64,000 nucleotides of DNA from Anadara kagoshimensis (lineage: Eukaryota > Mollusca > Bivalvia > Arcoida > Arcidae), in assembly GCA_021292105.1 (NCBI GenBank), contig CM037865.1, positions 73,362,128 through 73,426,127 on the forward strand. Direction: 5' to 3'. Position 1 is the stretch's first letter; each line of letters starts with the position of its first letter. The notes below the pieces were generated by a model. The model was not told the origin of the DNA and did not search any database. It was given only the letters and a program-made list of their open reading frames with translations. The position numbers and the translations under genes were made by a program. Shown here piece after piece: positions 1-64,000 of the stretch.

Positions 1-1528
1 CATATATTAAATCATAAAATGCCTTATTGGTAAATCATGCTTATATTTAATCAAAATCATTTGAAAAAGAATTTTTTGTAATTCATTATATGTCAGGTAC
101 ATCTAATTTCTGAATTATGAAATTTCATGCATTTTAAACAATATAAAATAAACTTTTAACATTTTGTTTTCACTTTTAGTTATATCACAGTTCATTAGGT
201 TGTACAGGTCAATAAAAATGAAAGGAGTATTCCAAGTAATATAATTATTATACTACAAAATTCTTAACATTTCATCTCTAATTAGATAGTAAACATCTAA
301 ATAAACGAACCAAAAAAACCTCGTTTATCAAAATATTGTTTATTTAGACAAGCAATGTCAGAAGGTCACGCGAGAAAACCCACATGTATTTACATAACAA
401 AGTACTCAAAAGTTAGCGAGAAATATCATTAAGGTCATAGACATAATACATGTTTTATGCGACCAGCACAACGTTGCATGTTCTATCTTTTCTGTCAAGA
501 AAAACAGGATGTACCGAGGTTCAAAGACGATTGACCTCGATCAAGGATATTAAGTGAAACTTTATACATTAATTAATTTTAACCCGAGTACATTTTTTAT
601 CTGCAGACATTACTACAGTGTTGTCGATATATTGATTGCTGACAATACAACTTTAACAGGGGTTATTTAGTTTTACAAGATCTTCTACACCCCTTTGTTG
701 AAATCCTGCAAAGTCGTAAAGGCGTTAGATCTTAAGTTGTGTCATATTCTAATCTCTGTATATATATCAACATTGAAACTAAGATCAAACACCGTTATCG
801 ATTAATTCATAAATCATACCAGCAACGCCAATATATCCAAATTTTAATTCACCCCTTATCAAACGAATTACACTTTCACAAAATAGAATTTTATCTAAAG
901 TAATAGATAATATAGAGCTAGTCAAATTTACATAAGATTGTACCCCGCCACTTCTCGTTTCCATTAGAGGTAGTTTGTCAGGTTTTATGGCACTTCATGC
1001 TTGATAAATGACGTGTAAAATGAAAAATTACCAAATTACATTTTATGTAATGATCAAAAAGGTAAAATACCCTTACTTAGTAAATTATCACGCCTCGGGA
1101 TCACTTTTAAGTCGCTGCATTAAGTAAATAGGCAATATAACTTATTGACACAGCGCACATTATCTATATATAAGGACAATATTGCTACACCTTTTTCTGA
1201 CTTTATTTACAAATAAGAAATTTGATAGATAAATACCGATCAGCCTGACAATTAAGTGTTTACTTTACACCAGAAGATATTACTGTACCACAGAACTCTT
1301 TATATTCCACCACGGAAAAATATTAGTTCTGCCACCAACATTGACAGAATTATTTACTTTACATTTTATTTTATTGTAAGACATGTATTGATAAAAAAAA
1401 CATGAAAGTGTTAAATTAATAATTCTTGGTAATAAAAATATATATACATGGGAATTATGTAAATAATCTTATATAGAGACTCCATGTCTGATTTAACATG
1501 ATGAAACTCTATATATTTGTAAATGTAC

Positions 1529-2570
1529 TACTGAACACAGCACCTTCCCAATACTGAACACATGTCCTTCCCAAATACTAGAACATAGCACCTTCCCAAT
1601 ACTGAACACATGTCCTTCCCAATACTGAACACATGTCCTTCCCAATACTGAACACATGTCCTTCCCAATACTGAACACATATCCTTCCCAAATACTAGAA
1701 CACAGCACCTTCCCAATACTAAACACATGTCCTTCCCAATACTGAACACATGTCCTTCCCAATACTGAACACATGTCCTTCCCAAATACTAGAACATAGC
1801 ATCTTCCCAATACTAGAACACATGTCTTTCCCAAATACTAGAACATAGCACCTTCCCAATACTGAACACATGTCCTTTCCAAATACTAGAACATAGCACC
1901 TTCCCAATACTGAACACATGTCTTTCCCAAATACTAGAACATAGCACCTTCCCAATACTGAACACATGTCTTTCCCAAATACTAGAACATAGCACCTTCC
2001 CAATACTGAACACATGTCCTTCCCAAATACTAGAACATAGCACCTTCCCAAAACTGAACACATGTCCTTCCCAAATACTAGAACATAGCACCTGCCCAAT
2101 ACTGAACACATGTCCTTCCCAAATACTAGAACACAGCACCTTCCCAATACTGAACACATGTCCTTCCCAAATACTAGAACATAGCATCTTCCCAATACTA
2201 GAACACATGTCTTTCCCAAATACTAGAACATAGCATCTGCCCAATACTGAACACATGTCCTTCCCAAATACTAGAACATAGCACCTTCCCAATACTGAAC
2301 ACATGTCTTTCCCAAATACTAGAACATAGCACCTTCCCAATACTGAACACATGTCCTTCCCAAATACTAGAACATAGCACCTTCCCAATACTAGAACACA
2401 TGTCCTTCCCAAATACTAGAACATAGCACCTTCCCAATACTAGAACACAGAACCTTCCCAATACTAGAACACATTTACTTCCCAAATACTAGAACATAGC
2501 ACCTTCCCAATATTGAACACATGTCCTTCCCAAATACTAGAACACAGAACCTTCCCAATACTAGAACACT
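1529..2570. repeat. Minisatellite A, 23-25 bp monomers in 48-bp dimers
   Basis: About 43 monomers of two kinds: a 25-base type containing ACACATGTCCTTCCCAAATA and a 23-base type containing ACATAGCACCTTCCCAATAC. From about 1840 on they mostly alternate as a 48-bp higher-order unit, while near 1600-1780 the ACATGTCC type repeats alone. Minus-strand open frames reading CSVLGR and YVLVFGKDM come only from this periodicity. Confidence 0.95.
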
Positions 2571-2712
2571 AAGGGGAAGGGAAATTTTTCATTGTGACTA
2601 CTAACTAGCCACCTGTAACTGTTACAGAGGATGTATACATCTAGAAGTGATTGGAACAGACTGCACAAGATAAGCGAATAACAAAGGTGGTTATAAGCAT
2701 GTAATAGATGGC

Positions 2713-3679
2713 CATTTCATTGAAAAGGGTATCTTGTATTTTCATTTATCAAAAGGGGTATCTTGTATTTTCATTCATCAAAAGGGGTATCTTGTATTTT
2801 CATTCATCAAAAGGGGTATCTTGTATCTTGTATTTTCATTTATCAAAAGGGGTATCTTGTATTTTCATTCATCAAAAGGGGTATCTTGTATTTTCATTCA
2901 TCAAAAGGGGTATCTTGTATTTTCATTCATCAAAAGGGGTATCTTGTATTTTCATTTATCAATAGGAATATCTTGTATTTTCGTTTATCAAAAGGGGTAT
3001 TTTGTATTTTCATTCATCAAAAGGGGTATTTTGTATTTTCATTCACCAAAAGGGGTATCTTGTATTTTCATTCATCAAAAGGGGTATCTTGTATTTTCAT
3101 TTAACAAATGGGGTATCTTGTATTTTCATTCATCAAAAGGGGTATCTTGTATTTTCATTCAACAAATGGGGTATCTTGTATTTTCATTCATCAAAAGGGG
3201 TATCTTGTATTTTCATTCATCAAAAGGGGTATCTTCTATTTTCATTCAATAAAAGGGGTATCTTGTATTTTCATTCATCAAAAGAGGTATCTTGTATTTT
3301 CATTCATCAAAAGGGATATCTTGTATTTTCATTCATCAAAAGGGGTATCTTGTATTTTCATTCTTTAAAAGGGGTATCTTGTATTTTCATTCATCAAAAG
3401 GGGTATCTTGTATTTTCATTCATCAAAAGGGATATCTTGTATTTTCATTCATCAAAAGGGGTATCTTGTATTTTCATTCTTTAAAAGGGGTATCTTGTAT
3501 TTTCATTCATCAAAAAGTGTATCTTGTATTTTCATTCATCAAAAGGGATATCTTGTATTTTCATTCATCAAAAGGGATATCTTGTATTTTCATTCATCAA
3601 AAGGGGTATCTTGTATTTTCATTCATCAAAAGGGGTATCTTGTATTTTCATTCATCAAAAGGGGTATCTTGTATTTTCA
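2713..3679. repeat. Minisatellite B, 29-bp unit
   Basis: About 33 copies of a 29-bp unit (TATCTTGTATTTTCATTCAT followed by CAAAAGGGG), with occasional single changes and one short partial duplication near 2820. Because 29 is not a multiple of three and the unit lacks stops, every plus frame reads the same peptide repeat. These frames are not taken as genes. Confidence 0.96.
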
Positions 3680-4290
3680 GATGCTTCTCGTCATTTACAC
3701 TCTGGTAAATCATCAGCCTGTTAGTGTATAATATAAGGAATGGACTTCATAACCAAAGCAAAATGACAGAAAATTTCAAACATAACATACTTTCATGATT
3801 AAAAGCATTAAACCTGTGAAGTTTGAACTTGTTGAAAAACTGCAGGAGTTATCAGATACATTAGCAACATTCATTAAAACATACAGACCTAAAACAATAA
3901 AAAGACCCCCCCTTTTTCAAGTGACCACAATATAATATTGTGTATTGACCACTGGCTAGCATCATGGATCATGCTGTGAGAAAACTAACATCCTTAATAC
4001 CCTTAATCTGCTTATAAGCCACTTTTATTTATGATAAATGTATTTATGCTGAGAATGAAAAATGGACATGCTAGACTATACTATACACTGACCCTTTGTC
4101 CATTTAAAATGATCATTAAAATGTCTCCAACAGCTGTGAGAGGTACAAGTAACAACTTCAAAGACATATTCAAACAATTTAATTTCAGAAAATTTAGGCT
4201 AATGATATTTCTTTTCTTTGAGAATTTAATTATACAAAAAAGCTATCAAATTATAGAATTAGTGCAACTCCGACACCTTCACATCTAGTC

Positions 4291-4973
4291 CATAAAACTA
4301 ACACTGGGTATCAGCACTGTCCATCAAAACTAGAACTGTCTCTTGAGAGCCAAATGCCCCCCCCCCTTTTTAAAGTTTTTCTGCGACCTTGACCTTTCCG
4401 ATATGACCTTGCTTCAAGGTCATGACACACCTTTGGACCATGAAGATTTTTCATGCGAGTTTCATGAGAGTCCTCCAAAGCACTGATGAGATATGGCCCA
4501 GGAACGATTTTACACGGACAGAAAGACAGACAGTTTGCAGGGGGGTGGTTATAACTAGACTGGGTATCAGCACTACCAGCACTGCCCATCAAAACTAGCA
4601 CTGGGTACCAGCACTATCTGTCAAAACTAGCACTGGGTACCAGCACTGCCCATCAAAACTAGCACTGGGTACCAGCACTATCCATCAAAACTAGCACTGG
4701 GTACCAGCACTGCCCATCAAAACTAGCACTGGGTACCAGCACTGCCCATCAAAACCAGCACTATCCGTCAAAACTAGCACTGGGTACCAGCACTGCCCAT
4801 CAAAACTAGCACTGGGTACCAGCACTATCCGTCAAAACTAGCACTGGGTACCAGCACTGCCCATCAAAACTAGCACTAGGTACCAGCACTGCCCATCAAA
4901 ACTAGCACTGGGTACCAGCAATGTCCATCAAAATTAACACTTGGGTACAAGCAATGTCAATAAAAATTAACAC
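4291..4973. repeat. Minisatellite C, 32-bp unit, interrupted
   Basis: Units of about 32 bp built from ACTGGGTACCAGCACTGCCC and ATCAAAACTAGC, with CTGCCCATC and CTATCCGTC variants. One to two units lie left of an inserted element (4337-4552) and about 12 to its right. The right end decays into TTGGGTACAAGCAATGTCAA. Confidence 0.93.
4337..4552. mobile_element. Dispersed-repeat insertion inside minisatellite C
   Basis: About 215 bases unrelated to the array, containing GACCTTGACC, TTCAAGGTCATGACACACCT and an end with ACACGGACAGAAAGACAGAC. I recognise this style of TGACCTT-rich, gacagacag-ended sequence as a dispersed non-coding repeat of molluscan genomes, but cannot assign a family. AACTAGA occurs at both edges and could be a target duplication or simply part of the array unit. 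Confidence 0.55.
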
Positions 4974-5552
4974 ATCAGCCCTGAAGTCCACACAAGGATT
5001 ATGACATTTTGGAGCTTAACAGTTAAAAGAAGAATCTATTTACAACTTATTTTGTCATCACTTTGAAATAGAAAGCCGATTTATGTTGTTACGATAACAG
5101 ATGGTTGGTCATTGGATATACAGCTTATATCTCAAACAGGTGAGACAGATGGAATGTAAACGAGCTAATACAAAACCAATCAGGTAGATAAAATCTCACT
5201 TACATGGTAGTCTTAGGACAATCATTACCTGGCTGACAGGTAAATCGTAGATAAATTAAAGCTTTACCTATATAAACAGGTAATAATAAAGGTCAGGTAA
5301 CATAGCACCTATACACTAGTTGTGTTTTTATTTCAGATAGTGTTGTTTAAAAACCTCAATGTTTTTATACATGAAGATCAAGTGATAGTAACCTTTTTTG
5401 CAACCTGTCAAATCTTGTAACTTGTAATTGTATAAACTTTTAATTCAGCCATAAATATTGTCTTTAGCCAATGATCATACTAGTTTGACTGCAAGCTTAT
5501 AATACCTGTTATAATCATACAATCATCCTTTCATTTCAGATGTAATAAGTTG

Positions 5553-5695
5553 GCCTAACAGTGTTTACCCTTCCAAACACCCAGTCTCACTTCCCCAGGT
5601 TTTTCTTAATTTCATTATTGTCAGTTTTCAAAGTTTTTTTCCTTTGATTTTGGAATTGTAATTTGAACATGGAGTGGTATTTCTGTGGTTGATAT
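5553..5695 (+). mobile_element. Retroelement 3'-tail fragment
   Basis: Diverged copy of the dispersed tail seen most fully at 28979-29440: GTGTTTACCCTTCC, CACCCAGTCTCACTTCCC, TTTTCAAAGTTTTT, TTTGGAATTGTAATTTG and AACATGGAGTGGTAT in the same order. No coding part remains. Confidence 0.7.
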
Positions 5696-6290
5696 AAGTT
5701 GTCAAAAGGATTTTACCGTTTATGGAAATAATTGGAGGTATTATAAAAGGTATTAATTCAGGTTTAAATATTGTGTCAGGAAGTAACAGCTCATAATGTA
5801 AAATTTTAGACATAAGACCTCTAACTATGATATTCAGGTACGGTAACTACAATGTACTGCATTAACAAAGAACTAAAAGTCTCTGAAAAGCGAAATATGG
5901 TTATAATGGCTGATTCCAGACACACAGACTATGTATTTGTCACCCTTCAAAAAAATTTCTTGTATAGTGATTGGTTAACTTAATAAGGGTACATAGAACT
6001 ATGTTCCGAAATCTGCCGGGGTACATAAACACGAGATATTTAGTGGTAAAAGGGAAGTAACTCGTACACTGCAGACGCAAAGTTACAGAAAACAAGCATA
6101 GCAACAGTGTACATAAGTCATGTGGAATACAACATCGAAGTAAAACAGACCAAATTAATACCGCTTTGAAGGTTCACAAAAACATTATACAGGGTTTTGA
6201 CAGGGTATATTGGGCAGTGTAACCTCCCAAAACCCTGTATTACTTATAATGATGCTTTGTGACTGATTGATACATAAAATAGATACTCAC

Positions 6291-6867
6291 CAATTTGAAT
6301 AAAATTATATCTGTAATTTTAACTTTATGAAACACAAATAAATCATAACTGGCACACACTGCTATAACCATGATTCCTTGTTCCTTAGTGAGCATGCTTG
6401 CTGTGGTAAATATGGCGGTCCCAAGAACAAACAGCAGTCTCTTTCCTCCATTATCAATCTCACTTCGATAATGAACATATTTAATATAACATAGGAATGC
6501 TAGAAGAAAGAAAAAACAAGCTCCAACATCAGCTCGTCCGACTACTCCAGCCACGGCCTCTGTATGTACAGGGTGTGCCGCAAACAACAACCCTGCAACA
6601 GCTGTAGGAATTGTATGATGTAAGAACAGTCTCGCACAGTAAGTAAAAAGTGCTGTCACTATGGCATGGAGTATCACATTCCCGAGATGGTATCCCCAGG
6701 GATTTAGTCCTCCAAGATAATAATTCAGACGGAATGAGAGAACACATAATGGTCTGTAAGATTTGTGGGATCCACTATGGGTTAAAGGTGTGCCCCAAAA
6801 ATCATCATAGAAAATGTTTATAATTGGCGTTTCTGGTGTTAGATCTTGGTTCTTCTGTATAGCACGA
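6291..6867 (-). CDS. TMTC2: TMTC2 coding exon 2 (transmembrane mannosyltransferase core)
   Basis: Second coding exon, 577 bp, encoding the end of Ser29 and residues 30-221. The acceptor is a pyrimidine-rich tract ending CAG just above 6867. The donor is GTGAGT just below 6291, leaving phase 0. Segments shared with vertebrate TMTC2 include NQDL.PETP, FWGT.LTHSGSHKSYRPLC, LSFRLN, GGLNPW.YHL.NV.LHA, HP.HTEAVAG.VGRADVGA (about residues 127-145), SML.KEQG (186-193) and YD.FVFH..KI. VGRADVGA and the KEQG/FVFH stretch point to TMTC2 rather than TMTC1, 3 or 4. Hydrophobic helices lie near residues 92-108, 144-158 and 192-208. The remaining transmembrane region and the C-terminal TPR repeats are absent and must lie beyond the left edge. 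I saw no stop or frame problem in the exon. Confidence 0.95.
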
Positions 6868-6960
6868 CTGAAAAATATAAAAATAGAACACAGTAAGATT
6901 TAATGAACTCATATAAAGGTATTTGGAAACATAGCCTTCGCATTTCTTATCAAAACAATA

Positions 6961-7155
6961 GGCCCCAGTGGCAGAGAGGTTTAAAACAGGGATCTCTCAG
7001 CTAGGTTTGAATCCCATTCAGGACAGATCTTAGTGTGAAAAAGTTGATCAGATCATTTGCAGAAAATTAGAAGTTTTCTCTGGGCATTCCCGTATTCTCC
7101 TCAATTCATGAAATGACTGCCTCAATAGAATCTTGACTGGGGCGTAAAACTCTTT
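6961..7155 (+). mobile_element. tRNA-derived SINE, family 2 (Ser/Leu-like head)
   Basis: The head resembles a type II tRNA, with box A AGTGGCAGAGAGGTTTAAA and box B GGTTTGAATCCC. The body and tail (GACTGCCTCAATAGAATCTT, then GACTGGGGCGTAAAACTC) match the copy at 51642-51858. It lies about 95 bases upstream of TMTC2 exon 2, within intron 1. The copy is diverged and unlikely to be active. Confidence 0.65.
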
Positions 7156-7191
7156 TACTGCATGTACTTCATTTTAGAAATGACATTCTGA

Positions 7192-7316
7192 TCATGGTAT
7201 TTCAAGGGGTAATGAAAGATAGTGTGGCATGCGCAAAAGTCGATAAAGGGCTTTGCCCTTCATTTTGAATTTGGCACATGTCACACTATCTTTCATTACC
7301 CCTTGAAATACCATGA
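7192..7316. mobile_element. Perfect 35-bp inverted-repeat element
   Basis: A 125-bp element whose arms (7192-7226 and 7282-7316) are exact reverse complements, beginning TCATGGTATTTCAAGGGGTA. The arms extend inward imperfectly. The 55-base loop contains its own small dyad, AAAGGGCTTTGCCCTT. The structure is that of a short foldback or MITE. No coding capacity and no clear target duplication were seen. Confidence 0.85.
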
Positions 7317-10195
7317 GCAGAAATGTTATTTCTTATATTTACAATTCTTTCTTTTAATAAATATTTTGTACCTTGGCGCTATTTTTTTATATCTACTCAT
7401 GTGATATAGGGTTTTTAGCCATGCGAGGTCGGTGTATCTCACATGATCACATAACTCACTGTGTGGGACATGACGTAGTATTGCGGAAAATTTGATACAC
7501 ATTAAGGGCCATGACCCCTATTGTCTTTCAACGGGAATTGCAATACAATTGCTTCTGTATGTTTCAACGAAGAGAGATACAGTCATATTGTAAATATAGA
7601 GGTTTATAATCTGAATGCTGTACATATATATATATATCCCAATATATGTTTTAGATATAACACCTTTCTTAGTTATCTTCCAATCAGGCTTTTTTCTTAA
7701 CTAAAATGATTATAATTTTATAATTCATTCACTGTCTTCTATTTAGGATGGGGGTAAAATTTTCATAATAAACTGCATGTAAACTTATGATAATATAGTG
7801 ATTTATAAACTAAATTTATATTTTATATTTAAGAATGCAAAGCTGAAATTGAAATGGTGCCTAAGTTATTAAAATATGTAAGGTTATAATGATGAATATA
7901 GGTGACTAATTATCATACTGCAGGATACAGCTGTAAGTTATATAATACTGGTATTCATAAAAAAATATAAAGATAAAATAAAAAAGTAAAAAAAAATAAA
8001 TAAAAAAAATAACAGATATATGAGTACATGTAATCTAGATATAAATTACATAATTCTCAGCATATATCATCTTTTAATCTAAAATTTTGATAATTTGTGT
8101 TTTAACAGATGAGATAAAACTGGAGATATCTTATATTTAATGAACCTCTTTATTTTAGAATTTTTTTTTATATTTTATGGACGACATATTGATGCATACA
8201 AAATCAGCGTAATTATCCTAATCTTGTTTATAAAAACTCCAGAGTAATTTTCTTTACATACAAACATTAAAAATCTACATGTAATATATACATGTGTAAT
8301 TATCCAAGTCACATTTATGTGCATAAAATTTAAAATTTATTTTGTTTAAATATTAGGGGAACTTGTAAGGTTTTATGCTTGCAGAAATTTATTTAATTGT
8401 CAACACAAGTCTTGAGTTTTCAAGATTCAAACTATTTTCAAGTGGGTGAACTTACCACTATAATTTGTACAGAGAATATTTACACTGAATCCTATCAAAT
8501 TAAATATCTCTTAAGCAACTAAAAAGCAAGTACTTATATAGTCTAAATAAGACCCTGTCAGCGAGCCAGCCAGCCAAGTTATAGGTGTGTGTGTGACAGA
8601 CAGATAGAATTATGTTCAAAAACATTTCCCCCAACCCGTTTTTGTTTAAGTTGTCAAATATTGACTTTTATATTAAATTCATTTTGTTGGAACCACTCTT
8701 TTAAATTATAAAAGAAATACAACACCAAAGGAAACCTTTGAAAGCAAACAAACTTAAAAATTTATAAAACTTCTGGTAAATAATATGGTTTTCAAATTAA
8801 ATTTTTCAGCATTTTTAACTTGGACAAAAAACAGTGCCTCTATTTTATTTATGTCACTACCAAGTTTCAGCAAATATTTTATACAACTTGTAATGTGTAA
8901 GGACATGTGCCTAGCAAACTTAGAAAGCTACATAATGTAGTTTAAACAGATTACCTCCCCTTAGCAAACCATCTGTCAATTAAAATGAATTACCGGTAAC
9001 CTCCATTCTCTTACCACACCACCAGTCAATTAAAGTTCCTACCATCATTAACATCAACACTCTAGTTAAATGTGGCAGTAATTTGTCGATCTTCACTTAT
9101 TCATAAAAGAGTCACACTATTATTTATTTTACAAACAGATTTTCAACACTAAATATGATTTAAATTTGGTTAAGCAGTTTAAGAAAAGATTTTCAAAGAA
9201 TCGGTTAAATTAACCATCTAATTTCCATTTTGTGTTAATAATGTGCAAATGAAGAAGCATGAAAATCTATTATATACATTAATTGGGTAGGCATCTGCAT
9301 TCTATATAACAAATTAAAATTTAATTGGTACATATATAATCATGTAATGTCATTTTCTGTTGTCATATGTCTTGGTTATATACTCTCATTATTACTGTAT
9401 AATGACAAATCCTCGCAATGTATGAATATTTACAATTTTCACGGTCAAGTTGATGTTGATGTTGAATGTTGCTTAACAGTGCATCAGCAATTTTTCAGCG
9501 ATTCGCGACCAGAATTACTGTATTAATCTCTATGGATTAATTTATGAACAAGTTCGCGTATGAATGTGAAGTGCGAGTGTGTTTTATGGCCTGCCTTATA
9601 CCAGCACACACTTAAGGTGCTAGCTTACCCAGTCAGTACGCCGCATACAAGCATACCACTTCCTTAGTCACATTATACTGATACCGGGGAAACCAATAAG
9701 GCCAATGGCAAGGAAAATTCATTTTTTACATGTTGTTCACAGTCAAGTCTTTGCCACGAAAATATGTACATCGCTAAGTTTTCTAAATAGATACAAATGT
9801 GGTTACCTACCAGCTCATAAACCATGAAAGTAAGTACACACGTACCTATATGTTTCTGAATATTAAAACTACAAAAGTTTCTACCTGCAAATATATCTCC
9901 TTATACAGTACAATTTTCAATTTTATTTTTGTTATCTAATTTATGCAGAAACATATTTCCTTAAGGCACACAAGAACTAAATACAAATATAATTGAGTGT
10001 TCTTTCTTCTGAAACCATCAGATATAGACAATCTAGAAGTATACTAAATCAAACCATGCATGTCTATATTCCCTTGTGGTATATTGTTGAATAACTTCAT
10101 CCTTACCTAGTTGTAAACCTAGATTTTATTTCAATTGATATGTGTCACAGCATACTACATATAATGGTGTCTCTGATATGTAGTAACATGAAGGA

Positions 10196-10590
10196 TGGAT
10201 GGATTGATTGATTAATTGATTAGGTTTTACATTCCAGTCAAGAATATTTCACTTATATCCAAATGTAACCACTTTTAGATGAAGTGGCAGAAATTTCAAC
10301 CTTTGCCGTGCACCCCGAGCAATGTGCAGGGATCAAGGGTGGTTTAAAGAACACAACTGCTGTGACACGGGGCATCAGTATTTAAAGTCTCTTCCGAAGG
10401 ACCCTGTGGCTTTCATTTCTAAATGCCAAGTGCTTGGCATAGGAACAGTCACTACTTATTTTTCAGTCATGGTGAGACCCTGCCTGGGGTTCAAACCCAC
10501 AACCTACCACTTATGGAGTGAGCACTCAAACTAACAATGAGGAGTCACACATGCCTAGCAGGCACTCTAACAACTAAGCATCCATAGTGG
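10196..10590 (-). mobile_element. tRNA-derived SINE, family 1
   Basis: Read on the minus strand it has a tRNA-like head, box B GGGTTTGAACCCC, the body segments GTAGTGACTGTTCC and CCAAGCACTTGGCATTT, and a tail with ATATAAGTGAAATATTCTTG followed by AATCAATCAATCC simple repeats. The head is extended by about 40 bases, and GCACTC-plus-AACAA motifs occur twice, suggesting an internal duplication. The copy is diverged. Confidence 0.8.
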
Positions 10591-10674
10591 TGTATAACAT
10601 TTGAAGGAGAGACATTGTTATACATAATGGCATTGCTCTGTTCTATACCATAATAGATAATTATGCGACACAGA

Positions 10675-12642
10675 CATGGAGGACACAAAGTGCTACACAT
10701 CATGGTGTCTTTCTGTTTTGCGACACAGACATGGAGGACACAAAGTGCTACACATCATGGTGTCTTTCTGTTCTGCGACACAGACATGGAGGACACAAAG
10801 TGCTACACATCATGGTGTCTCTGTTCTGCGACACAGACATTGAGGACACAAAGTGCTACACATCATGGTGTCTTTCTGTTCTGCGACACAGACATAGAGG
10901 ACACAAAGTGCTACACATCATGGTGTCTTTCTGTTCTGCGACACAGACATGGAGGACACAAAGTGCTACACATCATGGTGTCTTTCTGTTCTGCGACACA
11001 GACATGGAGGACACAAAGTGCTACACATCATGGTGTCTTTCTGTTCTGCGACACAGACATGGAGGACACAAAGTGCTACACATCATGGTGTCTTTCTGTT
11101 CTGCGACACAGACATGGAGGACACAAAGTGCTACACATCATGGTGTCTTTCTGTTCTGCGACACAGACATGGAGGACACAAAGTGCTACACATCATGGTG
11201 TCTTTCTGTTCTGCGACACAGACATGGAGGACACAAAGTGCTACACATCATGGTGTCTTTCTGTTCTGCGACACAGACATGGAGGACACAAAGTGCTACA
11301 CATCATGGTGTCTTTCTGTTCTGCGACACAGACATGGAGGACACAAAGTGCTACACATCATGGTGTCTTTCTGTTCTGCGACACAGACATGGAGGACACA
11401 AAGTGCTACACATCATGGTGTCTTTCTGTTCTGCGACACAGACATGGAGGACACAAAGTGCTACACATCATGGTGTCTTTCTGTTCTGCAACACAGACAT
11501 GGAGGACACAAAGTGCTACACATCATGGTGTCTTTCTGTTCTGCGACACAGACATGGAGGACACAAAGTGCTACACATCATGGTGTCTTTCTGTTCTGCA
11601 ACACAGACATGGAGGACACAAAGTGCTACACATCATGGTGTCTTTCTGTTCTGCGACACAGACATGGAGGACACAAAGTGCTACACATCATGGTGTCTTT
11701 CTGTTCTGCAACACAGACATGGAGGACACAAAGTGCTACACATTATGGTGTCTTTCTGTTCTGCGACACAGACATTGAGGACACAAAGTGCTACACATCA
11801 TGGTGTCTTTCTGTTCTGTGACACAGACATGGAGGACACAAAGTGCTACACATCATGGTGTCTTTCTGTTCTGCGACACAGACATTGAGGACACAAAGTG
11901 CTACACATCATGGTGTCTTTCTGTTCTGCAACACAGACATGGAGGACACAAAGTGCTACACATTATGGTGTCTTTCTGTTCTGCGACACAGACATGGAGG
12001 ACACAAAGTGCTACACATCATGGTGTCTTTCTGTTCTGCGACACAGACATTGAGGACACAAAGTGCTACACATCATGGTGTCTTTCTGTTCTGTGACACA
12101 GACATGGAGGACACAAAGTGCTACACATCATGGTGTCTTTCTGTTCTGCGACACAGACATGGAGGACACAAAGTGCTACACATCATGGTGTCTTTCTGTT
12201 CTGCGACACAGACATGGAGGACACAAAGTGCTACACATCATGGTGTCTTTCTGTTCTGCGACACAGACATGGAGGACACAAAGTGCTACACATCATGGTG
12301 TCTTTCTGTTCTGCGACACAGACATGGAGGACACAAAGTGCTACACATCATGGTGTCTTTCTGTTCTGCGACACAGACATGGAGGACACAAAGTGCTACA
12401 CATCATGGTGTCTTTCTGTTCTGTGACACAGACATGGAGGACACAAAGTGCTACACATTATGGTGTCTTTCTGTTCTGCGACACAGACATGGAGGACACA
12501 AAGTGCTACACATCATGGTGTCTTTCTGTTCTGTGACACAGACATGGAGGACACAAAGTGCTACACATTATGGTGTCTTTCTGTTCTGCGACACAGACAT
12601 GGAGGACACAAAGTGCTACACATCATGGTGTCTTTCTGTTCT
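10675..12642. repeat. Minisatellite D, 55-bp unit, about 36 copies
   Basis: Nearly identical 55-bp units (GCGACACAGACATGGAGGAC, ACAAAGTGCTACACATCATG, GTGTCTTTCTGTTCT), with one unit two bases short near 10820. Single-base variants (GCAACACAG, GTGACACAG, CATTGAGG, CATTATGG) recur in similar groups around 11705-12090, a sign of multi-unit exchange. The three plus frames stay open for up to 385 codons because 55 is not a multiple of three and the unit has no stop. It lies inside TMTC2 intron 1, antisense to the gene. Confidence 0.97.
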
Positions 12643-12649
12643 TCATTTT

Positions 12650-12682
12650 GAGACACCATCATGTGTAACACTTGTTTGTCCT
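12650..12682. repeat. Inverted partial copy of the minisatellite D unit
   Basis: Directly beyond the last unit, GAGACACCATCATGTGTAAC and ACTTGTTTGTCC match the reverse complement of the unit (AGACACCATGATGTGTAGC and ACTTTGTGTCC) with a few differences. The array thus ends in a short inverted arm, as if the unit came from one side of a palindromic element. Confidence 0.65.
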
Positions 12683-13219
12683 TCAGTTTTTAATACTTCA
12701 ACATAAGAACAACTTTTAGTATTGTAGGTCACAGATAAAATCAATAGCAGTTTTTAAACTACTAAAGCCCTGAGTATAACTGGATATGACTATATTGAAA
12801 TATTGACTTTAGTAGAGTCTAAATGACTGTATTGATTTTTAAATAATTGTTTGGTTTCACAAACAGCAGAATGACATCAATTAAATGTTAGTAACACCAG
12901 CTTGATAGCTGATTTAAAAACAGCAGAAAATAAAATAAAACGTCTGGTTACTAATAGCGACATCTTTTCTTTTTATTTTTATTATTATTAATTTTTTTAT
13001 TTGAAATATTTTCTGACAATGTCTGGTTAACTAGTTTTCTCAAAAACATGCATACTGTCACACAAGTTATCAGTTTTTTTAGATCTCTTCCCATTAAGGA
13101 GTTTCATTTCTAAAATGTCGAGAGCCTGGTGGAAGAACAATCAGTTTTATACTGTTGACAAGGAAAAACCTAGGCATATGCACATGTCACAGACTATGTG
13201 TAAAATCAAAGAGAGATTA

Positions 13220-13420
13220 AATGAATGGGGTTTTACAGCGCAATCACGAATATTTCTCTTATATTTAGACATCACCAGCCAAAGATGAAGTGACAAAAAT
13301 TTTGACCTTTGCAGTGCAGTGTATTCGAGCTAATGCACAGCAAAGATTTTTTAACATGCATGTCTATCATCACATGTGTCAGCTTTTTAAGAGCTGTCAT
13401 TTCTTAACGAAATCTTACTT
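13220..13420 (-). mobile_element. Diverged SINE family 1 fragment
   Basis: Contains the tail and body of family 1 in the same orientation as the 24532 copy: GGGGTTTTACAG, CACGAATATTTCTCTTATAT, AGACATCACCAGCC, TGAAGTGACAAAAATTTTGA and CCTTTGCAGTGCA. The tRNA-like head is missing or too decayed to see. Confidence 0.6.
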
Positions 13421-14242
13421 ACAGAATGATTGTGAAAATGAGTGCAGTACTGATTATACCATGCCAAAACTTGGATGAGTTGGAATGTGTGGGACTTTTA
13501 TTTTGACTTTGAGTTTTAAGTGAACATAAAAAAATATAAAGAAAATCATTTGGGACCTGCCTAAGATAATATATATATATACGTTATCAAGACAATGATG
13601 TGTAAATCACCAAAGTTCTATACTTGTATATAATTTTTGTCCTGATCATTTTATGACTTGCACATTTTCCTAAAAACAATTTTTTTCAACTAAACTTTTC
13701 ATGATTTGTATTTTAATTTTAAATTACTTGAATAAGTCTGTGCTTTAATAATTTATATAAAATATTTCTTGCCTTTTGATGAAGAAAGTCATATAGTCTA
13801 CTTCTTTCCCCTTTAGACCTGTGGTAAAATCCTAAACTTCAATGAAATGGGTAATTTTATTGTGATTAGGGGTGAAAGATTACTTTACAAGTTTATAAAC
13901 ATTTGTTTAATTATAATCATATTATAAACAGAATTATTGTGGTTTGGTTTTAACTGTTAGTGTTTTACCTTGGATATAAATGGTTGCTAAAAAAGCAATG
14001 AATTGAATTCAATTCAAATACGCATGGCTTTAATTATTAGGTATAGAAAATTTATGACAACTGAACATGCAATTAAAGGAATTTTTTACAGAAAAAAGCG
14101 TTGACTAAAAAGCCAGCTGCCAATGACTCTGCAACAGGCGTATAATTATATAAGATCAATTATTGAAATATAGAAGATAAAATCATAAAATATAAATAAA
14201 AAAAACTGAGAATAATGCTCAAATTTGAATATAAGAAAAATT

Positions 14243-14408
14243 TGAAGGACTTCCATTTGTACCCTCCACTAAAATTTCAGTTTTGACTGAAAAAGCCTAT
14301 ACATGACATAATCAAATCATAATTTGAAAGTTTTTGTGAAAAAGTATAATTTCAAAAAATTTATATAAATTTTAATGGGTGGAGGTACAGAAAAGAAGTC
14401 CTACTGAA
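14243..14408. mobile_element. MITE family B, copy 1
   Basis: The ends are inverted repeats: AAGGACTTCCATTTGTACCC with CTCCAC on the left and GGTGGAGGTACAGAAAAGAA with GTCCT on the right. An internal GACTGAAAAAGCCTA is shared with copy 2 at 21047-21222. It is about 165 bp with no coding capacity. Confidence 0.7.
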
Positions 14409-14451
14409 AAATGACTTGGAGGAGTTACTCAACTCAAGGAAATGATATAAT

Positions 14452-14644
14452 CACTGTAAAACTTGTCTATAAAGGGCACCTAAGGAAACCATTAACAGTC
14501 ACCTTTAATGGGAGGTACGGTGACCCTTATATAAAGGTTCAAATAACATGAATTAAGACCAATTGAGGTAAGATTTTACTGACTTAAAAGCAGGTGGTCC
14601 TTATATATGTATAATGGTGGTCTTTAAAGGCAGGCTTGACTGTA
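14452..14644. mobile_element. MITE family T, copy 1 (TA-flanked TIR type)
   Basis: A diverged copy of the element that follows immediately. It has CACTGTAAAACTTGTCTATA at the left and AAAGGCAGGCTTGACTGTA at the right, with internal CAAATAACATGAATTA and AGCAGGTGGTCCTTATATA. It lies head to tail with copy 2. Confidence 0.75.
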
Positions 14645-14666
14645 TAATGAATGGTCAAGTCATCTA

Positions 14667-14845
14667 CAGTCAAACCTGTCTATAAAGGCCACCCAAGGGA
14701 ACCAGTAAAAGTGGTCTTTATGGGTAGTCAGCCTTTATATACAGGTTCAAAAAATATGATTATAGAACAATTTGGATACAATTCTACTGGCTTTTATAAG
14801 CAGGTGGTCATGATATACAGGTGGCCTTTAAGGCAGGTTGGACTG
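14667..14845. mobile_element. MITE family T, copy 2
   Basis: A 179-bp element starting CAGTCAAACCTGTCTATAAA and ending GCAGGTTGGACTG. The arms are inverted repeats, each followed inward by GGCC-containing motifs. It is flanked by TA on both sides (14665-14666 and 14846-14847), the target duplication typical of Tc1/mariner-type transposition. It is non-autonomous, as there is no transposase. Confidence 0.85.
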
Positions 14846-15542
14846 TATATATCCATCTATATATAAACTATTATATAAAAGGTTTAATTATTCTTTCTCA
14901 CATTAACTCACTAAAAGGTAATAATGGTATATATGTCTGATTTTATATTAATGCTAAATTCCCTAAGGTATTTCCTTCTTAATCTATTATTTAATGATTC
15001 CTACATCTGTTATAAGAAGCAGATTCAGAGACTGTTAAGTACACAATCTTTGAAGCAGGGTTTATGATGCCATACTAAAGGGGAGTTAATTAGTTCAAAT
15101 TCCTAAAATCTTAAAAATCTACACTCAACGGAAATTCAAAAGTACCGAAAATAAAGTTCATTATAGATCTATCAGAATGATGTAATCTCGGTCACAGAAG
15201 GTGTAATGTGCTATAGAAAAGTCCTGGGACAAATGGCAGCGTAACTTTTTACTGACCTGAAAAAGTTACAGTTAACATGAAATCCCTAGTGATTTTGCAC
15301 CCATGTATATAAACAGAATAGAAATCACTGGTGGATTTATTCCATTTGAAAACTAAATCAACAGTAAAAATTATCCTTTGGAACAAAGCAGAACAAATAC
15401 TCTGTTATGCAATTATCTGTGTTCATTAGTTCCCATGTACCAGTATATTCATTATCAGCATTATAAATTGATAAACTGTCTCACATTGCTAGTGGAGTTC
15501 AGACCCAGATGGTAAAAGGCACCGTAATCTGTAAGCTGGTCC

Positions 15543-15790
15543 CAGTTTCACAATCATTCCTTAGCTAAGGTTTTCCTTAAATTAAATCTGGCAAATTTTC
15601 AAATCTTCCTAATTTCGATATTTTTTATGATATTCAGGAATTTAAAGTGTAATTTGTAAGGTCACTTCTAGATTAAAACATTTGCATTTAGTTTAGACAA
15701 AAATAATCATCATTAGTTCCGAAAAGAGATGACTAAAATTTGCTGAATTAAGTTAAGAAAAATCTTAGCTAAGGAATGATTGTGAAACCC
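15543..15790. mobile_element. Inverted-repeat element with 26-bp or longer arms
   Basis: Left arm AGTTTCACAATCATTCCTTA with GCTAAGG and right arm CTTAGCTAAGGAATGATTGT with GAAACC are reverse complements, about 250 bp apart. A diverged relative may be present at 55148-55397. No coding capacity. Confidence 0.8.
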
Positions 15791-15832
15791 GAGCCAGATC
15801 CTTTAGACCACTTAGCCACCGAGGCCCCTTAA
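15782..15832 (-). mobile_element. SINE family 2 head fragment
   Basis: On the minus strand it reads GGGGCCTCGGTGGCTAAGTG then GTCTAAAGGATCTGGCTCGG, a tRNA Ser/Leu-like box A region. It abuts the right arm of the inverted-repeat element, and only the head is recognisable. Confidence 0.5.
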
Positions 15833-18800
15833 GAGGATGTGAGCCATGACATGCGGGGCATGTCTTTACCAGTATGATGCTTGAGCAAAAACAAAATTTC
15901 ATATTGCCTTATTGACCCAATTGCAAAAGAATTGTACTGATCAGAAAAATATGTTGGGGATTAACCTTGTAATGGCTGTCACCAAATCACCAAAGACTGA
16001 GGACAAGAGTATTGTACACCAAGTCTCTTCATATCAACTAAAAATAGGTATGGGTACCAGCCTGATGATCAAACTGATATAGGCTGAAGAAAGACTTGAT
16101 CTTTACAGGCAGATGTCCTTTTATTACAGATGCAGTTAAAAGAAAATTTATATTAGAAGCAGTTGGTGACCTTTAAGGTAGAATTTATGGGTAATTATCT
16201 AATACTAATTTAGACTTTCTAGACAATGAGTCATTTCCATATTCAAACATGCAAAATTTACTTTGAGAAAAAAAAATGCAAAAAAAAAAAACAAGGTTAG
16301 AACTTCAAACAAATCATACGATTGAAGTTATAATTCCTTTTATTTACGTTCTTGCTTTCCGTGCAATCAAATATGGTGAATAATTTATTTTGTAGCATTG
16401 TAACGACTTTTATCATTATATAACCTGTGATTTATGTTTACATCTATTATATGTATTTATCTCTTTACCGACTTTGAGAAAAAAATACGCTTTTTATCCT
16501 TGAAATATTGTGCTTGATCATCACTGCTCTTTATTGTAATATGGAATTACTACAGACAATGAAAAGCATGTCTGTGACTCAGCATTTATTTTTATTTTTT
16601 AAATTTTATTCCAAAAGAAATCAATTTTCATTATAACCTCTGATCTAACTCTTTCTGAATCATTTGAAAAGTTTTAATTCACTAATGGACAGAAAAAAAA
16701 CAATATAATTGCGATGAACATTGGACTAAATGGTTTTGATCATGCAAAGAAAATAAAACATGCTGTACTATTAACACAAAAACAAATTGGTTTTTGTATT
16801 TGAAAGACTCTGACAAACATGTCCAACTGTATTTATTACATAGAGTTTTCTTGATTCTTTTGATTCTGTTCTGACATTTATACATGTTCAATTGAATTAC
16901 ACGTAGGTGAAGTTGCATGTGTAAAGACAAAAAAAGGTGTGTGTATATATATCATATAAATATATAAAGAATTAGTTGTTTGTTTGTTAGAATGGCTGTC
17001 TTTCATGTTTCAGTGAAAATTGTCTCATTCATGTCAAGTCTTTAGTGAATTGGTCAGCTCTTGGTTGGTGGAAGAAACAAGAAACAAAAGTGCTTGGGGA
17101 AAAATCACACACTTTAATATGGAAACTGTCAAATTTCTAACACTATCCGTTGGATTCAAGCCTATCATCATTCCGACACTACTTCATTGAAAATTTCCTG
17201 AGAATACCTGGACAGAATTACATTTTTCCATGACATTCTTACACTCATGAAAACAAGCTGTTCAAAAAAGAACAAGATATGCCTCATGTTCACATTTTTT
17301 GCCATCAAGCTGTTAGTAAAGAGGCAATGATGGCAATGTAAAAGGGGACATAAAATATTTAAGTACCGGGTAGTATCAAGTGAAAGGGAAACAAAAACTA
17401 AGGCTCTATCCATGATATGTCCTGTTCTGTTCAACAGTGTGGGAAGAGAAGGCTGGATAAGAAAATTCAAAGGGGCACAACTCTTGAGAAAGAAATATAA
17501 AATTCTCTTAATGATTCCATGACATTTTTTATATTTCCTGACAATTTCCTGAACTTGAAAAAATAAAAATTTCCATGGCAATGTGTGAGAACTATGCTAG
17601 GCTATGTGGTGAGAGGTATTGTAAACGGTAAGATGACACTTTAGATCTTTTTTTAGATCATCTAGAGGAGGTTGCATGTCCTCATAAATGTAAAATATAG
17701 TTCACAACTCAAGCAAAATATTTTATTTAAAGTGGGTTGAAGCTACGATCATACACTGCAAACAAAGCCTTTGTATACATTCAAGAAAATGTAACTAACT
17801 TATTTAAAACTTTAAATTTATGTTATTATAATATTGCTAATAATAAAACCAAAGATCAAGGGTGGTGGGGAGACATACTTTAATCTCAAATTGATAACAC
17901 ATGCAGATCTTTTTAATTTTATCCTTGATAGAAGTTTCAATACTTTGATGAGTTCAATATTTCATTTCTATATAAAGCAGTTTTATTATAGGTGTTCTAT
18001 ATAAATAGTTTTTTTTTAAGATTTGTATAAATGTGTTACATTATCAGCCCTCTGTTGGATACCTTTACATCTTCTATATCTTCTTAAATAGTTTTATTCT
18101 CAACCATAAAACATATTATAGCCTGAATTATTCATGAAGTTATTAATTTTCTGCACAATGTAAACACTTATTATAGTTTTGGGGATCATCTCCAAACTGT
18201 TTGTGCACTCTGGAGGAAAAGGTCAACAATGTGCCGGTAGTGGGAATGAAAAATAGAAATTTGCAGTCCAATAATGTGTACCGGTACTTTATAATAGCTA
18301 AGGCAAGGACCTACAAAAACCATTTCTGATTTCTCATTGAAACATAACTTGATTTAAAACAGGACACACAATAACACAAATTAGTGGTTGCAATAAAGCC
18401 ACAAGGTGACGAATGTTGTACTTTTTGGACTTTGATTAAGTTTGCTGACTACTTCGCTAAGTTTGCATTTCCTGACAATGTTTTGCAATACATATTACAC
18501 TACTCAATTATAAGTTCCTAACTTACTTGAAGAAATTTTTCTTTTTCAAAATATTTACTAAAAGGGCTGCATATTGAGACAAATTTGACATTGGGCAAAT
18601 CATTAAAAGCTTGATATGTGCTCACAGTAAAGTTAGCGAGTCTCAAAGCCATGTGAAAACACCATTCCTGCATGACAGATAACACATCAGCTCATTAAAA
18701 AGTTCCATAAGTGACTTTACTTGCATTAAGCAAAGGAAATTAAAGACATGAAGGTCTAATCACATGTGAAGCCTGGTCTTCTATAAAACTCATGATCTCC

Positions 18801-19267
18801 TTATTCAGGAAGCAGAAAAGAAAAACAAGAAAGTAAAATTAAAAACACATTATCAAGAGACGAGATTTTTCAATTAAAAGACCAGAACAAGTGTCAGAAA
18901 AACAAGAACAAGTGTCAGGAAAATAAAGAATAATCAGATAAATTGAACCTTAAACCTCGACCACATTTCATATTCAGGACTTGTACATTAGTCAAGTACA
19001 GCCATATACTAACACTGTCAGCTTAATGTTGATAAATCTGTAGTTAATTCTTATACCAACTCCAAACTGAGGTAAGATGTCCTCCTATCTGACTTGACTG
19101 TCACTGTTACATAATGATAAATAGTTTCTAAAATAGCAACCAACTACTGAACAAATATTTCGGGATTTAAATATAAGCTTGAAAATGGAATATATGCAAA
19201 ACAATAACTTGACCCCTATATGTTAATATGGATAAAGAATAAGGTGGGATTTTTACAAACTCAGCAA

Positions 19268-19397
19268 GACCATGGTGACTTTAGTGTGGTGTCATGATCT
19301 TCACTGGCTTGTCAAAAATTACGTATCAGCAAGAACTCTGTGATTTTAATGTGGTGTCATGATCTTCAGCCAGTTGTAAAATTACATATTAGCAAAT
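19268..19397. repeat. Two-copy tandem duplication, about 65 bp
   Basis: GTGTGGTGTCATGATCTTCA and AATGTGGTGTCATGATCTTC occur about 64 bases apart, each followed by a CAGCAA or TAGCAA motif. This is a short diverged duplication in TMTC2 intron 1. Confidence 0.65.
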
Positions 19398-19489
19398 TGT
19401 TTTTTTCTGTAAAATAAACACTAGTATCAAAGGGATCTTTTTTTGGTGTATCAGGTATACAAATTTTAAAGCCGCTGTTTAATTCTTGG

Positions 19490-19690
19490 TCACTGTAGCC
19501 ATTAGTAGTCTAAAGGCCCAGTTAAGGATTACACTTCAAGGCTCGTGGACTCATTGCATTACCAAAGTTTGAATCCCACATGGTACAAATCCTTGTGAAA
19601 GGCATCTCTATTCACTTGTTAAATGCTAGCAGTTTTCTCCGATTTCCTCCACCATAACTAGGATTCCATAATTTCAAAATTATTATAAGC
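19490..19690 (+). mobile_element. Possible decayed SINE family 2 copy
   Basis: AGTAGTCTAAAGGCCCAG resembles box A, and AGTTTGAATCCCACATGG resembles box B of family 2. Downstream, TTTTCTCCGATTTCCTCCAC corresponds to the TTTCCTC stretch in the other copies. The resemblance is weak. Confidence 0.35.
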
Positions 19691-20429
19691 CAAATTTAAA
19701 ACATTTGTGAAATGATGCTCCTTTCTAAAGTTTTTCCCCCAATATTTGCTCAAATGTTACTCTTTGAACTAATTTCTCAGAAAATAGTAGCCAGCAGGGA
19801 ATTTGGCTACCAAGAATTCCAGAGCCTAGCTGCCACCTCATAACTTAAGTGAAATAACTTTGACAAAGATATTAAACACCATTCTGCACATAACTAACTT
19901 AAAATTCATCAATTTAATTTTCACATTTTTTATACTTGAAATTCCTTTTGGTTTCCTGTTTTTCAATATTTTTCTTGCCCTTTTTTATATTTTTTTATGT
20001 TCTTGAAATTTCTAATCTTTAAATCTAATCAGTTTTAATCAACCATGCTTTCTTCATCGATGAAATAATTCTATAAAACTTGACTTTCAAAATGAAATCT
20101 TATATCTAGCCAAGTTTTAATCCAATTAAAATAATTTGTAAGATAAAGACCTTTAAAACTATCCCAAAGTTTTAAAATAAGGAAGCATTTAATTTAGAAA
20201 TATATCTTAATCCCTTACACATGTCAGGTTTTACCGTTTAAACTGTAAATTTGTTTTATGTGTAAAGGGTGTCAAGAGTTGTAAGGAGATCACGAACACA
20301 TGAGCACGGAATAATAATTAAATGTTTTGAGCATTACATAACAATTTATAAAACTTGTACCTGATAACATGGGAATTCATGTACAGTGAATTACAGTCAA
20401 TCCTTCTTATACAGACAACATGATTCCTT

Positions 20430-20703
20430 GGTTGAATGGGGTTATATGTCTAAGTCAAGAATATTTCACTTATATCGAGACATCACCAGCTATCGGTTAA
20501 GTGGCAGAAATTTTAACCGTAGCAGTTCGCTCAGGGCAATGTGCGGGGAGAATTCTTTAATGTGCCACATCTGCGGCAAGGGGCATTTGTTTTTAAGGTC
20601 ATTCTTTGAAGGAACCCTTTTTTTATTTTTAAATGCTGAGTGCTTGGTGAAAGAACAGCCACCGACTACATTTTCAATTCTTGGTCAGACCCCTGCCTGA
20701 AAT
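20430..20703 (-). mobile_element. SINE family 1 copy, head-truncated
   Basis: Body and tail of family 1: GTCAAGAATATTTCACTTAT, CGAGACATCACCAGCTATCG, AAGTGGCAGAAATTTTAACC, GCAATGTGCGGGG, GAAAGAACAGCCACCGACTA and GGTCAGACCCCTGCC. It stops before the tRNA-like head. The 104-codon plus-strand frame here is a shadow of the element. Confidence 0.8.
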
Positions 20704-21046
20704 CTTGTTATAAAGGTCATCACCTTTTCATAAAATTTGAAATTACAGGCATGACTTTATCCAGGGGAAAAATCTCCATGTAAATGAGAGTATGCACACT
20801 AGTGCAAACCTGCTGTATTGATGTGAATTTTTAGCTAAGTACCATACCACTGAAAGGGCATGCATATAAATTGTAAGTATTTGTTTGTGGTAATATATGC
20901 AAATTATTGATCAGAGAAGGAGGCAGCTAGCCTTAGAAAGCAGATTGTCACAATAATATTACCTACTAGATCTCCCTTTCTATTTTTGGATAATTGTGAC
21001 CTCTCTCCTTCATGAATGTAGTTTTAATTTTTTTATGCAACAACAT

Positions 21047-21222
21047 GCAGAGAGACCTTTATTTGTACCCTCCACTTAAATTTTGTTATCAACTGAAAAA
21101 GCCTAAATATGACAGAGTCAAGTCATTTTGAACATTTTTGTGAAAAACACTTACAGTTTTTCAAAATTTTACATAAAATTAATGGGTTAGGTGGGGGTTA
21201 CAAATGGGAATTTTGCTGCAAC
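21047..21222. mobile_element. MITE family B, copy 2
   Basis: Left end TGCAGAGAGACCTTTATTTG with TACCCTCCAC; right end GTGGGGGTTACAAATGGGAA with TTTTGCTGCA. The ends are imperfect inverted repeats, and the body shares AACTGAAAAAGCCTA and TTTTTGTGAAAAA with copy 1. Confidence 0.7.
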
Positions 21223-23509
21223 AAAACAATAAAGATGTTTTAATAATTTTCCTGTTAGTGAGGGGAACTTAAACCTACAACACTTTGGATGACCTACACA
21301 TGTACAAGCGAAGTCCAGCTGCATTATGACCAGATAAATAAGGTCTATATACATACAATGTTTTAAGAAGGGATCTAGTTTGTGTACATTTGGTCCTTGA
21401 TATTGATCAAGATCTCACAGCAGACTCAAACTATGGACAATACAATATTTACTTAATAAATATAACATTAAAATTAGAGTGGACAGGAAACTAGCTTAGA
21501 TCAATATTGACCTCAACTTAAACCCTGGACTATAGAAATCAAAAACCTCAAAAAATCACTGTAAAGTCTGCAGGCTTAAAAATTATTACATAATTAAAAA
21601 TTTGTGATTAAGGGGTTTCTGTTAATTATATAAGTTATATAAGAAGGGGTATATGTAAACACAGGTATATTTACCCTGTAAAGGTAAGTATAACAGGTGA
21701 GAGGTGGGAGAAGATCCATCGTTATGGTTATCTATAAAATATTTGATAATTCATCAAAATACCACATATATCATCAGATTTTAGCACAACCGTATAGAAT
21801 AATTCGAAAACACAAATAGTTGGTTGCATACGGCTTTACGTCACAACTCGGAAAATCAATTTTTTACTTATTTTTTGAAGGACGCTGCAGCCTTCATGGT
21901 TTATAAATGAGAAAACACAATGAAATTATTTAAACTAATTCAAATTTTAATAAATATATGCATCACATATTTATAATCTTAAAATTGCTAAACGACTGTG
22001 TTGCAAATGCACATGAATAATTTACATACATTTTGAGGGTTCCTAAAATTATGCAGTCTCTGATAGCTATTTTGGTAATGTCAACCATTAAAATAGAAAT
22101 CCTACAAATATGACACAAACTATTAATACAACTTTTTACATTTATGATATTATAATTATAATTTATTTTTTCGAGCAGTTTTTAAAGACTTGCAATATGT
22201 CTTGAATATTAATTGGTATTTTAGTAAAAATATGTGAAAAGTATTACTGTTGAAAATTAGTGAAATTAAATTTGTTTCATTGTTTAAAATCAAGTATTTG
22301 TGATGAAAGTTATCAGTCCGAGTTTTTAAAAATCAATAATACATGTATAAGCCCACAAGACTTGCTGTATAATTCATCTAATGAAAACATAAAACCTAAA
22401 GTTTACAATGAGAGCCTGATGCTGATGGTCCCACTAGGGGTAGGGCATACTCTCTATCTCAGGCTGACCAATTCGACGGATTTATCCGTTTTTGACAGAT
22501 TTGTAAAATAAAAACAGATAAACAGACGATAAAAAGGTCTAATTAGATGGATTTTTCTCATTTTGACGAATTTTTTAAATTAAAAGTACTAAGAATTCTG
22601 ACTTTTTGTTGAAATTGTACCAAAATAAAACACTTAATGAAAAAAAGTGCTTAATGGCAACCTTGCACACTAAAATGTACCGATCTGGACAAATAAATAA
22701 ATTTTGTTGGTCAGGCTGCTACCTCATACAGGTAAGTGAAAAAATAAAAAGATCTTATACTGGTAATTCAAAATAAATGTCACAATGCCTCAGACCTGAA
22801 GTGAAGTACTATCCCAGCCATTTCAAGTAAAAACCTGCAGATATTACCGTTAAAGACTTAAAAGTTAAACAGTCGAAATCTGAGTAATAAAAATATGTAC
22901 TTTTGTACTTAATGTACTATTGAGAATTTAATACCTTTTGAAAAAATTACAAATGAGGATATCAAAGTAATTAGAAGTATTATGAGTTCATTACTTAGAA
23001 AAACTGAGAAACGGAATGTTTAAATTAAGTGTAAGACGATATTTCTCAATTCAAAATCTCAACATGAAAACTAGAAAAAATTATACGTAGATCTTCACAA
23101 TTCTAGCATAATTATAACAACTTTTACAATATATGGAATATAATATAATTTTCAAGCACAACATGGTGATTTTTATCATTAGTATATTAAAACCTCTCAA
23201 TAAATTCAACCCGCTGGAGTGTTTCTGTGAACAAAGGCATATTTAAAGGTTGCCTTCAACTTGCCTTTTAATTGAGACATTTACTTAACTAAGTACCCAG
23301 TACATATCCTAATATAGATTGTGTTTGGCTTAGTATTTTACACAATGCCATAGTACAAGTGTTTGTCCAGTCTCAGAGTAAACATTTGAGAAGTCTTTTA
23401 TAGGACATGTGGGGTGTGTTTCCTGTTTAAACATTCAACATAGAATAGGCTAAAATGAATAATTAATTCTATCATGGTTCAAATTTGAAGTTTTTAAATT
23501 TTAAATTTT

Positions 23510-23706
23510 TTAAAAATTCTTTCATCCAATTTGCACTCAGAAAAATTCTTTGCAAAAATACTCAGTTGCAATTGAAAATTCTTTTTCATATGCCAACATT
23601 GAGCTTTTAAAATTCAAAAATGTTAAAACAAAATCCTTTCATGCAATTAGCACACAGAAAAATATACAAAATTGCAATTGAAAATTCCTTTTCATATGCG
23701 CACATT
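23510..23706. repeat. Diverged two-copy tandem duplication, about 115 bp
   Basis: The blocks TTCTTTCATCCAATTTGCAC and TCCTTTCATGCAATTAGCAC, each followed by CAGAAAAAT and then TTGCAATTGAAAATTC and TTTTCATATGC, lie one after the other. Confidence 0.7.
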
Positions 23707-23951
23707 AAACTATATACAAGTATATAAATATATAAATAAAACATTCTACCAGTGCATGTATTTATATTTATAAAGAAATGTATTTTAATGAAATATTTTA
23801 AGACACCAAGTTAAAAAATTTAGTTTAAATATTAAATGTATAAATTATACTACTCAGTGCTCAGTTTGTTTTTTTTTTTTAATTTTATTTTAAATACTAT
23901 TGCAAAAATTTATGTTTTCTGAAGAATGCATGTTGCACCTTGCACATAAAA

Positions 23952-24040
23952 CAGTAAAACCTTGTTATAACGCCCCTTGATAACTCTGTTACATCGCTTA
24001 TCATATTAATGTTTTTGCTTTATAAGCCCTCCAAAATTCT
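23952..24040. mobile_element. End fragment of a TIR DNA transposon
   Basis: ACAGTAAAACCTTGTTATAA followed by CGCCCC has the look of a Tc1/mariner or pogo-type terminal repeat. No matching opposite end was found nearby, so this is a weak, partial call. Confidence 0.35.
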
Positions 24041-24299
24041 GACTGAGCAAATATGGAAATAAATTGAAGCTTTACTGCCATTGCCAGAACAATACAACTC
24101 AGCCTGTCTGCAGGCTACACATCCAATCCTGACCTTCGAAACATTTGTGTATGCAAAACATAAAACGACACCAAATTAACATGCGATACTGCTTATGATA
24201 TGAAAAATAGATACAAGTTTCTCAAATAAGTTGATACTATTTCATTTATCTTGGTCTCTTCGTGCTGTAATGTAAAGATCTAAAGAAAGCACTCAAATG

Positions 24300-24455
24300 C
24301 CTGCTTCACAAAGACAAGAGCCAATCACTGCTTCACAAAGGCAACACCCAATAACTGCTTCAGGTCACAAAACAACACCCGATAACAACCTGCTTCACAA
24401 AGACAAAACTCTATGACATCATTTAATGACTGCTTCAGAAAGACAATAACCAATG
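24300..24455. repeat. Imperfect tandem repeat, about 27-40 bp unit
   Basis: Five loose copies of a unit with CTGCTTCACAAAGACAA followed by a variable CCAATAACTG-like segment. The copies differ from each other, which suggests an older array. Confidence 0.7.
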
Positions 24456-24531
24456 TCTAATTAGCTATCATGTCTCAAATCTTTAAGGCCAGACCAGACG
24501 AAAATGATTGTTTTTATAATACAATAAGGGA

Positions 24532-24883
24532 GTTGAGTGAATTGAGTAATGGTGTTTAACGTCCCAGTCAAGAATATTTCACTTATATCGAGACGTTGCC
24601 AGCTATAGGCGAAGGTGCAGAAATTTTGCCTGTGCATTGCGCTGATGGCATTATACAGCAGGGTTCTTTAGCGTGCCAAGCCCACCGTGACAATGGACCT
24701 CGTTTATTTAAAGTTTCCATCAGAAAGAACCGTGACTTTCATTTCATAATGCAGAGTGCTTGGCGAAAGAACAGTCACTACCCACTTTCAAGTCTTGGGT
24801 CAGACCCGACCGGGGATCGAACCCACGACCTTCCCTTACGGAGCGAGCACTCTACCAACTGAGCTACCGCAGTGGTAAAAAAA
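24532..24883 (-). mobile_element. Full-length tRNA-derived SINE, family 1, with target duplication
   Basis: On the minus strand the head reads GCGGTAGCTCAGTTGGTAGA, a perfect-looking pol III box A. It is followed by GTGGGTTCGATCCCCGG (box B), a central domain (GTAGTGACTGTTCTTTCGCC and neighbours) and a tail, ATATAAGTGAAATATTCTTG, GACTGGGACGTTAAACACC and ATTACTCAATTCACTCAAC. A 16-bp direct repeat, ATAATACAATAAGGGA, flanks it at 24516-24531 and 24884-24899. The exact duplication and intact promoter boxes indicate a fairly young insertion. Mobilisation would need a partner LINE. Confidence 0.93.
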
Positions 24884-25489
24884 ATAATACAATAAGGGAT
24901 ATATTTTTTCACTTGAAATTTTAGTAACCATGTATAAAAGTAATACTCTGTAACACAAATTACCCCTCAAAGGACAGGAGACTCTTGATGAATGGAAGAA
25001 TGTTTTCTTAAATATTATGAATAAATTAGATAATTAATTTTTATGTCAAATTAGAAAAAGTAAAACTGATAAATCTTAAGTCAAAATCATTTTTTCCCTA
25101 TGCACTTTTTGAGTCATGGTAATTTAACCAATAAATATAGTTTTACTTGTGAATCAAAGATTTTTTCCCCAGTTTTTTTCTTTTTCTTATAAAATTGTTA
25201 ATTTCAAATTAAAAGTTACTACACACTATAAACATATAATTAAATAAATAAACAATTTTTTAAAAATAGTATTATGCTATAAACACTGGTTTTGTGAAAA
25301 TTAAACTACGATATTTACTCAAACAAATTTGTATGCGCTGTTGCACAATTATTCAATCATCATTTATCTAAAATTTACTGAATTTAGATTTTAAATACAA
25401 GAAAACTTGCATGAGTAGACAATGAATCTATGTACCGGTAGTTCTGAACAATATTGAGAGAAAAAAAAAATTCTGTATGTTTTGTCAAA

Positions 25490-25640
25490 ATAAAAGGGGA
25501 TCAAAGCGAAGAGAAGGTGAGAGACACATAGATTCAGAGACACATACACATATACATAGACACACACACACAGCAAGCAAGAGACACAACAGAGACAGAC
25601 ACACACAGAGCAAGAGAGAGCGAGAGAGCAACTTTTTATC
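25490..25640. repeat. CA/GA-rich low-complexity tract
   Basis: A purine-rich stretch of GAGACACA, ACACACACAC and AGAGAGAG motifs. Open frames on both strands here follow only from this composition. Confidence 0.8.
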
Positions 25641-26558
25641 AAAACTTTTTGAAGATCCATTTAATAAAACAAAATACCCGGTAAGCCAATTTTCTAAGCT
25701 GGCCGAAGATCAATTAAAATGAAATGTCCGAGACTATTTTTAATTTGATTTAAACACAAACATTTCATTATTATTTTTAGGATAAAGCCCAGATTACCAA
25801 GTATGTACATTTATATGTAATAGGATTAAATCCGTGAAGTACACCTGCTTATCCAGATTTTGTTTTTAATTCCGTAAAAATGCAAGGTTTGGGATAAAAT
25901 CAAAACAATTCCAACCAAGTTTGAGAATTTTTCTAAATTTTTGTACATACATGTAAATGTGTATTATCAATTCGGTAAACTTGACTGCATATTTTGAATT
26001 TAGCATTACATGTTACCCTTCCAAATGTTTGATCATGCATGTATTATTAGAAGCAATTTATAAATTTATCTAATAATTTTTTGATATCGTATTTTATATG
26101 TATTAACCAAGAATTTTTCTTAAGTAAAAAATTTTCGCATAGCCAAACTTTTATACTGGTTCAGTACATTTTTTAATTTTTCACACAAATACTAAACAAC
26201 ACTGCATATTAAGTGACTGTAATTTTGAGTTTTAACTACTGGGTTATATTTTAATCGTATTTTATCTAGGGGTGCTCTGAATAACAAATACAAAACTTCA
26301 GGAAACAACAATTTGTAATCATAAAAGTTCTCTAACTGAACATACTATATAAAATATCTCATTTTTTATGCCTTGGAACTTAAAATTTAACAGATTTAGT
26401 TGCAGTCACTAGATCCAATATCGTGAAATTTTAAATAATTATACCAACTTGTCAATTGACTTTATAAACACCTTGTGCTAAATTTCATTGCTTTTAAATT
26501 ACCTGGGAATTCAGAATTTTAATATAATGGCCCTTTTTTAAAAATTAATATTTTCATA

Positions 26559-26724
26559 AATTTCATGGAAGGAACTTCTTTTATACCTCTCTCTCTTAAA
26601 ATGTTTTGAAAAATTAATTGTCGACAAAATTTCAAAATGGCTTGATTTTGGGATAAGTTTTATTCAGTCAAAAATGAATACCGGTATTTGTTGAGGGTAC
26701 AAATGAAAGTCCTTCAAATTTCAT
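26559..26724. mobile_element. MITE family B, copy 3
   Basis: Left end TTTCATGGAAGGAACTTCTT with TTATACC; right end GAGGGTACAAATGAAAGTCC with TTCAAATTTCAT. The ends are imperfect inverted repeats matching the family B termini. No coding capacity. Confidence 0.6.
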
Positions 26725-28210
26725 ATGTACCCTCAACTGAACGAGATGCTTCCCACCTTAAATGTACATGTTTAGCCCTGAACTAACAACAAATTTCCTG
26801 AATTATTTGGTTTTGCGATGCCTCCTCAAACAATAGTAAGAGGAACGAGAAGGAAGAAGGTTGGGCGGGATTTGAAATTTTAAAAGAGTACCTGGTATTT
26901 TATTTTCTGTTTCATTTTATAGAATGAGAGAGAAAATCAGAGCATACTGGTATTTGGTTATTGTCTGATGTTAATGACTTAAGGTTAAAGCTTTAATAAA
27001 TCTTTAGTGCCAATTCTGCAATGTTATGGGTATCAATGAAAACTGAAATGGTGTGAATTCACAGAAATGGTGTAAATTCAAAGTCAAACATACAGCTATA
27101 TAACATAGCTACTTGCTATGTTATTGAAGTTTATCAAGATAGGAAACAATTTGTCACCAATAATAATAAATATATTTGAAGTTTATAAATTTTACAATTA
27201 AAACAGAAATGGGTACTGGCTTTATAAGTTAAAACAGTATCTTAAATACTGTTAATTTGGAAGTTTTCAAATAAATTAATTTTAACGAGAATCATCATTT
27301 CAAGTTATTTGCATACTGGCACTTTTATTTTCGTATCTCCGCTCAATGGAAATGCAAGGAATTAGCTTAAAATCAAATATTTGCCAAAGGTTTCATTTTA
27401 GTCACTCTACTGAATTTAATTGAAAAAATCTTAAAGGTATGCAAACATTTCTGATTTACAGTATGACATATATTCTGTATACCAGAATTTATTTTATGCA
27501 GGTTTCACAAGTTACCTTAATTTGCATGGGGCTTTAATTTTTTACTAATAGCTTTCATAGTGTTCATTTAATGTGTATATGAGAATGACAAAAACTACAC
27601 CAATTGTAGCTATATTATGACTCCCAGTTACCCATGGTATTCATTAAAACAGTTACACACTGTTACATAATATACAAGGGTATGAGTTTTTGTCATTTTT
27701 AAAGTGTAACATTATCATTCAAATTTTTTTCAAAACCCGAACAATAAAATAAAATTTTAATTCATGGCATAGATCTACTTTTAGTTATTTGACTTAATAA
27801 TGACACAAGAATGTACAATGTAGGAAATATTTTTAATGTTATGATATTATGAATTAATTATGATTATTTTAATATTTATGAATTAAAATTGTTAATTTTT
27901 AAAAATTATATCAAAATTAATTTATTTTCATATTATTATATTGCAGAGTGGGAAGTGTCAATTTTGCCAGAAATACAATATCTGGAGTTAATCTTTGAGC
28001 ATGGTTAAACTAACATAACCTGACCCTACATACCCGAGTACTTTATACTATTATGAGTACAATACACGATATACCGACTGAGAGTAAAGGTATCGTGTTT
28101 TGTGTATTGGGCTTTTAACACTTAGACTACACCTGTGACTGTGTATAACCTGTCACACACACTGTAACATTATCGCTACAGTTACATTTTTTTATCTCTA
28201 TGGTTCCTAC

Positions 28211-28296
28211 CTGTCATCATACGCGAAATCAGCATCTAATGTGTTCAAATAAAGTACTAATGCTAGTCCACTCGCCACTAACACACAATAGTCCAT
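28211..28296 (-). CDS. TMTC2: TMTC2 coding exon 1 (N-terminus)
   Basis: First coding exon of a TMTC2 orthologue, a multi-pass ER membrane O-mannosyltransferase of the TMTC1-4 family that modifies cadherins. It encodes 28 residues plus two bases of codon 29. A hydrophobic segment (about residues 4-20, with LALVLYLNTL) is followed by an acidic pair at residues 27-28 (AYDD). Vertebrate TMTC2 has the same order near its start (LALYLNTL then CYDDSRAI), and the DD pair is the conserved acidic motif of the first luminal loop in this GT-C family. The exon ends ACAG and is followed by a GTAGGA donor. Phase 2 joins exon 2 to give Ser29. The start is supported by an in-frame TAA upstream (28333-28335) with no in-frame Met between. 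Identification rests on recall of the vertebrate protein, not on a search. Confidence 0.9.
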
Positions 28297-28316
28297 GTTG
28301 ACTGTCTGCTTTCCAT
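28278..28316 (-). other. Short upstream ORF overlapping the TMTC2 start
   Basis: An ATG 20 bases upstream of the TMTC2 ATG opens a 12-codon frame (MESRQSTWTIVC) ending in TAG inside the TMTC2 coding exon. It is out of frame with TMTC2 and overlaps its start. If transcription begins above 28316, such a uORF could reduce initiation at the main ATG. The frame is seen directly; its use is inference because the transcription start is not known. Confidence 0.5.
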
Positions 28317-28400
28317 TTCTCTCACTGATAGTTTACTGAACTCGTCAGGCTGGTTTATCCCGCCACGCGCATGCTCGTAGTATAACACAAATTCATATAT
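28297..28400 (-). promoter_or_regulatory. Likely TMTC2 5' UTR and proximal promoter
   Basis: The DNA just upstream of the TMTC2 start is locally richer in G, C and CpG than its AT-rich surroundings, mainly at 28350-28380. On the minus strand it contains GAGCATGCGCGTGG (about 28364-28377), close to the NRF1 consensus, some 70-80 bases before the ATG. No convincing TATA box is placed relative to a known start site. The promoter call is inference from position and composition. Confidence 0.4.
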
Positions 28401-28978
28401 TTGTTTATCAATGAGGACTATCTTTAAAAAATTCTGTCTTTAAATGTTTTCACCGTGGACTTTTCGTTCTGTCATTTTCTCTGGTTAGGTGTAAGTTAAG
28501 AGGCGTGAAATGAGTTAGTGTTGTAATATTTACACAGTATACATTACTATTAAACATATATATAACAGTTTTACATAGGTATATATAATTACAATCAAAC
28601 CGGGGAAGTTGTGTTATGTCAAAAGTCCTGTGTTCACGAGAGTTTTGGGTTATTTTACTATTTTACAGGAAAAATTCATCCAACCCACCAGTAACATATT
28701 TTACTGGGGGGGTCGCTTAACCCTGCAAACTTTTATTTAAACACTATTTTAATTGTATATAAATAATGAATTTAAATTAAAAAAATCAATTTCCTCATAT
28801 AAATGTAAAAAATAATTATTTTATTATATTATTATTTATTACATTATAAATTTTTCCGAACTTTTACGGATAATTTGTAAGGTTACACTGGGACAATGTA
28901 TAGAAAACTTTACTTTTGATCAACATTGTATACATTGTATAAAATTGCATTATATTTCCCTTTTTATACAGCAATATA

Positions 28979-29440
28979 ACCGCTTCTCCTGCTTATGGTG
29001 TATTTGTTTTCCCAATTAATACGCTATGGAAGAGCTTGTTCCCACTATGGGGACTTTGTACAACTAAGTAGGCTGCTTGCAAATAAATTGTTGACTCAGG
29101 AATATTGCAAGCCTATGCTTATCAAGGCCCTCAAAAAGTTTTATGGCCGTCATCACACTATTGTTGATAAGTTTGATGTCTCTATGTCCAGGATTGTCCT
29201 GGATATATTTGACGTCTCATAGTTCCATGTTCCTTTCACACAATTTTGATTACACACGTGGCGGGTGTAGCTAGCTAAACAGGAGGTGCTTATCCTTCCG
29301 GAGCACCCGGTCTCACTTCCCTGTGGAAGTTCACGTGTCTAACCTAACTTGTCAGTTCCAAAGTTTTTACTTTGCTTCTGGATTGTGATTCGGACATGGA
29401 TTAGTATGTTTGTTTTTGAAATAAACTATAGTAGATGTAT
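28979..29440 (+). mobile_element. Retroelement 3' end with reverse-transcriptase C-terminal fragment
   Basis: About 80 codons read SPAYGVYLFSQLIRYGRAC, then LANKLLTQ, KFYGRHHTIVDKF and IVLDIFDVS. I recall this C-terminal segment following reverse-transcriptase domains in invertebrate mobile elements, but cannot assign the class. A 200-base tail follows with GTGGCGGGTGTAGCTAGCTA, AGGAGGTGCTTATCCTTCCG, GAGCACCCGGTCTCACTTCC, TGGATTGTGATTCGGACATG and GATTAGTATGTTTG. The same tail occurs in at least eight other places in the window. This is a 5'-truncated relic; the element's body is absent. Confidence 0.75.
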
Positions 29441-30340
29441 TTGTGTTTAACACTGAGCCATATCATGGATATTCTAATGCAACTAGACAAGGAAAGAAAA
29501 ACTGACCGACTCCCGACTTTGGACAGACATCGGAGATAATGACAAAATAATTGATACAGTGGACGTGTGAGACAAAATCCCTTTCATTCCATAAAATAAC
29601 CATTGCAACCAATAATAATAAATGATGATAAAATAAGAATGATGAAAATACGTCATTATTAGTTTTATTATTATATATAATAAGCTTCATCATTTCTAGT
29701 TACACTAGAGGTGTTCATCCAGTTTGTAATGATAAAGCCTTCAATATGTCAAAATCAGGGTTACTGGTTTTTGTAATTCCTTTTCTTCTGACGCTTCAAC
29801 CTTTGTCTGAAAACTTTTCAGAAATTTCTTGTCGATTATTTTCAAAGCCTAATAGATATAGTAATGATAGCTGTAGTTGCAGGACCTACAATTTATTTAT
29901 TTTTATTTTTTACTTTAAGGTTGTTCCATATCAACACTCCCATATGCTATTTTTTAATTTTTATGAAATAATACATTCAAAAGTAGCATGAAAATATAGG
30001 CTTACCAGGCTGCTGTTTCCCCCCTTTTCAATAACGTGACGTAACAGCCCTTTGGTGAAACGTAAGTCCCTCGTCAACATATTTGTCGGTGCTCATTATT
30101 GGAAACTGGATTGATTGGGGAAATGTGAAATAAGATGCCATTGTGAAGGCCAACATACTCCCTAGTAAAAATTATTTCAGTTATATCTAGCCGATCAGTT
30201 CAAGGATGACTGAGAAAAACGGAGTGTTCGAAGAAAACCACCCAGTAGTTTGTTTTTCCCTAGGACTTCCAGCCAGTTTGTTTCTATGCGACATGCGACG
30301 ATAGACGCTGTGATGTCGTAACAGCAGGCTTTAGACTACT

Positions 30341-30453
30341 GTCATATTATATTTTTGTGAATTTTCTGAATGAAATATTTAAAAATGTATATTATGACAA
30401 CTATAATTTTTTTAATATTTCATTCAGAAAATTCAAAAAAATTATAATATGAC
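30341..30453. mobile_element. Foldback element with TCATATTAT arms
   Basis: The left arm (GTCATATTATATTTTTGTGA, ATTTTCTGAATGAAATATTT) is the near reverse complement of the right arm ending AAAAATTATAATATGAC. The total is 113 bp, an almost full-length hairpin. A shorter relative occurs at 44209-44256. Confidence 0.8.
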
Positions 30454-30887
30454 ACTACCACTGCCACTGAACACGCCTCCCTCCACTTTTGATACCGGTA
30501 TTCGTGATAAAAGACATATTTTAAATCCTACATCTTATTATCGTGAAGGCAATTATTTGTTTTTTATAATTGACGTCAACATTATCATTGAACTAGCTAT
30601 GTAAACAAATTAATTTGAATTTCTATCCAATCACCACTCTTAAAGACATTTAAAATTAAATAAAAGACAACTTCAAAGGATATTTTAGAAATTAAAATTC
30701 AGCTCATATGAACATCTCAAAACTTCAAATAGCTTAACTTGACGATCTGTTAGCACAGTATACATGTATAATACAAAAACTGTATTTTATTACACAAAAC
30801 TACCACAAGTAAATTAATCACTCGAAACTCCGATTTGTATTCCAACATGTTCAGTACTTTGATGCATTATGTCGCTGTATCCAAAAC

Positions 30888-31085
30888 TACCCTGGATATA
30901 TTTGACGGTTCCTTTCATTTTACGCGTGGCAGGTTTAGCTTGCTAGACAGGAAGTGTTTACCTTTCCGTCGCACCAGGCCTCACTTCCCTGGTGGAAGTT
31001 CGCGTTTTTAACTTAACTGTACTGGTTTTCACAATTTTTACTTCGTTTTTGGGATTGTGATTTGGACATGGGCCGGTATATCTCC
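30888..31085 (+). mobile_element. Retroelement 3'-tail fragment
   Basis: Contains CCTGGATATATTTGACG, ACGCGTGGCAGGTTTAGCTT, AGACAGGAAGTGTTTACC, CACTTCCCTGGTGGAAGTTC, TTTTGGGATTGTGATTTGGA and CATGGGCCGGTAT in the order of the 28979 copy. Its last 40 bases are the closest match to the unit of the 40.2-41.6 kb minisatellite. Confidence 0.85.
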
Positions 31086-32337
31086 TATTTGATACTGTCA
31101 TATCTTGTCATCTTCACCAGTCAGATGTAAATGAATCTGATTGTTTTAAAGATATTCTAACTTTGATTAATAAAGAGGACAATGAAGCAAATGTTTTTAT
31201 TAATAAAAATAATAATATTAAATATATTAGGAGAACACATCTTTTTCAAATTGTATTTAGTTATTGTCTCGTGAAGTTACTGCATGAATAACAATTCTTC
31301 GTCAACAGTTAACCAACAAAGAGATGGTAAAAGATTTCGTTATTGTTAACTAAAATTGCAAATTGCTTGTACTTGTGATTGGCTGTCTATGAAATCTAGG
31401 TAGAAATTTCATTTATTTTGTCATTTATACTGCATTTATCTTGATTTAGATTAAACAAATCAAGTAAATGTCCCTCCGCCTATGGTGTCATGGTTTCGGC
31501 ACCGACCCCTTACCAATGGCACAATTGGGCATATCTCGGGCCTGTTATGTGAGGAATATTTATCATGTTCTAAACTGTAGCATCATTATTACAATCGTTT
31601 CTGTTGATTGTTGGATCTATCGAGAACTTTTGTTCCCTGCATGTGTCTGTAAATAACTATCAATACTTGGTATAAGTCCTGCTACAGTTGTGATAATTGT
31701 GACACAATGACAATTTTTAAAATAAGGACAAAATATTGATCTGCTTTGTGATTAGATTAACTTGTTAACGGCATAACCAATCATACTCATGTGTAACTGC
31801 TTAGGTCAACAAAAGGCAGGAAGCATGTATATGTTGCACAGATCTAACATATGATCAGATAAGCCCACGTCTGTTTTGGGCTTCATTGGATTTTTTGTGA
31901 AATAATGCATTCACAAGTAGTACAGATTACCTGGTGTTTCTTTTGAAAACATTATTTTATAAGAAATTTATAAGTACCACGTGACAGATGAATCCACTAC
32001 TAAATATTCCATATGAAATGTCACACAGATACTGCCATCTCGGAGGCCATTATGATCTAACTCTCAATGATGCCAAATTGTTTCAAACATAAATTTTCTA
32101 TAGACTACAAAACATGCTTAGCCTAAAATCTATTTATCGGCCAAACTAAGACAATAAGAGTTATAAATATGCATCTCCAATTAACCAATCCGATGGTTTT
32201 TTATTAATATCATTAGTTTCATGCTTTGCTCTACCAACACAATTGCTTCAATATTTACACTTCATAAAAATTGTTATTAATTAGATTTCGTTAATCAAGT
32301 AGTCCATAATACATGTACAGAGTCCACAATGTCACAT

Positions 32338-32501
32338 GAGTAAAGAAAAGTTATTTCGAATTTTCGAGATAGTATTTCGTTTATTGGCAATAGGTATTTT
32401 GTATTTTCGCAATAGTTATTTCGTGTTGTCCAAAAGGTATTTTTGAAATCACTTTTCGAATAAACGAAATACTATTTTGAAAATACGAAATTACTTTACC
32501 T
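32338..32501. mobile_element. Foldback element with repeated TATTTCGT motifs
   Basis: The arms near 32338-32390 and 32455-32501 are imperfect reverse complements (AGTATTTCGTTTATT and AATAAACGAAATACT). The loop also carries TATTTTGTATTTTCGCAATA and GTTATTTCGTG. It is about 165 bp and non-coding. Confidence 0.7.
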
Positions 32502-35496
32502 TACGGGCTCCTTACTAAACCTTTCATTTGAATATTTAAAATATTTATGATTTGAAAAAAGTTAAATAATAAAACTGATATAACAAAACCTATATGCATT
32601 ATGGAGAGTAGATTGGTGATATGCACGGTTTAGTGTGGATGGTAAGTGTGTTATAAATAAACTTTATCATTAACGTTATTGTCATTTTATAATGTATATT
32701 ATCTTTTATTTCAAAATAAAATACTACTTCAAAGTATAGAAAACTCTTACTTCAAAGAATTTTTGAAAATCGGAATATCTGTTCAACCTTCTTAAGAATA
32801 TATAATTCATCAGAATTTGCAATTTACTTTCAAAAACGTATTTTATAGTTTATTTAAGTTTGTATGCATATGTCTAGTAAAAATACGTGACATCCCGTTT
32901 TATCCTGATTCCGTAAGATGTTAACCAAGAGAAGCAAATGATTTCACAGTCAACTTGCCCTGAATCGCATGTACCAAATATAGTAGCGCCGAATATGCGT
33001 TCTGGTATCCTTGGTTGAAATGACATCATATGGCACAGACTAACCGAAGTGAAACAAAATAGTGCCAGATAGGGGAATCACAACCCTTGTTCATTTGGTC
33101 CAAAACTCCACTTGCACCACAAAATACATAAACGTTTCACCATGCTCTAAAACTATTGCATACACCTCTGATTTTATTGAACCTTTATGGTGAAAAATGA
33201 AAACATAATCGGTGCAAGATGAAGACATCTTTCATCGCTCTTTTTAGGAATTTTCTATTTGGCGTGCAAGAAGCATGAAGTTGATTCTGGATTAAAATGT
33301 GAGAGTTCCTTTTTCAGCAAGGGGGGATAACAATTCAATGAATAAAAACCACAGAAAACACTATCTCATGTTGGTTTTTCTCTCATTGAACGTAACCTTA
33401 AGATTTTTAGTCAATTGGACTGTAAGCCACGACCGACTGGTAAACAGGTGTACAGCTTACGATTCATTTTAATTTGAAGCAAAAACCGAGTTTAATTACA
33501 AAGTTATTTTTACACCCAGACAATATTAATTGCTTGCGGTATACAGAACGTCTTTAAAAACTCCAAACAAACAAAGAAACTTTTTTAAAACCATGAATTT
33601 GTATTTATTATAATTATATATAAAATGACACGTGGCTTCAGATAGAAAAAAACTTTCAACAGATCCTAAATTTATCTGGAAATCACTGGCTTTTGTGTCT
33701 TGGAAAGGTTCTTCAGCAGGTCTAAAATGATATGTCACGCGTTAAACTTACTGCATTGTTGTAAAACGGGAAAATGATACCAAAATTATTGCATATATAT
33801 GCAGTGCACGAAATATTAATTATCACCTTTTTAAATTTTTCTCATTATCTCATTACAACATGTATGCCTTTTATAAATGCACAGACAGGTCATAAGATAT
33901 TTCCGTGTTTTATTGTAAGAACTTCGAATAAACATCTCACATGGATTGCTAATTAACATAATTAATCCCTCTGAGAGTTACGTAATGATGTCACAAAATA
34001 CCAGAAACACGAATTTGTCCACTGACACCAATTAAATATTCCAAATGTCTGGTAAGTTAAACTGTTTAATTTCTATTGTAACTAGACTGGGAGCGGCCAT
34101 TTAAAAAAGTTTCAATAGAATGAAATGTATGTGGCAATTAAAGACACGCCACAACAAAACATTGGAGTAAACAGCAACACACTTATTGTTGTTTTATTAT
34201 CTAAATCGTCTTGACAGACAGACGGACACTGGCCATACTGGTAAAGTGTTCTCCAGACTTTGTTGTGCTGATTGTGGTCAAGTGTTTGTTGTCTATACTG
34301 CATGTAACTTTAAGTTCTCTATGGTATCGAAATCCCGCCCAAAATTAGCCTCGGTTTTAGCACATGCACGATAATACTGTTTTAATTTGTTACAGAAAAT
34401 GCTATTGTGTTTTTAATTACTAGTATATAAATTTTTTAAAAATGATATATATTATTCAATTTCAGCATACGAGATAATGTTACCTTCTTAATTTCATAAT
34501 AATAATAATAAAAAATTCAATGGCACAACTGTTAGCCTTGGCATTTAGAGAAATCAATTAACCGGCATCAAAGTATAATAAAACACCACCACCATCGCCT
34601 GGTCGATGGTAATATCAGATAATATGCACCAAAAAAAATCCGTTATTGTATAATTAACACCATTATCTGATAATAAGCAGTGTTCCTTATAATTTCAAAG
34701 ACGTAATTTACAAAAAGAGCAAGTTAAATCGAGAGTTTACTTACTTAATTTAGAAGTGTTTTTTGTTTAAATTTTGGTCAAGAGTGTGTATCCCATTCCG
34801 TTTTTTAAATATTTATTTATATTGCATGACTAAACCCCCTTTTAGTTACAGAAGGTTAAAGCTTTTGAATTACTTAGACAAGAAGATGGATCTGTTTAAC
34901 GATCGGTGACGTCACTTATATTGCTTAACTAACATTTTAGGTGACTAATGACATATTACGTATTTATCAACGTTTAAAGTAACCATTTATTTTTGATTGA
35001 TATAATTGAGAATGCAATTCAATATTTTATAATAAGCTTTGGAAAAATAGATGCGTTCAAACTAATTATCTATGTTTTTACAAATAAAGGACTCTTGTAT
35101 ATCACATAAAGATAGTGCAGTAATTCGAACACATTTACTGGTTACCTGATAAATGCAAACATTTGATGCACAGTAGTCTGAGCATAGAGAGTGCTTATTT
35201 TCAGATAGAATTTCAAGGTAATCCTTCTTCGAAAGATAATGTATATCTGTCTATTTGAAAATCGGTGAAGGTTAAGAAATGATAAAACTGCAAAGTTAAT
35301 GAAGACTGAAAACGAGATGGTCTATATGACGTCTTAATATATGGTAAATAATTTGTATTGCAGAGACGTTAAACTCCATTTTTTAAAATGAAATCATCAG
35401 TAAAACATCCATTGAATAATATTTACAGTCACATCAAAGTAATAACTTAGCGTAACTTTATATATTTGTATATAGAAATGCAAACGTGGATATATA

Positions 35497-35676
35497 CAGT
35501 CCAAGCTACCTTAAAGGCCCCCTCTATAAAAGGACCACCTGCTTATAAAGGCCAGTAAAATTGTAACCCAATTGTTCTTTATTCATATCATTTAAACCTG
35601 TATATAAAGGACCACCTACCCATAACGACCACTTTTAATGGTTCCCTTGGGTGGCCTTTATAGGCAGGTTTGACTG
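35497..35676. mobile_element. MITE family T, copy 3
   Basis: A 180-bp element in reverse orientation to copy 2, starting CAGTCCAAGCTACCTTAAAG and ending TTTATAGGCAGGTTTGACTG. It is flanked by TA at 35495-35496 and 35677-35678. The internal ACCACCTGCTTATAAAGGCC matches the reverse complement of copy 2. Confidence 0.88.
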
Positions 35677-36265
35677 TATATACCAGTAAAAGGAAGGATT
35701 GTCGGACACAAATGTCCTACTCGTTGATCGCCAAAATAGTAAAACATAGACTGTGTGTACAGAGTACAGATTGTTGTGTACGCCTCTCCATATAACTTTA
35801 GTTTGTAATGCTGTCACATTTTGATAATATTCAATTTCAATGTGGCTTACTTTCTTCAGTTTGTTCTAAAACAGACTCTTTTTTTGTGTGTAAAACTTCC
35901 ATTCCATTCTCCCGATAACAGTGTTATACATCGTGACAAACCAATAGCATTTCCATCTGCTAGATAAATACCACTGGGGAGATGGAGGAAGTGATTTCAT
36001 CTAAAATACTGCGATTTTTTTTCGTGGTCTCGAATTTTCGCGGTTCTAAGAAAAATACCAATTTGTTACGTTGTTTTTTTTTTTTTTTTTTAAAGTAAGT
36101 TTATAATACATGTATATATTATTTCGCTGTCATGCTATTTCGTGGGTCAGGATAACTATGGAAAAAACGAAAATGGAGATATCACGAAAATTAATGACGT
36201 CACAGTATAAATATCACGGCATCTAATCTTCGGGTTTCTGTCTGAATTTGTTCATTAAAAGCTTA

Positions 36266-36305
36266 AGTGTGCGTGCGTGTGTGTGTGTGTGTGTGTGTGC
36301 GTGTG
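36266..36305. repeat. GT microsatellite
   Basis: About 40 bases of GT dinucleotides with a few GC interruptions. Confidence 0.95.
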
Positions 36306-36960
36306 TCAACTACAGTATACTGATGACAAATGCATTAACATATTCCCATCATGCACAGTGTTAACTTAGGTTATGTAAACTGTCACAGCAGATTTTCCAG
36401 TTTAATTTTCCAGAAAGCGTTATATTCAGTTGAGTTCTCTCCGTCGCATATATTACCTAACTGGCATCATAAATCTAGAATAACTCCGTCTGGTATATAG
36501 AGTTATGTATAGTTAACCAGATTTACTTAAACTTATCATAATCTTCACCAGGCTGAATAAAACTGAATAATTCTGAATGTTGAAATGGACCGCCTGTGTA
36601 TCCCACCGTGATCAATATATATCATTATTAACACGTAATTGTTAAAAAATCCCCTTCAATATTTTATAAAAATTCTACAGTGATTTCGGCGTCAAAAGAA
36701 AACTTCTGATCAATTAAACCCAGTAATAGATAGTAAAGAGAAGGTGTAAAGCAGCGGAAAATCCCAAACTGCATGTTATTGTGGTCGCTAATGGTGATTT
36801 GTAAGTGAAATCCGCCTGTATAATATGTTCTTGGTCTACCTGGTGGGATCTCTTAATGTAACAATCGTGTCAGGTGATGGAATTACCGGCAATAGATGAA
36901 TATATATTATATATTACTAATGCAGAAATAAAATAGAATCTTAAAAGTGAATTAATTTCT

Positions 36961-37620
36961 GATATCCTGTAGACGCCATTCTAACCTGTCCATTGACCCA
37001 GCATGATATCCTATAGACGCCATTCTAACCTGTCCATTGACCCAGCCTGATATCCTATAGACGCCATTCTAACCTGTCCATTGACCCAGCCTGATATCCT
37101 TTAGACGCCATTCTAACCTGTCCATTGACCCAGCATGATATCCTATAGACGCCATTCTAACCTGTCCATTGACCCAGCCTGATATCCTGTAGACGCCATT
37201 CTAACCTGTCCATTGACCCAGCCTGATATCCTATAGACGCCATTCTAACCTGTCCATTGACCCAGCATGATATCCTATAGACGCCATTCTAACCTGTCCA
37301 TTGACCCAGCCTGATATCCTGTAGACGCCATTCTAACCCGTCCATGACCCAGCCTGATATCCTGTAGACGCCATTCTAACCTGTCCATTGACCCAGCCTG
37401 ATATCCTGTAGACGCCATTCTAACCTGTCCATTGACCCAGCCTGATATCCTGTAGACGCCATTCTAACCTGTCCATTGACCAAGCCTGATATCCTATAGA
37501 CGCCATTCTAACCTGTCCATTGACCCAGCCTGATATCCTGTAGACGCCATTCTAACCTGTCCATTGACCCAGCCTGATATCCTGTAGACGCCATTCTAAC
37601 CTGTCCATTGACCCAGCATG
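36961..37620. repeat. Minisatellite E, 44-bp unit, 15 copies
   Basis: Fifteen highly similar 44-bp units (GATATCCTGTAGACGCCATT, CTAACCTGTCCATTGACCCA, GCCT). Variants are CCTAT for CCTGT and GCAT for GCCT; one unit lacks a T near 37345. The high similarity suggests recent expansion. Confidence 0.97.
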
Positions 37621-38334
37621 ATTAATCCTCAAATGAATGATAAAGAAATAAAATGTCATGCATATTTAGATGCAGCTTGACGCTCCCACTACTTTTTATT
37701 ATGACAGAATTCCAATTTCCTGTTTAACAGCACCATCTAGTACATAGAGCGTTTATTCTTAATATGGAAATGGATAATGGAGCACATACATGTATGTTGA
37801 AATTCGTAAATGATTTCACTAAAACAAACATACCAACAGTTCAAAAGTACAAAGTAAAATCTTTGAAAACGGGCAAATTAAATTAAACACATGAACTTCA
37901 ACAAGTGAAGCTCATGTAATACTTATTTCAGATCACACACGAAGTTTCATTTACAAAACACTTGATATCTAGACTTTGTCATTGAAAGCATTGGCGTATT
38001 TGTGTACACTGTCTAGTTTTCTTCTTAAAGGATTTTTTAGTTCGAAAAGAACCTCCCAACACATGATTTAAACACAAAGTTAATGACACTATAAGAATAT
38101 TTACCTTAATGTTTTGAAAAGACGAATTTCTTCTTAACTCTCAAGCAAACATCTAATTGTTGTCTAGAAAACACGCATAGTTAGCTAACAATATTTTAAT
38201 GCATAAATAATTTCTCGTCAGTGGTTAAGAATTGTTATGTGCTCTAGGATACGTGTTTTGTGTTAAGGTACATAGTTTGCTATTAAACACCCGTTTTGTC
38301 ATCAAGTTAGCGTTTTATCATTTTGCAGGTGTTT

Positions 38335-38600
38335 TGTATTTGTTTTATGACCGTCATCACAGTATTGTTGATACGTATGGTGTCTCGGTGTTTGACTTCC
38401 CCTAGTTCTAGGTACATGTTCTATGCACTCTCAAATTTGATTACACATGTGGCGGGAGTAGCTAGCTAAACAGGAAGTGCTTACCCTTCTCTAGCACCCG
38501 ATCTCACTTCCCTGCAGTAGCCTAATTAGTCAGTTTCAAAGATTTTACTTTGTTTTTGGGAATGTGATTTGGACTTGGATTTGTATGTTTGATTTTAATT
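38335..38600 (+). mobile_element. Retroelement 3'-end fragment
   Basis: Starts within the coding remnant (TTTTATGACCGTCATCACAG, TATTGTTGAT) and continues into the shared tail: GTGGCGGGAGTAGCTAGCTA, AACAGGAAGTGCTTACCC, ATCTCACTTCCCTG, TTTTACTTTGTTTTTGGGAA and TGTGATTTGGACTTGGATTT. It is 5'-truncated. Confidence 0.85.
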
Positions 38601-40234
38601 ATTAGTTCCTAGGTATCAGCACTGTCGAAAGATGTATTTCCTACACGTTTATATTGTGTAATTACTTACAATTTGTATACTTTTTTATAGATTTTATAAA
38701 ATGAGTATAAACGAGAGTCATTTTTGGAGATGGCAATTTAACAACTCGTAAAATAAATCAAGTCTCATTCTTTGTATAATTCAATATTTCTTTTGAATTT
38801 TTTCGATTCATTACAGCATCAACAGTCACAATTTGTTTCACAAAATCAAGGATGTATAGCTAGAGTAATATGAATCCCTGAAAAAAAATATCAGAAATTA
38901 AAATAAATGTTATAAATTAAAAGATTTGAAGGAGGAATCCATTAACAATTATTAAACAAAAATCTTTCTGAGATATAAGAAAGAAAATTATCTGATATGG
39001 CATCGCAATCGTAAATAAAGCTACCGAAATATTTCATATTAAGCTACATCGCAATTTGAGGCAATGTTATACACGTTTTTATGTTAATACATATAAAATT
39101 TGTGTTAATTATGTACAAAAATAAATAAAGTCATAGAGAAGAGTCGATTCAAAGCGTTGATGGATATAAATCAAGAAAAAAGAGAGCCGTCTGTTCAGAA
39201 GTAGCTGTTCAAAATACCGAAGTTACAATTAGTTTTTAATAAGCATCTTTCAAATATTACTTTTTATTGACATAAAAGTAAAACCCTCCATTTAGATGAT
39301 AAATATACTGCATTGTAAAACATAAAAAACCCACCCCAACTGAGCTTCTCTTGAAACGTTAAAAAATTTTAATTTGTGAATTCAAAGAACATTATGTAAT
39401 GGAGTAATCAATCATCTTTATATATAAAAAGGTGTTTGCTTTAAAATGATGCTTCAATCCTGTTACAGTGTGAATTTCAACTCCTTTATTAGTTTTTAGT
39501 GGAAACCACTTCAAAAAGGCGTGACGTTTCCATCGTACCTGTTGATTACCCAACTCCAAAATGCATTTGATATGCTCAGGTAAACATTATGTAATCTGTA
39601 CACCTAGACTTGAAAGACATTCACGACTTTTTAACAGGCTTGAAATGGCTATAAATACATTGATCTTAACCATTAAATAAACTCAGAAATAACATTAACT
39701 TTAACTTTTTACCGAATTGGAAAATTATCGTCCAAATTAAATTCATAGATCAAATCATGAATAAGTTTGACAAGGAAATGAGTTAGGTAACATGTAAATA
39801 ATGGCGTTTTATCTAAAGGTAGATTGATTGGGTGTCTTACTATGCACTGTTGATTTCTTTTTAAATTGACTGTATGAGGTTTATTCGACAAAAATGTACT
39901 GCAGTAAGACTTCCTTTTGTACTCACCGCCCATTAAATTATAACTTTTAAAAAAAAAAGTATTTTTCACAAAAATGTTCAAAATGGCTTGTTTCATTCAT
40001 TTTTGGCTTTTAAAAAATCAAGAGTTAAAATTTTATGGATGGTATACATGGAAGTCTATCAAGGTATATGTTTTTGGATACATTATTTCCTCCATAAAGA
40101 TTAAGGTGTGTAGTTAAGACATTTCTTCCATTATGTATACTGTGTTTTAAAGACAAATTCCACTTAATTAAATTCATCGAGTAAAGGGCGCTGTATGCAA
40201 CAATTTCTCAGTCATAACAGCTTGTTAGTCAATC

Positions 40235-41560
40235 AAAAACAAACGTACTAATTCATGTCGAAATCACAATCCAGAAGCAAAGTAAAAACAAACACGCTAA
40301 TCCATGTCCAAATCACAATCCAGAAACAACGTAAAACAAACACGCTAATCCATGTCCAAATCACAATCCAGAAGCAACGTCAAAACAAACAGACTAATCC
40401 ATGTCCAAATCACAATCCAGAAGCAACGTAAAAGCAAACATACCAATCCATGTCCAAATCAAAATCCAGAAGCAACGTAAAAACAAACATACTAATCCAT
40501 GACCAAATCACAATTCAGAAGCAAAGTAAAAATAATTTTGGAACCGGCCCTTGTTAATCATGTCCATAACACAATCCCAAAAGCAAAACACAAACAAACC
40601 CATGATACCGTCACAATCGCAAAAGTTATACTAAAATACACCGGTCCATGTCCAAATCACAATCCCAAAAGTCAAACATAAACATACCGGTCCATGTCCA
40701 AATCACAATCCCAAAAGTCAAACACAAACATACCGGTCCATGTCCAAATAACAATCCCAAAAGTCAAACACAAACATACCGGTCCATGTCCAAATAACAA
40801 TCCCAAAAGTCAAACACAAACATACCTGTCCATGTCCAAATAACAATCCCAAAAGTCAAACACAAACATACCGGTCCATGTCCAAATAACAATCCCAAAA
40901 GTCAAACACAAACATACCGGTCCATGTCCAAATAACAATCCCAAAAGTCAAACACAAACATACCGGTCCATGTCCAAATAACAATCCCAAAAGTCAAACA
41001 TAAACATACCGGTCCATGTCCAAATTACAATCCCAAAAGTCAAACACAAACATACCGGTCCATGTCCAAATAACAATCCCAAAAGTCAAACACAAACATA
41101 CCGGTCCATGTCCAAATACCAATCCCAAAAGTCAAACACAAACATACCGGTCCATGTCCAAATAACAATCCCAAAAGTCAAACACAAACATATCGGTCCA
41201 TGTCCAAATCACAATCCCAAAAGTCAAACACAAACATATCGGTCCATGTCCAAATCACAATCCCAAAAGTCAAACACAAACATACCGGTCCATGTCCAAA
41301 TAACAATCCCAAAAGTCAAACACAAACATACCGGTCCATGTCCAAATAACAATCCCAAAAGTCAAACACAAACATACCGGTCCATGTCCAAATAACAATC
41401 CCAAAAGTCAAACATAAACATACCGGTCCATGTCCAAATTACAATCCCAAAAGTCAAACACAAACATACCGGTCCATGTCCAAATAACAATCCCAAAAGT
41501 CAAAAACAAACATAAACATACCGGTCCAAGTCAAAATCACAATACCAAAAGTTAAACATA
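40235..41560 (-). repeat. Minisatellite F, 46-48 bp unit derived from the retroelement 3' end
   Basis: About 28 units. The left block (to about 40530) has 48-bp units with ACTAATCCATGTCCAAATCA and CAATCCAGAAGCAACGT. The right block (from about 40640) has very uniform 46-bp units with ATACCGGTCCATGTCCAAAT and AACAATCCCAAAAGTC. Read on the minus strand each unit is TTTTGGGATTGTTATTTGGA then CATGGACCGGTATGTTTGTG, the final 45 bases of the dispersed retroelement tail. The array runs directly into the rest of that element at its right side. Confidence 0.92.
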
Positions 41561-41823
41561 CCGATGCAAGCATGTCAACCCAAGTAAAACACTATGGAAG
41601 GGGGTCCTGATTCTCAGGAAGGGTAAGCACCTCCTGTTAGCCAGGCTAGATACAACCGCTACATTGAAAATCAAAATCACGAATGAAAGAAACATGGAAC
41701 TATAGAACGTCAAATTCTGGATACAGAGACATCATACTTATCAACAATATTATGATGGTGTCTTTTTTTAACGCCTTGGCTTGTAATATCCCCGAGTCAA
41801 CAATTTATATTAAGCTGCTTGAT
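41561..41823 (-). mobile_element. Retroelement 3' end adjoining minisatellite F
   Basis: In reverse orientation: AAGGGTAAGCACCTCCTGTT, AGCCAGGCTAGATACAACCG, GAAACATGGAACTATAGAAC, GTCAAATTCTGGATACAGAG, TACTTATCAACAATATTATG and CTTGTAATATCCCCGAGTCA, paralleling the coding remnant and tail of the 28979 copy. It is 5'-truncated. Minisatellite F sits exactly where this element's 3' terminus should be. Confidence 0.85.
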
Positions 41824-42139
41824 TTGTTGTTTTTCATTTGTGAACCTACCATTGATAATGCATTTGAAAGAAAACTTTTAATATTTCCCTTTTATAATGG
41901 GTTTGTTTTTGTGAGGTAATTTCATGTCAACAATATTTTATAATTTGTTTTCTCTGTTTAACACACACCATCATATCACGTACCGACTGATGGGTAATAA
42001 AATAATAAAATACAAACTACATGCACATGTACACGGTACATGTTTGTAATTTACAAATTAAATGTATATAGTTGGTATCATTTGATCGTTAATAATAAAT
42101 ACGTTTGTCATGTCCTATCAAGGTATTTTAGTAATTCAA

Positions 42140-42164
42140 ATTATTATTATTATTATTATTATTA
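42140..42164. repeat. ATT microsatellite
   Basis: A short run of TTA/ATT trinucleotides. Confidence 0.9.
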
Positions 42165-42659
42165 CATGTATTATTATTTGTATATTAATTAGCTTTTGTT
42201 TGATAGAACCATAAAACTATATGCATACAGTGACCCCAACATTAACAAGTATATGACATGAAACGTAGAAAATCTGTACAAGGGTCAACCATCAAAATAA
42301 TGAAATAAAGGACGAATGCATAAAATATCTAATTTTGGATTACATACATGTGTAACAGTCAATATGCTTCATAAAAATTTGATTTTTACATTATTGTCTA
42401 AAAATAATACAACGAAATGTGTGCATTTAAAAATAACACAGGACAACTTAAACAAACGAAATCATCTAACATGTACCCATTACGTGATCTTGAAACTACT
42501 TTGACAAATTGTACTTATGTAAAATGATTTACAATATAGATTTATCGGTGTTTATCTGTCAAATAAAGATTATTTAAGTCGCCACAAAGTACATATATTT
42601 TTTCAAGCCATCAATTTTTAAACGCTAAAAACCATAACTGCAATAAATTTATTTGACAA

Positions 42660-42940
42660 GAAAAAATACAAACATTTCAATATTCTTTAAATACGAGGTT
42701 TAAACAGGCGTTGCTTACCCTTCCGGAGCACCCGACCTCTTTTTCCTTGTGGAAGAAGTTCATGTGATTTGCCAATTGGGTTTATGATTTGGACATGGAA
42801 AAAATACAAACATTTCAACATTCTTTAAATATATAAACAGGAGTTGCTTACCCATCTGGAGCACCCGACCTCAGTTCCCTGGTGGAAGTTCATGTTATTT
42901 GCCACTCGAATTTGTCATTTGGATATGGAATGATATGTTT
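42660..42940 (+). mobile_element. Tandemly duplicated retroelement tail fragments
   Basis: Two copies about 140 bases apart. Each starts with AAAAAATACAAACATTTCAA and ATTCTTTAAATA, continues with AACAGG(C/A)GTTGCTTACCC and GGAGCACCCGACCTC, and ends with TTTGGACATGG or TTTGGATATGG. The unique A-rich lead-in is duplicated as well, so this is a local duplication rather than two insertions. Confidence 0.8.
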
Positions 42941-44208
42941 GTTTTTGAAAATATTTATATTGTTTGGTGACTACCCAAAGCCACACTTGTGTTTTTTAAT
43001 TTGCGTTTATTAATTCCTTTTTTATGTTTTGTTTTATTCTTTATTGTAATGTTGGTTTTGGATATTGTCAAGTCAGGAATTACTCTCCTCATTATTTTAT
43101 AGTATACTTCATTTTACACTACATGATGCATATAATTTACATAACACCTAAACCGTGTCGTATACTGGTCAGGAGTAAAAGTCACATATGTGTAAAATCC
43201 AAACATTTTCACGCATAATAACATAAGTATAATAATTCTTCTTACACGTTACATACAGGACTTAAAACTGTCATTCTGTTGATAAATGTGGGCCCTGGGT
43301 GAGGAAAACAATTTGTTAAAATAATTAAATATAAATAAATATGAAATTACTTATATAGTATATGCAAATGTATTTAAATATGTGCCTTAAAATAGATATA
43401 ACATACACCTGACAGGACAGTCCACTCACGTGTTTACGCTGCCTGTAACACCAGGAGTAAGGTAACGAGTTCAGTATACTTGATGTCCGTGCTGTAGAGA
43501 TGTCAGTTAATTTTACACCATGCACGCAATAAAACGCAAGAAACTGAGATGTGTAAAAAAATATCAACATATATATAAAAAATAATACATTGCAATTAGC
43601 AAGTTTGTACATTTAACCCACATTTTGGATATTTTGTACCCCAAACGTCTCCCTCCCCTCTACAGCAAATAAGTCATAACATTTCTACCCGACGGACTTC
43701 CTCTCCCTTCTACGGTGCTATGCAGATCTAGAGCCTATCTGGACTTTTTGTAAGTATGGTTGTACAAGATCGTGATATGTGTTTCGGTTCCCACCTTACG
43801 CTTCGACTAGCTGATGCAGTTACGCTAGATGACGTGATTACTAGATCTTATTGAAGACTCTACAGTGACTGACTAAATTAACAACTGAAGATAGATAACA
43901 TGAAATGATAATTAAGATTTGGTATACTTTAATAATTATTCTGGTAAGTGCATTAAAAGATCATTCGCTGTATAAAATACGTTGTAGGTGTGTCATATAC
44001 CATGTTTTAAAATGTTAATAATTATAATTAAATAAAATGGTAGTTTATATGACAGCTGATTTAATGGCCAGTGCTACCAACAACACATGATGTAAGCCAG
44101 AAATGACACAATGTTACTAGGATTATAAGAAATGCGTCAGTTACATCAACAGCCCCATAAAGGACCATTTTACCGAAGTTTGGTTCATGTGGTTTGTATT
44201 TATACTGC

Positions 44209-44256
44209 TGTCATATATTGTAATTTTTTGAATATTTCAAATAAATTCTAATATGA
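44209..44256. mobile_element. Short hairpin related to the 30341 foldback
   Basis: GTCATATATTGTAATTTTTT and the complementary AATTCTAATATGAC form a 48-bp imperfect hairpin with the same ends as the element at 30341-30453. Confidence 0.5.
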
Positions 44257-44807
44257 CACAAGTTTGCGTCATGGTGGTCTTGGCATTCACTGATTCTAGT
44301 GACTTTGTCAAAATTACATGTAGTTTTCCATAGATTTAAAATTATTAGTTGCCAAACATTCAACATTTGGGAAAATGTAGTCCTTTTTGAATTATTTTTT
44401 TTAATAAATTTAATAAAATGGGTTACTTTTAAAAGATTTTTTTTATAAATTAGTAGCCATTGACGATTTTCGTTACCTGGAATGGCATCATAGCATAAGT
44501 GAAGAAGCATAATAAATAATTATTAAACAGTAAACTGTATACAATTTGTTACTCGTTCATGACTTCATTTCTAAACAGCAGCCGAGAATCTATATTAGGA
44601 TCGCTATCTCGATACATAGTAAACGCTTGATTACCGTTCTTCAAAAGGAATGTTAAATGAAATAGGCGTTACAATGTCTGAACATCGTGGAAGTAGTTCA
44701 ATATTTTATGCTGTTATAATACACATACTTCTGCGTACCATCTGCAGACGACATGAAATCAATCATAATTTACGATGACGTCACCAACGTAACACGTGTT
44801 ACATACA

Positions 44808-45016
44808 GTACAGACCTGACGACAGATTAACACTGAGCAAACAAAAAAGTGTCCATGCTCGACTGCCAAATGGCTGCGATATCGACAGAAAAACTGCTAG
44901 ATATAGATAACAGCTGCCTTAAAGCTGCCGAGATATAGCTAACGAGAGGGTCGAGATGAACTGTCGATCCGGCACTAATTCATTAGCTTAGTGTTAAACT
45001 TTCGACAGGCCTGTAC
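44808..45016. mobile_element. MITE family C, copy 1
   Basis: About 209 bp with inverted ends: GTACAGACCTGACGACAGAT with TAACACTGAGC on the left, and GCTTAGTGTTAAACTTTCGA with CAGGCCTGTAC on the right. The interior has repeated GATATAGATAAC/GAGATATAGCTAAC motifs. No coding capacity. Confidence 0.85.
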
Positions 45017-46294
45017 TCTAGTTGTACTGTAGTTAACAAAATTGTTAATTCCAACACTAACAATTCTCTATACAATCTGATTACCTTGGCTGCAATAATG
45101 CACTTTGTAATGAAATAAACAGAAAAATGGTCTTGTGAATAATTTATACTTAACAAAAGAACTAGGAGCAAAAATAAATCGAACGACATAATAAATAGAA
45201 CATTAAACACATACTGTGATGTTAATGTTACTGCCCCGGTTTTGACAAAACATCAAACACCCGACTATTGCAAGACATCGCAACATACTCTGCTTCTTGT
45301 GTTGCTGGTACCAAAGCCTGTTTAATTTATAAATAACGTATCATGGACTCACTCTTCAAGATACACAGAAATATTAAATGATTGCTCAATGGTTATTTTC
45401 AGCACAGCAAAAATGATGATTCAAAAATCTTTGGACAGTTATTCTGGTGTAAGTACAGGAATGAACTGTCGCATAAACTAATACCTTAGTGTATTAATCG
45501 AATAAACTCACTGGAAAATACCCCCAAAAATGGCAGGAATGGTAAAAAAATCATATACCTCACATGTATGTTGAACTTATAGCAAACAATACTGATTATG
45601 TTTCCAATTGTGCTCAGACCATTCGTGGTTACTTGGAAACCATACCAACGACAGTATTTGATGGGGATAAATACTAACGACACAGGCAATCACCGGAGCA
45701 AGCATTAATATAGTGCTGCAAAATGAACCCATTCATATTTTGACAAAACAACTTTTGTTCTATGGATACATTGATAATAAGCAAATATACATATAATCTA
45801 CAAATGATTATGAATCAAATTTTGTTCATCTCAACTTAAAGAATTCGAAAACAGATAAAAATAATAATAGTAAGGCATACAAGTACAAGAAGGGTAAGAC
45901 TGTCAAAGTTAAAGTGTTTTATGTGGCATTTATTTTAAATTGGTTGTACATTACTGTTTATCCTTGAAATGTTAATGTTTAACTACTGAGAGATAATGTA
46001 TCAATTTGTTTGTTAATATATCTGGGAATTAAAAACCTATATGTCCACTGAATAATCGTTTAAAGCATTGGGGTAGAAATGAAGACGAACACAGATTGTC
46101 ACAGACCTTACAATGGCGACAATTTGTAACAGTTTTCATTGGAAAGAAAATTGCTCTCATTTAGTTTCTTTGATAAAGAGATATCAAATAATTATGTATT
46201 TTCTAATTTATTTTATTCTAAAGTATCAAACAAGACAACGTTTGACATTAGAAGCAGATAGAATACAAATAAAACTGATACCACATACACGTGT

Positions 46295-46496
46295 ATACAG
46301 GCCTGCCGAAAGTTTAACAAAAAGTTAACGAATTAGTGCCGAATCGCAAGGCAGCTCGTTACCAATATCTCGGCAGGAGCTTACTAGTTATCTCTTGGCA
46401 GTTTTTCTGTTTTCCATATCTCGAACACTCCCGGCAGTCGAGGCACGACCCCTTTTCGTTAGCTCAGTGTAAAACTTTCGACAGGCCAGCATTGTA
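46295..46496. mobile_element. MITE family C, copy 2
   Basis: Left end ATACAGGCCTGCCGAAAGTT with TAACAAAAAGTTAACG; right end TTCGTTAGCTCAGTGTAAAA with CTTTCGACAGGCC. Internal AATATCTCGGCAGGAGC and CATATCTCGAAC match the reverse complement of copy 1. Confidence 0.85.
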
Positions 46497-47610
46497 CTTG
46501 TAACAGATTGGTGCTTTTGTACTTTCATTCGGATCAATTAGATACAGAAATAGTTACTATAAGGATTTCAGTTTAGTATAATCTTCCTGAAATCTGAATA
46601 ATTACAAAGACAGTTTGTTTGTACTTGTGGTGATTTGGAATTTACTGACAACAAAATTAGTATCATTATTAATTTATTTCAGATCACTAAGTCCCTAATT
46701 TGGAATGCTGTCATAAAAATAAAATATCTGAAGGTCAGCATAAATGAATGTTGTAGTCAGATTTTAACGTACAGATATTAAATAAAAAAAGAAAATTTAG
46801 CCAATTCGTTCTAACAAATAAGTAAATAGTTCGAACCAATTAACCAGTTATAAATCGCTCTAACGAATAATCGGTTTTTGTTTTGTTTTACCCTTCCACG
46901 CCGCCGCCGTGAAAAGAAGAAGAAAATAAAAACTTGATGACCATATAAGAATGAAGCAAGCTAAACTATTTTTAGCAACAAGGTAAACCTTGAACGTTAT
47001 ATCTCGGCAACCAGGAAGGGTGTTAAGGGTGTAAAATGAAAAAAAAAACTAAATACAATTTATGACATATCATTAAATTCAAAATTATGGTATACTGGTG
47101 TACGATTAGTGTCTATTAAAAATCAATTTATTTATATTACACTCCAAAAAACATGCCCTAAAATGTAATAAAAACATAAATTCTTTATTTTACGGACATT
47201 TCTATTTTCAAATGCAGACATTTATATTTGGTCACTTTTTAGATAACATTTTTATTGGACTTACTTTTAGATAAGTGTTTTGGTATATGCAACTCCCCAA
47301 GCACAGAAAAGTGCAAACAAAAGCTCCCCTGAACCATTTGTCGCTAAGCGCCTGAACCGTCACTTCAAGGACGTTTAGCCTCAACATTTTTAAGATGTAT
47401 TGACGACGTACCTGTTTTCAATCTCTTATATAGTGTATATAGTTTCTTAATTGACTTTTGTGGGTTTTTTTTATTAGTGTCTCATAAGTCATTTTGGAAG
47501 GGTGTTAATATTTTGACGTGTTTCAGATCCAATGGATTATCCAGTTTATGCTTATTTTAACACGTGACACTTGGATACAATAAATTATTATTATTATTTA
47601 TTCTATGTGT

Positions 47611-47833
47611 TTGTATTCAGGTAAATTTTCTCGATTCTCGAACCGTTTGTCGTTAACTTTCTATGTTCTATGTTCTTTGTTAGTGCTGTATTCAGGTCAT
47701 TTTTCTCGATTCCCGAACCATTCGTCGTTAACTTTCTATGTTCTTTGTTCCTGTTGTATTCAGGTCATTTTTCTCGATTCCCGAACCGTTTGTCGTTAAC
47801 TTTCTATGTTCTTTGTTAGTGATGTATCCAGGT
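47611..47833. repeat. Three-copy tandem repeat, about 70 bp
   Basis: Three units with TGTATTCAGGTCATTTTTCT, CGATTCCCGAACCGTTTGTC and GTTAACTTTCTATGTTCT, ending in a fourth partial start TGTATCCAGG. Small length differences come from an extra TATGTTC. Confidence 0.93.
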
Positions 47834-48429
47834 TAGTTCTATACCACCAGTCATTTGTTGTATGCAGACTACAGCAAATGCATGTGTTCTTTTCTTATTT
47901 TGTACCGGTATCTTGTATGAACAATTGCTATTATTATACCTCACATATATTAAAACACTTTTCATTGGATGTTTTCCAATCACATGACATGTAATAAATG
48001 AGATGTTTCCCACAGAATCACTGTCATTGTGTGACAACCTCTCACAGCCATGTGATAACCTCTCACCAGCCATGTGATAATACTATTATCACCCGGTGAT
48101 AACCCGGTACAAGGGAAATAACTCGTACAATAGAACCGTGTTGTCATTGGTAAACAACAATGGCGACCAGTCGTTCTTTGCAGTTCGTCGGAAGCGGACT
48201 TGGAATAAATTATGCATAACAAAGATGCAGAAAACACAAAAAGGGGACAAGCTTCAGTGAAAAACTGGAAATGTATATGATGGAAACAGAAAGAGAGGTA
48301 AACCTAGGAATGCAGACGAGCATAACCCCCCCACCCCCGATGGTTGAAAGTGTAAACTGGCAGCATTTAATTTAATTTAAAATTGAGATATTGTTTGTGT
48401 TATTTTACATGGTAAGCTTTGTTTCGGTA

Positions 48430-48541
48430 TAATAAAATAATAATTGCCCTCTAAGTATGTGGACATCCAGAATTGTCACCCGACAGAGGAGTTGTCACCC
48501 GAGGGCATCGTCCACATACCTAGAGGGCAATTATTGTATAT
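48430..48541. mobile_element. Palindromic element with 26-bp arms
   Basis: The left arm (AATAATTGCCCTCTAAGTAT, GTGGAC) and right arm (GTCCACATACCTAGAGGGCA, ATTATT) are reverse complements with one mismatch. GTCACCCGA occurs twice in the loop. Confidence 0.8.
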
Positions 48542-49223
48542 TATCAAAAGAACCGAAGATTAATGTCAAACCTTTGTTTATAGTCATGATCTTTAATTTT
48601 TATAACATATTCATTTTGGACAACCGGACCCAGATTCATTCCAAAGGCCTTCCCGTGTGTTTGACATTTATCTACTTCCGGAATGTCCATTCTTCAGCCG
48701 GAAGCCACAATCTACACAACGTTCTCAGTCAATATTTAGTATGGAATATCTGCTCTGGGGCGGTTCAGGAATTATTCAAGGAACTCTCACCACTCCAAAC
48801 CAAAGCTACAATCACATTTTACCAACTCTCATTACTTTCTTTGCAGTTAACATGATAATAAAATTCGCTACCAAATTGTTGCATTTTAGTTAAGAAAAGA
48901 TGAAGCATACATGCAACATATATACATACATGTACTAGTATGAATCGGATTATCGAGAACACAACCAAGGTCTTGTGTAAATAAAGGAAATAACAATCAG
49001 GAAAACAAGAAGAAGAAGAAGATTGAAATACACAAAAATTGGTAAAATCTCATTATCTGGTGCCTATAAACATATAAATGCGATTTAATAATTTGACATG
49101 TATTGTTAAACTATCAGTTCAAATCAAAGCCAATAAAGAAAAAAAAATACAGTTGTCTCACAGATATATCGAATTGTCGCCAAAGTTTTAAATGTCAAGA
49201 TAAAATGTTGTTTATGCACTTCT

Positions 49224-49224
<1 letters not shown>

Positions 49225-49263
<39 letters not shown>
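49225..49263. repeat. CT microsatellite
   Basis: An uninterrupted CT dinucleotide run of about 39 bases. Confidence 0.97.
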
Positions 49264-49266
<3 letters not shown>

Positions 49267-50284
49267 TAACCAAAACACGTACACTTTACCATTCTACCCT
49301 ATTTTCATGTAACTAATACCATGTGAAGACAAGATAATTAGTTAGATCTTTGTCATAAGTAGCTTGGAATACCCAGAGATTTCAAATTGCTTTTAAATGT
49401 CAATTTAATCATTTTAAATACATACAGACACCAAAGAGATACACAGAGTTGTGTACAAAAACAGTGGAATGAGAGATCAATTCGTTAATGCACTGTTTAC
49501 ACAACTACTCACGGTGTAAGGACATACGCATTTTTTCAAACGAAAACTTCTCTGTTTCACTAAGACAAACAAACGATAATTAACGTATAAGTGGTCTATC
49601 GGATGATAAATCAGGTAAAATTGTCTAAACAGAACCAAAGTTTACATTGGTATTAAAACACGACAGTGGTACGACATGTCTGAAGCACTCTACGTGTAAC
49701 CTGTAAGTCATCCATGTTTACAAGTTACTGGAAACAAGAGGTGTCTCACAATATTAATGTCGCCATCATAAACAGCTCTCGTCAAGTACTCTGGTTTATT
49801 TAAGTGACATGACGGGTATCTGAAGAACAACGTTGCTTAAATCAATTCCCAGACTTTAAATTAAGATTTAAATTAAATGGTTATGTCACAAAAAGGTACA
49901 CCGTTATGCTCTTTATTTAAATTGAAATAACATCGATTCTTATTTTTGATTTAAGATACGACCATTTCATTTTTAAAAATATACTTGGTATTTGTAGGGT
50001 AAGTAACAACACCGTGATTAACTTATACATATTATACCCAGTGAGTGTTAATTTAGACAGCTGTTGAAATACAATTCTTTATCAGTAGTGTTTGGACAAA
50101 AATTGTGAAACCATTTTTTTCAATAGGTTGAAAAATATCGAAAGGGCCAATTTTGTTATTTATAATTCCTTGAAATTAAAAAACTTTAGTAAGTAAGTAA
50201 GTAAGTGAATAAGCGAATGAGTGAGTGAATTTTATTCAAAAGCATCCTTTGAGTGTTTTCAGTGTAGTCAAACAATGTATGCTT

Positions 50285-50465
50285 ATCAAATTAAGCTAGA
50301 AAGGAGGTGCTTGCCCTTCCGGGACACCCAGCCTTCTTTCCTAGGTAAACTTGTTTAACTTAATTGGCAAATTTTCAAAGTTTTTGTTTTTATTTATTAT
50401 TTATTTTTTATTTTTTTTTATTATAATTTGGACATTGGCCTAAACTGATTTTTGTGTTTGTTTGT
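50285..50465 (+). mobile_element. Retroelement 3'-tail fragment
   Basis: AGGAGGTGCTTGCCCTTCCG, GGACACCCAGCC, TTTTCAAAGTTTTTG, ATAATTTGGACATTGGCC and TTTTTGTGTTTGTTTG follow the tail order. A T/A-rich expansion sits where TTTTGGGATTG is expected. Confidence 0.7.
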
Positions 50466-51641
50466 GAAATTATTTCATTGTGGCGGCGTGTTCCTAGTTG
50501 CTTTGTCGTTGCTATGCGCACGATTTCTAAATGCCCAATAATGTATATAATAGATAGAAAAAGGCGTGTTAATCTAATGTAAGTTTCTATACGACAAATC
50601 AGTTCTTCATGTAAAAACTATGATGGCCTATAGCAACCGACAGAAAACTTTTTTTCAATCTGAAAAGAAAATACGTTTCAAAATGTACAGCACAATTTGC
50701 CCTCAGTGAAATATGTACAAAAGACATATTTAGTGGGCAAATGGATTTTTGAAACGTATTTTCTGATTTAAAAACCTTTTCCATTGGCTGTTATCGATAA
50801 TCGTATAAAATGCTTTTATATTTTCACTCATTATTTTTCATTATACAGATGATATACGTTAACTATGAGTTATTTATTCTGTCTACCTGTAACCGGAACG
50901 GTTTACTTGACACACCATTACATACTAGGATAGAAATGCAAATGAACACTAGCCTTTTAACTCTTATTATAGGAAATGCTGACTGTCTAGATGCGCTACC
51001 ACTTGCTTTTGGGCACGCGCTTGTATGAAGCACATATACGCATAACCATCGTTAGTCATAGCAACATTGGGGTAGCCTAACGGGACCTGACTGAAACTGG
51101 AGCAAAAGTGTGTCTAAAACAGAGACATACAATGCAAAGTGACCAATTAAATTAGATAATGTAATGATAAAAAAGAAACTCAAGATGTCTGATAAACAGG
51201 GCTAATACAACTGTTGTTTTGTTCAAACAGCCGGACTTATTTTTTTTCTACTTAATCTTATTATAATACATGATGTTGTAGATTAAACATTACGATGACG
51301 AATTAAATGCCAAGAATTATAAATGTGACAAAATATGCCGAGTTAGACGTGATAAATGGTTAAAACATACAGATACCTGTTTCTGTATATTTCTATTATA
51401 AATTACCTGTAAAATCATGATATATATTATACTTGCAGGTTATATAACAGTAAACAGGTTCATTAATCAGAAAAAAAGGCTCACAAAAACAAAGAAAGGA
51501 ATTAGAAGCATTTCGATTAAGCATCGCCGTCCAATATGTGCATATTGTTTAAGTCTTTTCTAATTTCAAAACAATTTTGTAATTTTTAAGTTTCTATAAA
51601 CACCATAAATATATTTAGGTAAGGAACCCAAAAAAGAATAG

Positions 51642-51858
51642 AATTTCGGAGTGGAGTAATGGCATTTAACGGCTCAGTCAAGTTTTCACTTCTATCGAGG
51701 CAGTCAGATATGGAATGGTAGAGGAAACCAGAGTACAGGCAAAGTGACAAATTTTCTCACACAAGGGTCTGCCTGAGTGGGACTCGAACCTGGGCCGCGA
51801 GAGGCAATGTGATCCGTAAGTACACGCTTTAGACCACCCGGTCACCGGGACCCCCAGT
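51642..51858 (-). mobile_element. tRNA-derived SINE, family 2, near full length
   Basis: On the minus strand the head reads CGGTGACCGGGTGGTCTAAA (Ser/Leu-like box A), then CCAGGTTCGAGTCCCACTC (consensus box B). The body includes GGCAGACCCTTGTGTGAGAA and the tail GACTGCCTCGATAGAAGTGA, AAACTTGACTGAGCCGTTAA and ATGCCATTACTCC. AAGAATAG at 51634-51641 and 51859-51866 is a candidate 8-bp target duplication. Confidence 0.87.
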
Positions 51859-52194
51859 AAGAATAGGGGCAGTCACAAATATCGTGCAAGCACGCTAAAA
51901 CATATCAATAACTGCAATATATGGCAAGTTATATGTGGGGTTACGACAATGACTTCTTTATGTTTTGATCAGAAATACAATGAGCATAATGTTTGTACCA
52001 AGGTTACGATTACGTGAAATGGTTTATGAAAAGTCTTGATGACACCAATGCCTTGTAGAATACTGGGCCTTCTTTATTGCAAAAGTTTTGTTGTCTAACT
52101 TTGGGGTCAGGAAGGGATGACCCATGTCTTCAATATATTTTGTGTCTTGTTGTTTTGGTCCATCGTTTACGGGGTACTCTTGGTTATTCTGCTT

Positions 52195-52360
52195 CTGCCA
52201 AATAAATGTAGTGCTTACCCTTTCGGAGTACCCGGTCTCGCATCTTTGTGGAAAATGCGGAAATCCACGTTTTTGAATTAATTTGCTTTTTTAAAGTTTT
52301 AACTTAGCTTTTGGAATGCCTCGGATTTGGACATGTAATGATATGTTTGTTTTTTATTTT
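52195..52360 (+). mobile_element. Retroelement 3'-tail fragment
   Basis: TGTAGTGCTTACCCTTTCGG, AGTACCCGGTCTCGCATCTT, TTTTTAAAGTTTTAACTTAG, CTCGGATTTGGACATG and AATGATATGTTTGTTTTT follow the tail order of the 28979 copy. About 100 bases upstream may also belong to it but are not clearly alignable by eye. Confidence 0.75.
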
Positions 52361-52767
52361 CATGCACAAACTCTGTTTATTCCATTGTAAATATAGGCGG
52401 TTATATAACAAGTTCAAACAAATAAGTAGGTTTGTACAGTCTTATCGATGGAGCCATGTACTCAATGAAAGCAATACGGTTGTTTAATTATTTATTTAAC
52501 AATTTAATTTTATGTATGTATTACTTTAGATAGTGTAATAAATTGAAGAAGTACAAATAAAAGTTAGGTAGACAACATGTACAAATAAAGTTATATAACT
52601 CATGACAGTGTGATGGTTGTCTCAAGTACACAATATATACCCAGTACAAAAGTATTCATTTTGGCTCATAACATACATAAATCTACATAGACATTATTTA
52701 TCACGCAACATTCCTCCCGTTGGTCGTCAGGTGAATCTAGTACAAATCTAAATCAAGACAGTCCACA

Positions 52768-53225
52768 GAGAAAACTCACGACTTCTGACCAGTACTAGAC
52801 ATGGAAAACTCACGACTTCTGACGAGTACTACACATGGAAAACTCACGACTTCTGACCAGTACTACACATGGAAATCTCACGACTTCTGACGAGTACTAC
52901 ACATGGAAAACTCACGACTTCTGACCAGTACTAGACATGGAAAACTCACGACTTCTGACGAGTACTACACATGGAAAACTCACGACTTCTGACGAGTACT
53001 ACACATGGAAAACTCACGACTTCTGACCAGTACTATACACATGGAAAACTCACGACTTCTGACGAGTACTAGACATGAAAAACTCACGACTTCTGACGAG
53101 TACTAGACATGGAAAACTCACGACTTCTGACGAGTACTATACACATGGAAAACTCACGACTTCTGACGAGTACTATACACATGGAAAACTCACGACTTCT
53201 GACGAGTACTACACATGGAAATCTT
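52768..53225. repeat. Minisatellite G, left block, 34-36 bp unit
   Basis: About 13 units of GGAAAACTCACGACTTCTGA plus CGAGTACTACACAT, with GACC for GACG, AGACAT for ACACAT and ATACACAT length variants. Phenotypically neutral-looking noncoding repeat; a short open frame at 53075-53284 is produced by the array. Confidence 0.95.
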
Positions 53226-53230
53226 ACAAG

Positions 53231-53430
53231 TACAGCACAGGCATGTCCAACACTGGGCTAACGATAAGCAGTGGTCGGATCTAAGCTTGTGAGTATTCGA
53301 GAAATGTATAGCTAAAAATGTCGAAATGCTGCCGAAAGATAGATACCAGCTTCTGAGATATAGGAATCAAGGACAAAGATGAACTGTCCAAATTTGTTAG
53401 CTTAGTGTTAAACTTTCGACAGGCGTGTAT
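53231..53430. mobile_element. MITE family C, copy 3, splitting minisatellite G
   Basis: Left end TACAGCACAGGCATGTCCAA with CACTGGGCTAACG; right end TTAGCTTAGTGTTAAACTTT with CGACAGGCGTGTA. Internal ATGCTGCCGAAAGATAGATA and AGATGAACTGTCC match the other copies. About 40 further bases separate it from the right block. Confidence 0.85.
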
Positions 53431-53470
53431 TGTACAAGACGTGTTGAATAAACGCAAAACAATCCAGAGT

Positions 53471-53675
53471 GGAAAACTCACGACTTCTGACGGGTACTAA
53501 ACATGGAAAACTCACGACTTCTGACGGGTACTAAACATGGAAAACTCACGACTTCTGACGTGTACTAAACATGGAAAACTCACGACTTCTGACGGGTACT
53601 AAACATGGAAAACCCACGACTTTTGACGGGTACTAAACATGGAAAACTCACGACTTCTGACGGGTACTAAACATG
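53471..53675. repeat. Minisatellite G, right block, 34-bp unit
   Basis: Six units of GGAAAACTCACGACTTCTGA plus CGGGTACTAAACAT. All but one carry CGGG, and all carry TAAACAT, differing from the left block's CGAG and TACACAT or TAGACAT. Confidence 0.95.
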
Positions 53676-54288
53676 TTGATATAAGTATCTCTGATACATA
53701 CATTGTAAACTAGTATAGTATGCAACATGCCATTATGACCAGTATTTCAGCTAGCTAAGAAATGTATTTTATATGAAATGGTGAATGTTGTGCATTGACA
53801 TTTACTCAATATTATGTATTATTTTTAAGTACAAACCAATGTAAAATCAATTCATTTTGTCTTGGTTGCGAAATTCTTTATTGAAACTGACGAAATAATG
53901 AATTAGGTAATTATAATAAGTAAAACTTCTCAATTCTGAGATTGCAACATCAATTAATTTTAAATTGTATAAGAATTGTTTGTGACACACGCGTCATTAC
54001 AAGACTTGTACTTTAACCGGAGGTCAGGAGAAAGGCAGTGACATTTTTACAGCTCTTTCTTGTACGTCATTTCTAATTTGTCAAACAACTACATGAAATA
54101 TTATTTTGTAAAGTGCAAATATGTATGAACATCAAAATACAGCTGATATAATCTATTTATGAATTATTTGGTGTATAAGTGTTGCACCATGTGGTAAATC
54201 ATTACGCATGATCATATGTCATGTAATATTTTATTTACAATTGCATTTAACTTAAGTCGAATAACCAAAAGTCATACTTACCTGTAAA

Positions 54289-54512
54289 AAGGCGGAGTGG
54301 AGTAATGGTATTTCTTTCACTTTTTTATTTCGAGGTTGTAAGTTCTTGGATGATGGAGGAAACCGGGAAACCCGGAGAAAACCACTGACTTTCGGCAAGA
54401 GAATTAACAAACTTTCTTACAGCAGGGTCTCCCCGAATATTCGACCATAGGTGGTGAGAGACGCTGTGATCATAAGCAGACTTTTAGACAATTTAACCGC
54501 TAAAGCATACCA
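54289..54512 (-). mobile_element. Diverged SINE family 2 copy
   Basis: Shares AGGCGGAGTGGAGTAATGG, GATGGAGGAAACCGGG, CAGCAGGGTCTCCCCGA, GAGAGACGCTGTGATC and TTTTAGACAATTTAACCGCT with the 51642 copy in the same order and orientation. Box B is not intact. Confidence 0.7.
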
Positions 54513-55147
54513 CAACACAAGCAAAATAAGAAATAAAAACTCGGACAACCATCAATTCATTTATATATCCAATGACCGTCTAAAGTAGTGAGTTCTCCGA
54601 ACAATCTTAATCGGTAACTACCATTGTTATATAACCAAATTCGTCGTGAGTTTTTAATGCATTAATAATTATGGTGTTCGTTGTCCAAAATATAATTTTT
54701 CAATGATTTAAACATTCGGTATATGACACATGTATATAATAGACTTTTAATTGAAAATACACACATTCTGTGTTGTTGGATCATTGTTTCGTTAAGTATA
54801 GCTTATTTTAAAAGACAACAGTGTTTGGGTTAACGAATGGACTGTAACCACACCACTGGATCCAACTATCATTTTGTCATTGTATCATTATATCCAGTGC
54901 CCGTTCACTCTCGGAATTTTAAAATCAGCTGTCTTCGTATCTAGTTTTCTTGCTTTTTAGTTCGATTTTCTATTTTGGTTACAATGCATTTATCGCGACT
55001 CTTTTCCGTTACAAATTACCTTTCTTTCATTTGTAGATTTACAGAGACTGATATGATGAACATCTCCAATTAAACCAGTGATGGTAAGCTATTTGGTACA
55101 TTATTAACTGTAACGATGCTGAAAATTCTCTACAGAGAAAGTGCTGG

Positions 55148-55397
55148 ATCCCAGTTTCATAAAAATCATAAACTTAGATTTTCCATAACTTACTAGTAAA
55201 TCAGGCACATTTGAAACCTGAATAATTTTGTTAGTTTTCGTAATATTTGTAAATTATAGGCTCCATTTTCGAGATCAACCTAACTTATTACATCTATATT
55301 CTAAATTTGTACCACGAAATGATGATACCAAAAGCCAGTTTTACGTTAAAGAAAATTTGTGTTAAGGCATGATAGTAGCCTGGCCTCGGTTTCAAAA
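55148..55397. mobile_element. Possible second copy of the 15543 inverted-repeat element
   Basis: The left end CCCAGTTTCATAAAAATCAT with AAACTTAGATTTTCC and the right end CGGTTTCAAAATTCCTAACT resemble the arms of the 15543-15790 element but are much diverged. Confidence 0.4.
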
Positions 55398-55842
55398 TTC
55401 CTAACTTAATCTTTGCGAATTTCGGATATATCTTATTGTGTAATAAAGATTCCAACAAATCTACTATACTGGAGTCGTAAGCAAATGGCCCATCCACGTT
55501 AAATATTTGAATTTCTTGATAACTGCTTTATGTTTGAAATCTTGGGTGGTATTTCTCGCGTTTCTTGTCTGACCAGAAAGAATGATGCTAAAACGAACTT
55601 TTGCTATGGAACATAAAAAGGTCGCGTTGACCATAAAATTATGTTGTACTTTTGCAATAGAATTATATAAAGGTCGTCATTTGACTACAGCTTTATGTCG
55701 GACTTTAAATCATATTTATTAAACTGCACTTTTGTAAACTTTAACCACAATCTTTACGACTTTTTTGTAATAACACCCTTTACCGTGATGATAACAAGAG
55801 AAGAAAAAATGTTGACACACAATAAATGATGTTACATACAGT

Positions 55843-56055
55843 ACATACCGGTCCAAAGTTTAACACTGAGCTAACGAAAAGGAGTCGAAACACGGTCGAG
55901 ATATAGATAGCCAGTGATCGAAAATCTACCGAAAGATAGGAAGTAGCTGCGAAAAACTGTCAGATATTGACATATATGGGGGGGGGGGGGGGGGGGGGGG
56001 GGGGCTAAGACGAGCTACCGATTCGACTCTATTCGATAGCTTGATGTTTCGACGG
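55843..56055. mobile_element. MITE family C, copy 4, with a poly-G run
   Basis: Left end GTACATACCGGTCCAAAGTT with TAACACTGAGCTAACG; right end ATAGCTTGATGTTTCGACGG with GGTTGTAG. A run of 27 G (55978-56004) lies in the interior, where other copies have only a few purines. Confidence 0.8.
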
Positions 56056-56555
56056 GGTTGTAGTTTACACTGCTTCACTGAGTGTAAAACAGCCTCCGGA
56101 TACAACGCGAGAGAAAAGTGACATAAAGATAATTATCAAAGCTTTTAGTTATGTTAACTCTTTGTGATGTTAACGCTTTGTGTGTTTGTTTCATTTTATA
56201 TGTTGAGCATAAAAAACATACATCAAAACATATATGATCATGTTTGTCGCTATCGACAAAAACATCTACTCAAAAATATAACGACATTTGGTGGTTTAAT
56301 CATGAATTACAGCTGTTGGAGGGATAATTTTTTATCTTGAAAATACAAATGTACGAGTTGTTTTTTATGATTTCCTATGAAACTAGGTAACTTCAAAAAT
56401 GATTCAGGTGAAATAGATTAATCATGTAACATTTTTAATTTATAAAAGAATTAATTATATTGTATCTTAATTGCATGTAATTCGTAATAAAACTAGGTTC
56501 TGAAAGATGTTTGCGAATAAGAGAAGTTCGAATTTCAAAAACATTGTTTTAATTA

Positions 56556-56662
56556 CAGACCAACCTGCCGTAAAGGCCACCTCTATATAATGGCCAAGTG
56601 CTTACAAAGGCCAGTAGAATTGTTGTATCCCAACTGTTCTTCTGTTCTTTATTCCTATTTGA

Positions 56663-56732
<70 letters not shown>

Positions 56733-56780
56733 ATAAAGACCACCTTCCCATAAAGGCCACCATTACTGGTGATTTGACTG
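56556..56780. mobile_element. MITE family T, copy 4, with TCTA expansion
   Basis: Left end CAGACCAACCTGCCGTAAAG with GCCACC; right end AAAGGCCACCATTACTGGTG with ATTTGACTG. The middle matches copy 3 (AGTAGAATTGT, CCAACTGTTCTT) but is expanded by a TCTA microsatellite at 56663-56732. A further half copy may follow at 56800-56880 (GACCACCTGCTCCTTATGAC). Confidence 0.85.
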
Positions 56781-56943
56781 CACATGCTTCGACTACCTGT
56801 TCGTTAGCTCGATGACAAGACACCTGTAATAGCGACCTCCTCTATGTGCAGACCACCTGCTCCTTATGACCAATATTTAAAGTCCCTTTTGCTCAGTTAA
56901 GTCTAACTAAAAATAACATCTATATAATCACCAGTCGTCTATT

Positions 56944-57022
56944 AAATCCACACACCTGAGGCTCCGTGGGTGGGGTGCAGATTTAATCCACACACCTGAG
57001 GCTCCGTGGGTGGGGTGCAGAT
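56944..57022. repeat. Two-copy 39-40 bp tandem duplication
   Basis: AATCCACACACCTGAGGCTC plus CGTGGGTGGGGTGCAGAT occurs twice back to back without a mismatch apart from the junction base. Confidence 0.95.
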
Positions 57023-57962
57023 TGTACTGTATGTGACTTAAGTTCATTTTAAATATTAGTAACTTTGCACGTCCATATTTTGGCATTTCCGTATCAGTAG
57101 AATAAAGCTATTAAATGTTTAATTGTTTTTTTAAATTTCTGACTCAATGAGGTTATAATTATCTGAAGTATTATACGATATTTCGACATCTATCCTCATA
57201 CTGATAGATCTAACAAATGGCTGAACTTTATCAGCTATCCATTGTTGGGTTTAACAGCAAGTCCAGATTTATCTGTGCGAGTGTTAAGATTAAAATAAAG
57301 CATGGAATGGATATCTGATAAAAGTCCACAGAATTCTAAAAGTTTGATATAACTTCAAATAAACTTGGGTTACAAAGATAATCTTTTTACGTGACTTTCC
57401 TACCTCTTAGTCTATTCTTGTCCTCCTGGTTGTATTAATAAATTATATTTGCGTAGATTAACCAGGTTATATCCAAACTGTTTAGGAGTTACTACTGCAT
57501 TATCAAGAGAAATATTTAAGTTTTGAAGGTTTTTGGTCCATCTAAAATATTTTAAGTATCATCATCAAGCTCAAAGCAATCCGAGATCTAAGAAATGTTT
57601 CCGTACAAAGAGAAGTAACTCGTGCTAACATCAAGGCAATGATGGACGTGATATTATAATTTGGAATATATAAATAGTATTATTATGTGTTTTGAAATAC
57701 AATTCAAGAATGGATAAGTACAGTCACAAGAATTTGATATTCAAAGGTTTTTAAATTTAATTTTAAACAACGATACATGTATACAATGTTAAAATTGAAT
57801 TTTATAATGTGATAAAGACAGATTTAGTTACAAAGGGTAATGTCATATCAATTTCCGGAAACCCTGTATCCCATATTGTGAATGCAACATCATGTCATAA
57901 AAGTTACGTATTTTGCCGACCAGAAATAAACAGCGATTACATAATTACCATGGTTACATAAA

Positions 57963-58745
57963 TATATACATAGGCGTAGGAGCAGGGGGGGGGGGGGGGG
58001 GGGGGCAGCGGGGCCGGGGCCCCCAATGTCGGAGAAGGGGGGGGGGGGGGGCAGGCCCCTGCAATATATTGTGTGAAATTTTGTATCATAGTTTACGTTT
58101 ATTGTGTAAGTGCTAAAAAAAGAAAAAAAAACCAAGAGCTTTAACGGGAAATGTCCATCTGGTAACCAATCAATTATCAATTTCATCATTATACTTTTAT
58201 ACTTGTAAAGGGTGACAAAATTTTCCGGGTACCCCATATCCAGTGGCGGATTCAGCGGGGGGCGTAGGGGGCATAGCCCCCCCCCCCCCTTATGTCGCTA
58301 AAAATACATATTGTTCAGCTCAGAGTGCACCAGAATGCAGGATTTTTGCGCCATTTTTTCAAAAATTTTCGGGGAGCATGAACCCCCTAGAATGTTCGAG
58401 CTTTCGGCTCTCACGTTATACGCCCCCCCCCCTTTTTGAAATTCTGGATCAGTCTCTGATATCCATCTCAAATGAGTGGGTTGATTATGGAACTTGTGTC
58501 ATACGGTTATTTTATATAATCTTGCCTTGATATCACAGTATTTTACACGCATCAAAACGATGCACAAAACATTGAAAATGCGTCTAGACAGGACTAAAGT
58601 TGGAAAATTTTCGGGGGGGGGGGGGGCCGGACCCCCACCTATGCGAGGGGTTTAGCACCCCTCTCATACTCTCCCCACCTGCGGCACGACATAGACATAA
58701 CTTTGGTTTGGCCCCCCAATATTAAAAACCCTCCTACGCCTATGA
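57963..58745. mobile_element. G/C-tract-rich nested DNA-transposon relics
   Basis: CATAGGCGTAGGAG at 57970 is mirrored by CTCCTACGCCTATG at 58731, as the ends of an outer element of about 770 bp. Inside, 58242-58456 starts CAGTGGCGGATTCAG and ends CTGGATCAGTCTCTG, an imperfect inverted pair of the style of hAT-like non-autonomous elements, with ATATC on both sides. Homopolymer G or C runs of 9-21 bases occur at 57985, 58037, 58277, 58422 and 58613. Family assignment is uncertain. Confidence 0.5.
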
Positions 58746-58994
58746 TATACTTAGAACGGCAACACCAAGTATACGTCATGAATATAAATTACCTTGGCGT
58801 AGGCATGAACCAATTATAACGAGGACAAAAAGTAGAAGTTCCATATGTGCTTTAAATCTAGAGGATTCGGGGGGTATGCTCCCCCTGATTTATATATTAA
58901 AAAAACTTTTAATGGTGTATTTTGGCAAAACCTGATCGTGTTATTTGCTGTTAAGTGATTCTAATTATTGCAAATATCAAGAAAACTTATGAGT

Positions 58995-59045
58995 TTTAAT
59001 ACAAACATACCATTCCATGTCAAAAAGGTAAAGCAAAACTTTGCA
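58995..59045 (-). mobile_element. Very short retroelement-tail fragment
   Basis: Reverse-strand AATACAAACATACCATTCCA and TGTCAAAAAGGTAAAGCAAA match the terminal bases of the retroelement tail. Only about 50 bases are present. Confidence 0.5.
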
Positions 59046-59282
59046 GGAACCGAACTTGTACTATATAGTTGAACAAATGAAACAGGAGATTTTCATTTAG
59101 TCAGTCGCCGAAAACTCAGCAATGTATCAATAGGACTAACTATATTTGTTCACTTTAGATTATTTTTATCCTTTTCTATTTCCTTCGTGTTTCTGCAGAA
59201 AAAATAAACAAAACGACGATTTGGTTTGCCTCGGTTGCCTCATAGTAAGCTACGCTCCTGATCTCTTGGTTGGCGATAGTCG

Positions 59283-59575
59283 AAAACAAACATACTAATC
59301 CATGTCCGAATCACAATCTAGAAGCAAAGTAAAAACTTTGGAACTGACAAGTTAGGTGAGACACGTGAACTTGCCCCAGGGAAATGAGGCCGGGTGCTCC
59401 GGAAGGGTAAGCACCTCCTGTTTAGCTAGCTACACCCGCCACGTGTGTAATCAAAATTGTGTAAAAGGAACATGGAACTATGAGACGTCAAATATATCCA
59501 GGGCAATCCTGGACACAGAAACATCAAACTTATCAACAATACTGTGATGACGGCCATAAAACTTTTTGAGGGCCT
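59283..59575 (-). mobile_element. Retroelement 3' end, well conserved
   Basis: The closest match to the 28979 copy, in reverse orientation: AACAAACATACTAATCCATG, TCCGAATCACAATCTAGAAG, CCGGGTGCTCCGGAAGGGTA, AGCACCTCCTGTTTAGCTAG, CTACACCCGCCACGTGTGTA, AACATGGAACTATGAGACGT and GATGACGGCCATAAAACTTT. It ends inside the coding remnant (5'-truncated). Its terminal unit is present once, not amplified. It lies about 400 bases beyond the FReD stop codon. Confidence 0.88.
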
Positions 59576-59773
59576 ATACTATACGGATGGGTCCTTTACG
59601 ACATTTACAAACTTTTCTACAAAAACGAGTTTTATACGTATACGTCGTATCATTCTATCTAGACTGGAGATATTTTCCCGACAAGACCAGACTTTTCAAC
59701 ATTCTGGACTCGTTCAATTGGATTGTAATTCGTGATCTCTTGGACTATCAATTGTGTGCAAAATAATTGCAAT

Positions 59774-59809
<36 letters not shown>
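59774..59809. repeat. AAAT microsatellite
   Basis: About nine AAAT units in the 3' flank of the FReD gene. Confidence 0.95.
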
Positions 59810-59810
<1 letters not shown>

Positions 59811-59974
59811 CAGAATTCTGTATTTTCACAATATTTAGAAAAGTTTGACATTGCCTGTAGAACATTACGTAGAACCTTATAGTATTACCAATATACTATT
59901 ACCGTAACCATTGATTAAACAGAAGTATGGCTGAATCACTACCACATTTGTAATAAATGAAAACTATATGCAGA

Positions 59975-60201
59975 TTAAACTCGCCGTAATTTCATTTCGG
60001 TTGTCTTAAGAGAGTAGGAATGTCCATGCCATTGTTTCCAGTTTAGGCCTTGTCCGAATCTACTATCACCATAAAGTCCATTCAGATTTGCTTGATGACA
60101 ATCGTTATACCACCAAGCACCATTATACATCGATGAACAGGCGTTATAGTCCCAGTCAAACGTTGAAAACCCGAATCCTTTACTAATAGCTAATGCATCG
60201 C
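59975..60201 (-). CDS. Terminal exon of a fibrinogen-related (FReD) protein
   Basis: Last coding exon, 227 bp, encoding the final 75 residues of a fibrinogen C-terminal domain followed by TAA. The acceptor is a pyrimidine-rich tract ending TTCTTCAG, and the intron is phase 1, splitting a Gly codon. Hallmarks in order are GDALA, GFGFSTFDWD (Ca-site DxD), YNGAWWYNDCH, ANLNGLYG, GLNWKQWHGHSYSLK and TEMKLR, matching the end of ficolin, FREP and tenascin FReDs. Such domains are secreted lectin-like modules that bind sugars or acetyl groups, and the family is expanded in molluscs. The loop between DWDYN and the first Cys looks about five residues shorter than usual. The N-terminal part and any partner domain lie beyond the right edge, so the exact subfamily is unknown. 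No clear AATAAA follows the stop within 200 bases. Confidence 0.9.
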
Positions 60202-60269
60202 CTGAAGAATAAAAGAATATATGGTAATAAAGACAATGGTGTAATATCAATCCATGTTGAATGTGGACC

Positions 60270-60443
60270 AGAACCACAAGTATTGTCCGAATACAGAACC
60301 ACAAGTATTGTCCCAATAATGAACAACAAGTATTGTCCGAATACAGAACAACAAGTATTGTCTGAATACAGAACCACAAGTATTGTCTGAATACAGAACC
60401 ACAAGTATTGTCCGAATACAGAACCACAAGTATTGTCCGAATA
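60270..60443. repeat. Minisatellite H, 25-bp unit, about 7 copies
   Basis: Units of ACCACAAGTATTGTCCGAAT plus ACAGA, with variants AACAACAAG, TGTCTGAAT and TGTCCCAATAATGA. It lies in the FReD intron about 70 bases upstream of the terminal exon acceptor, and produces short open frames on both strands. Confidence 0.95.
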
Positions 60444-60579
60444 ACCGTGTTTGTGACTGTCAACTTTGCTTTATTCTCAAAGAAAATCCACGAAACTTGA
60501 ATAAGATTGATATTTTTTATTTACCTTTGCCTAGTCGTAACAGAAAATCTGTATGCACACAATTTCATATAAAGTATGT

Positions 60580-63500
60580 CTATAGAGAGGATGTATGTGT
60601 TTATGATCTGGCCCTGTAGAATGGGTGTATGTGTTTATGATCTGGCGCCGTAGAATGGGTGTATGTGTTTATGATCTGGCCCCGTAGAATGGGTGTATGT
60701 GTTTATGATCTGGCGCCGTAGAATGGGTGTATGTGTTTATGATCTGGCCCCGTAGAATGGGTGTATGTGTTTATGATCTGGCGCCGCAGAATGGGTGTAT
60801 GTGTTTATGATCTGGCCCCGTAGAATGGGTGTATGTGTTTTTGATCTGGCCCCGTAGAATGGGTGTATGTGTTTATGATCTGGCCCGTAGAATGGGGTAT
60901 GTGTTTATGATCTGGCGCCGCAAAATGGGTGTATGTGTTTATGATCTGGCCCCGTAGAATGGGTGTATGTGTTTATGATCTGGCGCCGCAGAATGGGTGT
61001 ATGTGTTTATGATCTGGCCCGTAGAATGGGTGTATGTGTTTATGATCTGGCGCCGCAGAATGGGTGTATGTGTTTATGATCTGGCCCGTAGAATGGGTGT
61101 ATGTGTTTATGATCTGGCGCCGCAGAATGGGTGTATGTGTTTATGATCTGCCCGTAGAATGGGTGTATGTGTTTATGATCTGGCGCCGCAGAATGGGTGT
61201 ATGTGTTTATGATCTGGCCCCGTAGAATGGATGTATGTGTTTATGATCTAGCCCGTAGAATTGATGTATATGTTTATGATCTGGCGCGCAGAAGGAATGT
61301 ATGTGTTTATGATCTGGCGCCGCAGAATGGGTGTATGGTTTATGATCTGGCCCCGTAGAATGGATGTATGTGTTTATGATCTGGCGCCGCAGAATGGGTG
61401 TATGTGTTTATGATCTGGCCCGTAGAATAGATGTATGTGTTTATGATCTGGCCCCGTAGAAAGGATGTATGCGTTTATGATCTGGCTCGTAGAATGGATG
61501 TATGTATTTATGATCTGGCCCGTAGAAATGATAAGTGTTATGATCTGGCCCCGTAAAATGGATGCATGTGTTTATGATCTGGCCCGTAGAAATGATGTAT
61601 GTGTTTATGATCTATCCCCGTAGAAAGGATGTAAGTGTTTATGATCTAGCCCCGTAGAATTGATCTATGTGTTTATTATCTGGCCCCGTAGAATGGGTGT
61701 ATGTGTTATGATCTGGCCCGTAGAATTGATGTATGTGTTTATTATCTGGCCCTGTAGAAAGGATGTATGCGTTTATGATCTGGCCCCGTAGAATGGATGT
61801 ATGTGTTTATGATCTGGCCCCGTAGAATGGATGTATGTGTTTATGATCTAGCCCCGTAGAATGGATGTATGTGTTTATGATCTAGCCCCGTAGAATGGAT
61901 GTATGTGTTTATGATCTAGCCCGTAGAAAGGATGTATGTGTTTATGATCTAGCCCCGTAGAATGGATGTATGTGTTTATGATCTAGCCCCGTAGAAAGGA
62001 TGTATGTGTTTATTATCTGGCGCCATAGAAAGTATGTATGTGTTATTATCTGGCCCGTAGAAAGGATGTATGTGTTTATGATCTAGCTCCGTAGAAAGGA
62101 TGTATGTGTTTATGATCTGGCGCCATAGAAAGGATGTATGTGTTTATGATCTGGCCCGTAGAAAGGATGTATGTGTTTATGATCTAGCCCCGTAGAAAGG
62201 ATGTATGTGTTTTATGATCTGGCGCCATAGAAAGTATGAATGTGTTTATTATCTGGCCCCGTAGAAAGGATGTATGTGTTTATGATCTAGCCCCGTAGAA
62301 AGGATGTATGTTTATGATCTGGCGCCATAGAATGGATGTATGTGTTTATCTTGGCGTCATAGAAAGGATGTATGTGTTTATGATCTAGCCCCATAGAAAG
62401 GATGTATGTGTTTATTATCTGGCCCGTAGAATGGGTGTATGTGTTTATGATCTAGCCCATAGAAAGGATCTATTGTTTATTATCTGCCCCTTAGAAATGG
62501 ATGTATGTGTTTATGATCTAGCCCCGTAGAATGGATGTATGTGTTTATGATCTAGCCCGTAGAATGGATGTATGTGTTTATGATCTAGCCCCGTAGAATT
62601 GAATGTATGTTTATTATCTGGCCCCGTAGAATGATGTATGTGTTTATATCTGGCCCGTAGAATGGATGTATGTGTTTATGATCTAGCCCCGTAGAAGGGA
62701 TGTATGTGTTAATGATCTAGCCCCGTAGAAGGATGTATATGTTTATGATCTAGCCCGTAGAATGGATGTATGTGTTTATGATCTAGCCCCGTAGAATTGA
62801 TGTATGTGTTTATTATCTGGCCCGTAGAATGGATGTATGTGTTTATGATCTAGCCCCGTAGAAAGGATGTATGTGTTTATGATCTAGCCCGTAGAAAGGA
62901 TGTATGTGTTTATTATCTGGCGCCATAGAAAGTATGTATGTGTTTATTATCTGGCCCCGTAGAAAGGATGTATGTGTTTATGATGGCCCCGTAGAATGGA
63001 TGTATGTGTTTATGATCTGGCCCCGTAGAATTGATGTATGTGTTTATTATCTGGCCCGTAGAAAGGATGTATGCGTTATGATCTGGCCCCGTAGAATGGA
63101 TGTATGTGTTTATGATCTGGCCCCGTAGAATGGATGTATGTGTTTATGATCTAGCCCGTAGAATGGATGTATGTGTTTATGATCTAGCCCGTAGAATGGA
63201 TGTATGTGTTTATGATCTAGCCCCCGTAGAAAGGATGTATGGTTTATGATCTAGCCCCGTAGAATGGATGTATGTGTTATGATCTAGCCCCGTAGAAAGG
63301 ATGTATGTGTTTATTATCTGGCGCCATAGAAAGTATGTATGTGTTTATTATCTGGCCCCGTAGAAAGGATGTATGTGTTTATGATCTAGCTCCGTAGAAA
63401 GGATGTATGTGTTTATGATCTGGCGCCATAGAAAGGATGTATGTGTTTATGATCTGGCCCCGTAGAAAGGATGTATGTGTTTATGATCTAGCCCGTAGAA

Positions 63501-64000
63501 AGGATGTAGTGTTTATGATCTGGCGCCATAGAAAGTATGTATGTGTTATATCTGGCCCCGTAGAAAGGATGTATGTGTTTATGATCTAGCCCGTAGAAAG
63601 GATGTATGTTATGATCTGGCGCCATAGAATGGATGTATGTGTTTATGATCTGGCGTCATAAGAAAGGATGTATGTGTTTATGATCTAGCCCCATAGAAAG
63701 GATGTAGTGTTTATTATCTGGCCCGTAGAATGGGTGTATGTGTTTATGATCTAGCCCATAGAAAGGATGTATGTGTTTATTATCTGGCCCGTAGAATGGA
63801 TGTATGTGTTTATGATCTAGCCCCGTAGAAGGGATGTATGTGTTTATGATCTAGCCCCGTAGAATGGATGTATGTGTTATGATCTAGCCCGTAGAATTGA
63901 TGTATGTGTTTATTATCTGGCCCCGTAGAATTGATGTATGTGTTTATATCTGGCCCGTAGAAGGATGTATGTGTTAGATCTAGCCCCGTAGAAGGGATGT
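60580..64000. repeat. Minisatellite I, 32-34 bp unit, about 100 copies, runs off the window
   Basis: Units of GAATGGGTGTATGTGTTTAT plus GATCTGGCCCCGTA, without an end before 64000. Up to about 61200 GGCCCCGTA and GGCGCCGCA forms alternate, giving a 66-68 bp higher-order unit. After that the units become GAAAGGATGT and GATCTAGCC types, with many one- or two-base deletions (GCCCGTA, GTTATGATC, TTTATATC). Confidence 0.96.

Follow-up and report, generated by a model that had tools for sequence, protein, structure and literature searches.

The birth of minisatellites has been described by the Haber-Louis model, in which the motif that will become the repeat unit is flanked by short direct repeats (PMC6947457, PMC3389668), and in human transposable elements (TEs) 300 TE-derived repeats flanked by direct repeats of 5-20 bp have been reported (PMC3389668). 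We describe here an array located in a stretch of 64,000 nucleotides from Anadara kagoshimensis (contig CM037865.1), which is hereafter called the window. The array resembles the TE-derived minisatellites of the Haber-Louis model, since a stretch lying between 6-bp direct repeats of a TE appears duplicated and expanded and single-copy ancestors exist. It differs in that a single retroelement family supplies the unit, from its terminal segment, and in that the process is recurrent at many insertions within one genome. A flanking direct repeat (for the 49-bp and 50-bp units), single-copy ancestors, intermediate unit numbers and reshuffling, all of them features of the model, were found here, although the join of the 46-bp unit is not clean.

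Other described systems share part of these features. The satellites associated with retrotransposons in soybean (Gmr9/GmOgre; PMC3305785) and Lathyrus (LTR elements; PMC7004042) were also born as arrays inside dispersed retroelements and were occasionally expanded, but those are LTR elements whose arrays are internal, whereas here the element is 5'-truncated, the array lies at its 3' end and most intact tails carry a single unit. In another invertebrate, the Pacific oyster, Helentrons (Cg_HINE; PMC7492417) are mobile elements that likewise carry short satellite-like arrays to dispersed places of the genome; however, they are DNA transposons with built-in central arrays, while most of the intact tails studied here have no array. 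Penelope-like elements show 5' truncation and some tandem copies too (PMC11167929, PMC3846280), but in the element of the window, a candidate member of this group, no GIY-YIG domain was recognised and no hammerhead match was found in the parts read. Among the titles and beginnings of abstracts searched in a partial library, none dealt with this array or with minisatellites derived from a Penelope-like tail.

The array of the window lies on the minus strand between positions 40235 and 41558 and, according to a sliding count, contains 27 units, i.e., six of 48-49 bp (40252-40496, spaced 48-49 bp), a transitional one (40557) and twenty of 46 bp (40645-41519, spaced 46 bp). With Tandem Repeats Finder, the region 40235-41493 gave 26.8 copies and the region 40613-41558 gave 20.4 copies of the 46-bp unit. 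The left block (40235-40527, minus strand), comprising the six units of 48-49 bp, has the tail sequence of a younger type of the element and terminates at the canonical element end, GTTTTTGATT. It is contiguous with a body remnant of about 29 bp (40528-40556, minus strand; BLAST to 40544, the remainder by eye), which belongs to the younger-type copy bearing this block, 5'-truncated just upstream of the unit. The transitional, degenerate end of the right array occupies the block junction (40557-40612, minus strand), as deduced from the sliding count and sequence inspection. The right block (40613-41558, minus strand) consists of the twenty 46-bp units, defined by Tandem Repeats Finder and the sliding count, with an older-type tail and the junction GTGTTTGA|CTTTTGGG. 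Beyond it, at about 41596-41830 on the minus strand, alignment to copies in the window and in the genome revealed the 3' body of the older, 5'-truncated copy bearing this block; it shares 68-72% identity with the in-window copies, and its best genome matches reach 78-80% over 145-155 of 263 bp. Read on the minus strand, the left block matches the copy ending at 29419 (91-94% over 52-55 bp) and the right block the copy at 30913-31079 (94% over 33 bp). Since the left block shows a body remnant of its own and terminates at the canonical element end, the window array is in fact two arrays, carried by two abutting element copies, one of the younger and one of the older type.

An earlier note on this sequence had traced the array to a retroelement's 3' end and placed it at the terminus of one of its copies, and this holds: the unit matches the end of the element and the older body is found beyond the array. 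The note had also suggested at least two rounds of spread, and the two blocks are indeed separate rounds. However, the left unit measures 48-49 bp, the unit extends slightly further into the tail than the note stated (GTTTTT|ACTTTGCTTC...GTTTTT), the left block has an element remnant of its own, and the 27 units are distributed in two arrays.

The genome examined comprises 1.115 Gb in 36 contigs. The 30 copies fetched with the tail at 28970-29425 have a fixed 3' end and differing upstream starts (5' starts were listed for 26), which is the signature of 5'-truncated retrocopies. The longer copies contain an open frame of 507 aa with a Pfam RVT_1 match (E=1.2e-5; 25.5 bits, under the curated cut-off of 29.6) and the motifs FSTLYTTIP, GIPMGTN and YRYIDD, the YIDD-type motif being recognised by eye. 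Judging from these sequence features, the element probably encodes a reverse transcriptase, whose motifs presumably resemble those of Penelope-like elements. The search against the sequences of solved structures (PDB) yielded no match to this reverse transcriptase at E 0.01, and its structure model was too poor for use (pLDDT 34.7). Pfam gave no match to a GIY-YIG endonuclease in the 507-aa part and none was recognised by eye in the partly read upstream frame, while Rfam gave no match to a hammerhead or other RNA family in the window and six loci, which contain a partial element. With regard to a pseudo-LTR, a few copies were seen in head-to-tail order. Consistent target-site duplications were not found in 26 copies, of which L044 and L047 show matches of 7-8 bp near both ends, and therefore the arrays are not datable by insertion footprints. 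Two short potential hairpins, GGTGCT...AGCACC and ACTTCC...GGAAGT, were observed by eye in the 3' body of the younger copy (29270-29340) and might serve as a recognition structure in the RNA; of the GGTGCT...AGCACC hairpin, only a part is retained in the older copy at 30913.

The window also contains copies carrying the unit only once. On the plus strand, the copy at 28955-29419 (unit at 29381) has 39 other scored genome matches that are 95-97% identical, and sequence comparison identified two older-type copies at 30913-31079 (unit at 31053) and 38342-38597 (unit at 38560). On the minus strand, the copy at 59283-59575 (unit at 59299) is 95.6% identical to 29125-29419. This is in agreement with the previous observation that copies near 28979, 30888 and 59283 carry the terminal segment once, their ends being located at 29419, 31079 and 59283, and the same is true of the copy with its unit at 38560. 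A scan of the window detected degraded terminal segments at 5654, 42780 and 42910. In addition, the region 42660-42950 contains an old tail of the same element twice, head-to-tail and with a 133-bp period, a further tandem arrangement in the window.

The boundaries of the unit can be read in the single-copy tail, whose layout is GTTTTT|ACTTTGCTTC...GTATGTTTGTTTTT|GATTA. The word GTTTTT appears here twice at a distance of 49 bp, with its later occurrence directly before the terminal GATTA, and the 49-bp unit is the exact interval between both. GTTTTT is the sole 6-bp direct repeat with a 49-bp spacing in the 126-bp stretch that contains the single-copy tail, and any 6-bp pair at this spacing appeared in 1.6% of 5000 shuffles of the stretch. 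A 50-bp array of the older type (L176) has the same join as the 49-bp unit. In the 46-bp unit, which joins GTGTTTGA to CTTTTGGG, an additional A is retained and a clean direct repeat is lacking. Its junction is present in 17/17 46-bp arrays, 16 of them chosen for their likeness to that of the window, suggesting a common source; a longer intermediate form of this junction, sought in the 17 arrays, gave one match (C3_476).

The earlier note had assumed that the growth took place at one insertion. This reading was rejected because the genome searches with either block gave many similar arrays (188 and 139 matches, with 40 candidates scored each) and because the exact 49-bp junction occurs 1003 times genome-wide versus 0 for the reversed control; many copies thus carry arrays. 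Among the 100 junction places listed, those on C1 and C2, for which the lists appear complete, correspond to 19 and 6 loci. Across loci the arrays range from two to over two hundred units, the largest being C8_410 (>11 kb, about 249 units). For the 49-bp arrays, 10 of the 33 listed besides that of the window were fetched, and the element body was found directly upstream in nine (seven at once and two after extension; one of the latter, L130, has an internal deletion), while L072 gave no readable edge. The 46-bp arrays read were 17, i.e., that of the window and 16 of about 23 others listed, and the upstream edge was reached in 12. The body was present in nine of these edges (only about 20-40 bp in three of them; by eye in C7_124), and the other three arrays (C8_410, L080 and L082) start mid-unit without a body. 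An older and independent satellite, which the earlier note had named as a finding that would count against its reading, was thus not encountered among the 49-bp arrays with a readable edge, although three of the 46-bp ones lack a body. Single-unit tails are plentiful, with 2430 exact ones (1078 of the older type and 1352 of the younger type). When older-type tails were sampled by their first unit, 2/17 had arrays and 15/17 were single; these 17 were drawn from 80 exact places listed and include three pairs of near-identical duplicates.

To locate arrays by type, the tail scan required an intact first unit and five bases of the body. The tails that continue with AC after the first unit were 21 of the older type and 1 of the younger type, and 20 of the 22 were true arrays; L107 and L109 were left out of the array count, as their flank begins with AC by chance. 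Arrays were therefore present in 20/1098 older-type but in 0/1352 younger-type intact tails (Fisher, 1e-7). The 20 arrays contain 2 (six arrays), 3 (four), 4 (two), 6, 7 (two), 9, 11, at least 13 (two) and about 23 units, and 17 of the 18 array ends read continue into GAT after the T-run. The GGAAATGGATAAG type is considered the younger one because its body divergence is 0.2% in 19 copies versus 1.2% in 5 copies of the GGACATGGATTAG type, an assignment based on 30 copies that are all top matches. Body divergence is higher in the copies with arrays than in 20 single copies (pooled, 5.5% versus 3.5%; p=0.033), which were taken at intervals from 100 listed of 1078 and are all on C1 and C2; three copies with fewer than 30 aligned columns (M_L101, S_L119 and S_L120) were kept in the pooled figures but excluded from the test and the medians. 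Moreover, in 14/20 loci the units after the first show less divergence than the body (3.4% versus 5.5%; p=0.021), a modest difference obtained with an anchored alignment, since a looser first test had taken in non-homologous flank; other cuts of the data gave 15/19 (p=0.0014) and 9/12 (p=0.052). The empty younger type and these other numbers fit growth after insertion, whereas growth at insertion does not predict an empty younger type. However, the younger and older units differ by two bases, and the contrast between both types could be due to this difference in sequence instead of to age.

The internal structure of the arrays reveals turnover. The nearest relative of a unit is located in the same locus for 51% of the units in the 49-bp arrays (22 loci) and 70% in the 46-bp arrays (17 loci) versus 5-6% when permuted, units with indels or more than 12-13 mismatches being excluded. 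In several arrays, variants not shared with other loci occur in all or nearly all units or in the majority of them, e.g., 37T>A in 18/19 units of L071, and L069 and L092 have no such private variants. The variant 14G>T is found in 13/20 units of the window, 41/41 of C3_476 and 11/19 of C12_296. Block duplications are visible in L093 (listed units 2/9 and 3/10) and L094 (2/5, 3/6 and 4/7), and higher-order periods in L073 and L076. These last two arrays, located on C17 and 1.2 Mb apart, are truncated at the same point and have the adjoining 5' flank in common over about 170 bp, and thus they are best read as one duplicated insertion. Their shared unit variants had been considered as a sign of a retrotransposed array, an interpretation that was rejected when the extended flanks, read at the 5' edges, pointed to duplication. 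Their first units are collinear, but the unit with T18C, G24A and G40T is listed ninth in one and fifth in the other, which is direct evidence for turnover after insertion.

Taken together, we consider it probable that the array is a minisatellite grown after insertion from the terminal ~49 bp of a retroelement truncated at its 5' end, and that this has happened at many insertions. The unit boundaries, the series of copy numbers and the reshuffling are observed; the mechanism would be a mispairing of the two GTTTTT words, by replication slippage or unequal exchange, that adds one 49-bp unit. Once two or more units were present, exchange between them could lengthen, shorten and reshuffle the array. 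In older types, the same join would yield the 50-bp unit and another join the 46-bp unit, and the window would hold the product of two such events, on a younger-type and an older-type copy that abut. This route looks like the one already described for minisatellite birth. One set of data fits less well, because late growth on an old copy should start from mutated founders, and source-like units count against growth after insertion. The single junction of the 46-bp arrays, which points to a common source, also counts against it. The units look younger than the bodies of their hosts: those of the right block are 3.6% per unit from the 46-bp consensus, while the body is at best 78-80% identical to other copies. 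Part of this effect is accounted for by ascertainment, since similar arrays were picked, and by subfamily distance, and a further part could come from self-targeted re-insertion or from units moving from one locus to another. In the dimers L091 and L108, whose first unit was selected as exact, the second unit carries T34A, a base also found in the younger type.

The earlier note had offered both slippage during target-primed reverse transcription and later exchange as possible mechanisms, and we favour the latter, i.e., DNA-level duplication and unequal exchange after insertion. Slippage during integration would require the cDNA end to leave the inner GTTTTT of the RNA and realign at the outer one, adding units before completion in a telomerase-like manner. 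The GTTTTT pair would be equally usable on RNA, the array ends reach the canonical 3' end in 17/18 cases and the local array consensuses are near the subfamily consensus, as if formed at insertion. Nevertheless, the younger-type tails have the same GTTTTT pair and no array (0/1352 versus 20/1098), the array copies are more diverged than the single ones, and L073/L076 were rearranged following their duplication, so that this mechanism appears unlikely. A related idea is that the reverse transcriptase of the element adds units onto existing genomic copies, the GTTTTT pair acting like the alignment region of a telomerase RNA with a 49-nt template; this would make units young and source-like even on old copies, as in the right block, but we regard it as quite improbable. 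The spread of array-bearing copies, at least of the 46-bp type, in transcripts that become 5'-truncated within the array would be in agreement with the single junction of the 17/17 46-bp loci, with the mid-unit starts without body of C8_410, L080 and L082, and with the 14G>T variant common to the window, C3_476 and C12_296. The scarcity of arrays among the sampled older-type tails (2/17), the lack of consistent target-site duplications defining such insertions and the fact that L073/L076, the pair most clearly related, is best explained by one insertion that was duplicated make it very improbable.

Self-targeted insertion deserves separate consideration. Extremely 5'-truncated copies would enter the AT-rich 3' end of a previous copy, join at GTTTTT and then undergo exchange. 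Among 26 young copies, L057 lies 12 bp from an element end in the same orientation and L048 lies 7 bp from one in inverted orientation; second copies are found behind the arrays at L083 and L086, and by eye also at L146, L170, L174 and L181. The copies that abut the 3' end of another one (L057, L048, L170 and L174) suggest a preference for own sequence. In the window the left block stands behind the right one, Penelope-like elements have been reported in (partial) tandems (PMC11167929, PMC3846280), and such insertions would account for units younger than host bodies and for the T34A second units. However, an identical microhomology join would be required every time, the block duplications and the clustering per locus still demand growth at the DNA level, and no array was found behind an intact younger-type unit. 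In any case, the flanks are copy-rich (26 match rows in 45 kb and 18 in 32 kb), so that some close neighbours are due to chance. As a source of the arrays, we consider this route doubtful and rather unlikely. The reverse order of events, in which an independent satellite was captured as the 3' end of the element, could explain why three of the 46-bp arrays, one of them >11 kb (C8_410), show no element body at their upstream edge, but the unit is found once in the 2430 exact tails of two types and in 15/17 sampled older-type tails, arrays being a minority. This order is thus disfavoured and seems extremely unlikely.

The probable growth after insertion by duplication and exchange makes this locus a well-documented case of an already known kind of minisatellite birth. 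Such births are usually inferred from finished arrays, while here one genome contains thousands of aged starting copies together with arrays of 2, 3, 4 and more units. The aged copies and the size series make it possible to measure the rate of the first duplication, its dependence on the 6-bp repeat and the later growth. It also means that a retroelement can seed satellite-like DNA after landing.

The window contains other large minisatellites at 10664-12642 (55 bp), 1529-2568 (48 bp) and 2716-3679 (29 bp). A minisatellite with a 34-bp unit and about 100 copies occupies positions 60589-64000 and runs off the end of the window, and two arrays with nearly the same 34-bp unit are located about 250 bp apart at 52770-53221 and 53470-53675.
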